From an uncultured Alcaligenaceae bacterium (GTDB lineage: Bacteria; Pseudomonadota; Gammaproteobacteria; Burkholderiales; Burkholderiaceae_B): 54,646 nt of DNA. The DNA is taken from positions 1-54,646 of the forward strand of contig CALBMZ010000091.1 of NCBI GenBank assembly GCA_937896225.1, in the 5' to 3' direction. Made by a program: the position numbers and the translations under genes. The notes under the pieces were generated by a model. That model did not search any database and was not told where the DNA came from. It was given only the letters and a program-made list of their open reading frames with translations. This document shows, in pieces, positions 1 to 54,646 of the stretch (position 1 is the first letter of the stretch; the number at the start of each line of letters is the position of its first letter).

Positions 1-9
1 GGGGTAAAA

Positions 10-438
10 GTGTTTCAAGGTAGCAGCGCGCTCACTCTCGATGCAAAAGGCCGGGTCAATATACCGACTCGGCATCGTGACGCCTTGAGTGAACTCGCGC
101 ATGGCCGCCTCACGATTACCCGTCATCCAGACGGTTGTTTATTGATTTACCCGCGTCCTGAGTGGGAAATTAAGCGTGATCAAATTGCCGCATTCCCGAT
201 CCAGGCGCGTGGTTTGCAGCGATTATTGCTAGGTAATGCGCAAGACGTTGAGATTGATACATCTGGGCGAGTATTGATTGCGCCCGAGTTGCGTTCGGCT
301 GCCAACCTTGATCGTGACACTATGCTGCTGGGTATGGGTGCGCACTTTGAGCTTTGGGATGCGGCTGCCTTAGCTAAGCGCGAAGCTGAAGACCTGTCAG
401 CTGGGTTGCCAGAAGCCCTAAACCAATTTTCCTTTTAA
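10..438 (+). CDS. mraZ: MraZ, transcriptional regulator of the dcw cluster
   Basis: This 142-residue protein is the usual first gene of the dcw cluster. MraZ is a ring-forming DNA-binding protein that controls transcription of division and wall genes. Two SpoVT/AbrB-like repeats are visible, each with the family's D-x-x-x-R signature: DAKGR near residues 12-16 and DTSGR near residues 82-86. The start is a GTG at position 10, preceded by GGGG at 1-4. Its promoter and the repeats it normally binds lie outside the window. rsmH begins 6 bases after its stop. Length and motifs are normal for the family. Confidence 0.95.
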   Translation: MFQGSSALTLDAKGRVNIPTRHRDALSELAHGRLTITRHPDGCLLIYPRPEWEIKRDQIAAFPIQARGLQRLLLGNAQDVEIDTSGRVLIAPELRSAANLDRDTMLLGMGAHFELWDAAALAKREAEDLSAGLPEALNQFSF

Positions 439-444
439 GCCCTT

Positions 445-1488
445 ATGTTCACTCATCAGTCCGTGTTGTTGAATGAAACGATCGAAGGGGTGTGCCCCAA
501 CGATAGGTTAGATGGCGTATTTGTAGATGGCACGTTTGGTCGCGGCGGGCACGCAAACGCATTACTGTCACGCTTGTCGGCTAACGCTCGCTTGATTGTG
601 ATTGACCAAGACCCACAGGCGATTGAGGTGGCCCTTGCTCTAGCGCAGTCTGATTCTCGGGTGACTGTCGTACATGCTGGTTTTGGTTTGATGCTTGAAT
701 CGTTGTCGCAGTTGGGTATAACCGCTGTTGACGGAGTGATGCTGGATCTTGGTGTGTCGTCACCACAAATTGATGATGGCGCTCGCGGTTTTTCGTTTAT
801 GCGCGATGGCCCACTTGATATGCGTATGAATACGACTCAAGGGCAAACGGCTGCCGAATGGTTAGCTGAAGCAGAAGTTGAAGAAATTAAGGGAGTGATT
901 AAAAGATATGGCGAAGAACGGTTTGCTCTTCAGATTGCAAAGGCGATTGTTGCTCGCCGCGCAACTAACCCCATCAACACCACGCTTGAACTCGCTGGGG
1001 TCGTCGCTTCCACAGTCCGTACGAGGGAAAAGGGCCAGCATCCGGCGACACGCACCTTTCAAGCTATACGGATTCACGTCAATCGCGAGCTCGAAGAGCT
1101 TGATCTCGCCCTCGAGGCAACTTTAACGTTATTGAAAACAGGCGCAAACATGGCTGTTATTAGTTTTCATTCGCTAGAAGATCGAGTTGTTAAGCAGTTT
1201 ATGGCGGCGGCGGCTCGCCCCGAAGCCGCATTAGCGCGTCTGCCCATTCGCGAATCAGAATTGCCACAACCTGTGCTTACACAGCTCAAACGTGTGCTGA
1301 CATCAGATAGCGAAATAAATACCAACACTCGCGCACGTTCTGCAGTGTTACGCATCGCAACACGAACTGCGACAGAATTGCCTGAAAAAGGCGCAAAACA
1401 GTTTTTGCCTCATGCTTTTAGAGCAGTCGAGCGCCAGACGTTAAAGCACTCTTCGTCTAAGCACTCAACCTTAAAGCGGGTGCGCTAA
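445..1488 (+). CDS. rsmH: 16S rRNA (cytosine(1402)-N(4))-methyltransferase RsmH
   Basis: RsmH (MraW) methylates N4 of C1402 in 16S rRNA using S-adenosylmethionine. The 347-residue protein opens with the typical HQSVLLNETI segment, followed by the SAM-binding stretch VDGTFGRGGHA (about residues 28-38), the LDLGVSSPQID motif (about 101-111) and ISFHSLEDR (about 239-247). These are the family hallmarks. The C-terminal about 35 residues are basic and low in complexity, as often seen. Its stop codon shares one base with the ftsL start (TAATG), so the two are likely translationally coupled. Confidence 0.97.
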   Translation: MFTHQSVLLNETIEGVCPNDRLDGVFVDGTFGRGGHANALLSRLSANARLIVIDQDPQAIEVALALAQSDSRVTVVHAGFGLMLESLSQLGITAVDGVMLDLGVSSPQIDDGARGFSFMRDGPLDMRMNTTQGQTAAEWLAEAEVEEIKGVIKRYGEERFALQIAKAIVARRATNPINTTLELAGVVASTVRTREKGQHPATRTFQAIRIHVNRELEELDLALEATLTLLKTGANMAVISFHSLEDRVVKQFMAAAARPEAALARLPIRESELPQPVLTQLKRVLTSDSEINTNTRARSAVLRIATRTATELPEKGAKQFLPHAFRAVERQTLKHSSSKHSTLKRVR

Positions 1489-1757
1489 TGGGACGAACCA
1501 ATCTTGTACTGGCTTTAATTTTAATGCTGTCTGCGCTGTCTTTAGTTACCGCACGGTATCAAGCTAGGCAGCTATTTATGCAAAACGAGCAATTTAAGTC
1601 TCAGGCACGAGAGCTTGACATTGATTGGCGTCGGCTACAAATTGAGCGCGCTGAGTGGTCTCGCAATGCTCGTGTAGATCAGCTGGCAAGAGAAGAGTTA
1701 AAGATGGTGCCAATTGTGCCTGAGCGCACAATTTATATCAGGGGGAATATGCCTTGA
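1488..1757 (+). CDS. ftsL: Cell division protein FtsL
   Basis: FtsL is a small bitopic membrane protein of the FtsQ-FtsL-FtsB complex, which activates septal wall synthesis by FtsWI. The 89-residue sequence has a short cytoplasmic start, one membrane segment at about residues 4-22, and then a helical, charged periplasmic part that could form a coiled coil. Sequence conservation in this family is low. The call rests on size, topology and position between rsmH and ftsI. The ATG overlaps the rsmH stop by one base, and the end overlaps the ftsI start. Confidence 0.9.
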   Translation: MGRTNLVLALILMLSALSLVTARYQARQLFMQNEQFKSQARELDIDWRRLQIERAEWSRNARVDQLAREELKMVPIVPERTIYIRGNMP

Positions 1758-3484
1758 AGCGTGTGCCTTTCTTTAATAACCCAATAAAAAAAGTGGCCTT
1801 CCCAATGTGGCGAGGCCGTTTAGTATTAAGTGTATTGGCAGTTGCATTTTTAACACTACTAGGACGAGCGGTTTACTTACAAGGTATTCATGGCGACTTC
1901 TTGCAAGAGCAGGGTGGTAAGCGTTACGAGCGAACTATTACCTTACCTGCGAGCCGCGGTAAGGTGCTTGACCGTCAAGGTGTTGTGTTGGCAGCAAGCA
2001 TTCCAGCACGCGCTATTTGGGCAATACCGGAAGATGCAAATGAGGCCAAGATTGAGCAGATTCAAGCTTTAGCCAAATTGCTTGATACAACTGAAAAAGA
2101 TATTCGAGCCTTGCTAGAAAACGAAGATAAGTCTTTTGTGTATTTGCGTCGTCAAGTGCCATTAGAGGTCGCTAAGAAAATAAGTGCATTAGGTATGCCG
2201 GGTGTGCATCAGTTGCCCGAAACCCTGCGCTTCTACCCTGAAGGTGAAGTTACAGCCCACATCGTGGGCTTCAATGATTTAGATGATAAAGGTCAAGAGG
2301 GTATTGAGCTTGCCTATGACAGCCGGTTGTCTGGTCAGCCGGGTAGTCGTCGTGTCATTAAAGATCGCCTGGGGCGCGTCATTGAAGATGTGCGCGAAGT
2401 GAACGTACCAGTAAATGGGGCAGATTTAACGCTCTCAATCGATACCCGAATTCAATATCAAACTTATAAAGCGTTAGAAGAGGCTGTTGCCCTAAACAAA
2501 GCAAAAAGTGGTGCCGCTGTTGTTGTTGATGTTAAAACGGGCGAAATTTTAGCGTTGGCAAACTTTCCTACTTTTGATCCGAATGATCGCCAAACCATGC
2601 GCGGCCCAGGTATGCGCAACAGCGCCTTAGCTGATACGTTTGAGCCAGGCTCTATTTTGAAGCCCTTCACGGTAGGTTTGGCGCTAGAGCTGCAACGCAT
2701 AACATTAGATACTAAATTTAATACGGGTAATGGCAGATTTAATTATCAAGGTGCCACCATTAACGATGTCACAAAGAATGGTGTCATTGATGCACGAGGT
2801 GTCATCATGCGCTCAAGCAACATTGGTATGACACTCATTTCAGAAAAACTACAAGCTAAAGAAATGTGGGGTCGATTTACAGAATTGGGTTTTGGGCAAC
2901 CCCCTCAAATTGATTACCCAGGTACGACTGCAGGCAGACTGCGTCCGTGGGAAAAATGGCGCCTTATTGAAAAGGCAACCATGGCTTATGGTTATGGTAT
3001 TTCTACATCGTTGCTGCAAGTTGCGAGGGCCTACACAGCGTTTGCAAGAGAGGGCGACATGGTCAACTTAACAATGATTAAGCGTGACAACAGCCCTGCT
3101 TCAGTTCGCATCTACCCACCCGCTATTGCCAATGAAGTTAGGTCAATGCTTGAGGGGGCTGCAGGCCCCGAGGGTGCGAAACTGGCACAAGTGAGTGGTT
3201 ATCGCGTTGCTGGTAAAAGCGGTACGGCTCGAAAAATTGTAAATGGAGCATATAGCACCAAATTCTATCGTGGCTCATTCGTTGGTTTCGCGCCCGTATC
3301 AGACCCCCGAATCGTCGTGGCTGTGAGTATTAATGAACCCAGCGCTGGACACTATTATGGGGGTCGAGTGGCAGCACCGGTTTATGCATCAATCGTCGGA
3401 AGCGCATTGCGAGTGCTGGGTGTGCAACCAGACGCACCTTTTGAATCAACCGTGGTGGCGCAAACAGGCGGTGCGCAAAGATGA
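1754..3484 (+). CDS. ftsI: Peptidoglycan D,D-transpeptidase FtsI (PBP3)
   Basis: FtsI cross-links septal peptidoglycan and works with the glycosyltransferase FtsW. The 576-residue protein has a short cytoplasmic tail, one membrane anchor at about residues 22-42, a PBP dimerisation domain and a C-terminal transpeptidase domain. The catalytic motifs are visible: S-I-L-K with the acylated serine at residue 300, S-S-N at 354-356 and K-S-G-T at 488-491. Their spacing matches E. coli PBP3. The start is a TTG at 1754 overlapping the ftsL stop (TTGA), supported by a GGGGG ribosome-binding site at 1741-1745. An ATG at 1805 would remove part of the cytoplasmic tail and is less likely. Confidence 0.96.
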   Translation: MKRVPFFNNPIKKVAFPMWRGRLVLSVLAVAFLTLLGRAVYLQGIHGDFLQEQGGKRYERTITLPASRGKVLDRQGVVLAASIPARAIWAIPEDANEAKIEQIQALAKLLDTTEKDIRALLENEDKSFVYLRRQVPLEVAKKISALGMPGVHQLPETLRFYPEGEVTAHIVGFNDLDDKGQEGIELAYDSRLSGQPGSRRVIKDRLGRVIEDVREVNVPVNGADLTLSIDTRIQYQTYKALEEAVALNKAKSGAAVVVDVKTGEILALANFPTFDPNDRQTMRGPGMRNSALADTFEPGSILKPFTVGLALELQRITLDTKFNTGNGRFNYQGATINDVTKNGVIDARGVIMRSSNIGMTLISEKLQAKEMWGRFTELGFGQPPQIDYPGTTAGRLRPWEKWRLIEKATMAYGYGISTSLLQVARAYTAFAREGDMVNLTMIKRDNSPASVRIYPPAIANEVRSMLEGAAGPEGAKLAQVSGYRVAGKSGTARKIVNGAYSTKFYRGSFVGFAPVSDPRIVVAVSINEPSAGHYYGGRVAAPVYASIVGSALRVLGVQPDAPFESTVVAQTGGAQR

Positions 3485-6336
3485 AATTATTCGCCACTTT
3501 GCAGGCTTTTATAGACAACTTGCGCGACAGCGTGTCAGCCGATGCGCAGTGGCATCTCGATTCGCGAGCTATAAAAAAGGGCGACGTGTTTATAGCCGTG
3601 CCAGGTTTACAGGCAAATGGGCAAGAGTTTATAAATGTTGCGCTCGCTTCAGGGGCAAGTTATGTACTGTGTCATGAACAAACTTCTAGTCAATCTAACG
3701 TCTCGTCAAGCATACGGGTTAGACAAGAAAAAAATGTTTGGTTTGTTCAGGGCTTGGTTGAGCAATTGGGTGAGTTAGCGAGCGCTTGGTACGGTGAGCC
3801 CTCTAAACAACTCAAGATCATTGCATTGACGGGTACAAATGGCAAAACCAGTTGCACTCAGTGGTTGACTCAAACACTTGGCAATCTTGGGCATCAAGTG
3901 GGTGCAATCGGTACGTTAGGTGTCACAACTTTAAATGGTCTGCAGCAGCATGGCGCATTGACGACGCCCGATGTGATTTCAGTCCATCGTCAGCTGGCAA
4001 CGTTTGTGGCACAAGGTGCAGAGTATGTTGTGATGGAAGCTTCATCAATTGGGCTTGATCAAGGTCGACTGAATGGCGTCAATATTCAATGGGCTGGGTT
4101 TTTAAACTTAACGCATGATCATTTAGATTATCACGGTGATATGCAAAGCTATGCAAATGCCAAGGCTTTGTTGTTTCAACGTCAAACGTTAAATGGGGTG
4201 GTGATCAATCAAGATGACCCATACGCAGACGCCATGATTAAAGCGTGCAAAGCACCAGTCCTATTTTTTGGTATAGCTGCTAACGCAGCGGTTCAAGCGC
4301 AGCATGTGACAGGCAATCAGGCAGGCATTGGTTTTGATCTGTCTATAAATAACGAAGCGGCACCAATCGAGTTACCATTTTTTGGTGCTCACAATGTCTC
4401 AAACGTATTGTGTGTCGCAAGCATGCTTCACCTTCTCGGGTTTGGTTTTGAACAAATTGTGGCGTCCCTGCGGGTTCTCAAAGCGGTGCCCGGTCGAATG
4501 GAGTCTGTTTTTTCACCAATTGAGTCAATCGATCAGCAACCTCTGGTGCTGGTTGATTTTGCCCACACACCCGACGCCTTAGCTCATGTTTTAAATACTT
4601 CACGTGTCATGGCAGAGCAGCGTCAGGGTCGTCTTTGGTGTGTATTGGGTTGTGGTGGCGACAGAGATGTGACTAAACGATCCGTCATGGGTGAGATTGC
4701 CAGTTTAAAGGCTGACCACATTCTGGTAACAAGCGACAACCCACGCAGTGAGTCACCTGATTCGATTATTCAACAGATCATGATGGGGGTTAAATCTCAA
4801 GTCAATAATGAAGACGTATCTGCTCGCATCATTAGCGATCGTGCACTCGCTATATTGCGTGGTGTACTAGACGCTGCTCCAAATGACGTCATCGTCATTG
4901 CGGGTAAAGGCCACGAGACAGGGCAAGAAACGAAGGGTGTCACGCACCCATTCGACGATAGACAGTGGGCCGCGGCGGGTTTGCTTTTGCGACAATCGCC
5001 TAGATTTGAAACCGATTCAAGAGCGCTTACAGCTGGTTCCGTATTCATAGCGATTAAAGGTGATCAGTTTGATGGGCACGCTTATTTGTCACAGGTTCAG
5101 CAATCTGGTGCAACGACTGCCATTGTGAATGAAGTGAATCATGAGGTGGCGTTGCCACAAATTGCGCTGGGCAATACACGTCAAGCGCTGATTAGCTTGG
5201 CTACAGCTTGGCGGCAATGCTTCAATATACCCGTTATAGGTGTCACGGGCAGCAATGGAAAAACCACAACGAAAGAAATGATTGCGTCAGTTTTGTCGAC
5301 TGCTTTGGGAAAAGAGAGTTACTTAGCGACGCAGGGAAATTTAAACAATGAATTAGGTGTGCCTTTGACCGTGTTGCGTTTAAGTCGCCATCATCGTGCA
5401 GCAGTGATTGAGTTGGGTATGAATCACCCAGGTGAAATTGCTCATATTGCACAGTGCGCACAACCCAATATAGGTTTGGTGTTGAATGCGCAGCGTGAAC
5501 ATCAAGAGTTTATGCAGTCGGTACAAGCGGTTGCACACGAAAACGGTGGAGTATTGACATACTTGTTAGCGGGTGGGGTGGCTGTTTTTCCAGCAGCTGA
5601 TACGTATTCGGAGTTATGGCAAACCATGAGCAAGGGTCACAAAACTCTGACTTTTGGTCATGATCAATCGGCGTCGTTTAAAGTAAGTGAAGTCAAGCCT
5701 TCGCAACGGGGTGGTCACACTTTTTCACTTAATACGCCTGATGGTCAAGTTGCCATGAATTTGCCAGTACCCGGTGTGCACAACATTATGAACGCCACGG
5801 CAGCGTGCGCATGTGCCTGGGCAGCTGGCATATCACTACAAAATATGGCACTTGCCTTAGAAACCTTTGGTGCAGTTAAAGGCAGAATGCAGGTGCATCA
5901 TTTGTCAAATAATCAACTTCTCATAGATGACACCTATAACGCCAACCCCGACTCGGTTCGAGCAGCAATTGATGTCTTGGTGGCCCTACCTGCGCCTAGG
6001 CTGTTAGTGCTAGGTGATATGGGTGAAGTGGGCCATGAAACAGCCGCTATGCATGCAGAGGTAGGCCATTATGCCAAGCAGTCTGGTGTGAACCACTTGC
6101 TGGCGATGGGGCAAGACACGCGTTATACGGTTGAGGCTTTTGGGGCAGAAGCCCATCTATTAGCCACACCAGAAGAAATCTGCGTTGAAATGATGAAGCG
6201 TACACCGCAATCCATACTTGTCAAAGGGTCACGGTTCATGAAGATGGAGCGTGTCATTAATCAGTTTCTGCGCGCGCAACAACTAAAACAAGCCCAGCTT
6301 ATGACAGGTAAAGTGGGAGAAAAACATGCTGTATGA
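3481..6336 (+). CDS. murE-murF: Bifunctional MurE-MurF fusion (meso-DAP ligase / D-Ala-D-Ala ligase)
   Basis: This single 951-residue reading frame carries two Mur ligases. Residues 1 to about 500 are MurE, which adds meso-diaminopimelate to UDP-MurNAc-L-Ala-D-Glu. They include the ATP loop TGTNGKT at 117-123 and the DNPR motif at 419-422 that marks meso-DAP specificity. From about residue 505 the sequence is MurF, which adds D-Ala-D-Ala, with its own ATP loop TGSNGKT at 589-595. There is almost no linker: MurE's last helix runs directly into the MurF motif FETDSRAL at about 509-516. Such fusions are known in Bordetella and other Alcaligenaceae. The ATG overlaps the ftsI stop (ATGA). No stop or frameshift separates the two halves, so this is a true fusion. 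Confidence 0.96.
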
Positions 6337-7498
6337 ATTATTCAGCTGGATTGCTGAGAATCATAACAGTAGATTTTCTGTATTTGAATACATTACTTTA
6401 CGTGCAGTGTTGGCGTGCGCCACAGCATTATTGATTGGCTTAGTTGCAGGCCCCAGCGTGATACGTAAACTAGCAGCTTTGAAAATCGGTCAAGCTGTCC
6501 GTCAAAATGGTCCACAAACACACTTAGTTAAAACGGGCACGCCCACCATGGGTGGTGTGCTCATTCTCATTTCAATTGGCGTGAGCACGCTACTGTGGGC
6601 GGATTGGCGCAATCGTTTTGTATGGGTCGTACTGATCGTGACATTTGGTTTTGGGTTGATTGGTTGGTTAGATGACTATCGTAAAGTGGTGTACAGGGAC
6701 CCAGAGGGTATGCCTGCACGCCAAAAGTTTTTTTGGCAAGCCATTATTGGATTGTTGGCATCGGTGTACTTGGCTTTTGCTATTTCAGCCCCTGCTAATG
6801 CCGACTTATGGCCTTTGTTTCGCGACTGGGTGGCGAGTGGTTTGACGATGCAGTTGCCTAATCGGGCTGATTTGATTGTGCCTTTCTTTAAAAGTATCAG
6901 TTACCCACTAGGCGTATTTGGTTTTGTCGCACTAAGTTGGTTTGTCATTGTGGGTACCAGTAACGCGGTGAACTTAACCGACGGTCTTGATGGCTTAGCC
7001 ATTATGCCAACCGTCATGGTTGGTGCAGCTTTGGGTATATTTGCATACGTTGTTGGGCGTGTAGATTATTCAAAATACTTATTATTTCCCTACATACCGG
7101 GTGCGGGCGAACTCATGATCTTGTGTGCCGCACTAGCCGGGGCGGGGTTAGCCTTCCTTTGGTTTAATGCCTATCCCGCACAAGTCTTTATGGGTGATGT
7201 AGGTGCTTTAGCGCTGGGCGGTATGCTGGGCACTATTGCTATTATTGTGCGTCAAGAAATTGTCCTGTTTATTATGGGCGGTGTGTTTGTTGTCGAGACC
7301 TTATCGGTCATGCTTCAGGTGGGTTGGTATAAGTACACCAAACGAAAATTTGGTACGGGGCGGCGCATTTTTCACATGGCGCCTTTGCATCACCACTTTG
7401 AAGTGAAGGGGTGGAAAGAAACGCAAGTAGTTGTGCGCTTCTGGATCATCAGCATGATGTTGGTGTTAATTGGCTTATCGGCACTCAAAATAAGATGA
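6326..7498 (+). CDS. mraY: Phospho-N-acetylmuramoyl-pentapeptide-transferase MraY
   Basis: MraY transfers phospho-MurNAc-pentapeptide from UDP to undecaprenyl phosphate, making lipid I at the inner membrane. The 390-residue protein is polytopic, with about ten hydrophobic segments. It shows the family's GTPTMGG near residues 72-78, the metal/catalytic pair in GWLDDYRK near 112-119, the [10 protein letters not shown] stretch near 216-225, the [12 protein letters not shown] segment and the C-terminal histidine motif PLHHHFE. The ATG lies inside the last 11 bases of murE-murF, and the end overlaps murD by ATGA. Confidence 0.97.
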
Positions 7499-9030
7499 CC
7501 AACTTGACCCCTGAAACCTTCGCTCTTGTCACGCGCACACTCATTCTCGGACTGGGTGAAACGGGTGACGCGTCGGCACGTTGGTTAGCTCGTTGTCAAA
7601 AGCCGCTAAGGCTAGCCGATACGCGTGCCAATCCAACGGGTATGGTGGCATTGCAAGAAGCAATGGCTCAGCATGATGTCGAATGGGCCTTAGGCCAAAC
7701 TGATTTATCAATAGACCTACTTGAGAATATTGACGCTGTGGTCATCAGCCCCGGATTATCGCCACATCATGCACCCGTTCTCGAATTATTAAATGCAGCT
7801 CGCAGCAAAGGTATAGAGGTTATTGGAGAAATCGAACTTTTTGCACGCGCCTTAACGAGATTAAAAGCAGAACAAAACTACCAACCATTCGTGCTTGGTG
7901 TGACCGGTACAAACGGAAAAACAACTGTTACGGCACTGACTCGTCATATGCTGGAAGCAGCAGGCATTTTTGCTAAAGCTGCTGGAAATATTGGTCCTAG
8001 CGCATTAACTGCATTGATGCAGGCTTTAGATGCTAAGGCTTTGCCACAGGCTTGGGTGCTAGAGTTATCAAGTTTTCAGTTACACACGACCCAATCTTTG
8101 CAGTTTGATGCAAGCGTTGTCTTAAATGTGACACAAGATCATCTTGATTGGCACCTCAATATGCACGACTATGCCGCTGAGAAGGCGCGTATATTCAAAT
8201 ACAGTGCCGTTCAAATCGTTAATCGTGATGATCCAATTGTCATGGACATGATTGATTCTATCGAAGCCCAAACTGTTCGTTCGTTTGGTCGTGATGCCCC
8301 AATTTATTGTCACGATTTAGGCGTAACTCATGAACAATCCGTGCGTTGGTTGGTAAGTGCTGAGCCCCTAGACTTTGAAGATGAACCTAGTCCAGTCAGT
8401 CGTCGTAAAAAAAATGCGCCAGCGCCCACTCGTCAGGCGGGCCGTGTTTTACAGTTGATGCCGGTTGATGCTCTGAAATTGGTTGGCATGCACAACGCTA
8501 TGAATGTATTGGCGGCCCTTCAGTTAGGCCGTTGTGTGGGAGCAGGTTGGGCGCCTATGCTCAGAAGCGCTGTCGAATACTTGGGTGAACCCCATCGCAT
8601 GCGATTTGTTCGAACCGTTCAAGAAATAGACTTTTACAACGACAGTAAAGGCACCAATGTGGGCGCCACATTGGCCGGTATTGAAGGCCTTGATAGACGC
8701 ATGATTTTGATAGCTGGCGGCTTGACAAAAGGGCAAGATCTAACGCCCCTTTTGCCAGTCATCTTAACGTTGGTCAAAGCGGTCGTTCTGATTGGTCAAG
8801 ATGCCCCACTTTTTGATGCATTGTTTGCAGGCCATCAGATCTCATTTGAGCATGCGTGCGATATGAATGAGGCGGTTGCCAAAGCGTATGCCGCTTCACA
8901 AGCAGGCGATGCAATTGTTTTATCACCCGCTTGCGCCAGTTTTGATATGTTTAAAAACTATCCTCATCGTGGTGAGATGTTTATAGATGCTGTGAATGAG
9001 TTGGCTCTGTCGCGCGGAGAAGTCGTATGA
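7495..9030 (+). CDS. murD: UDP-N-acetylmuramoylalanine--D-glutamate ligase MurD
   Basis: MurD adds D-glutamate to UDP-MurNAc-L-Ala in the cytoplasm. The start chosen is the ATG at 7495 that overlaps the mraY stop (ATGA); the frame stays open another 28 codons upstream, but that stretch lies inside mraY and looks like out-of-frame translation. The resulting 511 residues hold the N-terminal Rossmann-like domain (LILGLGETG near 17-25), the ATP loop TGTNGKT at 137-143, [10 protein letters not shown] in the central domain and the C-terminal [10 protein letters not shown] motif. The protein is longer than E. coli MurD (about 440) because of an insertion near residues 290-320 rich in E, P, R and K. 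Confidence 0.95.
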
Positions 9031-10220
9031 GCTTTGCTGCCTCACTTACTCAAAGTAGTACGACTGTGAACCCCAATCGTACGCAAATGCGGCTATACGA
9101 CATAGCATTGATTGTGGCATCTGGCGCGCTCATTGCAATGGGTTTATTGATGGTTTATTCAGCATCAATTGCATTGGCTGATGGCCCCAAGTATGCAAGC
9201 TATGGCCGATACTTCTTTGTTATGAGGCATTCGATTTTTGTAACAATTGGTATTTTGTTGGCCTTTGGCGTGTGGACTATTCCATTGTCTTGGTGGCAAA
9301 AAATGACTTTGCCCTTATTCGTTTTCACCGTAATTTTGTTAATGCTTGTTTTTATGCCAGGTATTGGTCGAGAGGTAAATGGTGCAAAACGTTGGTTGTT
9401 TTTAGGCCCTATTAACTTTCAACCCTCAGAGCTCATGAAGTTAGTGTCTGTTTTGTTCGCTGCTGGTTATGTCTTGCGTAAACAACATCAAATGCATAGT
9501 TTTGTAAATGGATTTTTGCCCATGGCTTTTGCTATGGGCTTTGTAGGACTGTTGCTTTTGCTCGAGCCCGACTTAGGCGCTCTCATTGTGATCATGTCTA
9601 TCTCAATGGGTATTCTATTTTTGGGTGGTATTAACGCTAAAGTTTTTTCAGCTTTAGTCGTGGTCTTAATGTCGATGTTTTTGCTACTCATTTGGGCCTC
9701 GCCTTGGCGTCGCGCCCGATTATTTGCCTATCTTGACCCTTGGGATGATGCCAATATGTATGGCAGTGCATACCAATTGTCGCACTCATTAATCGCTATA
9801 GGTCGAGGTGAGTGGTTCGGCGTTGGTCTGGGTTCAAGTGTTGAAAAATTACATTACTTACCTGAAGCGCACACCGATTTTATTATGTCAGTGATTGGTG
9901 AAGAGTTGGGTTTTGCCGGCATTGCTTTAGTCGTAGTCCTTTTCGCAATCGTAGTTTGGCGAGCATTTGAAATTGGTCGTCAGGCCATCGCACTTGATCG
10001 TGTATTTAACGGATTGGTTGCACAAGGGATTGGTATTTGGTTTGCTGTGCAGGCATTTATCAATATTGGTGTTTGCTTAGGCTTGTTGCCCACTAAGGGT
10101 TTAACGTTGCCTTTGGTGAGTTATGGCGGATCAGGGGTTGTGATGAATTTAGTTGCACTTGCCTTAATTGCACGTGCTGATTATGAAAACAGATCGTTGA
10201 TGTGTGGGGGGCGAGCATGA
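9027..10220 (+). CDS. ftsW: Peptidoglycan glycosyltransferase FtsW (SEDS family)
   Basis: FtsW polymerises septal glycan strands from lipid II, partnered with FtsI. The 397-residue protein has a cytoplasmic tail of about 25 residues followed by ten likely membrane segments. SEDS features are visible: GREVNGAKRWL near residues 114-124, FQPSELMKL near 131-139, and SYGGSG near 369-374. Its start overlaps the murD stop (ATGA). The end overlaps the murG start, with the G-rich end of ftsW doubling as the murG ribosome-binding site. Confidence 0.96.
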   Translation: MSFAASLTQSSTTVNPNRTQMRLYDIALIVASGALIAMGLLMVYSASIALADGPKYASYGRYFFVMRHSIFVTIGILLAFGVWTIPLSWWQKMTLPLFVFTVILLMLVFMPGIGREVNGAKRWLFLGPINFQPSELMKLVSVLFAAGYVLRKQHQMHSFVNGFLPMAFAMGFVGLLLLLEPDLGALIVIMSISMGILFLGGINAKVFSALVVVLMSMFLLLIWASPWRRARLFAYLDPWDDANMYGSAYQLSHSLIAIGRGEWFGVGLGSSVEKLHYLPEAHTDFIMSVIGEELGFAGIALVVVLFAIVVWRAFEIGRQAIALDRVFNGLVAQGIGIWFAVQAFINIGVCLGLLPTKGLTLPLVSYGGSGVVMNLVALALIARADYENRSLMCGGRA

Positions 10221-11293
10221 CAGCTCAACCTATCGCATGGGTGATGGCGGGCGGCACGGGCGGTCACATTATGCCCGGTTTGGCTGTGGCAGAGCTGCTA
10301 ACGCAACAGGGCTGGTTGATTTGTTGGGTAGGCAACCCCCAAAAGATGGAAGGTAAACTCGTCGAGAAAGCAGGCTATCAAATGGTTCCTGTATATTTTT
10401 CAGGCGTAAGAGGTAAGGGATGGCGAGATTTAGTTAAAGCGCCCTTTGCGTTAATAAAAGCTTGTTTAACCGTTTGGCAAGCGATGTCAGCACAGCGTCC
10501 AAAGGTCGTGTTGGGTATGGGGGGTTATGTTGCCATGCCCGGCGGAATCGTGTCTTGGTTACGGGGTGTGCCTCTTGTGTTGCATGAACAAAATGCGGTA
10601 GCTGGCATGACCAATCGTTGGCTTGCTAAGCTCGCACGAGTAGTGTTGTCAGGTTTTCCGAATGCTATTGCTGGGGCTGAGGTTGTGGGCAACCCAGTTA
10701 GGGCCTCAATGTTGAAAATTGATGCACCAGCAATAAGATATCGGTCCCGTGAAGGTCCCCTAAAGATACTGGTTGTCGGCGGTAGCTTGGGTGCAGCTGC
10801 TTTAAATAAAGTGGTGCCTGAAGCTATCGCAAAAATACCTGTTTTGCAACGCCCAATTGTGACGCATCAAGCGGGTAGTCAACATGTTGAGTCTTTAAAA
10901 TTGGCATATCAGCAGGCGCAAGTTGACGCAACGTGCACCGATTTTATAGATGATATGGCGGCTTCTATGTCGCAAGCCGATTTAATGATTTGCCGAGCTG
11001 GGGCAATGACCGTAGCAGAAGTAGCTGCTGTAGGTGTAGCCGCATTATTTGTGCCTTTTCCTCATGCTGTTGATGATCACCAAACAGACAACGCCAATTA
11101 CTTAGCTAAGCAAGATGCAGCATGGCTCTGTCAGCAAACACAATTAACGCCAGATTGGTTGTTAGGTTGGTTGAACGATTGCAAGCGTCAACAATTAGAA
11201 ACATTTGCCACGCGTGCTCACACTTGTGCCAAAACAGATGCTGCACAAAAAATTGCACAACGATGTGTCTCAGTGAGTGGGGTGCAAGCATGA
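10217..11293 (+). CDS. murG: Undecaprenyldiphospho-muramoylpentapeptide beta-N-acetylglucosaminyltransferase MurG
   Basis: MurG adds GlcNAc to lipid I to give lipid II on the cytoplasmic face of the inner membrane. I chose the ATG at 10217 because it overlaps the ftsW stop (ATGA) and follows a GGGGGG tract at 10206-10211. A GTG at 10202 would add five residues and has no such support. The 358-residue protein starts with the glycine-rich donor loop [14 protein letters not shown]. It also contains HEQNAVAG near 127-134, a second glycine-rich loop VVGGSLGA in the C-terminal domain, and [10 protein letters not shown] near 260, all typical of MurG (GT28). Confidence 0.96.
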
Positions 11294-12687
11294 AATATCG
11301 TATTCAACATATTCATTTTGTCGGTGTGGGCGGCTCAGGCATGAGCGGCATAGCAGAAGTTTTGCATAACTTAAGCTACAAAGTGTCAGGGTCAGATTTG
11401 GCCGAAAGCGCCGTTACCAAGCGCTTAGCTTCTTTGGGGGTCAATATACATATTGGTCATCACGCACAAAATATTGAAGGTGCTGATGCCATCGTGACTT
11501 CTACAGCGGTGACCAGTCATAACCCTGAAGTTTTAGCTGCACGACAAGCAAACGTGCCAGTGGTGCCGCGTGCAGTGATGTTGGCAGAACTCATGCGACT
11601 GAAGCGTGGCATTGCTGTGGCCGGTACGCATGGTAAAACCACGACAACCAGTTTAGTTTCAAGCATTTTTGCAGCAGCAGGTTTAGATCCGACCTTCGTT
11701 ATTGGTGGCAAACTAAACTCGGCAGGTGCAAACGCTAAGCTGGGGCAAGGTGACTATATTGTGGTCGAAGCTGACGAGTCAGACGCTTCTTTCTTAAATT
11801 TGTTACCCGTGATGGCCATCATCACCAATATTGACGTCGACCATATGGATACCTATGGCCACGACGTCACGAGACTGAAACAAGCCTTTATAACGTTTAC
11901 ACAGAATTTACCCTTCTACGGGTGTGTTGTTGTGTGTAGCGATGATCAGCATGTGAAAGAAATTATGCCCTTGATATCGCGCCCTCTTATTACCTATGGT
12001 TTAAATGAGCACGCTCAAGTACGTGCCACTGATGTCAAAGCAACTGGCACAAAAATGACGTTTACAGTGCACCGTTCGTTAAGAGGCGTATCGACTCAAC
12101 CATTTGATGTCACCTTAAACTTGCCAGGCTTGCATAATGTACGCAACGCTTTAGCTGCCATTGCCATTGCAACAGAAGTGGGTGTAGAAGAAGCTGAAAT
12201 ATCACAAGCTTTGGCAGCATTTGGTGGCGTCAATCGTCGTTTTACGCATGTGGGTGAATTTGCAGCCAAGCGCGGCGGCACATTTACGGTTATCGATGAT
12301 TATGGTCACCACCCCGTTGAAATGGCCGCCACCCTTGAGGCCGCGCGTGGGTCTTGGCCTGATCGCCGCATTGTCTTGGTTTTTCAGCCCCATCGATACA
12401 CCCGTACACGCGATTGTTTTGAAGCATTTGTTCAGGTGCTCAGCAGTGCTGACCAGTTGATCTTGACATCTGTTTACCCCGCGGGTGAAGCACCCATTGC
12501 CTCTGCAACCGCTCAAGTATTGGCGGAAAGGGTAAAGGAAGCGTGTCAGGTGATGCCAGTATTTATAGAAGACGTAAAGGGCTTGCCAGATGCCATTCGT
12601 GAAGTGGCACAAGCTGACGATGTGGTTTTAATTATGGGTGCGGGTTCAATTAGTCGTGTACCCGCATGGTTGGAGGCTATCGAATGA
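11290..12687 (+). CDS. murC: UDP-N-acetylmuramate--L-alanine ligase MurC
   Basis: MurC adds L-alanine to UDP-MurNAc, the first amino acid of the stem peptide. The frame is open well upstream, but the conserved N terminus ([20 protein letters not shown]) begins at the ATG at 11290, which overlaps the murG stop as ATGA. The 465-residue protein has the ATP loop GTHGKTTT at about 112-119, the [10 protein letters not shown] segment, [11 protein letters not shown] and DDYGHHPVE near residue 337. All three Mur ligase domains are complete. The end overlaps ddl by ATGA. Confidence 0.97.
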
Positions 12688-13670
12688 TTGTGACGTTTCG
12701 TAAGGTGGGTGTCTTATATGGTGGGCGTTCGGCAGAACGAGAAGTTTCGTTAATGTCAGGTCAAGCTGTGTGTGAAGCCTTGCAAAGTCAGGGCGTCAAT
12801 GCACACCTTTTTGATACGGGTAAGCGTAGCTTGTCAGAGCTTGTCGAACAAGACTTTGATGCAGTATTTATTGCTTTGCATGGTCGTTATGGTGAAGATG
12901 GCACACTGCAAGGTGCGCTTGAGCTTCTGTCAATTCCCTACACGGGTAGCGGCCCGATGGCTTCGAGTTTGGCCATAGATAAAATTATGACAAAGCGTGT
13001 TTGGCTTGAGTCAGGTTTGCCTACCCCTGCTTATCGTGAGATTAAATCAGCATCTGACCTTGAGGGTCTTGAGCAAGCGTTAGGCTTACCTTTCATTATG
13101 AAACCACCGCACGAAGGCTCAACCCTGGGTTTAGTGAAAGTGCAGCATGCCAGTGAGATCAAAGCCGCGTATGAAAAAGTTAAACAGTTTGATGAAGTGG
13201 TGTTGGCAGAACAGTTTGTGTCAGGGCGTGAATATACGGTTGCTATTTTAGGCGCATCACCGCTGATTAAGCATGCACAGGCAACCGTTCAAGCCTTGCC
13301 TGTCATCGAAATTATTGCGCCAGGTGGCAATTACGATTACGAGCACAAATACTTTTCTGATAAGACGCAGTACATTTGCCCAGCCATCGTTTCAAATGAT
13401 TTATCTGCGCAGATGAGAGCGATGTCTGAACAGGCGTTTCTTGCACTGCGTTGTGAGGGATGGGCACGGGCTGACATCATGCTTGATGCACAAAATAATC
13501 CCTGGTTAATAGAGATCAATACCTCGCCGGGCATGACCAGTCATTCGCTGGTTCCAATGGCCGCCAAAGCGTCGGGCATGAGTTTTGCAAAGCTTTGCGT
13601 ACATATTTTGAGCCAAGCACGCTGCAAGGTTGGCTTGTCTCATCGAACACATCTAGGTGAGGGCCAATAA
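12684..13670 (+). CDS. ddl: D-alanine--D-alanine ligase
   Basis: Ddl joins two D-alanines, giving the dipeptide used by the MurF half of the fusion protein encoded upstream. The ATG at 12684 overlaps the murC stop (ATGA). An in-frame start at 12666 adds six residues but lies inside murC. The 328-residue protein is an ATP-grasp enzyme with [17 protein letters not shown] at the N terminus, LHGRYGEDG near residues 62-70, PPHEGSTLG near 144-152 and the metal-binding C-terminal stretch [17 protein letters not shown]. This corresponds to the DdlB type found in dcw clusters. Confidence 0.96.
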
Positions 13671-13673
13671 ATT

Positions 13674-14480
13674 ATGTGGAATGAGGCACGCATCATCAAC
13701 GCTTTAGCCAACACGCTAGTGATACTAGCGCTTTTGGCATTGCTGGTGGGCGGGCTTTTTTGGACTTTGCGTCTTCCCATGTTTACTTTACAGAAAATTG
13801 AAATTGAAGCTCAGCAGGGTACGAACCTTCAGCACACAACAACTAAAGAAGTAGAAAGTGCGTTATCAGGTCGCTTAAGTGGTAATTTCTTCTCTATTAA
13901 TTTGTCGCAGACGCGTGAAGTATTTGAAACGTTGCCTTGGGTTCGCTATGCGGCCGTTCGGCGTATATGGCCGAACACGTTAAGGATCTCTGTTGAAGAG
14001 CAGCAGCCTTTGGCGCTGTGGAACGATACGCAAATGGTCAATACTTGGGGCCAGTTGTTTACAGCGAATCGTGCCGCAGTAGATAACGAGGATAGCTTGC
14101 CTCAATTTATAGGGCCAGATGGCTCAGAGCGGTTGATGGTTCAGCGTTACGCAGAGTTAACACGTTGGTTCGCACCGCTTGATGTTAGAGCAAAGCAGTT
14201 AACTCTAAACGATCGTTATGCATGGCAGGTTTCGCTATCAAATGGTATGACGCTTGATTTAGGACGAGACCCTGGTGCAGATGCACCTGATCCTCAAGTC
14301 GGTATACCGGGTGCCCTGTCTTTTGCACAAAGAATTGAAAGGTTTGTTCAAGCTTGGCCTAAAGCACAGCAAAAACTGCACGGCCGTGTTGCAACGCATG
14401 CAGACTTACGATACCCAAATGGTTTTGCCCTAACTCTGGCAGCTTTGTCAGAGCCCGTTAACTCAAAAAAGAAACGTTAA
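13674..14480 (+). CDS. ftsQ: Cell division protein FtsQ
   Basis: FtsQ links early and late divisome proteins through FtsL and FtsB. The 268-residue protein has a short cytoplasmic tail, one membrane segment at about residues 12-34, a POTRA domain of about 70 residues (FTLQKIEIEAQQG onward) and a beta-rich FtsQ domain with PWVRYAAVRRIWPNTLRI and the EEQQPLALWN motif. The start at 13674 follows a GAGGG site at 13659-13663. The gap to ftsA is only 4 bases. Confidence 0.94.
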   Translation: MWNEARIINALANTLVILALLALLVGGLFWTLRLPMFTLQKIEIEAQQGTNLQHTTTKEVESALSGRLSGNFFSINLSQTREVFETLPWVRYAAVRRIWPNTLRISVEEQQPLALWNDTQMVNTWGQLFTANRAAVDNEDSLPQFIGPDGSERLMVQRYAELTRWFAPLDVRAKQLTLNDRYAWQVSLSNGMTLDLGRDPGADAPDPQVGIPGALSFAQRIERFVQAWPKAQQKLHGRVATHADLRYPNGFALTLAALSEPVNSKKKR

Positions 14481-14484
14481 TGCT

Positions 14485-15711
14485 ATGACTCGTGACATCA
14501 AAGATCTGATCGTCGGCCTAGATATCGGCACCACAAAAATAGTGGCTGTCGTCGCAGAGGTCTTGCCAGAAGGACGATTTGAAGTGCTCGGTTTAGGTCA
14601 GCATGAATCTAAAGGCATGCGAAAAGGGGTCGTCGTTAATATTGAAGCGACGGTAAGCTCCATACAGCGTGCGCTTGAAGAGGCCGAGCTGATGGCCGAC
14701 TGCAAAATACGTGATGTTTATACGGGCATAGCCGGAAACCATATTCGTAGCTTTAATTCAAGTGGAATGGTGGCGGTGAAAGATAAAGAGGTTAACGCTG
14801 CTGATGTGGCGCGTGTGATTGAAACGGCCAAGGCGGTCAACATACCGACAGATCAGCAAGTTCTGCATGTCTTGACACAAGAGTTTATTGTAGATAGCCA
14901 AGATGATATTCGCGAGCCAATTGGCATGAGCGCCCTGCGGCTAGAAGTTAAAGTACACATTGTGACGGGAGCGGTCAGTGCTGCACAGAACATTATTAAG
15001 TGTGTGCGCCGTTGTGGGCTAGAAGTTCAAGATTTGATTTTGCAACCACTCGCCTCTAGCTTGGCATGCTTAACGGCTGATGAAAAAGAACTTGGGGTAG
15101 TTTTAATTGATATGGGTGGTGGCACTACAGATGTTGCCATTTACACGGGCGGTGCTATTCGATACACCGCTGTCTTTCCTATCGCAGGCGATCAGATCAC
15201 GAATGATATCGCCGCCATGTTGCGTACCCCAACCCCTGATGCCGAAGAAATTAAATTGCGCTACGGCGTAGCCAAACAAGTTTTAGCAAGCCCAGACGAA
15301 AGTGTTGAAGTGCCTGGCTTGGGTGATCGCGGGCCAAGATTGGTCAATCGTCAAGCTTTAGGCGCGGTGATTGAACCTCGCATTGAAGAGCTATTTGCTC
15401 TTGTGCAACAAGATATTCGTGAGCAAGGTTTTGAGGATCTGCTGGCCTCAGGCGTCGTGCTGACGGGTGGAACATCGCTTATGCCTGGCATTGTTGAATT
15501 GGCAGAAGATGTTTTTCTAAAGCCCGTTCGAGTCGCTGTACCAGAATACGACGGTAGTTTGGCAGATGTGATGCGAAACCCTAGATTTTCAACAGTAATG
15601 GGTTTGCTAGGTGAGGCTCGTATTCAAAGATTACGGGGCCGCAAAGTTTCACAACAAACCGGTAGTTTTTCAAAGGTAATTGCGCGTATGCGCGAGTGGT
15701 TTATGAATTGA
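14485..15711 (+). CDS. ftsA: Cell division protein FtsA
   Basis: FtsA is an actin-like ATPase that tethers FtsZ to the membrane. The 408-residue protein starts with the phosphate-binding loop VGLDIGTTKIVAVVAE, contains LIDMGGGTTDVAIY (phosphate 2) near residues 208-221 and VLTGGTSLMPGI (adenosine motif) near 327-338. It ends in an amphipathic helix (SKVIARMREWFMN), the membrane-targeting sequence. The 1C domain sits between the first two motifs as usual. Confidence 0.97.
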   Translation: MTRDIKDLIVGLDIGTTKIVAVVAEVLPEGRFEVLGLGQHESKGMRKGVVVNIEATVSSIQRALEEAELMADCKIRDVYTGIAGNHIRSFNSSGMVAVKDKEVNAADVARVIETAKAVNIPTDQQVLHVLTQEFIVDSQDDIREPIGMSALRLEVKVHIVTGAVSAAQNIIKCVRRCGLEVQDLILQPLASSLACLTADEKELGVVLIDMGGGTTDVAIYTGGAIRYTAVFPIAGDQITNDIAAMLRTPTPDAEEIKLRYGVAKQVLASPDESVEVPGLGDRGPRLVNRQALGAVIEPRIEELFALVQQDIREQGFEDLLASGVVLTGGTSLMPGIVELAEDVFLKPVRVAVPEYDGSLADVMRNPRFSTVMGLLGEARIQRLRGRKVSQQTGSFSKVIARMREWFMN

Positions 15712-15848
15712 AGTACAGCATTAGAAGTGAATTTTAATAATTAGAGGTAAATAGAAGTAAACGTTAGTTAAAAGTAGTTTTATAAGCTGTTTCAAGAGGC
15801 ATTCTTTATTTTTTATTCTTGCAGTACTCAGACTTGAGGGAGTCGATC
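15712..15848 (+). promoter_or_regulatory. ftsA-ftsZ intergenic region, AT-rich with degenerate repeats
   Basis: These 137 bases separate ftsA from ftsZ, the first sizeable gap in an otherwise tightly packed cluster. The segment is AT-rich and holds about four degenerate copies of a motif close to TAGAAGTAA (15722-15730, 15742-15750, 15752-15760 and a weaker one near 15770). A GAGGGAG ribosome-binding site lies at 15836-15842. In many bacteria ftsZ has its own promoters here, so an ftsZ promoter is a reasonable inference. I cannot place exact -35/-10 boxes with confidence. Confidence 0.4.
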
Positions 15849-17021
15849 ATGATGTTTGAAATGTTAGAAAATACACAAAAAACGACAATTATTAAGGTTG
15901 TTGGCGTTGGTGGCGCAGGCGGTAATGCGGTTGCCCATATGATGCGTTCTGGTGTGCAGGGCGTCGATTTTATTTGCTGCAACACTGACGCACAAGCCTT
16001 AGCGGCTACCGGTGCGCCTGTGCAAATTCGCCTTGGTCGTACTGGATTAGGTGCTGGTGCAAAGCCAGATCAAGGTCGGGCTGCAGCAGAAACAGCGCGT
16101 GAAGAAATTCGCTCGGCTTTAAATGGCGCCAATATGGTGTTTATTACAGCAGGTATGGGTGGCGGTACGGGTACTGGTGCAGGCCCAATTGTTGCCGAAG
16201 TAGCTAAAGAGCTGGGCATATTAACAGTTGGGGTTGTGACCAAACCGTTTTCTTTTGAGGGAAACCGACGCGCAAAAATGTCTGAAGATGGTGTGAGTGA
16301 GCTGTCAAAGCATGTTCACTCTTTGATCGTTGTTTTAAACGAAAATCTCTACACCACTATGTCTGAAGACGCGACACAAGAAGACTGCTTTCGCGCGGCT
16401 GACGATGTGTTGCATAACGCTTGTGCAGGCATTGCTGAAATTATCAATGTAGAAGGCAATGTTAACGTTGACTTTGAAGACGTTAAAACCATTATGGGCG
16501 AGCAAGGTCAGGCCATGATGGGTACGGCAATTGCCAGCGGTGAAAATCGGGCGATTGAGGCGGCTAAACAAGCTGTTGCATGCCCATTACTTGAAGGTGT
16601 TGACTTACAGGGTGCTAAAGGGGTGTTGATAAACATTACAGCAAGTCGCTCACTCAAAATGCGAGAAACTCGGCAAATTATGGACCACATTAAAGACTTT
16701 GCTGCTGAAGATGCCAATGTCATATTTGGAACGGCCTATGATGAGTCGATGGGTGACAATTTGCGCGTGACTGTCGTGGCAACGGGTTTGGGCCGTACAT
16801 TGTCGCGCCCACATTTGGTGCATAATCTAGATAAGCAAGAAGGTCTGCGAACGGGTACTGATAATATGCAGATGATGACTGACGCAAGGGCGCAAGACTT
16901 TCAAGTGCCCACCGTGCTGCGCAACCCACGTACCCAAGCTTCTGCTCAGGTGCGTGCGCTCGAAACGTCTGGTATGGAGCACTATGACATACCTGCTTTC
17001 CTACGGCGTCAGGCAGACTAA
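15849..17021 (+). CDS. ftsZ: Cell division protein FtsZ
   Basis: FtsZ is the tubulin-like GTPase that forms the division ring. The ATG at 15849 is chosen because a strong GAGGGAG site lies six bases upstream; the next codon is also ATG and could be used instead. A longer frame from 15819 would add ten residues with no family match. The 390-residue protein has VGVGGAGGNAV near 18-28, the tubulin signature GGGTGTG at 104-110, and a C-terminal peptide (YDIPAFLRRQAD) that binds FtsA and ZipA-type partners. The linker before it is short, about 50 residues. Confidence 0.97.
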   Translation: MMFEMLENTQKTTIIKVVGVGGAGGNAVAHMMRSGVQGVDFICCNTDAQALAATGAPVQIRLGRTGLGAGAKPDQGRAAAETAREEIRSALNGANMVFITAGMGGGTGTGAGPIVAEVAKELGILTVGVVTKPFSFEGNRRAKMSEDGVSELSKHVHSLIVVLNENLYTTMSEDATQEDCFRAADDVLHNACAGIAEIINVEGNVNVDFEDVKTIMGEQGQAMMGTAIASGENRAIEAAKQAVACPLLEGVDLQGAKGVLINITASRSLKMRETRQIMDHIKDFAAEDANVIFGTAYDESMGDNLRVTVVATGLGRTLSRPHLVHNLDKQEGLRTGTDNMQMMTDARAQDFQVPTVLRNPRTQASAQVRALETSGMEHYDIPAFLRRQAD

Positions 17022-17048
17022 GTTATAAGTTAGTTTAGCGATTCCCTC

Positions 17049-17080
17049 TGCCACCTTGCCTCACTTGGGGCCAGGTGGCA
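17049..17080 (+). terminator. Possible stem-loop downstream of ftsZ
   Basis: TGCCACCT at 17049-17056 is complementary to AGGTGGCA at 17073-17080, with some further pairing inside the 16-base loop. It sits 28 bases after the ftsZ stop. There is no clear T-run after it, so it may be a weak terminator or an mRNA-stabilising hairpin. Confidence 0.35.
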
Positions 17081-17219
17081 AATAGGTGATGCGTTTGCTC
17101 AATTATTGGGTGTTTTGCCGTTCCAAAGTGAGTTGTGTTTTCCAAAGAATCATGACGATAGTTAAAAAAAGCATTACAATTTATTAAATATATTTAAATT
17201 CATAGGGTTGGCTTTTTAA

Positions 17220-18143
17220 ATGTTTCGTCAGCGTACGATTAAAAAAATTGTATCTACTGTTGGTGTGGGCTTGCATTCAGGTCAGCGCGTTGAATTGACG
17301 CTGCGCCCTGCTCAGGCAGACACGGGTATTGTCTTTCATCGAGTAGATTGCGAGCCTGTTGTTGATATTCCAGCAAACGCCTCAATGGTCAGTGATACGC
17401 GTATGGCGTCTGTGCTTCAGGTGCAGGGCGTTCGAGTGTCAACCGTTGAGCACTTGATGTCAGCCTTGGCGGGTTTGGGCATTGATAATTTACACATCGA
17501 TATCAATGCCGAAGAAGTGCCTATTATGGACGGTAGTGCCGCTACATTTGTGTACCTTCTAAGATCAGCGGGTGTAGAAGAACAGCGAGCACCCAAACAG
17601 TTTATTAGGGTGCTCAAACCAGTCGAAATTTCAGAAGGTGAGGGTGAGCATAGAAAATGGGCTCGTCTTGAGCCTCATGAAGGTTTTGCGCTTTCTTTTT
17701 CAATCGACTTCAAACACCCTGCAATCGATGCAACCGCTGGCTTTGCTGAAATCGACTTTGCAGACCAGTCTTATATTAAAGAAATTGCTCGTGCCCGTAC
17801 ATTCGGCTTTGTGAGCGAGGTTGAGGCATTGCGTTCGATGGGCCTGGCACGTGGAGGCAGCTTAGAAAATGCAATCGTGCTTGATGAATACCGAGTTCTC
17901 AATGCAGATGGCTTGCGTTATGAAGACGAGTTCGTGAAACATAAAATTTTAGATGCCATTGGTGACTTATATCTTATCGGCAAACCATTGGTTGCACGCT
18001 ACGTCGCATGCAAATCAGGTCACGCTATTAATAATCAGCTCGCTCGCAAACTATTGGCCCAGGCAGACGCTTGGGAATGGGTAACCTACGAGTCAGCAGA
18101 AAAAGCCCCTGCAGCGTTTAAACACGCCTGGCAATTAGCTTAG
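17220..18143 (+). CDS. lpxC: UDP-3-O-acyl-N-acetylglucosamine deacetylase LpxC
   Basis: LpxC carries out the committed step of lipid A synthesis, a zinc-dependent deacetylation. The 307-residue protein starts with [19 protein letters not shown] and contains [18 protein letters not shown] (zinc-ligand histidine near residue 78), RARTFGF near 191-197 and [15 protein letters not shown] near 240-254, which supplies the other zinc ligands H and D. It lies after ftsZ, the standard order in proteobacteria. The 198-base gap before it is very AT-rich near 17160-17215 and probably contains a promoter. The last 26 bases overlap the convergent DciA-like gene. Confidence 0.97.
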
Positions 18144-18582
18144 CTACGGCATCGGCTAAGGGGCCAGGTTCAAGCCCGTTAGCCAACTCTACAAAATGAC
18201 TCAGGTCGCTTCTGTCAATAGGTCGAGCCTCTTTGGCCATATGAACCGCATTGGGTATGGGCGGTTCGGCTAACACTTTAATGGTGACGACATCAACTTT
18301 ATGGCCTAAGTCGGTCATGCGGCTTTGAATTCTTGGAACAAACTGACGTAATTTAGCAGCTTGTGCAGAACCTTGGGTGCCAAGCTTTAACTCGCCATCA
18401 CCCCATTTCACCACTACAAAATGCTTTTGTAGTGCAGTCGGTAGCTGCTGTGCGAGGCTATCTTGAAGCGCCAAAAGCCGCTGTGCTGTTAAAAGAACAG
18501 ATGCGCTTGTACTTTCTTGGCCGAGCCAGCCTAGTACTTGTGCTGAGACAGAGCTGCCCACCTTTGTGTTTGTTCGACTCAT
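18118..18582 (-). CDS. DUF721 / DciA-like protein
   Basis: The 154-residue protein resembles the DUF721 (DciA) family. DciA proteins help load the replicative helicase DnaB in bacteria that lack DnaC. The family's KH-like core would cover the segment [32 protein letters not shown] near residues 54-85. DUF721 genes commonly sit next to lpxC, the M23 peptidase gene and secA in betaproteobacteria, which agrees with this location. It reads opposite to both neighbours: its 3' end overlaps that of lpxC, and its start is 46 bases from the divergent M23 gene. Family assignment is moderate because the sequence is poorly conserved. Confidence 0.7.
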
Positions 18583-18628
18583 AGCTTGATATGGTTAGAG
18601 TGTTTAATGATCATTTAAGAATAGTCTA

Positions 18629-19330
18629 ATGCATCGGTCAAGAATTGTCAGTTTCAAGCAGTATGTCTTGCATAGCGTAATGATGTTTATGGGTTCAATG
18701 TTTGCCCTTTGCTCTTTGTCGGTTCATGCATTACAGCAAAGTACGCAAGATAAAGCCGTTGAGTTATTCCAAGAAACTCCGACACAAGAAACTCCGACAC
18801 AAGACAGGAGCATTAAAAAATTAAATGTATACAAACTTAGGAAAATATTGCTTAACATGCAATTAAAAAGAATTAAATGCTACTTAAATGTACCGATACT
18901 GGGCAAAATGAGGTTGTCGTCTAATTTTGGAATGCGGCAAGACCCCGTTCATGGTGGGGTGAAGAAGCACAGTGGGGTTGACCTAACGAGCCCTTCGGGC
19001 ACACCTATTTTGGCGGTTGCAAGCGGTCGGGTCGTCAGCGCTGGGTGGCATCATGCGTACGGTTTAAACATTGAAATTGAGCACGGCCCTGATTGGCGAT
19101 CACGTTATGCTCATGCTAAGTTGCTTTATGTCAAAATAGGGCAGACCGTTGAGTCAGGTCAATTTATTGGTCAGGTGGGCTCAACGGGGCGTTCAACAGG
19201 ACCACATTTGCATTTTGAAATTTGGCAAAATGGCCAGCCGATTGATCCATATTTAGTGGTTAAAGGTTTACCAGTTCGCCATAAAAGATATGAAGCCTCT
19301 TGGCCTGCTGTACACTATGAAGTTCGATGA
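18629..19330 (+). CDS. M23 family metallopeptidase (LytM-like), exported
   Basis: The 233-residue protein has an N-terminal hydrophobic segment (about residues 14-34) acting as signal peptide or anchor and a C-terminal M23 domain from about residue 95. Zinc-binding residues are visible: H114 and D118 in HSGVDL, and H193/H195 in GPHLHFE, with H162 as likely catalytic partner. These enzymes cleave peptide bonds in peptidoglycan. The linker contains the tandem peptide repeat QETPTQETPTQ (residues 48-58), made by a 15-base DNA repeat near 18769-18800. It is placed between lpxC/DciA and secA, a common arrangement in Burkholderiales. Confidence 0.9.
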   Translation: MHRSRIVSFKQYVLHSVMMFMGSMFALCSLSVHALQQSTQDKAVELFQETPTQETPTQDRSIKKLNVYKLRKILLNMQLKRIKCYLNVPILGKMRLSSNFGMRQDPVHGGVKKHSGVDLTSPSGTPILAVASGRVVSAGWHHAYGLNIEIEHGPDWRSRYAHAKLLYVKIGQTVESGQFIGQVGSTGRSTGPHLHFEIWQNGQPIDPYLVVKGLPVRHKRYEASWPAVHYEVR

Positions 19331-19360
19331 TGGGCGCATTCGCTCTGGGTTTTGTCACGC

Positions 19361-22114
19361 ATGATTTCACTCCTTAAAAAAATATTTGGAACCAATAACG
19401 ATCGTCTAATTAAGCAATTAATGCGACACGTTAAAAAAATCAACGATCTCGAGGCAAGCGTCAAAGCGTTAAGCGACGATGCGCTCAAAGCCAAAACGCC
19501 TGAGTTCAAAGCAAAACTTGCTTCAGGCACCCCTGTTAATGACTTGCTGCCAGAAGCATTTGCGGTTGTTCGAGAAGCCAGTCTGCGAGTTTTTGGTATG
19601 CGGCATTTTGATGTGCAATTGGTGGGCGGCATGGTGCTCAACAGCGGCAAAATTGCTGAAATGCGCACGGGTGAAGGTAAAACGCTAATGGCTACTTTGC
19701 CTGTCTATTTGAATGCCTTGTCAGGAAGGGGTGTGCATGTGGTCACGGTCAACGATTACTTGGCCAGACGCGATGCCGAATGGATGGGGCGCCTATACAG
19801 TTACTTAGGCCTCACAACAGGCGTCGTTGTACCGCAGCAAGACAACGAAGAAAAGCGTGCGGCGTATCAAGCTGACATCACCTATGGTACGAACAACGAA
19901 TTTGGCTTTGATTATCTACGCGACAACATGGAGCATCGATTAGAAGACCGTCGTCAGCGTGGTTTAGTTTTTGCAATTGTTGACGAAGTCGATTCTATAT
20001 TGATTGATGAGGCACGTACGCCGCTCATTATTTCTGGCCAAGCCGAAGACTTCACCGAGCAGTATATGCGGATGAACGACGTGCCGCCGAAACTTCAACG
20101 TATGACCGCTGAGGCTAAACCAAACGAGCCTGAACCAGAAGGTGACTTTTGGGTTGATGAAAAACATCAGCAAATATATATGTCAGAAGCGGGTCATGAG
20201 CATGCTGAACAAATACTGACACAGCTTGGCTTGTTGCCTGAAGGCCAGTCGCTTTACGACCCGCGCAACATTACGTTGATGCATCATTTGATGGCGGCGT
20301 TGCGGGCACATTACTTATTCTTTCGCGATCAGCATTATGTGGTTCAAAACGGTGAAGTGGTTATTGTTGACGAATTCACAGGTCGCTTAATGGTGGGCCG
20401 CCGTTGGTCTGACGGTCTGCATCAAGCTGTGGAAGCTAAAGAAAAAGCGACGATCCAGCTTGAGAATCAAACGCTGGCATCTATTACCTTTCAAAACTAT
20501 TTTCGTATGTACGAAAAGCTGTCTGGCATGACCGGCACAGCCGATACGGAAGCATACGAATTCCAAGAAATTTATACCCTAGAAACGGTTATTGTGCCGA
20601 CAAATCAAGCTATGGTTCGCTTAGATCAAAATGATCAGATTTTCAAAACTGACCGAGAAAAATACGCGGCTATTGTTAACGATATTCGTGACTGCCAGGC
20701 AAAAAGTCAACCCGTTTTAGTGGGAACCACTAGCATTGAAAACTCTGAATTGTTGTCAAATGCATTAAACGAGTCAGGCCTTAAACACGAAGTGCTTAAC
20801 GCTAAACAGCATGCACGCGAAGCCGATATTGTGGCGCAGGCTGGCAAGCCTGGGCAAATTACGATTGCCACCAACATGGCTGGTCGTGGTACAGATATTG
20901 TCTTGGGCGGTAACGTTGAAAAGCAAGTCGATATGTTGATGCGAGATGCCTCATATTCAGAGGCTGATAGGCAAACACAAATTGATTTGTTGCGTTCGGG
21001 TTGGCAAGCATTGAACGCCCAAGTTAAAGCTGCGGGTGGTTTGCGTATTATTGGAACAGAGCGTCATGAGTCACGACGTATTGATAACCAATTGCGCGGT
21101 CGTGCGGGTCGTCAAGGTGATCCAGGTGCTTCGCGCTTTTATCTGTCGCTTGAAGATTCGCTAATGCGTATTTTTGCAGGTGATCGCGTGCGAGGCATCA
21201 TGGAGCGTTTGAAACTGCCTGATGGTGAGCCCATTGAAGCGGGTATGGTTTCGCGGTCAATCGAATCAGCGCAACGTAAAGTTGAGGGCCGTAACTTTGA
21301 TATTCGTAAGCAGTTGCTCGAATACGACGACGTCGCCAACGATCAACGAAAGGTTATATATTCACAACGTAATGAGGTACTTGAGTCTGAGTCTGTAGGC
21401 GAGATGGTTGATAGTTTGCGTGATGGTGCCATCAAAGATTTGGTAGAGATGTACGTGCCAGAAGGTTCTGTAGAAGACCAATGGGATCTTCCTGCCTTAC
21501 AAAAAATACTTGAGTCAGACTGGCAACTTAATATTCCAATAGTCGATCAAATCGAATCATCTAAGAAAGCTGATGACTCTGACGTGTTGGTCTGGGTGAC
21601 TGAAGCCGCTCGTTTGGCATACAAAAGTAAAATAGAGACGGTTGGTATTAACTCATGGCAACCTTTTGAACGATCTGTTCTGTTGCAAGTCATAGATAAT
21701 CATTGGCGTGAACATTTGGCTGCCCTTGATCATCTGCGTCAAGGTATTCACTTGCGTGGCTATGCTCAGAAAAACCCCAAGCAAGAATATAAACGCGAAG
21801 CAATACAGCTATTTTCGTTGATGCTACAACGTATTCGTGACGATTTGGCCAAAATTGTTTTAACCGTTAAAGTTGAAAGTCCAGAGCAAGTGGAGCAAGC
21901 TGAGCAAGAAGCTGCCGCTTCACATGTAAAAAATGTAAGTTATACACATGCTGATTTCGATGAAGGCTCTGAGGCGGCTGCCCCCCCCCAAAATTTAGTT
22001 GAGGCTGAGAGTCAATCAACGGTTCGCAACTTTGGTCCTAAAGTAGGACGCAATGACCCTTGCCCATGTGGCAGTGGCAAAAAATACAAGCAATGTCACG
22101 GTAAGTTGAATTAA
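19361..22114 (+). CDS. secA: Preprotein translocase ATPase SecA
   Basis: SecA drives post-translational export through SecYEG. The 917-residue protein begins at the ATG at 19361 ([14 protein letters not shown]), matching the conserved N terminus. A TTG nine bases upstream has no ribosome-binding site. Walker A (MRTGEGKT) lies near residues 102-109, the Walker B/DEAD region [17 protein letters not shown] near 206-222, the second nucleotide domain has [10 protein letters not shown] and the [11 protein letters not shown] arginine finger. The C-terminal zinc-binding motif [13 protein letters not shown] is intact. A run of nine C residues (21981-21989) lies in the linker before it. Confidence 0.98.
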
Positions 22115-22159
22115 GTTGTGGCTGACCCTCAGGCTGAGTCGCGTCGAAAAGCAGGCCAA

Positions 22160-23359
22160 ATGCTGGCCGTTAATATCGGTTCGTCAAGTATAAAGTTTGC
22201 ACTTTATACTTTTCATCACGACGTAAAAGTAGTTGATGTGGCTAATGTTGTTGGAGTAATTGAAGGTCTTCAACACAATAGTGACGAACCTATCATTTTA
22301 AAAATCAAAGAGGCGGGTTTAACCGTTCGCGTCATTCTGAATTGCGAGCCAGCTCAGTCACCTCTCGAAGCGGCTTTATTAAAGCTACAAAGCGAAATAG
22401 ATCGAATTTTAAATGGCCGTCATTTACTGGCAGTTGCGCACCGAGTCGTGCATGGTGGTAAGTTATTTCGGGGTGTGGTCAGGTTAAACCAAGACGTCAT
22501 TAAAAAGTTATCAGAGCTCAACCCATTAGCGCCGCTGCATCAGTCATTTAACTTGGCAGGTGCGCAAGCGATGATGAAAGCTTTTGATCAAACGCCTCAG
22601 TTTGCTTGTTTTGACACTACATTTCATCAAACATTATCACCATTAGAAACGCATTTTGGTCTGCCCGAGTTTTATTTTGAGCAAGGTGTACGCCGTTATG
22701 GCTTTCATGGCCTGTCATATGAGTACGTGTCCGGCCGCTTGGTGGCGCATACTAAAGCCGCACGGGGTCGAATGTTGATGGCGCACTTAGGTAATGGTGC
22801 TAGCCTTTGCGCAGCGGTTGATGGCCGTAGTGTCGCCACCACCATGGGTTTTACTGCGCTAGATGGCTTGATGATGGGCACTCGGTGTGGTGCAATTGAC
22901 CCTGGTTTACTGTTGTATTGGTTGCAGCAAGGCTGGTCAGTTGAGAAAATAACAGACTTGCTCTACAAACAATCAGGTTTGCTTGGTGTATCTGGCGTGT
23001 CTTCAGATATGCGTACTTTGCATGAGTCAAAGGTGCCCCAAGCCGCATTTGCGATCGACTTATTCGTACATCGTATTGTGCGTGATGCTGGTGCGTTAAC
23101 TGCTGTTATGGGCGGCATGAATGCCATTGTTTTTACGGGTGGAATAGGCGAGAAAGACAGCGATGTTAGACATCGTGTTTGTGACGCCTTAAGCTATTTA
23201 GGCGTTTATATTGAGCCGAGTTTGAATATTAAAGCCTGCGGTGATCGCATTGCTGCCATACACTCAGATGATTCAGCGGTAGAGATTTGGGTTGTGCCAA
23301 CGGATGAGGGTCGTGTTGCTGCAGAGCAAGTGATGAAACTTTTGCAACAACACGACTAA
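22160..23359 (+). CDS. ackA: Acetate kinase AckA
   Basis: Acetate kinase interconverts acetyl phosphate and acetate with ATP/ADP. The conserved N terminus MLAVNIGSSSIKFALY starts at the ATG at 22160, with GCAGG just upstream, giving the usual length of 399 residues. A GTG at 22118 would add 14 poorly conserved residues and cannot be excluded. Visible motifs are AHRVVHGG near 93-100, CFDTTFH near 151-157, RYGFHGLS near 178-185, the MAHLGNGASL signature near 207-216 and GGIGEKDSDVR near 327-337. No phosphotransacetylase gene is adjacent. It converges on livM with a gap of only 6 bases. Confidence 0.94.
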   Translation: MLAVNIGSSSIKFALYTFHHDVKVVDVANVVGVIEGLQHNSDEPIILKIKEAGLTVRVILNCEPAQSPLEAALLKLQSEIDRILNGRHLLAVAHRVVHGGKLFRGVVRLNQDVIKKLSELNPLAPLHQSFNLAGAQAMMKAFDQTPQFACFDTTFHQTLSPLETHFGLPEFYFEQGVRRYGFHGLSYEYVSGRLVAHTKAARGRMLMAHLGNGASLCAAVDGRSVATTMGFTALDGLMMGTRCGAIDPGLLLYWLQQGWSVEKITDLLYKQSGLLGVSGVSSDMRTLHESKVPQAAFAIDLFVHRIVRDAGALTAVMGGMNAIVFTGGIGEKDSDVRHRVCDALSYLGVYIEPSLNIKACGDRIAAIHSDDSAVEIWVVPTDEGRVAAEQVMKLLQQHD

Positions 23360-23365
23360 ACATAT

Positions 23366-24361
23366 TTAAAGTCTAATGTTGAGTCGGTGCGAAATTTCAC
23401 CCACAATGCCGCGACGGAACGCTAACACGCATAATACAAAAATAGCACCGGTTGCTATGGTGCTCCAACCGCCAAGATTGGCCAGATAGTTTTGTAAATT
23501 TATAATGATTGCGGCACCTAAAACTGGGCCCCAAAGCGTACCAATACCACCCAAGATTGTCATGAGAACGGCTTCACCTGATGTGTGCCAGAAAACGTCT
23601 GTCAAAGATGCCAGTTGAAGCACCAAGCTCTTTAAGCCACCACCTAAGCCTGCTAAACCAGCAGAAATGGTGAACGCCATGAGCTTATAGCGATCTACGT
23701 CGTAACCTAGTGAAATGGCGCGAGGTTCGTTTTCACGAATAGATTTCAGTACTTGGCCGAAGGGGGATTGAACCACACGCTGAATCAACAAGAATGCCAA
23801 TATAAAAACGCCCAGCGCGAACCAGTACATATGCGAAGAATTTGATAAATCGAAAAGACCTAAAAATTTACCACGTGGTACACCTTGAATGCCGTCTTCT
23901 CCATTTGTAAACGGCACTTGGGTGGCGATAAAGTAGACAACCTGCGCGAGGGCAAGGGTGATCATGGCGAAATAAATGCCCTGACGTCGAATGGCAAGTG
24001 CACCAAATACATACCCTAAAGCAGTGGATGCAACAACGCCAACCAGTAGGCCTATTTCAGGCGTGACGCCCCACTCTTTCATGGCGTGAGCGGTAACGTA
24101 GGCAGATGTACCAAAGAATGCAGCATGACCAAAAGATAGTAAGCCTGAGAAGCCCAAAAGCAAGTTAACAGATGCTGCAAAAATGGCAAAACAAAACACT
24201 TTCATCATGAATAGGTCATATACCGCATCTTGAAAGGGTAATAAGGCTAACAGAGCAAAAATAACAAGCGTAACTTTTGTAATGGCAGCAGTGTTCACAA
24301 CATTTGGCTTGATGCTAACGTCAGTTGAAGCGACTTTTGTAGGGGTAGATGTTGTGTTCAT
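23366..24361 (-). CDS. livM: Branched-chain amino acid ABC transporter permease, LivM type
   Basis: One of two membrane subunits of a HAAT-family ABC importer. The 331-residue protein is strongly hydrophobic, with about nine membrane segments. It carries the LivM signatures LLGFSGLLSFGHAAFFG near residues 69-85 and SIRENEPRAISLGYD (the EAA-like coupling loop). The start is the ATG at 24361, which lies just after the livH stop with an AAGGG site between them. A start 30 bases further upstream would overlap livH. It is the last gene of the liv operon. Confidence 0.9.
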   Translation of the reverse strand: MNTTSTPTKVASTDVSIKPNVVNTAAITKVTLVIFALLALLPFQDAVYDLFMMKVFCFAIFAASVNLLLGFSGLLSFGHAAFFGTSAYVTAHAMKEWGVTPEIGLLVGVVASTALGYVFGALAIRRQGIYFAMITLALAQVVYFIATQVPFTNGEDGIQGVPRGKFLGLFDLSNSSHMYWFALGVFILAFLLIQRVVQSPFGQVLKSIRENEPRAISLGYDVDRYKLMAFTISAGLAGLGGGLKSLVLQLASLTDVFWHTSGEAVLMTILGGIGTLWGPVLGAAIIINLQNYLANLGGWSTIATGAIFVLCVLAFRRGIVGEISHRLNIRL

Positions 24362-24374
24362 GATATTTTGACCC

Positions 24375-25289
24375 TTAGCGAACTTTGCCAAATAAACCGG
24401 CTGGTTTGATCAAAAGTACGATGATCATGATGACGAAAATAGAAACAGATGAAGCTTGTGGATAAAACACTTTAGTTAACCCCTCCACTACACCCAGACC
24501 CAAGCCGGTCAAAATAGAGCCAGCAATAGAACCCATACCGCCTATCACCACTACTGCAAACACAACAATGATTAGGTCAGAACCCATGATGGCGGTGACT
24601 TGATAAATGGGGGCAGCCAAAACACCCGCAAAGGCAGCTAAAGCACAGCCTGCACCGTAGGTTAGGGTGATGATAAGTGGTACGTTCACACCCAGTGCTT
24701 GTAAAAGTCTTGGGTTTTCGGTGCCTGCACGCAGCAAGCTACCTAAATTTGTGCGTTCAATAAAGAACCAGGTTGCAAAGCAAGCCGCTAAGGCCATGCC
24801 GACTACCCATAAGCGGTACCATGGAATAAAGAACTCATTGACGCGCATGCCGCCACGTAACAAGTCAGGTACGGGGTAGCTGTTGCCCAAGACGCCAAAC
24901 CAATGACGAAACAGGCCTTCAATAACCAATGCCAAGCCAAATGTAAGCAGTAAGCCGTATAGATGATCAAGGTGGTAGAGGCGCTTGAGCATGGTTTTTT
25001 CAATTACGATGCTGAATAAACCTACCACTAGCGGCGCAATAAAAAGTGCCCACCAATACGATATTTCAAGTTCTGGCATGCCTATCCAACCACCGAGTTG
25101 GGTCAGTATTATCCAGGCAACCATGGCGCCCAACATATAAAGCGCGCCATGGGTAAAGTTGATCACGTTGAGCAACCCGAATATAACCGCTAAGCCTAAA
25201 CTTAAAAGCGCATAGAATGAGCCATTGATTAAACCAATCAATAACTGCGACGTTAGCGCTTGCGGCGATATACCGAGCAACTCAAACAT
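24375..25289 (-). CDS. livH: Branched-chain amino acid ABC transporter permease, LivH type
   Basis: The second permease of the importer, 304 residues with about eight membrane segments. It has the LivH features LLIGLINGSFYALLSLGLAV near residues 16-35, INFTHGALYMLGA near 43-55 and RAGTENPRLLQALGVN (coupling loop) near 191-206, followed by GGMGSIAGSILTG. It lies 27 bases after the binding-protein gene and just before livM in the same operon. Confidence 0.92.
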   Translation of the reverse strand: MFELLGISPQALTSQLLIGLINGSFYALLSLGLAVIFGLLNVINFTHGALYMLGAMVAWIILTQLGGWIGMPELEISYWWALFIAPLVVGLFSIVIEKTMLKRLYHLDHLYGLLLTFGLALVIEGLFRHWFGVLGNSYPVPDLLRGGMRVNEFFIPWYRLWVVGMALAACFATWFFIERTNLGSLLRAGTENPRLLQALGVNVPLIITLTYGAGCALAAFAGVLAAPIYQVTAIMGSDLIIVVFAVVVIGGMGSIAGSILTGLGLGVVEGLTKVFYPQASSVSIFVIMIIVLLIKPAGLFGKVR

Positions 25290-25316
25290 GATGATTCCTA
25301 AAATTAAACAGGTCGA

Positions 25317-26540
25317 TTAAGACTTAGCGCCAGTCACCAGTACGCACTTAGACTTTGACAGGGGTAAGGTTGCGTCTTTGGCAGGAATGACTTGTAAAAC
25401 ATTTGCAATGTCATTCTTGTTTTTTGACTCTTTAGGTGTTTTAACTTGAAGTAAGTACATATCGTGCTCAAACTTACCGTCAGCACGAATCACACCTTTA
25501 AACAAGCCATCATCGATTGGTTTTGACTTCAGTTGCTTCATAATGGCATCTGCATTATCAGTGCCAGCGGCCTTGATAGCTTGTAAATAGTTTAACGTTG
25601 CAGAGTAAACGCCAGCTTGGGGTGATGTTGGGGCTTTGCCACCAAACTTCTTCATGAAACGGTCAGCAAATTTACGGTTGGCATCTGAGTAATTCCAGTA
25701 CCAGCCCACAGTAAAGTTCATGCCTTGAGTATCTTTTAAGCCTAACGCTTGCACATCACTTGTGAACATCAGCAAAGGCACTATGGTTTGCTTCGAACCG
25801 ACAATACCCAATTCGGCGGCTTGTTTAATTGAACCAATTGTGTCGCCACCTGCATTCGCTAAAGCAATAACTTCCGCCTTAGAGGTTTGGGCTTGTGATA
25901 AATATGAGGCGAAGTCGGTAGTTTTGATGGGGTGCAAGACGCTGCCTAGCACTTTGCCACCATTGGCATTAATCACTTCAGTAGCATCACGTTGTAAAGT
26001 GTGACCAAATACATAGTCAGCAGTCAAAAAGTACCAAGTCTTCTTGCCTGAGGCCAACACGCCAGCGGCTGTGCCATTAGCCAAAGCATAAGTGTCGTAT
26101 ACATAATGAACGGTGTAGGCGTTGCAACGCTCGTTGGTGATTGGCAACGATGCCGCACCAGTCACGATGACGACACGTTTGAGTTGGTCGGCAACTTCCA
26201 TTGCGGCCAATGCTGATGAGCTGGCAACGTTACCCACAAGCAAGTCAACGTTATCGCGCTCAAACATTTCGCGTGCTTTTGAAGCAGATAGGTCAGCTTT
26301 TGATTGATGGTCAGCTGAAATGACTTTGATAGGCTTGCCTAAAACGGTGCCGCCAAAATCTGCAACGGCCATTTCTGCCGCCAGAACGGCGCCAGGGCCT
26401 TCAACAGCTGAATAAATGCCTGACAAATCGGTCAAAACGCCGATATTGACAGAGTCGTTGCTAATGCCTTGAGCTGAAGCGGCACCAACGCTTGCAAACA
26501 AGGCGCCGGCAATAAGTTTGGAAAGATCACGCTGTTTCAT
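25317..26540 (-). CDS. Periplasmic substrate-binding protein of the liv ABC transporter
   Basis: The 407-residue protein has a clear Sec signal peptide (cleavage predicted after ASAQ, about residue 24) followed by a type I periplasmic-binding fold of the Peripla_BP_6 kind: VNIGVLTDLSGIYSAVEGPG near 31-50 is the family start motif. The ligand could be a branched-chain amino acid, but this family also binds amides, urea, aromatic acids and short-chain compounds, so specificity is open. A GGAG site precedes the start. A small ACGGC/GCCGT hairpin (26560-26572) between livF and this gene may adjust relative expression; binding proteins are needed in excess. Confidence 0.9.
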   Translation of the reverse strand: MKQRDLSKLIAGALFASVGAASAQGISNDSVNIGVLTDLSGIYSAVEGPGAVLAAEMAVADFGGTVLGKPIKVISADHQSKADLSASKAREMFERDNVDLLVGNVASSSALAAMEVADQLKRVVIVTGAASLPITNERCNAYTVHYVYDTYALANGTAAGVLASGKKTWYFLTADYVFGHTLQRDATEVINANGGKVLGSVLHPIKTTDFASYLSQAQTSKAEVIALANAGGDTIGSIKQAAELGIVGSKQTIVPLLMFTSDVQALGLKDTQGMNFTVGWYWNYSDANRKFADRFMKKFGGKAPTSPQAGVYSATLNYLQAIKAAGTDNADAIMKQLKSKPIDDGLFKGVIRADGKFEHDMYLLQVKTPKESKNKNDIANVLQVIPAKDATLPLSKSKCVLVTGAKS

Positions 26541-26559
26541 CTAGTAGTCTCCGAATATG

Positions 26560-26572
26560 ACGGCAAAGCCGT
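26560..26572 (-). other. Small hairpin between livF and the binding-protein gene
   Basis: A 5-bp perfect stem (ACGGC/GCCGT) with a 3-base loop lies in the short gap ahead of the binding-protein gene. Such hairpins can protect a downstream mRNA segment or slow decay. The function here is inferred from position only. Confidence 0.3.
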
Positions 26573-26586
26573 AAATTATAAAATTG

Positions 26587-27297
26587 TTAAACACCAAGAA
26601 GGGTTTCTAAGGTTTTGCGGTTTTCTTCGAGCCGCTCTTTTTCGACCATTTTGACGACTTGACCATGCTCAATGACATAGTTTCGGTCAGCCAATTGTGA
26701 CGCAAATCTAAAATTTTGTTCAACTAGCACAATAGTAAAGCCGCGTTCACGCAATGTGCGCACAACTTCGCCTAATTTTTGAATAATAACGGGCGCAAGC
26801 CCTTCCGTGATCTCGTCTAGCAAGAGCAAATTAGCGCCTGTTCGCAATATGCGAGCAACGGCAAGCATTTGTTGTTCACCACCTGAAAGACGGCCACCTG
26901 GGCTATTACGCCTTTCTTGTAAGTTGGGAAACATCTCGTATATTTCATCAATCGTTAACCCCTGACCTTGCCCAACTTCAGGGGGCAACATTAGGTTTTG
27001 CTCGCAAGACAAGCTGGCAAATATGCCACGCTCTTCGGGGCAGTAACCAATGCCAAGCGCAGCAATTTCGTGTGTTTGTTTGCCGATTACATCTGTGCCA
27101 TTCACTTTTATCGTACCTTCAGACCGTCCAATAAGGCCCAAAATAGCGCGAAGGGTGCTGGTGCGACCCGCACCGTTTCGACCTAATAGACAAACGACTT
27201 CACCTCGATGAACAGTTAAATCAATGCCATGTAATACATGTGACTCACCGTACCAAGCGTTTAGGTCTTTGATTTCTAGTGCAATAGGAGCGGACAT
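26587..27297 (-). CDS. livF: ABC transporter ATP-binding protein, LivF type
   Basis: A 236-residue ATPase of the liv importer. It contains a Walker A-like loop GRNGAGRTS at residues 39-47, Q-loop region, the ABC signature LSGGEQQMLAVAR near 138-150, Walker B LLLLDEITEGLAP near 157-169 and a switch histidine position occupied by VLVEQN, normal for LivF. The lysine of Walker A is replaced by arginine (R45, codon CGC on the coding strand), which is unusual for an ABC ATPase. The partner LivG has a normal loop. The gene follows livG after 91 bases. Confidence 0.92.
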   Translation of the reverse strand: MSAPIALEIKDLNAWYGESHVLHGIDLTVHRGEVVCLLGRNGAGRTSTLRAILGLIGRSEGTIKVNGTDVIGKQTHEIAALGIGYCPEERGIFASLSCEQNLMLPPEVGQGQGLTIDEIYEMFPNLQERRNSPGGRLSGGEQQMLAVARILRTGANLLLLDEITEGLAPVIIQKLGEVVRTLRERGFTIVLVEQNFRFASQLADRNYVIEHGQVVKMVEKERLEENRKTLETLLGV

Positions 27298-27388
27298 AAA
27301 ACTTTTTAACCCAAAAATATAAACAAGTCATTAAATTCAAACACGTTAAAGGAAGTGTTCGAACCTTGTATTTGCATGTTGTAAACGA

Positions 27389-28165
27389 TTAGTGACCTGC
27401 TAATTCGGCGTCTGCAGAACCCATGTAGGCTTCCATCACTTGAGGATTGTTTGAGACGGTTTCATAATTACCCTCAGCAATCAGCTCGCCCCGTTGCAAC
27501 ACAGATATGGTGTCAGCAATATTTGAAACAACTTTCATGTTGTGTTCGACCATAATAATGGTGCGCCCAATGGAAACTTTGCGAATTAACTCGGCGACAA
27601 GTTGAACGTCTTCATGACCCATGCCTTGAGTGGGTTCGTCAAGCAACATCACCTCAGGGTTCATCGCAACCGTAGTTGCAATTTCTAATGCGCGCTTACG
27701 GCCATAAGGTAGGTTAACTGCAGTTTCATCGGCATAGTCTGCCAAGCCAACTTGATCTAAGGCCTCTAATGCTCGTTCATTTAAAACGCCTAGTGTTTGA
27801 TCACTTTTCCAAAAATGAAAAGAACTGCCCAGCTGTCGTTGAAGGCCAATGCGCACATTTTCTAACACTGACATATGTGGAAAAACTGCTGAAATTTGAA
27901 AGGAACGCACAATCCCTTCTCGAGCAATTTGAGATGGGGTTTGATTGGTAATGTCTATGCCATTAAAGAGTATTTTGCCCTTAGTAGGTGTTAAAAACTT
28001 GGTTATTAAGTTAAAGCATGTGCTTTTACCTGCACCATTGGGGCCAATGATGGCATGAATAGTATGACGTTTAACTTTCAAATTCACGTCATTAACCGCA
28101 ACAAAGCCTAAGAACTCTTTGGTTAAGTGTTGAGTTTCAATGACGTATTCAGACTGGTTTTTCAT
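27389..28165 (-). CDS. livG: ABC transporter ATP-binding protein, LivG type
   Basis: The first gene of the liv operon and the second ATPase of the importer, 258 residues. Walker A GPNGAGKST lies near residues 41-49, FQISAVFPHMSVLENVRIG marks the Q-loop, and Walker B is VMLLDEPTQGMGHED near 168-182 followed by the switch motif MVEHNM. The signature region reads LPYGRKRALEIA, a common LivG variant. There is no obvious ribosome-binding site before the ATG; TATATT lies only 6 bases upstream, so a very short or absent leader is possible. Confidence 0.92.
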   Translation of the reverse strand: MKNQSEYVIETQHLTKEFLGFVAVNDVNLKVKRHTIHAIIGPNGAGKSTCFNLITKFLTPTKGKILFNGIDITNQTPSQIAREGIVRSFQISAVFPHMSVLENVRIGLQRQLGSSFHFWKSDQTLGVLNERALEALDQVGLADYADETAVNLPYGRKRALEIATTVAMNPEVMLLDEPTQGMGHEDVQLVAELIRKVSIGRTIIMVEHNMKVVSNIADTISVLQRGELIAEGNYETVSNNPQVMEAYMGSADAELAGH

Positions 28166-28207
28166 AGTGTAAATATAACTTATATACTGACTAAAATCTG
28201 GTTGTTT

Positions 28208-28229
28208 ACATAGGGTACATACCCTATGT
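28208..28229. promoter_or_regulatory. Perfect palindrome upstream of the liv operon, probable operator
   Basis: ACATAGGGTA at 28208-28217 and TACCCTATGT at 28220-28229 form a perfect 10+10 bp inverted repeat separated by two bases. It lies 42 bases upstream of the livG start, where the -35 region of an operon promoter would be, and the DNA between it and livG is AT-rich with TATAAG and TATATT. No T-run follows, so a terminator is unlikely. It has the form of a dimeric repressor site (for example TetR or GntR type). The regulator is not encoded nearby. Confidence 0.6.
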
Positions 28230-28307
28230 TTGTGACTTCAGATGTTAAATGTTAGCGATTAAAATCTCACTAAAACTTAGTAAACAGTATCGAACAAACA
28301 AAGCATT

Positions 28308-30095
28308 TTATGCAACACCCATTTCAACGCCTTGATGACCCGCCGTAATGGCAGCAACCGAACCTAAGGCAGGCATTAAGATCTGTTGGCCATAAAAATA
28401 AGCGCTGGCTTTTTTGTGTTCACTAAAGGTTGATGTGTCTTGGGCTTGATGGCAAATCAGGGCTGCGCGTGCCATCATCCAGCCACCTAATACGTGGCCA
28501 GTCAGCATAAGTAAGGGTACTGAGCCAAAGTAAGCCGCGGCAGCGTCAGATTTGCCGTGGGTAAGCATATAGTCAAAACACTCTTTTAGCGCATCATGCC
28601 CAGCTTGAAGGTTAGCCCCTAAGTTTTTTAAGTGCTTGTCTGGTGCTTGGGTCAGAGCGGTGATGGTTAATGTCATGTCGCCTAGTAAGAGATTGGCGCA
28701 TGCGCCTTGATCACGTAATAATTTACGACCGAGTAAGTCGTTCGCTTGAATGGCCGTTGTACCTTCGTAAATGGTGGTGATGCGTGCGTCACGTAACAAT
28801 TGAGCGGCCCCTGTTTCTTCAACGTAACCCATGCCGCCATGAATTTGTACACCCAATGAGGCAATATCAATCGATAATTCGGTGCACCAGCCTTTCACAA
28901 TAGGAATAAGAAAGTCTGCTCTGATTTGCGCCGCTTGTGCAACGGCGGTGTTGGGTGAACGTGTGGCGATATCAAGCTGAGCTGCTGCTTCATAGGCCAA
29001 CGCTCGCATGGCTTGAGTGCGTGACCCCATTGATGCCAACATACGCCTTATATCTGGGTGATATGCAATGGGTGCTGGCGCAATAGGTTCGCCTGGAGGT
29101 TTGAGTAAGGTTTTACCTTGCACGCGGTCGAATGCATACCATTTGGCTTGTTGAAGGGCCCGTTCAGCCACGGCTATGCCTTGTAGCCCCACGTTTAAGC
29201 GTGCATGATTCATCATGGTAAACATGTATTCGAGGCCACGGTTTGGTTCACCAACCAAATAACCGACTGCCCCCCCTGTGTCGCCATAGCTCATGACCGC
29301 TGTGGGGCTTCCATGAATGCCAAGCTTGTGTTCAAGTGAGATGCAGTTGACATCGTTACGTAAACCTAACGAACCGTCTGCTTGAACTAAAAACTTCGGA
29401 ACCAAAAATAGTGAAATACCTTTTACACCAGCTGGTGCGTCGGGTATTCGGGCCAGAACCAAGTGAATAATATTTTCGGTTAAATCATGTTCACCGTAGG
29501 TGATATAAATTTTAGTGCCACTGATGAAATAGTGCTCACCTTTAGGCTCGGCTTTAGTGGTGACAGCTGCCAAATCAGAGCCTGCTTGTGGCTCGGTCAA
29601 GTTCATGGTGCCTGCCCATTCGCCTGAAATAAGCTTACTTAAATAAGTTGTTTTTTGTTGCGCTGAGCCATGGTGCTCAATCGCGTGAATGGCACCAGCG
29701 GTGAGCATGGGGCACAATGCAAATGACATGCTAGCGCTTTGCCACATTTCATTGGTGGCGGTGGCCATCACTTCTGGCAACCCTTGCCCATCGAACTCGG
29801 TATTGCCAGCTAAGCTATTCCAGCCCGCTTCAACGTACTGCTGATAGGCCTCTTTAAAGCCAGGTGATGTTTGAACCATGTGGCCGGGCAGCAGTGTTGC
29901 ACCCTTTTCATCACTGATGTGGTTTAAAGGTGAAATCACGCCTGAAGCAAATTTGCCCGCTTCTTCTAAAATAGCTTCCACTAAATCTGCTGAAAACTCT
30001 TCGTAGCCGGGGAGCTGACGAATAGCTTCAGCATCAATCAGTTGTTGCAAAACAAAGCGCATATCTTCTTGAGGGGCTGTGTACTCAACGGGCAT
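28308..30095 (-). CDS. Acyl-CoA dehydrogenase with C-terminal extension (DmdC-like)
   Basis: A 595-residue FAD-dependent acyl-CoA dehydrogenase, about 200 residues longer than classical members. It has the N-terminal helical domain, the FAD-contacting MNLTEPQAGSDLAAV near 158-172, a middle beta domain, the DARITTIYEGTTAIQANDLLGRK stretch that holds the catalytic-base region, and an extra C-terminal domain. This layout is that of the DmdC (3-methylmercaptopropionyl-CoA dehydrogenase) and related long ACAD group, which also acts on other acyl-CoAs. The ATG at 30095 follows AGGAG and the stop of the crotonase gene by two bases. Substrate is not determined. Confidence 0.88.
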   Translation of the reverse strand: MPVEYTAPQEDMRFVLQQLIDAEAIRQLPGYEEFSADLVEAILEEAGKFASGVISPLNHISDEKGATLLPGHMVQTSPGFKEAYQQYVEAGWNSLAGNTEFDGQGLPEVMATATNEMWQSASMSFALCPMLTAGAIHAIEHHGSAQQKTTYLSKLISGEWAGTMNLTEPQAGSDLAAVTTKAEPKGEHYFISGTKIYITYGEHDLTENIIHLVLARIPDAPAGVKGISLFLVPKFLVQADGSLGLRNDVNCISLEHKLGIHGSPTAVMSYGDTGGAVGYLVGEPNRGLEYMFTMMNHARLNVGLQGIAVAERALQQAKWYAFDRVQGKTLLKPPGEPIAPAPIAYHPDIRRMLASMGSRTQAMRALAYEAAAQLDIATRSPNTAVAQAAQIRADFLIPIVKGWCTELSIDIASLGVQIHGGMGYVEETGAAQLLRDARITTIYEGTTAIQANDLLGRKLLRDQGACANLLLGDMTLTITALTQAPDKHLKNLGANLQAGHDALKECFDYMLTHGKSDAAAAYFGSVPLLMLTGHVLGGWMMARAALICHQAQDTSTFSEHKKASAYFYGQQILMPALGSVAAITAGHQGVEMGVA

Positions 30096-30097
30096 GG

Positions 30098-30904
30098 TTA
30101 GGGCTCCTGGTGACGAAATGCCCAATTAGGGGGGCGTTTGTCGATAAAGGCTTGAACACCTTCTAACGCATCTGCATCCATCATATTGCAGGCCATCGTT
30201 TCGCTGGCTAGCGCATAGGCATTTTCAAGAGAGGTTTCAATTTGTTTGTAAAAAAGTTTTTTACCCAACGAGACTGCCGCTGGGGGTTTGCTGAGAATTT
30301 TTTGTGCCAAGGCTAGGGTGGTTTGCTCAAGCAAATGTGGTTCAACAACTTCGTTGATTAGGTCAAAGGAATTTGCCGTTTGGGCATCAATAAAATCGCC
30401 TGTCAATAATAACTGCAGGGCTCGTTTGCGCGGTAAATTGCGTGAAATCGCGACGGCAGGGGTCGAACAGAATAAACCTAATGTAACACCTGAAACAGCA
30501 AATTTTGATGTGCTTGATGCAACAGCCAAGTCACACATGGCAACTAACTGACAGCCTGCAGCGGTGGCCAGCCCGTCAATTTGGGCGATGACGGGCTGGG
30601 GTAGTTTTTGTAAGCTCAACATCAGTTTGCTACATTGATTAAAGAGCTTTTGATAATACGCAACAGAGGGCTCTGCCCGCATTTCTTTTAAATCGTGCCC
30701 GGCACAGAAGGCGCGACCATTGGCCGCAATGATCACGACACGAGCGACTGTATCACTAGCCAGTTGATCAAACTCAAACTGTAGAGCTGACAACATGGCT
30801 TCTGATAAAGCGTTATAAGCTTCAGGCCGATTTAAAGTGAGTACAACTACCCCTGTAATCGGTGAGTGGCGGACTACGAGAGCGTTCAAGTCAGAGGTGT
30901 TCAT
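30098..30904 (-). CDS. Enoyl-CoA hydratase/isomerase family protein, ECHDC3-like
   Basis: A 268-residue crotonase-fold protein. The oxyanion-hole segments ANGRAFCAGHDLKEM (residues 60-74) and IDGLATAAGCQL are clear. The stretches VTLGLFCSTP, PRKRAL and VSLGKKLFYKQ closely resemble the ECHDC3 branch. Both glutamates used by true enoyl-CoA hydratases look absent: the first position is Q in AAGCQL and the second falls in SGVTLG. Hydratase activity is therefore doubtful, and the reaction is unknown. It lies between the acyl-CoA ligase and acyl-CoA dehydrogenase genes, so a role on a CoA thioester is likely. Confidence 0.85.
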   Translation of the reverse strand: MNTSDLNALVVRHSPITGVVVLTLNRPEAYNALSEAMLSALQFEFDQLASDTVARVVIIAANGRAFCAGHDLKEMRAEPSVAYYQKLFNQCSKLMLSLQKLPQPVIAQIDGLATAAGCQLVAMCDLAVASSTSKFAVSGVTLGLFCSTPAVAISRNLPRKRALQLLLTGDFIDAQTANSFDLINEVVEPHLLEQTTLALAQKILSKPPAAVSLGKKLFYKQIETSLENAYALASETMACNMMDADALEGVQAFIDKRPPNWAFRHQEP

Positions 30905-30928
30905 AAGCTGTATCTCGTTAATTGAATG

Positions 30929-30956
30929 GCTAATTGCTAATTGCTAATTGCTCATT
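30929..30956. repeat. Tandem 7-bp repeat between acyl-CoA ligase and crotonase genes
   Basis: Three perfect copies of GCTAATT (30929-30949) are followed by one variant GCTCATT. The array fills much of the 72-base gap between two co-directional genes. Copy number of such arrays can change by slippage; here that would alter the spacing ahead of the crotonase gene but no protein sequence. Confidence 0.7.
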
Positions 30957-30976
30957 GATTATTTATGCCCGCGCAA

Positions 30977-32662
30977 TCAAGCATCAAACGCTTTTGCTGA
31001 GCCGGCCCGTTTACGCAATTCAAATTTTTGAATTTTGCCAGTAGACGTTTTAGGTACCTCCCCAAAGACGACTGTGCGTGGGACCTTAAAGTGCGCCAGA
31101 TGTAATTTGCAAAAATTTACGATATCAACTGCTTCAACGCGTGCACCAGCTTTCAGTTCAATAAATGCACAGGGTGTTTCACCCCACTTGGCGTCTGGTT
31201 TGGCAACAACAGCAACAGCTAAAACAGCTGGGTGACGATACAGAACGTCTTCAACCTCAATTGAAGAAATGTTTTCACCGCCTGAAATTATGATGTCTTT
31301 ACTGCGATCTTTAATTTTGATGTAACCATCGGGGTATTGCACGGCTAAATCGCCTGAATGAAACCACCCGTCAGCAAAGGCAGCTTGTGTTGAGCTTTCG
31401 TTTTTTAGATAACCCTTCATGGCAATGTTTCCCCGAAACATGATTTCGCCCATGGTTTCGCCGTCCCAAGGGACGGGTGTCATCGTTTCAGGGTCAAAGA
31501 CCCTGACATCTGCTTCAAGGTGGTATGGCACACCTTGGCGAGAGTTCAGACGTGCACGTTCAGAGATGTCTAATGACTTCCATGCGTCGTGTTTCACACA
31601 CACGGCAGCTGGACCATAAACCTCAGTCAGACCATAAACATGGGTTAGCTCAATGCCCATCGTTTCCATGCCTTCGATCATTGCGGCTGGTGGGGCGGCG
31701 CCAGCCACCATACCTTTGACACCCAGTGGCAAGCCAGATTTCATTGCATCAGGCGCATTCACCAAAAGGTTATGAACAATTGGCGCAGCGCAGTAATGCG
31801 TCACGTGGTGTTCACGCATTAGATCAAAAATAGTTTGGGCTTCAACTTTGCGCAAACAAACGTTTACGCCTGCGCGGGCTGCGATGGTCCAAGGGAAGCA
31901 CCACCCATTGCAGTGAAACATGGGTAAGGTCCAAAGATAAACGGGGTGGCGCGCCATATCCCATTCTAAGATGTTTGAAATGGCATTAACGGCTGCGCCG
32001 CGATGACTATAAACCACCCCTTTTGGGTCGCCTGTTGTACCGGATGTGTAATTTAGGCAGACTGATTGCCATTCGTCATTTGGAAGCGTAAACGCAAAGT
32101 CGGGGTCAGCTTGTGCCAACATTTCATCATAGGTTTTCAGGCCTAGTCGCAACTCAGTTTTGACGAATGCTTCGTCAAGCGCATCAATTACGATGGGTGA
32201 TCGACCCGTATCATGCTTTAAGATGGTCAGCGCCTCTTGCATGACCGGCGCAAATTCGGCATCAACTATCACCATTTTGGCTTCGCCATGGCTGAGCATA
32301 AAAGCAATAGTTGAAGCATCAAGCCGGGTATTTAAGCTGTTGAGCACAGCACCAGAAAGGGGTATGCCAAAGTGGGCTTCAACCATGGGGGGTGTGTTGG
32401 GCAACATCACAGCAACCGTGTCACCTAAACCTAAACCGTGAGATTGAATGGCACTTGCGAGTTGCCGACAACGGTTATAAGTTTCAAGCCAAGTTTGAGT
32501 TGTCTGGCCATGCACTACAGCAGGTTTATTTGGGTAAATTAAGGCTGCTCGGGCCAGAAATGATAGCGGAGATAATGCCACATGATTTGCATCATTTTGA
32601 TCTAAGCCACTAACATACATGTGGTTTGCGGGTAAGATCGTAGGGCGTGCATTGTCTGGCAT
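30977..32662 (-). CDS. AMP-forming acyl-CoA synthetase (long/medium-chain, DmdB-like group)
   Basis: A 561-residue adenylate-forming enzyme that would activate a carboxylic acid to its CoA ester with ATP. The P-loop-like motif YTSGTTGDPKGVVYSH lies near residue 200, HVYGLTEVYGP near 330, the hinge DRSKDIIISGGENISS near 440-455 and the C-terminal lysine in STGKIQKFELR near 540-550. The ATG at 32662 has GGAG seven bases upstream; a start eight codons earlier lacks a site. The sequence fits the group holding medium-chain acyl-CoA and methylmercaptopropionate ligases. It heads the acyl-CoA gene set. Confidence 0.9.
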   Translation of the reverse strand: MPDNARPTILPANHMYVSGLDQNDANHVALSPLSFLARAALIYPNKPAVVHGQTTQTWLETYNRCRQLASAIQSHGLGLGDTVAVMLPNTPPMVEAHFGIPLSGAVLNSLNTRLDASTIAFMLSHGEAKMVIVDAEFAPVMQEALTILKHDTGRSPIVIDALDEAFVKTELRLGLKTYDEMLAQADPDFAFTLPNDEWQSVCLNYTSGTTGDPKGVVYSHRGAAVNAISNILEWDMARHPVYLWTLPMFHCNGWCFPWTIAARAGVNVCLRKVEAQTIFDLMREHHVTHYCAAPIVHNLLVNAPDAMKSGLPLGVKGMVAGAAPPAAMIEGMETMGIELTHVYGLTEVYGPAAVCVKHDAWKSLDISERARLNSRQGVPYHLEADVRVFDPETMTPVPWDGETMGEIMFRGNIAMKGYLKNESSTQAAFADGWFHSGDLAVQYPDGYIKIKDRSKDIIISGGENISSIEVEDVLYRHPAVLAVAVVAKPDAKWGETPCAFIELKAGARVEAVDIVNFCKLHLAHFKVPRTVVFGEVPKTSTGKIQKFELRKRAGSAKAFDA

Positions 32663-32776
32663 ACTGCGTCTCCAAAGTGAATACATAACTATGCTTAACT
32701 TTACACTAATGCTTGCTATGGGGTGCTTATGTTTTTGCCCATATAAGCTTTTACCTTTTAATTTTAGGATTATGCC

Positions 32777-33826
32777 GTGAATACAGAAAGTGATTTCATG
32801 CGTTACATCGTATCGACCGTTGTTATCGGTTTATTGCTTGTTATTTCTATCTGGCTTCTATTGCCTTTTTTTGCAGCGGGGGTGTGGGCAGCCATGATTG
32901 TGGTGGCAACGTGGCCTTGGTTTATTAAGCTGGACTATAAAGTGGGTAATAGACGTTACATCTCAGTCACGATTATGACTGTCGGTATGTTGACATTCTT
33001 AGTTGTTCCGCTCTGGCTCTCAATCAGCACGATTGCACAGCACTCAGGTGAAGTGATTAATTTTGGCAAATCATTGGCCAACAATGGTTTGCCTGATGCG
33101 CCGGCTTGGCTGCCAAGCATTCCCCTCTTGGGTCAACAATTAACCGATTTTTGGCAAAACGCTTCAAGCAGTGGTTTTAAAAGCCTCATGCATGAGTATG
33201 TTGAACCGCATATGGCCGATGCAGGGCGTTGGTTTATTGGGCAAGTTGGTGGTTTGGGTGGCTTATTAATCCAGTTCTTACTCATAGTTGCTCTGTCTGC
33301 TGTCATGTACGCTGGTGGTGAGAACGCAGCCACCCAGGTCAGGCAATTTGGTAAAAGATTAGGTGGCGAACGGGGTTTAAATGCGGTAATTTTGTCAGGT
33401 AATGCAATACGCGGGGTAGCCTTAGGTGTGGGTGTTACCGCTATTGTGCAAACCACTTTGGGTGGGTTGGGCCTCGCCATTGCGGGTGTGCCACTTGCTG
33501 GTTTACTCAGTGCGGTGATGTTGATGTTATGTATTGCCCAAATTGGCCCTTCACCCATTATTGTGCCGGCTGTCATTTGGCTATTTTGGCAGGGCGATCA
33601 AACAGGTTGGGCAATTTTTCTAACTGTTTGGGGTTTGTTTACGATCAGTATTGATAACTTTATAAGACCCGTCTTGATCAAGCGCGGGGCAGACTTGCCA
33701 TTACTCTTAATTTTGCTAGGGGTGTTGGGAGGGTTGATGACGTTTGGGCTAATTGGTATATTTTTGGGCCCAGTTGTCTTAGCCGTCACTTACACACTGA
33801 CTTTGTCTTGGTTACATCAAAAATAG
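32777..33826 (+). CDS. AI-2E family transporter (YdiK-like permease)
   Basis: A 349-residue membrane protein of the AI-2E transporter family, with about seven to eight membrane segments and the family's large soluble loop between about residues 75 and 165. The C-terminal half has IAQIGPSPIIVPAVIWLF and FLGPVVLAVTYTL, typical of the family. Members export diverse small solutes or protons; a link to autoinducer-2 holds only for some. The GTG start at 32777 has AGGA seven bases upstream. It is divergent from the acyl-CoA ligase gene and its last 15 bases overlap the convergent mgtE. Confidence 0.88.
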   Translation: MNTESDFMRYIVSTVVIGLLLVISIWLLLPFFAAGVWAAMIVVATWPWFIKLDYKVGNRRYISVTIMTVGMLTFLVVPLWLSISTIAQHSGEVINFGKSLANNGLPDAPAWLPSIPLLGQQLTDFWQNASSSGFKSLMHEYVEPHMADAGRWFIGQVGGLGGLLIQFLLIVALSAVMYAGGENAATQVRQFGKRLGGERGLNAVILSGNAIRGVALGVGVTAIVQTTLGGLGLAIAGVPLAGLLSAVMLMLCIAQIGPSPIIVPAVIWLFWQGDQTGWAIFLTVWGLFTISIDNFIRPVLIKRGADLPLLLILLGVLGGLMTFGLIGIFLGPVVLAVTYTLTLSWLHQK

Positions 33827-35296
33827 GGTTGCTAAGCCTAAAAAGATCAAAAAGCCTAGCGAGTCTGTTGCAAACGTCAGTAAAACAGATGACCCCATGG
33901 CGGGGTCTTTACCTAAACGTGCACGCACCATGGGCACCAACACCCCTACTGATGCACCCACCAGCATGTTGCCAACCATAGCAGCCATCATGACAGTTGC
34001 GATGGCAACTGAGCCTGATATGGCCCATGCAAACAAGGCGGCAACTAAGCTGCCAATCAAGCCAACTAACAAAGTAACCAGCATTTCGCGTTTAATCAGT
34101 TGCCAAATATTTTTACTTGTAATTCTGCCCACGGCTAATGCTCGAATAATTAAGGTCATGGTTTGATTGCCTGAGTTGCCACCAATACCCGCAACAATCG
34201 ACATCAAAAATGCCAATACCACTATGGCACTGACAGTGCCCTCAAAACGTGAGGCAATAAAGGAGGCGGTGGCGGCGGTGCAAAGGTTAAGTAACAGCCA
34301 GGGCGCTCGGTTTTTAAGGGCCATGGTGAGCGGAGCAAAAATATCTTCTTCTTGCATACCCGCACGTGACAATTCTTGTTCGTCAGAATCTTCACGAATT
34401 ACGTCAACGACTTCGCTAATGGTGACGCGACCGATGATACGGCCTTGATCATCGACGACTGGGGAAGATACCAGGTCATAACGCTCAAACGCCCCAGCGG
34501 CCTCAGCATCAGAGTCTAGGGGGTTGAGGGTTAAGTAGTCGGTACTCATGACCTCAGATACTTTGATTTCAGGTTCATTTACAAGCAAAGATGAAAGTGA
34601 AAGCACCCCCAACAGCTTATCGCCTCGGTCAACTACAAAAATTTGATCGGTATGATCGGGCAGTTCGGGCAGTCGGCGCAAGTAGCGTAAAACAACCTCT
34701 AGTGAGACGTCTTCGCGTACTCGCACCATTTCGAAATCCATGATGCCGCCGACACTGTCTTCGGGGTAGCCCATGGCTGCAATGAGGTGCGCCCGTTCTT
34801 CAACTGTTAAACCTTTTTGAACCTCAGCAATGACGTCGGGGGGTAAATCGCTGGCTAAGTCGGCGATTTCATCAGCGTCCATGTTGACGGTGGCGGCGAC
34901 CAACTCGGCGCGATTCATTGACTCGATGAGCGATTCACGCACCCAATCAGCGACTTCGAGTAAGACGTCTGCATTAAATGCTTCGTCGACTAAACCCCAG
35001 ATGAGTTGTCGCTCATCTTTTGGCAGTGATTCAAGAATGAAGGCAATGTCTGCAGGGTGCAATACATTAACAACCGATTGAATTTCGGTTTCGTGTTGAC
35101 GGTGTAAAAGCCCCTCGACCAATGGGGCGCGGTCATCACCGACTTCTTGGCGATGCACCAAGTTTTCTATGAGTGCGTGTCGACGCAACAAAGCCTGAAC
35201 CTTAGACAGCGCGAGTTGAGCGTCTTCAGGGTCTAGGCGGCGAGCGGGCGTTATGGCCAGTTTTGCAGACTTCGTGTTGTGAGTCGTTGCGTGCAT
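33812..35296 (-). CDS. mgtE: Magnesium transporter MgtE
   Basis: MgtE is a Mg2+-gated magnesium channel. The 494-residue protein has the N-terminal acidic superhelical domain (about residues 35-155, with VVNVLHPADIAFILESLP), a pair of CBS domains (about 155-285, with EDSVGGIMDFEMV and VVDVIRED), and five membrane segments from about 310, including AGIGGNSGNQTMTLIIRALAVG, which holds the pore motif. All parts are present. The 135 bases upstream contain a possible terminator for the preceding M20 gene, but I see no riboswitch I can support. Confidence 0.95.
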   Translation of the reverse strand: MHATTHNTKSAKLAITPARRLDPEDAQLALSKVQALLRRHALIENLVHRQEVGDDRAPLVEGLLHRQHETEIQSVVNVLHPADIAFILESLPKDERQLIWGLVDEAFNADVLLEVADWVRESLIESMNRAELVAATVNMDADEIADLASDLPPDVIAEVQKGLTVEERAHLIAAMGYPEDSVGGIMDFEMVRVREDVSLEVVLRYLRRLPELPDHTDQIFVVDRGDKLLGVLSLSSLLVNEPEIKVSEVMSTDYLTLNPLDSDAEAAGAFERYDLVSSPVVDDQGRIIGRVTISEVVDVIREDSDEQELSRAGMQEEDIFAPLTMALKNRAPWLLLNLCTAATASFIASRFEGTVSAIVVLAFLMSIVAGIGGNSGNQTMTLIIRALAVGRITSKNIWQLIKREMLVTLLVGLIGSLVAALFAWAISGSVAIATVMMAAMVGNMLVGASVGVLVPMVRARLGKDPAMGSSVLLTFATDSLGFLIFLGLATLFLM

Positions 35297-35368
35297 AGGT
35301 CAGCAGGTTTAGTCATTAAACCCTTGAATTATGACGCAAAAGAAGGTCTCATGTATAACAAGTTATCT

Positions 35369-35415
35369 AAAAAAGACATCTAAACAGTCTCTGCTCTATA
35401 CCGAGTCGGTTTAGA
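35369..35415 (-). terminator. Possible terminator after the M20 amidohydrolase gene
   Basis: Read on the minus strand, TCTAAAC (35415-35409) pairs with GTTTAGA (35385-35379), followed after four bases by a run of six T. The loop is long (23 bases), with additional short pairing in it. It would separate the M20 gene from mgtE. Confidence 0.35.
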
Positions 35416-35431
35416 CATACTGAAATAAAAA

Positions 35432-36628
35432 TTAAATTGGTTTGAGCCAGCTTTGCGCTAATTTGACCCAGTAGGTCGCACCAAGGGGCAACAACTCATC
35501 ATTAAAATCGTATGAGCCGTTATGTAACATGCAAGGCCCCATGCCATGACCTGCGTCACGATGGTCGCCTTCGCCATTGCCTATCCAGACATAACAACCT
35601 GGCACTTCTTGCAGCATAAAGGCAAAGTCTTCGGCCCCCATGGTTGGCGTAACATTATCATTAACTTGGTCTGGACCAACAACAGAGCGCATGACTTCAG
35701 CACAAAAAGCGGCTTCTTGAGCACTATTAATAGTGGGTGGGTAGTTGCGTTTAAACTCCAAAGTGCCTTTGCAACCCATCGCTTCACTTGTTAAGTTCAC
35801 AATGCTTTGCATGCGCGATTCGATCAGATCAAGGACGTCATTTGAAAACGTTCGAACCGTACCAACAAGTTTGGCTTGGCTGGGAATAACATTGGTTGCG
35901 CTACCCGCATGAATTTGCGTGATGCTCAACACAGCGGCATCAAGTGGGTGACGGTTTCGCGTCACAATAGTTTGTAAAGACTGAGCAATTTGTACCGCCG
36001 CCATGATGGGGTCTTGACCGAGATGGGGCATGCCGCCGTGAGCGCCTTTGCCATCGACGGTTATCCAGAACTCATTGCTTGAGGCCATGATAGGACCCGC
36101 TGTGAGGCCAAACGTGCCAACAGACATGCCGGGCCAGTTGTGCATGCCAAATACCGCTTGCATCGGGAATTTTTTAAAAAGCCCGTCCTCGATCATTTGT
36201 TTCGCGCCCGCTCCACCTTCTTCAGCCGGTTGAAAAATCACGTAAACGGTACCGTCAAAATCATTATTTTGTGCAAGATAGCGTGCGGCATTGAGCAACA
36301 TAGCGGTATGCCCATCGTGCCCGCAGGCGTGCATTTTTCCGTCAAAGCGGCTGGTATGTTCAAAAGTATTGTTTTCTTGCATGGGTAGCGCATCCATGTC
36401 GGCGCGCAAACCAATGGCCCGACCTGAATCGGTTTTGCCTCGAATGATGCCTATGACACCCGTTCCACCCAAACCTCGATCAATTGGTATGGACCAGTTT
36501 GTCAAATAATTGGCCACAACATCTGCTGTGCGCATCTCTTGGTAAGCGAGCTCAGGGTGGGCATGAATGTCACGCCGAATGGCCTTGATGTCGTCTTGCC
36601 AAGTTAGAAAGGGTTCAAGAAGCTTCAA
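35432..36628 (-). CDS. M20 family amidohydrolase (hippurate hydrolase-like)
   Basis: A 398-residue metal-dependent amidohydrolase of the M20D group, which cleaves N-acyl amino acids such as hippurate or indole-acetyl amino acids. Visible are DIHAHPELAYQE near residues 20-31, the metal-binding HACGHDGHTAML near 100-111, FQPAEEGGAGAKQM with the catalytic glutamates near 134-147, and MHNWPGMSVG. It has no signal peptide, so it acts in the cytoplasm. It is divergent from the FAD oxidoreductase gene. Exact substrate unknown. Confidence 0.92.
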   Translation of the reverse strand: MKLLEPFLTWQDDIKAIRRDIHAHPELAYQEMRTADVVANYLTNWSIPIDRGLGGTGVIGIIRGKTDSGRAIGLRADMDALPMQENNTFEHTSRFDGKMHACGHDGHTAMLLNAARYLAQNNDFDGTVYVIFQPAEEGGAGAKQMIEDGLFKKFPMQAVFGMHNWPGMSVGTFGLTAGPIMASSNEFWITVDGKGAHGGMPHLGQDPIMAAVQIAQSLQTIVTRNRHPLDAAVLSITQIHAGSATNVIPSQAKLVGTVRTFSNDVLDLIESRMQSIVNLTSEAMGCKGTLEFKRNYPPTINSAQEAAFCAEVMRSVVGPDQVNDNVTPTMGAEDFAFMLQEVPGCYVWIGNGEGDHRDAGHGMGPCMLHNGSYDFNDELLPLGATYWVKLAQSWLKPI

Positions 36629-36778
36629 AGTGACCTCTATTTCAATCTTAATGTTTCTATTATCAACGTAATTGATATTTTTGACACCTTTTAACCCTAA
36701 GGCTTGCGGGTTTGCTTATTTTTTTACTGGGTGTTTGTGAGTTATCTTCAAAGATGTATTCAGTGTAGGCTAGTGATT
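36629..36778. promoter_or_regulatory. Divergent promoter region between M20 and FAD oxidoreductase genes
   Basis: This 150-base AT-rich gap separates two genes read in opposite directions, so it should hold both promoters. I see no strong palindrome or clear -35/-10 pair. Confidence 0.35.
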
Positions 36779-37963
36779 ATGGTTGCTAAATTTACATATT
36801 GTTCTAAGACGACACACCCATCACGCATTGCCGTTGTTGGAGCTGGTTTTGCAGGCTTGACGCTTGCACGGGTCTTGGCATTGGAGGGGTTACAGGTTGA
36901 GGTTTTTGATTCGGTGGGGGCGCCGGGTCAACGGGGGGTTCATGATGCGCATTTGACTGCAGGCATGATGCCAACCGTATCGAGTGATTTAAATTTTTCT
37001 ACCCAGTTATCACGATTAGGTTGCCAAGCGTCAGAGGCGTTTTGGCAAGACCTACCCTCTGAAATTGGCTGGCGGTGTGGTGCTATTCAATTGCCGCGGC
37101 AAACGAGTCGTCAAGCTGACTTCAAGCAGGTGGTCGCCCGTCTATCTGCTTTGCCGCAGGCTAAAGGTTGGGTGCCGCATTGGGTACGAAGCGTTGATGC
37201 AGACGAGGCGTCAGAGATAGCAGGTATGGCCCTAAGCCAGGGCGGGTTATATTTTCCTTGTGCTTGGTCTGTGAGGCCTCGCGCATTATTGCAGGCTCTG
37301 GCTCATACCGATAGTGTGACAGTCATCAATCAAAAAGTTATGAAGGTAATCGCCACAAAAAGTGACTGGCTACTCGAATTTGAAGCGAGCTTGATGTCAG
37401 ACCCTTACGATGTGGTGGTGTTGGCCAATGGTTTAGGGGCCAAAACTGTTTTAAGTGAATCGGGTCTGATGGCATCACAAAATCGTTTGCGAAATATGTA
37501 TGGTATTGCAGGAGAAGTGACTCATTTACCAGCGGAAAAGCTTGGGGGTGGCCCACAATGTATGGTTGCCGGAGAGGGTTATGTTTTACCTGCCTCGGAT
37601 GGTTTATGTACGGTTGGGGGTACCTATGCACTAACAGCACTGTCGGCTCAATGTGAACCGGGTGGCGTGCAGATGAATGTTAATCGTGCAGCTGAGTTAC
37701 TTAATCAACCTGATTTGCCCCAAAAATTGTCTGGGATGCCATTATCGGGTTGGGCAGGATGGCGTGCTGTGTTACCAAACCGTATGCCTGTTATTGGCCC
37801 GGTTGATGGGCAAAAAGGCTTGTGGTTGGCGACTGGTTTTGGCTCAAAAGGTCTAACTTGGTCGGTATTGGCAGCAAATCAAGTGGCCAATGGGGTGCTT
37901 GGCAGGCCTAATTTCATGCCAGAAAGGCTATTTATGGCAGTTTTGCCCACTTTATTTAAGTAA
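36779..37963 (+). CDS. FAD-dependent oxidoreductase resembling the MnmC C-terminal domain
   Basis: A 394-residue protein of the DAO fold. It begins with the FAD-binding IAVVGAGFAGLTLARVLA near residues 16-33. The stretches WRCGAIQLP, GGLYFPCAWSVRPRALLQAL and GSKGLTWSVLAANQVA resemble the FAD-dependent C-terminal domain of MnmC, which oxidises carboxymethylaminomethyl groups on wobble uridine in tRNA. The methyltransferase half of MnmC is missing, so it would be a stand-alone MnmC2-type enzyme; a generic amine oxidase is the alternative. The ATG at 36779 is chosen because the 25 residues before it are hydrophobic and cysteine-rich and precede the true FAD motif without family likeness. Confidence 0.7.
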   Translation: MVAKFTYCSKTTHPSRIAVVGAGFAGLTLARVLALEGLQVEVFDSVGAPGQRGVHDAHLTAGMMPTVSSDLNFSTQLSRLGCQASEAFWQDLPSEIGWRCGAIQLPRQTSRQADFKQVVARLSALPQAKGWVPHWVRSVDADEASEIAGMALSQGGLYFPCAWSVRPRALLQALAHTDSVTVINQKVMKVIATKSDWLLEFEASLMSDPYDVVVLANGLGAKTVLSESGLMASQNRLRNMYGIAGEVTHLPAEKLGGGPQCMVAGEGYVLPASDGLCTVGGTYALTALSAQCEPGGVQMNVNRAAELLNQPDLPQKLSGMPLSGWAGWRAVLPNRMPVIGPVDGQKGLWLATGFGSKGLTWSVLAANQVANGVLGRPNFMPERLFMAVLPTLFK

Positions 37964-38040
37964 ATTCACGATTCAAGTTTATAAAAACTTGTAAATCCGT
38001 CAAAATACGTACTTTGGTCAAAGATTTGCATCCTATAACT

Positions 38041-40212
38041 ATGAATCTCGAATCTCTCACACTGGTCGAGACGTCTACCTCGAAAATTCGTATTGACGCC
38101 GGCGCATCTTTAAATATCGTCATAGAGCCTCATGCGCCCGGTACGTTCCGTGTTCGGGTGGGCGCAGAAAGTGAGCTCGCTCACGACCCTGTTTTAACAG
38201 GTCGTAAACGTGTGCACGCTGAAGCCCTATTAATTCGTAACGAGTCAATAGGTGAGGCGCAAATTCAATCTTTGTTGGGCCAAGCGGGTTGGTTACTCAC
38301 CCAAGGTGATATTTATTTGCAAGTTGACCGAGACCCGTTTTGCATTAAGTTAATGCGTCAAGATGAGGTGCTACTCTCAACTACGCTTGATGGGTTGGCG
38401 TGTGAGTTTGATCGGTGGTGTTTTGGTTTCGATTTGACCCCAGGCGCTGCCATACATGGGCTTGGTGAAACCGCTGGCGATTTTGATCGTCGTGGCGAAT
38501 ATGTAGTGTCTGATGACGCGAGCCACCGTGCACTGCCTATCGCATGGTCGCCGCAAGGTGGTTGGGGTATTTATGTTAATACCTTAGGCCGTGTTGACCA
38601 CGATTTAGGTCACACAGACGCTGATGTATATGAAATTCACGCTGAATCAAAAATTCTCGATTTTTTCATTTTTGCAGGTGATCCAACTGAAGTATTGAAC
38701 CAGTACACCCAGCTGACAGGTCGCGCTGGTCAACCGCCTTTATGGGCCATGGGGCCCTGGTTAAAGCAACCGGAGGGTAAATCGGTTACAGAAACCATCG
38801 AGTTTGTGCAGTCATTACGGCAAATTGGTGTTTCTATCGATGTAGTCGAAATGAGTGAACCCATGTGTTGGGCTTTTCAAGAAACAAAATTAACGATAGG
38901 TTGGCACAAAGCCCGTTTCCCAGACGCTAAGCAAGTACTTGATTATTTTGCACGCCAAGCAATACAAGTTTGTTTGCCAACTGCCCCGGTCATTGAAGTG
39001 GGCACTGAAACATTTGAAGACCTTGAAGATCGCGGTTGGTTACTTGCCCGTGAAGATGGTGAGCCCTGTGTGTTTCCGGGTCAAGCCATAACGGGTGGCA
39101 TTGATTTTGGGTTGTTAGACTTGACTCATCGTGATGTGTATAAGCTTTGGGTTGAACGCCATCGTCAACTTATTGAAGACGGTGTGGGTGCTTTTTCATG
39201 CGATGCGCAGTTTAATCTGCCAGACGATGTTTTTCCACGTGGTGAAGAGCCCGCTGCACTGTTGCGTGTTTTATACCCTGCTTTGGTGCGACAGGCGCTC
39301 AACGAAGCCGCTACAGGGCACAAGGTGCCTCCTGAGGCGGTTGTGCTCACTCACGATTTGAACCCGGGTGTACAACGTTACGCATGGCAAGCCGCCCATG
39401 TTGTGCCCGACACTTGGCAGGGTATGGCGCAATCCTTACGCTTGGCTTTATCAGCAGGTGATAATGGAGTGGCCTCACATGCGCATGGTCTAAAACTGGG
39501 GGCTCAGCACTCAACTGAGGAAGATATTGCGCGTCATTTACGCTGGTTGGCCATGTCAGTTTTTTCAACCAATTTTAGTATCGATGCCTACGAGGCTGAG
39601 TTGTCTGCTCCAGGTTGGAGCGATAAAACGCGCGAGATCGCTGCGCAGTGGCTGCAGTGGCGTTATCGGTTGATTCCTTATGTTCTGGGCCTGATCGAAG
39701 ATGCTGCACGCACGGGTGCACCTGTTCAGCGAACCATGGCACTGTCGTTTCCACTAGATGTCCGTGCGCATGCTTGGTCAATGCAATACATGCTGGGCCC
39801 TGCGTTATTGGTCGCCCCAATTTTGACGCCAGGTAACAAAATTAAAGTTTATTTGCCTGCCAATGAAGCGTGGTGGGATTTGGCAACAGGCTGGCGATAC
39901 GAAGGCGGCACGGAACTTGAGGTTGAGGTTGGCCTTGATTCAATGCCAGTATTTGGTCGCGAGGGTCACATGCTCTGCTTAGGGTTGCCGGTTAACCACA
40001 CGGCCGAGTTCAACACAGCTCGTTTGCTTGATGAAGTTTGGATGTTCGGTATGCCCGTGCACAACCCAACTGTTATGCGTAACAAAATTCGTGTGATGCA
40101 AATGCAAGGTTCAAGTTATATCAAAGGTCTTGAAGGTTTAAAGATTTTGCCCTCTGAGGGTTTAGAGGTCAAAAGACGTGGTGCAGAGGTGCGAATTTCA
40201 AGGGCTCGTTGA
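38041..40212 (+). CDS. Glycoside hydrolase family 31-like protein
   Basis: A 723-residue cytoplasmic protein of GH31 type (alpha-glucosidase/xylosidase). It has the N-terminal beta-sandwich with GLGETAGDFDRRGEY (residues 140-154), the barrel start QPPLWAMGPWLKQPEGK, and a nucleophile segment GVGAFSCDAQF with D388. The acid/base position is probably the aspartate of VVPDTW. The usual SHDIGG segment after it reads SHAHGLKLG and some sugar-contact residues differ, so it is a divergent member. The ATG at 38041 is preferred over a TTG at 38014; neither has a clear ribosome-binding site. No sugar transporter or other sugar gene is nearby. Confidence 0.78.
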   Translation: MNLESLTLVETSTSKIRIDAGASLNIVIEPHAPGTFRVRVGAESELAHDPVLTGRKRVHAEALLIRNESIGEAQIQSLLGQAGWLLTQGDIYLQVDRDPFCIKLMRQDEVLLSTTLDGLACEFDRWCFGFDLTPGAAIHGLGETAGDFDRRGEYVVSDDASHRALPIAWSPQGGWGIYVNTLGRVDHDLGHTDADVYEIHAESKILDFFIFAGDPTEVLNQYTQLTGRAGQPPLWAMGPWLKQPEGKSVTETIEFVQSLRQIGVSIDVVEMSEPMCWAFQETKLTIGWHKARFPDAKQVLDYFARQAIQVCLPTAPVIEVGTETFEDLEDRGWLLAREDGEPCVFPGQAITGGIDFGLLDLTHRDVYKLWVERHRQLIEDGVGAFSCDAQFNLPDDVFPRGEEPAALLRVLYPALVRQALNEAATGHKVPPEAVVLTHDLNPGVQRYAWQAAHVVPDTWQGMAQSLRLALSAGDNGVASHAHGLKLGAQHSTEEDIARHLRWLAMSVFSTNFSIDAYEAELSAPGWSDKTREIAAQWLQWRYRLIPYVLGLIEDAARTGAPVQRTMALSFPLDVRAHAWSMQYMLGPALLVAPILTPGNKIKVYLPANEAWWDLATGWRYEGGTELEVEVGLDSMPVFGREGHMLCLGLPVNHTAEFNTARLLDEVWMFGMPVHNPTVMRNKIRVMQMQGSSYIKGLEGLKILPSEGLEVKRRGAEVRISRAR

Positions 40213-40269
40213 ATTAAAAAGACACGGTCATTTGACAGGTTAGCTCATGCTTGCCATAATAGCGGGCTT

Positions 40270-40346
40270 GGGTCGGTAGCTCAGTTGGTTAGAGCAGCGG
40301 ACTTTTAATCCGTTGGTCGTGGGTTCGAATCCCACCCGACCCACCA
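40270..40346 (+). tRNA. tRNA-Lys (anticodon UUU)
   Basis: A complete 77-base cloverleaf with encoded CCA. The acceptor stem is GGGTCGG (40270-40276) with CCGACCC (40336-40342), the D-loop has AGCTCAGTTGGTTAGAGC, the anticodon loop reads CTTTTAA with anticodon TTT, and the T-arm has GGGTTCGAATCCC. U33, the purine at position 37 and the discriminator A are as expected for lysine. Confidence 0.98.
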
Positions 40347-40355
40347 AGTAATTTA

Positions 40356-40387
40356 AAAGCCCCTGAATAATTGTTCAGGGGCTTTTT
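40356..40387 (+). terminator. Rho-independent terminator after tRNA-Lys
   Basis: AAAGCCCCTGAA (40356-40367) pairs perfectly with TTCAGGGGCTTT (40374-40385) around a 6-base loop, and the 3' arm runs into TTTTT. It starts 10 bases after the tRNA CCA. On the other strand an A/T-rich flank could also end transcription of the convergent methyltransferase gene. Confidence 0.9.
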
Positions 40388-40442
40388 ATCTCTTACGCTA
40401 ATATGTTGAAAAGTCGGTTAGATTTTCTAGCAAAGGTAATCA

Positions 40443-41111
40443 TCATGCTGGAACGGCTCTTAAGATAAACTGATACGCCATGGCGTCATTCATAGCTTCT
40501 TTAGCATTGGCGCCAAAGGTTCGAGCCATTTCACCGATTAAAGGTAAAAATTTCTCTCTTTCTGGCTCATCAAAAATTCTGGGCCCCCCTTGTACGATGC
40601 TAAATCCGCACTCATTAAACATTTCATTAATGGTTTGTCGAGTAAACCAACGCAAATGTGTACGATCAAATATACCGCTGTCTACATATCTAAAATCACC
40701 CACGCTGAGCTTTGCAAAAACAGACCAGTGTTGTACGTTGGGTATTGATGCAACAATTGTGCCATGAGCGGGAATGACTTTTCTGATTTCTCGCAAAATA
40801 CGCCATGGGTCGCTTAAATGCTCGAGAGTGTCTGCAAAAACCCAGCAATCTTTGCCAGTATGCCTGCCATAAAAGTCTTCACCTTGGCTTTCAATATTGA
40901 CAACCTCAACTTGGTCACAGAACCTTTTTGCCAACTCAACGTAGCTCGGTTCTATATCTATACCCAAATACTGACAGGTCGGGTTGATAATTTTAAATTC
41001 TCTTGCTAGCGCACCAGAGCTGCAGCCAATCTCAATCACATGCATCGAATGTGACGGTATAAAACGCAACAAATCTGGGTTATGAACGTCGTGAATGGGA
41101 GTTTGTTTCAT
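40443..41111 (-). CDS. Class I SAM-dependent methyltransferase
   Basis: A 222-residue methyltransferase. Motif I is HVIEIGCSSGALAREFK near residues 24-40, motif II is YLGIDIEPSYVELAKRF, and motif IV region reads DCWVFADTLEHLSDPWRILRE near 87-107, followed by SIPNVQHWS. The layout is that of the UbiG/Methyltransf_11-23 group, often found in O-antigen or lipid gene sets. The next gene upstream is a broken methyltransferase on the opposite strand, so the pair may be remnants of a surface-glycan locus. Substrate unknown. Confidence 0.8.
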   Translation of the reverse strand: MKQTPIHDVHNPDLLRFIPSHSMHVIEIGCSSGALAREFKIINPTCQYLGIDIEPSYVELAKRFCDQVEVVNIESQGEDFYGRHTGKDCWVFADTLEHLSDPWRILREIRKVIPAHGTIVASIPNVQHWSVFAKLSVGDFRYVDSGIFDRTHLRWFTRQTINEMFNECGFSIVQGGPRIFDEPEREKFLPLIGEMARTFGANAKEAMNDAMAYQFILRAVPA

Positions 41112-41303
41112 AATAATTCAACCAAAGTCGATCTGCAGCAATAAAGTGAAAAGGGTAATACTCGACCAGAACATATAATTGAGAGTGAAGTTGAAATAAA
41201 GCGTGAGATTACCTTTTTAGTTGTGTCATACGCACTTCGAAATGAATGCTTGCCGTGCGGGTATTTTTTAAATGTTGTTGATTATGTTAAGGGGGGTATA
41301 GTG

Positions 41304-42050
41304 ATGCTTCAAAACAAGAACCAACAATTAGACTGGCCCATTTGTCATTCAGAGATTAGTCTATTAGGCTTAGTAGATTTTAACAAGTCATGTGGTGGCG
41401 ACCTTCCAAATTCAGGAAAATTAATCGATTACCATGTTTGCAACATCTGTCAGTTTGTTTTCTCTCAAGAAATGTACGGTTGGCCAAAAGAACAGTTTAT
41501 TAACGAGGTTTACAACTAACAGTATGTGAAGGTAGATGAAGATTACCTTCAAAAAAGACCAGAAGGTAATGCCAGATTAATTCACAAGACATTTACAAAT
41601 AAAGAAGGCATTAGGCGTCTCGACTATGGTGGTGGAAATGGTGTGTTGAGTGAATGCTTAAGGTTACAAGACTGGAATAGTCAATCATATGATCCGTTCA
41701 ACTCCGAAGACGAGCCCATAGAAAGTTTGGGCACATTTGATTTGATAACGGTTTTTGAGGTGTTTGAACATGTGCCAAACGTAAATGAGTTATTTACAAA
41801 CCTTTCACGGTTAACTGATAACCAGTCTATGGTTATTTTTTCAACATTGCTATCAGACGGGCAGTTGAACGCGGCAACAAAAATTGATTGGTGGTATGCC
41901 TCGCCCAGAAACGGTCACATTAGTTTATTTTCAAAAAAATCACTTCAACTGCTTGCAAGTCAGCATAGTTGGAATCTACATAGTTTTAGTCAAAATTTAC
42001 ATGTTTTATACAAAATACCTTCTAAGTGGAATCAACACCTTTTTAATTAA
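41304..42050 (+). pseudogene. Class I SAM methyltransferase interrupted by an in-frame stop
   Basis: Two pieces, 41304-41519 and 41520-42050, lie in the same reading frame and are separated only by a TAA at 41517-41519. The first has a cysteine-rich head (WPICHS, VCNICQF) typical of the zinc-binding start of one methyltransferase group. The second begins QYVKVDEDYLQKRPEGNARL and holds the SAM motif RLDYGGGNGVLSECL and VFEVFEHVPN. The sequence around the stop, EVYN then QYVKVD, reads smoothly across it, and one change (GAA to TAA) would explain it. The start at 41304 follows AAGGGGGG. Also, the first cysteine of the zinc motif appears as W. Either a recent pseudogene, or a sequencing error. 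Confidence 0.75.
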
Positions 42051-42102
42051 GGCCCATTTTTTAAGTTCTAATGCGTACAGAACAAATAATTGGCAATAAC
42101 TT

Positions 42103-43728
42103 ATGATTCGTATCACTGAAATTCGCTTGCCTGTTGGCCATGCCCCTGAGGCGCTTGAAGAAGCGGTGTTGAAGCGATTGCATTTGCATCCTGCAAATTT
42201 AATAAGCTTTGAAATGTACAAACGCAGTTACGACGCTAGAAAAAACACAACACTTTCTTTCATTTATACGGTTGATCTTGTCGTTGAAAACGAAGACCGA
42301 GTGCTTGAACAATTCGCAGATGATATTCATGTTGGCCCAACGCCCGACACGAGTTACCATTTTGTCGCTGACGCTAAGCAAATAGTGTCCCACGTTAACG
42401 CTCCGACCTTCCTACAACCTGTTGTTATTGGCTTTGGCCCCTGTGGTATTTTTGCGGCCTTAATATTGGCTCAAATGGGGCTTAAACCTATTGTGCTTGA
42501 ACGCGGCAAACAAGTGCGTGAGCGCACGCAAGATACATGGGCGCTTTGGCGAAAAAACGTGCTGAACCCCGAGTCAAATGTTCAGTTTGGTGAGGGCGGG
42601 GCGGGTACGTTTTCTGATGGCAAACTGTATAGCCAAATTAAAGACCCTAAGTTTTATGGCCGTAAGGTCATTCATGAATTTATTAGAGCTGGGGCACCAG
42701 ATGAAATTCGTTATGTTGCGAAGCCCCATATCGGTACCTTCCGACTCGTGGGTGTGGTTGAAAAAATGCGCCAAGAAATGATAGAGCTGGGCGGTGAAAT
42801 TCGTTTTTCACAAAAAGTTATTGGCTTCGATATTGAAAATGATCAAATCAAAGGCGTCAAAATAGAAGGGCATGAAGACTTGGCAGCTAATCACGTCATT
42901 CTTGCATTGGGGCACAGCGCGCGCGATACCTTTGAAGCGTTACATGATGCGGGTGTGTTTATGGAAGCGAAGCCTTTTTCGGTTGGCTTTCGCATTGAAC
43001 ACCCACAGTCATTAATTGACAAAGCCCGTTTAGGTCCACATGCCGGAAACGAATATACCGGCGCAGCAGATTACAAGTTGGTCTATCACGCCAGCAATGG
43101 CCGCTCTGTTTACAGCTTCTGTATGTGTCCAGGCGGTACGGTTGTGGCGGCCACTTCTGAACTCAATCGTGTGGTTACCAATGGCATGAGCCAATATTCA
43201 CGTAACGAGCGAAATGCCAATGCTGGCATTGTGGTTGGTATTACACCAGAAGATTACCCGGGTGGCCCCTTGGCTGGCATTGAGTTTCAACGCGCTCTAG
43301 AGTCGAAGGCCTATGAAATGGGCGGCTCAACATACGAGGCCCCTGGGCAATTGGTGGGTGACTTTTTAGAGGGTAAACCTTCAACTGAATTCGGTAGTGT
43401 GATGCCGTCTTACAAGCCTGGTGTGCATTTGACCGATCTGGCTGACAGCTTGCCCGCTTATGCCATTGAAGCCATTCGAGAAGCCATTCCTGCTTTTGAA
43501 AAGCAGATCAAGGGATTTTCAATTAAAGACGCCGTGCTCACAGGTATTGAAACCAGAACTTCTTCACCTCTGCGCATCACGAGAGACGCTAACTTTCAGA
43601 GCATGAATGTTAAAGGCTTATACCCTGCGGGCGAAGGGGCGGGTTATGCTGGCGGAATTTTATCAGCAGGCGTAGATGGCATAAAGGTCGCTGAGGCGGT
43701 GGCGCTGAGTTATCTATCTAAACAATGA
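42103..43728 (+). CDS. NAD(P)/FAD-dependent oxidoreductase, COG2509 family
   Basis: A 541-residue flavoprotein of the uncharacterised COG2509 group. An N-terminal domain of about 95 residues (MIRITEIRLPVGHAPEALEE) precedes the FAD-binding VVIGFGPCGIFAALILAQMG near residues 107-126. The family motif FGEGGAGTFSDGKLYSQIKD near 163-182 and the C-terminal GLYPAGEGAGYAGGILSAGVDG are present. The family is widespread but its substrate is unknown. It starts 52 bases after the broken methyltransferase gene and is followed by the marR promoter region. Confidence 0.92.
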   Translation: MIRITEIRLPVGHAPEALEEAVLKRLHLHPANLISFEMYKRSYDARKNTTLSFIYTVDLVVENEDRVLEQFADDIHVGPTPDTSYHFVADAKQIVSHVNAPTFLQPVVIGFGPCGIFAALILAQMGLKPIVLERGKQVRERTQDTWALWRKNVLNPESNVQFGEGGAGTFSDGKLYSQIKDPKFYGRKVIHEFIRAGAPDEIRYVAKPHIGTFRLVGVVEKMRQEMIELGGEIRFSQKVIGFDIENDQIKGVKIEGHEDLAANHVILALGHSARDTFEALHDAGVFMEAKPFSVGFRIEHPQSLIDKARLGPHAGNEYTGAADYKLVYHASNGRSVYSFCMCPGGTVVAATSELNRVVTNGMSQYSRNERNANAGIVVGITPEDYPGGPLAGIEFQRALESKAYEMGGSTYEAPGQLVGDFLEGKPSTEFGSVMPSYKPGVHLTDLADSLPAYAIEAIREAIPAFEKQIKGFSIKDAVLTGIETRTSSPLRITRDANFQSMNVKGLYPAGEGAGYAGGILSAGVDGIKVAEAVALSYLSKQ

Positions 43729-43787
43729 CCCGCTATGTTTTTTATTCAACTCAATGTTTGTATCGTAAAAAATTTTAGTGATGGTCC

Positions 43788-43816
43788 TTGCATATAGTTC
43801 GTATACGTACTAAAAT
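43788..43816 (+). promoter_or_regulatory. Probable marR promoter inside the inverted repeat
   Basis: TTGCAT at 43788-43793 and TAAAAT at 43811-43816 are separated by 17 bases, fitting a sigma-70 promoter with a strong -10 and moderate -35. The -10 box fills the spacer of the large inverted repeat, so a protein bound to the repeat would block polymerase. Confidence 0.55.
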
Positions 43817-43836
43817 TGTACGTATACGAACTATAT
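43792..43836. promoter_or_regulatory. Perfect 19+19 bp inverted repeat, probable MarR operator
   Basis: The arm ATATAGTTCGTATACGTAC (43792-43810) is repeated exactly in reverse complement at 43818-43836 across a 7-base spacer. Each arm also contains the short palindrome CGTATACG, so the site could bind one dimer per arm. It lies 15 bases upstream of the marR start and encloses the likely -10 box. MarR proteins usually bind such palindromes in their own promoter, so autorepression is the natural reading. Confidence 0.8.
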
Positions 43837-43850
43837 TAAAGAGATGTCAC

Positions 43851-44264
43851 ATGACATTTAAATTGTTGATGAAAGAGCTGGTCTCAACGTATCAAGCTTT
43901 TGAGCATTACTCAAATACCCACATTAAAGAAAAGGGGTTGACGATGACTCAATTTGATATTTTGGTAACACTGGGCAATCAACCTCCAATGACCTGCAAA
44001 GAACTCGGTGAAAAAACGCTAGTCTCGAAGGGAACGTTAACGGGTGTACTAGAACGCTTACAAGGTAAGGGTTTGATTGAAAAGTTTACGAACGAAGAAG
44101 ATGGGCGCAGTTATCAAATCGGTCTATCAGAGGCTGGAAATGTTTTATTTCAAACCATATTCCCAGAGCACATGCTGTATTTAGAAAGAGCATTCGGAAA
44201 ATTAAGCCAAAAAGATATCAATCAAACAGTCAGTGCATTACAGGTAGTGAAAGAAATTTTTTAA
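43851..44264 (+). CDS. MarR family transcriptional regulator
   Basis: A 137-residue winged-helix regulator. The recognition region is MTCKELGEKTLVSKGTLTGVLERLQGKGLIEK (about residues 48-79), followed by the wing EEDGRSYQIGLSEAG with the conserved DGR. The ATG at 43851 is chosen because codons upstream of it lie inside the inverted repeat and its promoter. With azoR next in line, it is likely to sense a quinone, azo dye or other electrophile and control the pair. The protein as read from this ATG shows no cysteine in its first half except C50, which could serve in redox sensing (inference). Confidence 0.9.
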   Translation: MTFKLLMKELVSTYQAFEHYSNTHIKEKGLTMTQFDILVTLGNQPPMTCKELGEKTLVSKGTLTGVLERLQGKGLIEKFTNEEDGRSYQIGLSEAGNVLFQTIFPEHMLYLERAFGKLSQKDINQTVSALQVVKEIF

Positions 44265-44355
44265 AGTGACGTAAAAAACAACCATCGTATGCTGAAGAGC
44301 GCACGGTTGTCAGAACCTAAGCAACGATACCTATTTATTTTTAAGAGAAAAAACG

Positions 44356-44958
44356 ATGAGCAAAATTCTACATATTAAATCAAGCATTTTTACGGCTGGT
44401 GGGTACTCGGGTCAATTGACAGACAAGTTCGTTAAAAATTTAGTTAAAAAAAATGCAAATGCTGATGTTGTCGTTAGAGATTTCGCAAAAGACGGCGTGC
44501 CCCATTTAGATGAAGCACGATTCATGTCTTTTTTAACGCAACCTGAAGCTCGAACTGAAGAACAGGATAAAGTTGTCGCTTATTCAGATGCGCTGATTAA
44601 AGAGCTTAAAGAGGCTGATGTGATTGTGTTGGGCTTGCCCATGTACAACTTAGGCATACCTTCAAACCTTAAGGCATATTTTGATCATATTGGCCGTGCT
44701 GGCGAGACCTTTCAATATACCGAGACCGGCCCAGTGGGTTTGGTGACTGGCAAAAAAGTATATGTGGTTGCCACACGTGGTGGCAATTACCAAGGCACGC
44801 CTTATGACACCCAAACGGGTTACATCAACGTATTTTTAGGTTTTCTGGGCATCACAGATGTAGAGTTTGTGTACGCTGAAGGTTTGAATATGGGCGAAGA
44901 AGCCAAGGCTACCGCTCTTGAGGCAGGCATCACTCAGTTAGAAAAAATAGCTTCATAA
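44356..44958 (+). CDS. azoR: FMN-dependent NADH-azoreductase AzoR
   Basis: A 200-residue flavodoxin-fold reductase that uses NADH and FMN to reduce azo compounds and quinones. The FMN phosphate site is near residues 8-20 (IKSSIFTAGGYSG), the PMYNLGIPSNLKAYFDHI motif near 94-111 and ATRGGNYQG near 138-146. It lies 91 bases downstream of marR, same strand, and is probably the main target of that regulator. Confidence 0.93.
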   Translation: MSKILHIKSSIFTAGGYSGQLTDKFVKNLVKKNANADVVVRDFAKDGVPHLDEARFMSFLTQPEARTEEQDKVVAYSDALIKELKEADVIVLGLPMYNLGIPSNLKAYFDHIGRAGETFQYTETGPVGLVTGKKVYVVATRGGNYQGTPYDTQTGYINVFLGFLGITDVEFVYAEGLNMGEEAKATALEAGITQLEKIAS

Positions 44959-44972
44959 ACTTGTTTGTTATT

Positions 44973-45008
44973 ACTCGCTTAGCCAACTAACTATCTGGCT
45001 AAGCGAGT
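44973..45008. terminator. Stem-loop between azoR and the VOC gene
   Basis: ACTCGCTTAGCCA (44973-44985) pairs perfectly with TGGCTAAGCGAGT (44996-45008) around a 10-base loop. It lies between two convergent genes, 15 bases after azoR. A strong stem but no T-run, so it is probably a bidirectional or imperfect terminator. Confidence 0.55.
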
Positions 45009-45041
45009 TCAAAGGCCGTGAAACACTTTATAGGCACGCAA

Positions 45042-45422
45042 CTATTTTGCAGGCCTATGCATGGCACAAATTTTATTACCCGCTGGGTCTCTAAGCCAAG
45101 CTATGTAAATCGTGCCGGCTACACCATCGCGATAACCTGGGTCACCTTCGCAAGAGTGCCCGCCGTGCGCCACGCCAATCGCGTGAAAGGCATCGACATC
45201 ATCTTTTGACTTTGCAACAAAACCAATGGTGCCACCGTTGGCGTGAGTGGCCTCTTTGCCATCAATAGGTTTTGTAATAGCAAAAACACCGCCCGCACCC
45301 CGATAAAAATATCGACTATGACTAAAGCTTCCCGGTTTTACCCCTAGCGTTCCTAAGGCGGCATCATAAAAATCTCTTGAAGCTTCTAAATCGTTTGCAC
45401 CCAGCATAATGTGGCTAAACAT
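45042..45422 (-). CDS. VOC family protein (glyoxalase/dioxygenase-like)
   Basis: A 126-residue protein with two beta-alpha-beta-beta-beta units. It starts with MFSHIMLGANDLEASRDFYDAAL and ends WLRDPAGNKICAMHRP. H4 and the FHAIGVAHGG region are candidate metal ligands. Many such proteins are annotated as glyoxalase-like without proof, and the substrate is unknown. Confidence 0.85.
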   Translation of the reverse strand: MFSHIMLGANDLEASRDFYDAALGTLGVKPGSFSHSRYFYRGAGGVFAITKPIDGKEATHANGGTIGFVAKSKDDVDAFHAIGVAHGGHSCEGDPGYRDGVAGTIYIAWLRDPAGNKICAMHRPAK

Positions 45423-45805
45423 AAATTTTCCTAATTGTTAAGTTCAAAATTGAAGTGCAACACTAACTTTGAGGTACTGTTATTGAGGTACTGTGTTGCG
45501 ATGAATACCAAATGCAAACATTTTAACTGCGAAGAGCGAACAATTGTTTAGTTGAGCATGGCCATAATATTGGTGAAAAAGTTTTATTCAGCCTGACTCA
45601 TTGTTGCATCAAATCGATAAGAAAAATGAGCTCGTATGGGGGAGGATTGACGGTTAATAATTAAACATTTGGCTTAGGCCGAGCATGTGCTGTAGCACTC
45701 AGTATCATGTGAGGAAAGGTTATTATCGCAAGCCTAATAAACACTGAGCTAAGTTGGCTGCGACAGTTAAGCCTTATACCAAACTGAGCGATCATGATGA
45801 ATTAT
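45423..45805. other. Gene-poor spacer with a short direct repeat
   Basis: About 380 bases with no credible gene. The only structure I see is a direct repeat of TTGAGGTACTGT at 45469-45480 and 45483-45494, close to the VOC gene start, which could be a regulator site. The rest has short ORFs only and no clear hairpin. Confidence 0.5.
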
Positions 45806-46924
45806 CTATTTTGGCGTTAAGTCTTGAGTTACTAATTTGTTACTTAGCGGAATGTAAGTGATTTTATCGCCCGTGAAGTTTGTTTTCTTCAAGTCAAGTT
45901 TTTTAATGTTTAAGTCACCATACGTTCTGTAAAACGCGACGCGCTGATTCAAATCGTAAACTGTGACCCATTGGGTGTAGTCGTACTCAACTGAGGCCGG
46001 TTGACCGTTTTGAGCGGGTGTGCGACCGGCGACTGCCCCTTTAGGAATATCAACCGCATTTAAAATATGAAAAGCTAAGTTGATTGATTCATCAGTTGTT
46101 TTTGGTTGAAGGGCTGTATATGCTAATGCTGTAGCCCTGACAAAACGACTGGGTGGCGTGTAATCACCTGGTAAACCCATAAGGCCGCTGCCTTGACCGA
46201 TCGGATCAATTTGAACAGAACCCAGCTTAAAGCCATCAACATTGACGCTTGTTAAATTAGAATAATTTCTAAGATTGGTCATATGCCAGTCAAAGTTAGG
46301 TGAGTTTGTTAAAACGCCTAAAGGGTTGTCATGAATGTTTAATTCGCCATCGACATACTCGACTACGATTGAAGCGCCTTGCGCATCACGAATAGACCAG
46401 TGCAAGGGTTGATCGCCAAGTTGTGGTACGGCTGCTGTGAAAACATTCACTGAAGGTAAGGCTTCGCGAACTTCTGCTACCGTTTTAAATGAGCTTAAAA
46501 CCCAATTGACTAAGTTGAGGTTGTCAACGGATTGGTTGGCCTTAGGGTCAAACGCAGGGTATTTCACAAAGCCAGGTATGAACAGAGCATTAGCTGATAG
46601 GCCAGCTTCGTTAATGCCATCAGTTGAAATGTCAAAACCAAGTGTGCTCAAGCCCACGAAACCGACCTTAGCTTTAAATGTTTTAAGCACTTTAAAGTCT
46701 GGTGAGCGAATGGCGAGTTCATAGCCTACCGGCACAACCATCAGCTTGCTGTCAAGGTTAATGCCAAACTCCATTGACCGCCCGGTTATCCATGAACCAT
46801 CTTGGGCTTGAATTCTAAAGGTTGTGCAAGCTAAAACAGGAGCAGCGCTGGCGCTTAAAAGAAAAACGAAACACATTAACTTAGCCGTCAAGCGTTTAAA
46901 AGAGGAGGTGGCGGTTATTTTCAT
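45806..46924 (-). CDS. Secreted linear amide C-N hydrolase (choloylglycine hydrolase family)
   Basis: A 372-residue Ntn hydrolase. A signal peptide of about 32 residues ends APVLA, and the next residue is C33 in CTTFRIQAQDGSWITGRSMEF. In this family the N-terminal cysteine exposed by cleavage is the nucleophile, and R and D residues nearby (GRSMEFG) are conserved. It resembles penicillin V acylase/bile salt hydrolase relatives, which in gram-negative bacteria can cleave acyl-homoserine lactones. The ATG at 46924 has AAAGG upstream; a longer start would not give a normal signal peptide. Substrate unknown. Confidence 0.88.
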   Translation of the reverse strand: MKITATSSFKRLTAKLMCFVFLLSASAAPVLACTTFRIQAQDGSWITGRSMEFGINLDSKLMVVPVGYELAIRSPDFKVLKTFKAKVGFVGLSTLGFDISTDGINEAGLSANALFIPGFVKYPAFDPKANQSVDNLNLVNWVLSSFKTVAEVREALPSVNVFTAAVPQLGDQPLHWSIRDAQGASIVVEYVDGELNIHDNPLGVLTNSPNFDWHMTNLRNYSNLTSVNVDGFKLGSVQIDPIGQGSGLMGLPGDYTPPSRFVRATALAYTALQPKTTDESINLAFHILNAVDIPKGAVAGRTPAQNGQPASVEYDYTQWVTVYDLNQRVAFYRTYGDLNIKKLDLKKTNFTGDKITYIPLSNKLVTQDLTPK

Positions 46925-47090
46925 GTGAGAAGCCTTTTGACATGCGGGGTTTAACATACGATATTCAGGCATTACGTTGAATCTGTTTAAAAAACTCTAA
47001 CATATGCGTGATATTTATTCAGATTTTTTTGCTAATGTCTGCATAACATCATGGTCATCTTAGTTTGTGAGGCGTTATGCGCATAAGCTG

Positions 47091-47122
47091 TTTGTATGTT
47101 TGTATGTTTGTATGTTTATATG
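47091..47122. repeat. 8-bp tandem repeat upstream of the DCC gene
   Basis: Three perfect copies of TTTGTATG (47091-47114) and a fourth variant TTTATATG sit 24 bases upstream of the DCC-family start, in the promoter zone. Copy number changes would alter promoter or leader spacing. Confidence 0.8.
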
Positions 47123-47145
47123 CCTAATTTACGTTTTTTAATAAT

Positions 47146-47532
47146 ATGAAAAATAAAACCAATCCTGATCTTAAATCATCTTGTGAAAATTTAACGGTTA
47201 TGTACGATGGTGCTTGTCCACTGTGTCGTCGAGAAATCGGTATTTATCAGTCACTTTCACCACTCGAGCCAGTCAGTTGGTTAGATGTCAGTGCAAAAAA
47301 TGAAAATATGAGTCCTGAAGAACAAGCACGTTTTATGGCGCGATTTCATGTTCGAACAAAAGATGGGCACTTATTGAGTGGGGCAGCAGCATTTGTCGCC
47401 CTATGGCTTACCATGCCGGGCTGGCGATGGCTTGGGCGTTTCGGTCAATTGCCTGGTATGACTGAACTTATGGAAGTTTTTTACAATGGTTTTTTGCGAA
47501 TTAGACCTTCTATACAAAAGCTCTTTAAATAA
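47146..47532 (+). CDS. DCC family thiol-disulfide oxidoreductase-like protein (DUF393)
   Basis: A 128-residue protein with the DGACPLC motif at residues 25-31 (a C-x-x-C pair), matching the DCC family named for the motif DxxCxxC. It has a thioredoxin-like helical layout and the stretch SGAAAFVALWLTMPGWRWLG near 84-103. Members are thought to act as thiol-disulfide oxidoreductases, although few are characterised. The 24 bases from the repeat array to the ATG contain no strong ribosome-binding site. Confidence 0.85.
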   Translation: MKNKTNPDLKSSCENLTVMYDGACPLCRREIGIYQSLSPLEPVSWLDVSAKNENMSPEEQARFMARFHVRTKDGHLLSGAAAFVALWLTMPGWRWLGRFGQLPGMTELMEVFYNGFLRIRPSIQKLFK

Positions 47533-47575
47533 TCTTTTATACAATTAACAGAACGCATTTAATCTAATTCTTAAT

Positions 47576-47959
47576 ATGAATAGCCCAGCCACAATTGAGT
47601 TAAAAAATTTCAAAATAAATACCCAGATCGGGTTATTTGGTTTGGGTGAAATTGCCCCCAAAGAACATCTGCTTGATCTCACGCTTTCGATTGACCCGAA
47701 GTATGTATTGATTGAGCAAGATGGCATGCAACACGTATTCGACTATGACCCTCTTATTGCTGATATTGAGCGCTTGGCAAGCGACTGCCATTATGAAACA
47801 CAGGAACGTTTGTTAACTTGTATTGCACAAGCGTGCGCGAGTTACGATCAAATTAATTCTGTAGAAATTTTCCTCCGTAAAAGCCCATTAAAAAATGGCT
47901 CTGGCTCTTTAGGCTTACGCATCATGCTCGATAAACAGGTACTAAATAAAAAATCGTAA
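47576..47959 (+). CDS. Dihydroneopterin aldolase family protein (FolB-like)
   Basis: A 127-residue protein of the FolB/dihydroneopterin aldolase type, which in folate synthesis splits dihydroneopterin to hydroxymethyldihydropterin and glycolaldehyde. The opening IELKNFKINTQIGLFGLGEIAPK is typical, with a helix near residues 80-95 (ETQERLLTCIAQAC) and FLRKSPLK near the end. The conserved glutamate and lysine positions look plausible. It sits alone, without other folate genes, 43 bases after the DCC gene. Confidence 0.8.
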   Translation: MNSPATIELKNFKINTQIGLFGLGEIAPKEHLLDLTLSIDPKYVLIEQDGMQHVFDYDPLIADIERLASDCHYETQERLLTCIAQACASYDQINSVEIFLRKSPLKNGSGSLGLRIMLDKQVLNKKS

Positions 47960-48091
47960 TCACTTGAGCATCATAAACAATGAACTAAACACACAAAATC
48001 GTTTGGAGTCACTCCCACCGTGCTTTCGTTGTTTCAGGTGAAAACGCTTAGGCTCAAGGTCGATCAGTCAGCGCAATGTTAAGGGGTTGTT

Positions 48092-48547
48092 CTAATCTAG
48101 CGTATGGCCTTTGATGGGTGGACGCAATACATTTGATCTGCCATCAATAAAGATGCGTTTGCGATAAACTTTTTTGTTCAAGCATTTTTTTGATATGCCT
48201 CTAATGAGCGGCAGCAGGTGGTTTTTGTTTTGGCTGACAAGAACCGTTACGATTGCTGCGTTTCCATCAATGACTTGAGTGGGTAACGCTGTCTGATTTT
48301 CTGACAACCACAAATCTGCGTCGTGTTCATCTACAAAAATCCAGCCGCTGTAAGCAACAATTTTCCCGTCTTTAACAACAGCAACATTGTTTTTCAATAG
48401 TAACTGCTCGTAAAGTCTTTCTACCATAAGACCAAATGAAAAAGCATTGAACGGTGGAAACCGCGAAACAAGCCAAACGACAGACATTAAATTTCTATCA
48501 TTTAACTCACAGGTCACAACGTTTGGTGGTGATATTTTCAAAATCAT
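48092..48547 (-). CDS. Small protein resembling toxin-activating lysine acyltransferases (HlyC-like)
   Basis: A 151-residue protein at the end of the carotenoid/retinal operon. Its start (48547) overlaps the MFS stop as ATGA, and a longer frame upstream would lie inside the MFS gene. The order of segments agrees with HlyC (PF02794): MSVVWLVSRFPP near 21-32, then VAVVKDGKIVAYSGWIFVDEHDAD (55-78), then the strand AAIVTVLVSQ, and LIRGISKKCLNKKVYRKR. HlyC uses a histidine after the WL...SP motif; here that place holds F33/N34, and no histidine lies within it. An acidic residue (D94) precedes the third segment as in HlyC. If the fold is right, it is a catalytically altered relative with an unknown task. 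Confidence 0.55.
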   Translation of the reverse strand: MILKISPPNVVTCELNDRNLMSVVWLVSRFPPFNAFSFGLMVERLYEQLLLKNNVAVVKDGKIVAYSGWIFVDEHDADLWLSENQTALPTQVIDGNAAIVTVLVSQNKNHLLPLIRGISKKCLNKKVYRKRIFIDGRSNVLRPPIKGHTLD

Positions 48548-49770
48548 TTCAGGCCATTCGCAATTGACTTGGCTTCGGGTAGCAGACGCAAATATAGCAT
48601 CGCCATGACGCCAATCGCAGGGCCGGGTAACAATATTAAAAATACCCATTGCCAACTATGCCAGTATGCAGCCGCGAGCGGCAATATCCAAATCGTCACC
48701 ACAGTTAGCATAAAACCCAAACCCAATTGCATCGTTAACGCCGTACCGATATACATTGGGTCGCCAAGCTCCGTTACCATAGCTGAAAACTGAGCCGAAT
48801 CGGCAACGACGGTAAAACCCCAAATTAAACTGACTGCGATCAGTAACCATAATGGCCCGTCAAATAAAAAGCCAGCCAACACGGCGCACGACCCCGATAT
48901 ACCCATCATGATACTGGTTGTGGCGGTTCGACCCAATCGATCACCCATTAAGCCCCCAGCAATGCAACCGATTGCACCGATAGCAATCACTGCAAACGTG
49001 AGCCACGAAGCGGCACTTGCCCCACCAATATGCTGCGCGGCAAGCGACATATGTGCAAACGTTAAGAACCAAGCCCACATGGCGTACAGTTCCCACATGT
49101 GACCAAAGTAGCCTATGCTCGCAAGCACGACGCCTCGGTTTTGAAAGACTTGTCGAATACGCCCTAGGTTAAAGGGTGCACGTGGAAAGGGAAAGGGCCC
49201 CTCATGAATAAATGTCCAGACAAGTAAACCGCCCAAAGCAGTTGCGACAGAGGTTGCGATGATAACAAGTTGCCACTGCAAGCCACCTACGGCATTGACG
49301 AAATGAGGTAATGCCGAACCCAGTGTCAGCGCACCAATTAATACACCTAAAGCCAACCCACGCCCGCGTGTAAACCACGTGGCAATGAGTTTCAAAGCAG
49401 GGGGGTAAACCAAAGCTAAAAATACCCCCGTTAAAATACGCAAACAAATGGCACTCCACACGCCATCCGATAAAAGGATGCCAGCGTTGGCTAATGCCGA
49501 TCCTGTTGCACCATAGATCATGAGTTTTTTGCTAGAAATCAAATCCGAAAGCCCAAATACACTTGAGCCTACAGCGCCCAACACAAAACCGACTTGCACG
49601 CCAATCGTGAGCCAGGCTGAGAGCGTGGGGGTTAAACCCCATAGTTCTTTTAATTGAGAGATAACCGCGGTTGCTGAAAACCAAGTGGTCATTGAAAGCA
49701 ATAGGCAGAACGCTAGCAGACTAAGTACACTCCAGCGAGCCTTTGGCTGAGTGTTGAGGTCAGGTGACAT
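48544..49770 (-). CDS. MFS transporter, uncharacterised, in the retinal gene cluster
   Basis: A 408-residue permease with twelve likely membrane segments and MFS hallmarks, including RILTGVFLALVYPPALKLIATWF in the N half and GGLMGDRLGRTATTSIMMG in the loop between segments 8 and 9. It most resembles the broad NNP/nitrate-type branch of MFS but substrate cannot be told. The ATG at 49770 is four bases after the blh stop (49775-49777); a TTG start at 49806 would overlap blh and is less likely. It overlaps the following HlyC-like gene by ATGA. Confidence 0.85.
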   Translation of the reverse strand: MSPDLNTQPKARWSVLSLLAFCLLLSMTTWFSATAVISQLKELWGLTPTLSAWLTIGVQVGFVLGAVGSSVFGLSDLISSKKLMIYGATGSALANAGILLSDGVWSAICLRILTGVFLALVYPPALKLIATWFTRGRGLALGVLIGALTLGSALPHFVNAVGGLQWQLVIIATSVATALGGLLVWTFIHEGPFPFPRAPFNLGRIRQVFQNRGVVLASIGYFGHMWELYAMWAWFLTFAHMSLAAQHIGGASAASWLTFAVIAIGAIGCIAGGLMGDRLGRTATTSIMMGISGSCAVLAGFLFDGPLWLLIAVSLIWGFTVVADSAQFSAMVTELGDPMYIGTALTMQLGLGFMLTVVTIWILPLAAAYWHSWQWVFLILLPGPAIGVMAMLYLRLLPEAKSIANGLK

Positions 49771-49774
49771 ACCG

Positions 49775-50674
49775 TTAGTGTTTAACCCGAAAATCTGACA
49801 CCGCAAGCAGCATCATGTGAGGCACGGTAACGGCTGCAAGCCCGATAAAGACCAATCTTAAAATCATAGAATCGACTGGTAAATCTGACCATAAAAAATA
49901 AAGGGCGGCCATAAGTATTAAGGTGAATACTGTGTAAATCAGTGCCATACGTAACAAGCGTGTGTGCTCTTTGGGGTTTGCATATCGAAACAAACCTGCC
50001 AAATGACGCGGACTGTGTAACAAGCAAAAGTACAAAGCAAAGTAAACAAGTGGTGAAGCCACGTAAGCCAGTATTAACAACCCTGCATATTCAAATGCCG
50101 ATAACCACTGCCTCTGAACACTCGTGATAGAAATCAGTAACACCATGGCACTTGCGATTGCCCAAGCAGGCATGGCCAACTCATAGGCCAGTACACCACC
50201 GCCAGTACCTGACAACTGTGTAAAGATGAATGCCACGTTTTCGGTATGAAAGGCAATGGGCATTAATATCAACAGCATTCCAACGCAAAGCCTTAACAAG
50301 CGGTTCATATCGAATGCCCAGTCACCAGAAAAATGCCAGGCACTTATCGCTAAAAAAACCATTAAGCTTGCGACGGGTAGCCACACCCAGGTTAAGACGA
50401 CTAGGGCAGCTATGAGCAGGTAAACCAAATTGAACAGTACTGCTTGTTGGGGTGTTTGGCTTAAGCCCACACGCTCAGCTACCCAAGGGTCAAGCGCCCC
50501 ATGTGGCAAGCCTAAAAAAATCACTAGAACAGCTAAACCATAAATTTGCACAGTAGGTGAAATCAAATCGGGCAATAGCATCCACAACACAGCCACTGAA
50601 AAAGCCACGATCGGGAAAATCAAGCGTTCGATCTTGGAAGGGGTTGGCTGTGACGAGGTTGTGTTTTGCATCAT
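49775..50674 (-). CDS. blh: Brp/Blh family beta-carotene 15,15'-dioxygenase
   Basis: Blh cleaves beta-carotene to two retinal molecules in the inner membrane. The 299-residue protein has eight or so membrane segments and the family motif GLPHGALDPWVAERVG near residues 55-70, with the first iron-ligand histidine, plus ISAWHFSGDWAFD near 110-122 and LLHSPRHLAGLFRY near 218-231, which supply the others. It is translationally linked to crtY (ATGA overlap). Blh next to carotenoid genes is the standard sign of a rhodopsin-using bacterium. Confidence 0.93.
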   Translation of the reverse strand: MMQNTTSSQPTPSKIERLIFPIVAFSVAVLWMLLPDLISPTVQIYGLAVLVIFLGLPHGALDPWVAERVGLSQTPQQAVLFNLVYLLIAALVVLTWVWLPVASLMVFLAISAWHFSGDWAFDMNRLLRLCVGMLLILMPIAFHTENVAFIFTQLSGTGGGVLAYELAMPAWAIASAMVLLISITSVQRQWLSAFEYAGLLILAYVASPLVYFALYFCLLHSPRHLAGLFRYANPKEHTRLLRMALIYTVFTLILMAALYFLWSDLPVDSMILRLVFIGLAAVTVPHMMLLAVSDFRVKH

Positions 50675-51825
50675 AGAGCGTAGCGTTGACGCGCAAGTAG
50701 TGCTTTGATGAAAGGTATTTTAGGTACATGGGCGATGATGTGTAAACAATCAAGTAAAGAAGCTTGGTCGTTCATAAAGCGAATAAATCGATCAGGTTTG
50801 GTTTGGCTCAGCAGGTTGTCAAATAGAACGGGGGCGAGGGCGGAGTCTTTTTGAAGAGCCTGTAAAAAAATCTGGTCCATTTGCTGCATTAAAAACCCCG
50901 ATACGGTTTGAGGCAAAAGCGTACCGTTATCAACGTACTGTTTGGCACACAACTCAGCCCAGCGTTGAATGCGTAAAAAACCATACCCCGATGAAGGTCG
51001 CAGGGCACCACCTGCCATACCGGCTCGTATGGGCTGGGGTGAAGTTGAAGGTGCCCCATTGGGTAAACCCATAGGCAGGTTGCCATATTCAGTACGAACG
51101 ATGTGTGCATGAGCCCAGCCGCGCTTGTGTAGCAATTTATCAAGTTCAATCTGAAGGTCTGCTTGGGTGGGGCGAGTTTTTGCAAAAACAGTCACCTCAA
51201 CCAACAGCTGTTGCGCACTAAGCGGCAGCAGATAGGTAAAACAAAACTCACCGTCGAGCAGTCGCATATCGGTCATTAGCTCAACTTGAGTCACATCAAT
51301 ATCGGTAGGTTGATCAAATAGAATTTCAACTCCCAGAAAACTTTGTATGAGCGTTGACTGCTGAACCAAGCTTGAGGGCGGGGGCCGTGTATCAATAACC
51401 TGTTGCGCCATGAAGGTGGTTGAGTTCGTGGCAACCCGCCAACCTGCTGGCTCTAAATAAACCTCTTGAACAGTTTGTCCCAGCGCTAAATTTATGGCTG
51501 AACAGCCTTGAATGGCTAACTGACTTTTTTGGTAGAAATCGCCTGAACGAATATACTGATACAGAAAATCAACGTGACTTTTAAACTGCTTAAGCTGGTT
51601 GTGTTGACCAAACGACCATTGCGGCCATGCACAACTGACCCAATCTGTTAACGCGTGTTGAGCGGGTGCCCAAAAGCACCAGCTTCTATCGTCTTGGTAC
51701 GTTGTTCTGGGTTCAATGATGACAACTGATTGCTTAACATCGTGCTTAGCAAGCTCTCGGGCCAGTGATAAGCCAGCACAGCCACCACCTAGAATCGCTA
51801 AATCAACCTGTTTAATCAAACTCAT
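50671..51825 (-). CDS. crtY: Lycopene beta-cyclase CrtY
   Basis: CrtY turns lycopene into beta-carotene. The 384-residue protein starts with the dinucleotide-binding LAILGGGCAGLSLARELA near residues 9-26, followed by the family motif DDRSWCFW near 46-53. It has FCFTYLLPLSAQQLLVE near 195-211 and the C-terminal RPSSGYGFLRIQRWAE near 276-291. The start overlaps the crtB stop (ATGA), and the end overlaps blh. Confidence 0.95.
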   Translation of the reverse strand: MSLIKQVDLAILGGGCAGLSLARELAKHDVKQSVVIIEPRTTYQDDRSWCFWAPAQHALTDWVSCAWPQWSFGQHNQLKQFKSHVDFLYQYIRSGDFYQKSQLAIQGCSAINLALGQTVQEVYLEPAGWRVATNSTTFMAQQVIDTRPPPSSLVQQSTLIQSFLGVEILFDQPTDIDVTQVELMTDMRLLDGEFCFTYLLPLSAQQLLVEVTVFAKTRPTQADLQIELDKLLHKRGWAHAHIVRTEYGNLPMGLPNGAPSTSPQPIRAGMAGGALRPSSGYGFLRIQRWAELCAKQYVDNGTLLPQTVSGFLMQQMDQIFLQALQKDSALAPVLFDNLLSQTKPDRFIRFMNDQASLLDCLHIIAHVPKIPFIKALLARQRYAL

Positions 51826-52748
51826 ACATTGGTCGTTTTTTGAACACCAAAGCAGTTTTGTAATGCTTGATGAAGCGCAGGGTCATGCTCGACAGACTTC
51901 CGCTTTGATAAAAATCTCCATGCATGGTTTGTGAGCGCTTTAGTCGCACATAAGACTTTGTGTGAATGTGGAACGACAGCACGTTGCTTCCAAGAGGCAT
52001 AGCCTGAATCGGCTACCACTTCACCAATTTCACGGTACACCATAGCCGCAACAACAATACCGTAGCGTGCACCCCATGGTAAATAACGCACGCCGGCTAG
52101 ACCACTTTGATAGTACACATCAGCCAGTTTTAAAATGCGTTGAGTTGCTTGCTGCAGTGTTTTTTGTTGATCTGAGTTAGGGTCGATGATGTCAGTTGCA
52201 GACAAGTCACCTAACCAGCTAGCCGGCAGGTAAACACGTCCTTTAGCGGCGTCTTCTCCTACATCGCGGGCAATATTTGTCAATTGCATGGCAATACCGA
52301 GGTCAATCGCAAAAGGCCAAGCTTGCGTGTCACGCACATCTAATATAAAACACATCATCAAACCGACTGTGCCAGCTACTTCGTATGCATAATGAAGCAA
52401 TTCAGCCTCTTCTTTTATGCTACGGGGTAACAAGTCTGACTGAACACCTGTAATAAGTGACATCACCGGTTCTTCGGGCATTGATAGAGATTGCATCAAA
52501 GCAATCATTTTTGATACACAAGGCTGTGTTGAGTGTCCTTCTTTCAAGGAAACCTTAAGAATATTGATGTCTTGTGATGCACGCAACGGATCAGTACTTT
52601 CATCTACCAAATCGTCGACATAACGACAAAAAGCGTATAAGCGTGAAGCTCTAATGCGGTATGTTGGGCCCAGTAGCCTGCTTGCGAAGTAAAAACTTCT
52701 GCCGTTAGACTTTAAAACTGCGATGGCTTGATCATCAGTTAGGGGCAT
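51822..52748 (-). CDS. crtB: Phytoene synthase CrtB
   Basis: CrtB condenses two geranylgeranyl diphosphates to phytoene. The 308-residue protein has the first aspartate-rich motif CRYVDDLVDES near residues 41-51 and the second, IARDVGEDAAKGRVYLP near 159-175. SFYFASRLL near the N terminus is another signature. It is eleven bases after crtI and overlaps crtY by ATGA. Confidence 0.96.
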   Translation of the reverse strand: MPLTDDQAIAVLKSNGRSFYFASRLLGPTYRIRASRLYAFCRYVDDLVDESTDPLRASQDINILKVSLKEGHSTQPCVSKMIALMQSLSMPEEPVMSLITGVQSDLLPRSIKEEAELLHYAYEVAGTVGLMMCFILDVRDTQAWPFAIDLGIAMQLTNIARDVGEDAAKGRVYLPASWLGDLSATDIIDPNSDQQKTLQQATQRILKLADVYYQSGLAGVRYLPWGARYGIVVAAMVYREIGEVVADSGYASWKQRAVVPHSHKVLCATKALTNHAWRFLSKRKSVEHDPALHQALQNCFGVQKTTNV

Positions 52749-52759
52749 TAGTGTTCAAT

Positions 52760-54244
52760 TTAGGAGCATGCAGGAAGTAGGCGATCAACTACCTTAGCAG
52801 ACGACAACACGCCGGGTAGCCCAGCACCAGGGTGGGTGCCAGCACCGACTAAAAATAGATTGGCAGGCCCTTCACCCCGATTGTGGAAGCGGAACCAAGC
52901 CGATTGGCTAAATAATGGTGACACTGAAAAACCAGCTCCATCTGGCGACAGATAGCGGTCTTCGAAATCAACTGGCGTCATATAAAACTGGCTCACAATC
53001 GTTTGGCGCAAACCAGGCAGTGTCGTTTTATCTAGCGCGTCAATCACACGCTCGGCTAAGTCTGGGCCAGATTTGTTCCAGTCAACATTACCTTGCAGGT
53101 TGGGTACCGGAACTAACGCATAAAAACTGTCACAGTTAGGCGGCGCAAAACTGGCGTCAGTCGCCGTGGGACGATGCAAGTAAATTGAAAAGTCATCAGC
53201 CAGTATTTTGCGATTAAAAATATCGTTTAAAAGCTCTCTGTAGCGAGGTCCCATCCATATGGTGTGATGCGCAACATCAGTGTATTGGCGGGTAGTGCCA
53301 AAAAATAGCACAAATAGCCCCATTGATTTTTTCCAACGATTGGCTTTAATTCGAGCCGACCACTTGACGCTTTCTTCAGGCAGCAGTTTGTTGTAGAGAT
53401 GTACAGGGTCAACATTTGAAATCACCCAGTCAGCAGGTAGTGTTTCTTGATGACCATTAGCGGTCTCAATATTGACGTTTTGAATGCGGCCGGCTTGATT
53501 CGACAAAGAAATAACCGTTGTATTGAGTCTGATTTCAATGCCTTCTTCAACCATTAATTTTTCGAAGGCATCAACTAATGCACCGGTGCCACCCATCGCG
53601 AAATGCACACCGTGGGCTTGTTCTAAAAAGTGAATCAGACCGTAAATACTGGTGGTATCAAACGGGTTGCCGCCCACCAATAAGGGTTGTATTGAAAAAG
53701 CTTGGCGTAAATGATCGCTTTTTAGAAAGCGACACACCATTTGCCAAACCGTTTGCCAAGCCCTTAGTTTGGTTAGGTGAGGTATTTGAGCCAACATGAA
53801 GGTGATGCTATCGAACGGACGGTCTGATAGTTTGGTAAAACCAATGTTGTACATTTTGCGCGAGTGTGCCAACAACCGTTGGTAACCCTCGACATCGTCT
53901 GGGTTGATACGTTTAATTTCAGCCAAAGTGTCTTCTAACGTACCTCCATAATCAAAATGGTTTCCATCAGAAAACTCAAAACGATACCAAGGCTTAAGGG
54001 GTACCAGCGTTACGTAGTCTTTAATTGACTTATTAAAGAGCCCAAATAATTCATCAAATAAAAAGGGTGCCGTCAAAACAGTTGGGCCCGCATCGTGTTT
54101 AAAGCCATCACGCTCAAATACTTGTGCTCTGCCCCCTAGACGAGGACAACGATCGACTAGGGTGACCGTGTGACCTTTAGCGCGCGCTCGAAGCGCTGCA
54201 GCCATGCCACCGAAACCACCCCCTAAAACAATCACTTGGCTCAT
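52760..54244 (-). CDS. crtI: Phytoene desaturase CrtI
   Basis: CrtI desaturates phytoene in four steps to lycopene with FAD. The 494-residue protein starts with VIVLGGGFGGMAAALRARAKG (residues 4-24), has RLGGRAQVFERDGFKHDAGPT near 35-55 and the C-terminal GAGTHPGAGLPGVLSSAKVV near 467-486. All parts are intact. Its start overlaps the crtE stop (ATGA). Confidence 0.96.
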   Translation of the reverse strand: MSQVIVLGGGFGGMAAALRARAKGHTVTLVDRCPRLGGRAQVFERDGFKHDAGPTVLTAPFLFDELFGLFNKSIKDYVTLVPLKPWYRFEFSDGNHFDYGGTLEDTLAEIKRINPDDVEGYQRLLAHSRKMYNIGFTKLSDRPFDSITFMLAQIPHLTKLRAWQTVWQMVCRFLKSDHLRQAFSIQPLLVGGNPFDTTSIYGLIHFLEQAHGVHFAMGGTGALVDAFEKLMVEEGIEIRLNTTVISLSNQAGRIQNVNIETANGHQETLPADWVISNVDPVHLYNKLLPEESVKWSARIKANRWKKSMGLFVLFFGTTRQYTDVAHHTIWMGPRYRELLNDIFNRKILADDFSIYLHRPTATDASFAPPNCDSFYALVPVPNLQGNVDWNKSGPDLAERVIDALDKTTLPGLRQTIVSQFYMTPVDFEDRYLSPDGAGFSVSPLFSQSAWFRFHNRGEGPANLFLVGAGTHPGAGLPGVLSSAKVVDRLLPACS

Positions 54245-54646
54245 ACATTCTCAATACTTGACGACTGCGGGGCATCAAATTTTTCTTTCAATGCCTCGCA
54301 TAGTTTAATAAAGTAGGCTCCGCTATTTGCGGGTAACTTAGCGGCATACTCCGTAGCAAACTTTAGGTGTTCTTTTGCCAAAAGTTTAGCTTGGGTTAAA
54401 GCCTCTGGGCGAGTAACACCTGTATTCTCTAAAATACCAACAATATTAGTACGGCTATTTGCCAGGTCAGCTTGAAGGTCACTCATGTCGTCGGCAATTT
54501 GGTAGGCGACAGCAAACGATTCACCCGCAATTTTAGCAAAGGGTAGTGCAGTGGGTTCGTTCGCACTGATCATGACAAGCTCAAGCGGTAAAGCTAACAA
54601 ACTACCAGTCTTGCCTTTTGCCATGTCGAGGTAAGTTTTAACGTCA
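54241..54646 (-). CDS. crtE: Polyprenyl synthetase, probable geranylgeranyl diphosphate synthase CrtE (partial)
   Basis: The C-terminal 134 residues or so of an isoprenyl diphosphate synthase; the N terminus lies outside the window. Visible are TYLDMAKGKTGSLLALPLEL and the second aspartate motif AYQIADDMSDLQADLAN. The frame is open to the window edge at 54646. Position as first known gene of the crt operon suggests it makes GGPP for CrtB, though an IspA-type farnesyl synthase cannot be excluded from this part alone. It overlaps crtI by ATGA. Confidence 0.85.
   Translation of the reverse strand, partial: DVKTYLDMAKGKTGSLLALPLELVMISANEPTALPFAKIAGESFAVAYQIADDMSDLQADLANSRTNIVGILENTGVTRPEALTQAKLLAKEHLKFATEYAAKLPANSGAYFIKLCEALKEKFDAPQSSSIENV

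Follow-up and report, generated by a model that had tools for sequence, protein, structure and literature searches.

What is a perfect 19+19 bp inverted repeat doing around the predicted -10 box of a marR-azoR gene pair? The question arises from a contig of an uncultured Alcaligenaceae bacterium, of which 54,646 nucleotides were analysed (this whole stretch is referred to as the window). The original prediction saw in the repeat a MarR site at which two dimers would bind cooperatively and shut off the promoter. On the strength of sequence comparisons, we consider it highly likely that the repeat serves the adjacent MarR as a tandem operator, set within the repressor's own promoter and controlling marR-azoR.

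Anatomy of the repeat and its promoter

The repeat, located by an inverted-repeat search, extends from 43792 to 43836 and holds both of the operators described below. Its arms (43792-43810 and 43818-43836) pair without a mismatch over 19 bp, exactly as predicted, and are separated by a 7-nt spacer, TAAAATT (43811-43817). With spacers of up to 20 nt these are the longest perfect arms in the window, the runners-up having arms of 13 bp, and 40 first-order Markov versions of the window had longest arms of 9 to 12 bp. When two mismatches are allowed, the repeat reaches 24 bp per arm (43787-43841). The spacer had been equated with the -10 hexamer TAAAAT; the hexamer does lie inside the spacer, the last base of which falls outside it. 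The palindrome claimed for each arm was also found, CGTATACG being present at 43800-43807 and 43821-43828.

When the upstream regions of marR homologues were compared, the conserved unit proved to be an 18-bp pseudo-palindrome, TAGTNC-N6-GNACTA; HosA of E. coli, which may have a similar palindrome, is a possible lead. The window contains two copies of the unit, each centred on one of the CGTATACG cores. Operator 1, TAGTTCGTATACGTACTA (43795-43812), agrees with the consensus at 10 of 10 positions, and operator 2, TTGTACGTATACGAACTA (43816-43833), at 9 of 10, its single deviation being TTG instead of TAG. By sequence this is a pseudo-palindrome of the MarR type (16-20 bp) at the regulator's own promoter, present as two 18-bp sites which are kept in relatives. 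The centres of the two operators are 21 bp, or two helical turns, apart. The layout is that of a two-dimer tandem operator, with sites at helical spacing over the promoter and the -10 element between them.

The putative promoter, on the plus strand, consists of a -35 element, TTGCAT (43788-43793), situated 17 bp from the -10 element TAAAAT (43811-43816), both read from the sequence. The -10 hexamer begins with the TA that ends operator 1, continues through the 3-bp gap and closes with the initial T of operator 2, and transcription is expected to start beneath operator 2. Since TTGCAT agrees with TTGACA at only three of six positions, which is below the limit of the generic promoter scan, this promoter was missing from the output of the scan. 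Between 43600 and 45200 the scan returned five promoter-like sites where 3.2 ± 2.1 were expected. All five are on the minus strand, and the one at 43857-43830 shares positions with the repeat.

Within its own genome the operator pair was found at this locus only. The general single-site pattern was matched at eight other places at one mismatch, and the reversed single-site pattern was about 12 times commoner (127 vs 10). A wider regulon was sought with a pattern built on the CGTATACG core and was rejected: both of the other matches lie inside long open frames, which, from reading their translations, we take to encode a MATE-type transporter and a copper-oxidase-like protein.

Conservation of the sites near related marR genes

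Two homologue searches provided 97 loci (L005-L101), of which 80, the window included, were kept at a tblastn E-value of 1e-15 or lower; the 17 weaker loci (L018-L034) were left out, as were L001 and L002, which duplicate the window. In 55 of the 80 loci the 150 bp ahead of marR contained one site or more, a site being counted from 8 of 10 positions upwards; among 1600 shuffles the proportion was 5.5%. A pair of sites spaced 20-22 bp apart was found at 36 loci and in none of the 1600 shuffles; the spacing was exactly 21 bp in 35 of them and 20 bp in L012, which does not belong to the 35-locus set used for counts of promoter geometry, gene content, dyad symmetry and distinct pairs. The 80 loci are mutually related, and L006/L038 and L007/L047 each look like one organism seen twice; 27 different operator pairs occur among the 35 loci with 21-bp spacing, and adding the ten loci of the genome search described below gives 35 among 45 loci. 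Within the 35-locus set, TTG was present at the -35 position in 31 loci and TAnnnT at the -10 position in 34. The proposal of two MarR dimers on two sites enclosing the -10 box is strongly supported at the level of sequence, the same motif, 21-bp spacing and -35/-10 placement recurring near related marR genes. The comparison establishes the site motif, its fixed spacing, its placement on the promoter and its link to this MarR clade.

The long dyad fared differently. At least 15 consecutive pairs were found at only 4 of the 35 paired loci, one of them the window, and the median was 13 of 19 positions paired with G-U allowed. In the same-genus relative L006 both operators are kept and the long symmetry is absent. 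Of the claim that the perfect 19+19 repeat is itself the MarR site, the two conserved operators therefore stand; the long perfect dyad, confined to those four loci, does not. The same count bears on whether the repeat works as an RNA hairpin, be it a terminator, an attenuator or a stem in the 5' leader. As RNA the window sequence would form a perfect 19-bp stem of -33.4 kcal/mol (z -10.5). No T-run follows this stem, however, and with the expected start inside the repeat the transcript would contain only part of it; moreover, the long stem is limited to 4 of the 35 paired loci while the 18-bp operators persist. We rejected the hairpin or terminator for its rarity among the paired loci and its missing T-run, and regard an RNA function as extremely unlikely.

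The whole 45-bp dyad might instead be recognised as a unit, by one MarR dimer or a higher oligomer, so that the mirror symmetry itself matters. The symmetry is perfect in the window and near-perfect in L052, L055 and L061, and the complementarity between operators was 0.748 within loci as against 0.705 when operators were dealt among loci, a difference reached in 1 of 2000 deals (oriented, with the kinship of the loci ignored) and in 15 of 2000 in a partly unoriented version of the test. The operators may therefore preserve a degree of mirror symmetry over and above the motif they share. Yet L006 and most other paired loci have two sites without the long symmetry and single 18-bp sites stand alone in other relatives, which makes recognition of the dyad as one unit improbable.

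An operator pair upstream of marR was lacking at 44 of the 80 loci. Many of the relatives possess one site only, which means that regulation in general does not require two. These single-site relatives lend some credit to a further alternative, in which each site is bound on its own, without cooperativity, and the second merely raises occupancy. The 21-bp spacing in 35 of the 36 paired loci suggests a constraint and speaks against it; since the -10 box is built from both site ends, its overlap with them could alone fix this spacing. We regard independent binding as the less favoured but still serious option, and cooperative binding of two MarR dimers as plausible.

No site within 150 bp upstream of marR was found at 25 loci, namely L011, L017 and 23 loci of the Undibacterium type. 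In the latter, cytochrome b561 and YceI genes mostly precede marR, and the region immediately ahead of marR contains no site. All 23 nevertheless possess a single site, located 1.80-2.14 kb upstream of marR, that matches at all 10 positions (at 9 in L084), and at all 19 loci with a called leading cytochrome b561 ORF a site is within 200 bp of the start of this ORF. Sites of at least 9/10 upstream of marR were present in 23 of 23 real sequences of the Undibacterium type and in 16 of 460 Markov versions; there is one such site at each locus and not two at 21 bp. Use of the sites by some regulator other than the adjacent MarR is very unlikely, since in different genera the motif accompanies this MarR clade, and does so even at the remote operon front of the Undibacterium-type loci.

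A separate observation concerns the gap between yceI and marR in these loci (L079-L101), where in 16 of the 23 the best inverted repeat is a hairpin approximately 20-65 bp upstream of marR. The sequences of its arms vary widely from locus to locus and their complementarity is kept. In this it differs from a protein operator and resembles an RNA stem of the intergenic region, which may act as a partial terminator.

The paired 39-bp pattern was also run, with up to two mismatches, on 399 genomes sampled from the order. Eleven genomes were matched, our own included, and at all 11 loci a marR homologue (44-100% identity) was present in the fetched locus. In the ten matches outside the window the pair begins upstream of marR, 51-68 bp from its inferred start. 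The reversed-pattern control matched 10 of the 399 genomes; because this control differs from the pattern in composition, we place the weight on adjacency to marR and not on the number of genomes.

The marR and azoR genes, their partners and a proposed mechanism

The marR gene (43851-44264, plus strand) encodes a 137 amino acid winged-helix repressor of the MarR family (Pfam MarR, E-value 6.5e-18; PF01047, 64.8 bits against a cut-off of 24.6). Its ATG at 43851 is backed by alignment to relatives, and the structure model displays the MarR fold with a mean pLDDT of 87. The residues K60, G61, T62, T64, G65, R69 and R86 of the recognition helix and wing are identical in all 80 homologues, which would fit a single operator common to them all. 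F35 is retained in 78 of the 80 and H107 in 56, the other 24 having V or I at this position. The only cysteine, Cys49, found at the start of helix 3 in the model and kept in 73 of 80 homologues, is a possible thiol switch.

The azoR-type gene (44356-44958, plus strand) specifies a 200 amino acid protein which, judged by sequence family matches, is probably an FMN-dependent NADH azoreductase/quinone reductase. It matched azoreductases in the PDB with E-values down to 9.2e-49 (4ese) and Pfam Flavodoxin_2 at 7.1e-49; among the NCBIfam azoreductase models its best score was 122.6 bits, under the curated cut-off of 188. Ahead of azoR, no operator-like site (at least 8 of 10 positions) was present in 44231-44390. 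The 91-bp gap between marR and azoR had no promoter-like site on the plus strand, with one match on the minus strand only, and as RNA it has no unusual fold (z 0.28).

Two further inverted repeats were observed in the window. A perfect 13+13 bp repeat at 44973-45008, directly past azoR, may serve as a terminator for both azoR and the glyoxalase-type gene opposite (45042-45422). Another perfect 13+13 bp repeat, at 40355-40386, lies between two convergent genes, ends in a short T-run and is probably an intrinsic terminator.

The marR-azoR setting assumed in the original prediction exists in the window; among the 35 paired loci AzoR was present in five, counting the window and the similar L006 and L038, and other partners were commoner. 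The same-strand run after marR included a flavodoxin-fold protein in 19 loci, DoxX in 17, pirin in 16, YceI in 9 and cytochrome b561 in 6. Names were assigned by Pfam on one representative per sequence cluster, and for AzoR by the window's own gene; WrbA-like, as we presume the flavodoxin-fold partner to be, is our own label. Across the relatives the products of neighbouring genes include flavin reductases, DoxX, pirin, nitroreductase, an old-yellow-enzyme-type oxidoreductase, cytochrome b561 and YceI. AzoR counts as one redox or detoxification partner among several, and the operator motif ties the MarR clade to genes of these two kinds.

In L006 and L038 a gene clustering with the window's glyoxalase-type gene is located approximately 300-690 bp upstream of marR. 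In the window this gene is downstream of azoR on the opposite strand, and the difference in position is a local rearrangement of a shared gene set.

For the tandem operator we propose the following mechanism. Each 18-bp site would take one MarR dimer and, at a spacing of 21 bp or two helical turns, the dimers would come to lie side by side on one face of the DNA. Together they would cover the spacer between the -35 and -10 elements, the -10 element itself and the expected start, making repressor and RNA polymerase mutually exclusive. MarR very probably represses its own marR-azoR transcript, an arrangement that would combine negative autoregulation of marR with co-regulation of azoR on one transcript. 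An inducer that binds MarR would release the repressor, and the flavin reductase would then be produced.

Comparison with known systems

Among the papers listed by literature searches, judged by titles and the beginnings of abstracts, none dealt with this MarR clade. The comparison below draws on four articles (PMC12893000, PMC6798810, PMC4737184 and PMC3617543). In a word search of the text on OsbR of Chromobacterium (PMC8567585), the terms YceI, cytochrome b561, inverted repeat, palindrom, motif and pirin were absent.

The best sequence match of MarR in the PDB is MhqR of S. aureus (9qdr, E-value 4.3e-12), with 24% identity over the aligned model. MhqR is described as a quinone-sensing repressor with the pocket residues F11, F39, E43 and H111 (PMC12893000). 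The alignment is ungapped from residue 16 to 124, and the structural pairing matches model residues 1-137 with 5-141 of the entry, so that residue i of our protein is i+4 in MhqR. F39 and H111 thereby correspond to F35 and H107, and E43 and F11 to V39 and M7, the M7-F11 correspondence being taken from the structural range alone. Since MhqR is the best match, F35 and H107 correspond and the neighbouring genes are of the redox type, a quinone-type inducer is a reasonable suggestion; the inducer is likely a quinone or another redox-active aromatic compound. Pocket sensing and thiol sensing are both possible for this MarR.

As far as the sources describe it, MhqR of S. aureus and B. subtilis resembles the present system in being a MarR-type repressor with an 18-bp (9-9 bp) inverted-repeat operator, which in MhqR overlaps the start site, and its regulon in B. 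subtilis includes azoR2, as an azoR-type gene occurs here. The two differ in the operator, which for MhqR reads TATCTCGAA-ATCGAAATA and here follows the motif TAGTNC-N6-GNACTA. In addition, one operator is described for mhqRED whereas two sites are present here, and our MarR has the near-invariant Cys49 and lacks counterparts of E43 and F11.

In fold, the top structural match of the model was HpaR of Acinetobacter baumannii with DNA (7el3; Z 16.9, rmsd 3.1, 134 aligned, 24% identity), by its PDB name a homoprotocatechuate degradation regulator. Several other MarR proteins tie within one Z unit and no single MarR subfamily stands out.

Two-dimer arrangements are known from other repressors. According to review literature, MepR of S. 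aureus, a MarR-family member with 16% identity to our protein, may bind at mepA as two dimers over the -35 and -10 elements; unlike here, its target is drug efflux and its own mepR promoter is believed to be bound by a single dimer. QacR, also according to review literature, places two dimers on one long inverted repeat, IR1, and does so cooperatively, but it is an unrelated protein of the TetR family and IR1 is downstream of the promoter, over the start.

The tandem operator could represent a wider class, that is, a mostly betaproteobacterial, quinone- or electrophile-responsive MarR clade with a fused 18-3-18 operator-promoter in which the operator ends spell the -10 box and the spacing is locked by helix phase and promoter function together, while Cys49 could add thiol sensing; we offer this tentatively, rating it somewhat below an even chance. 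A predicted operator is now available for this MarR clade of the Betaproteobacteria, for example in Polynucleobacter and Undibacterium. The self-controlled detoxification switch proposed here is neat, conserved and ordinary in kind, two-dimer arrangements being already in print for MepR and QacR, and its 18-3-18 layout provides a compact case of operators and a -10 box sharing bases.
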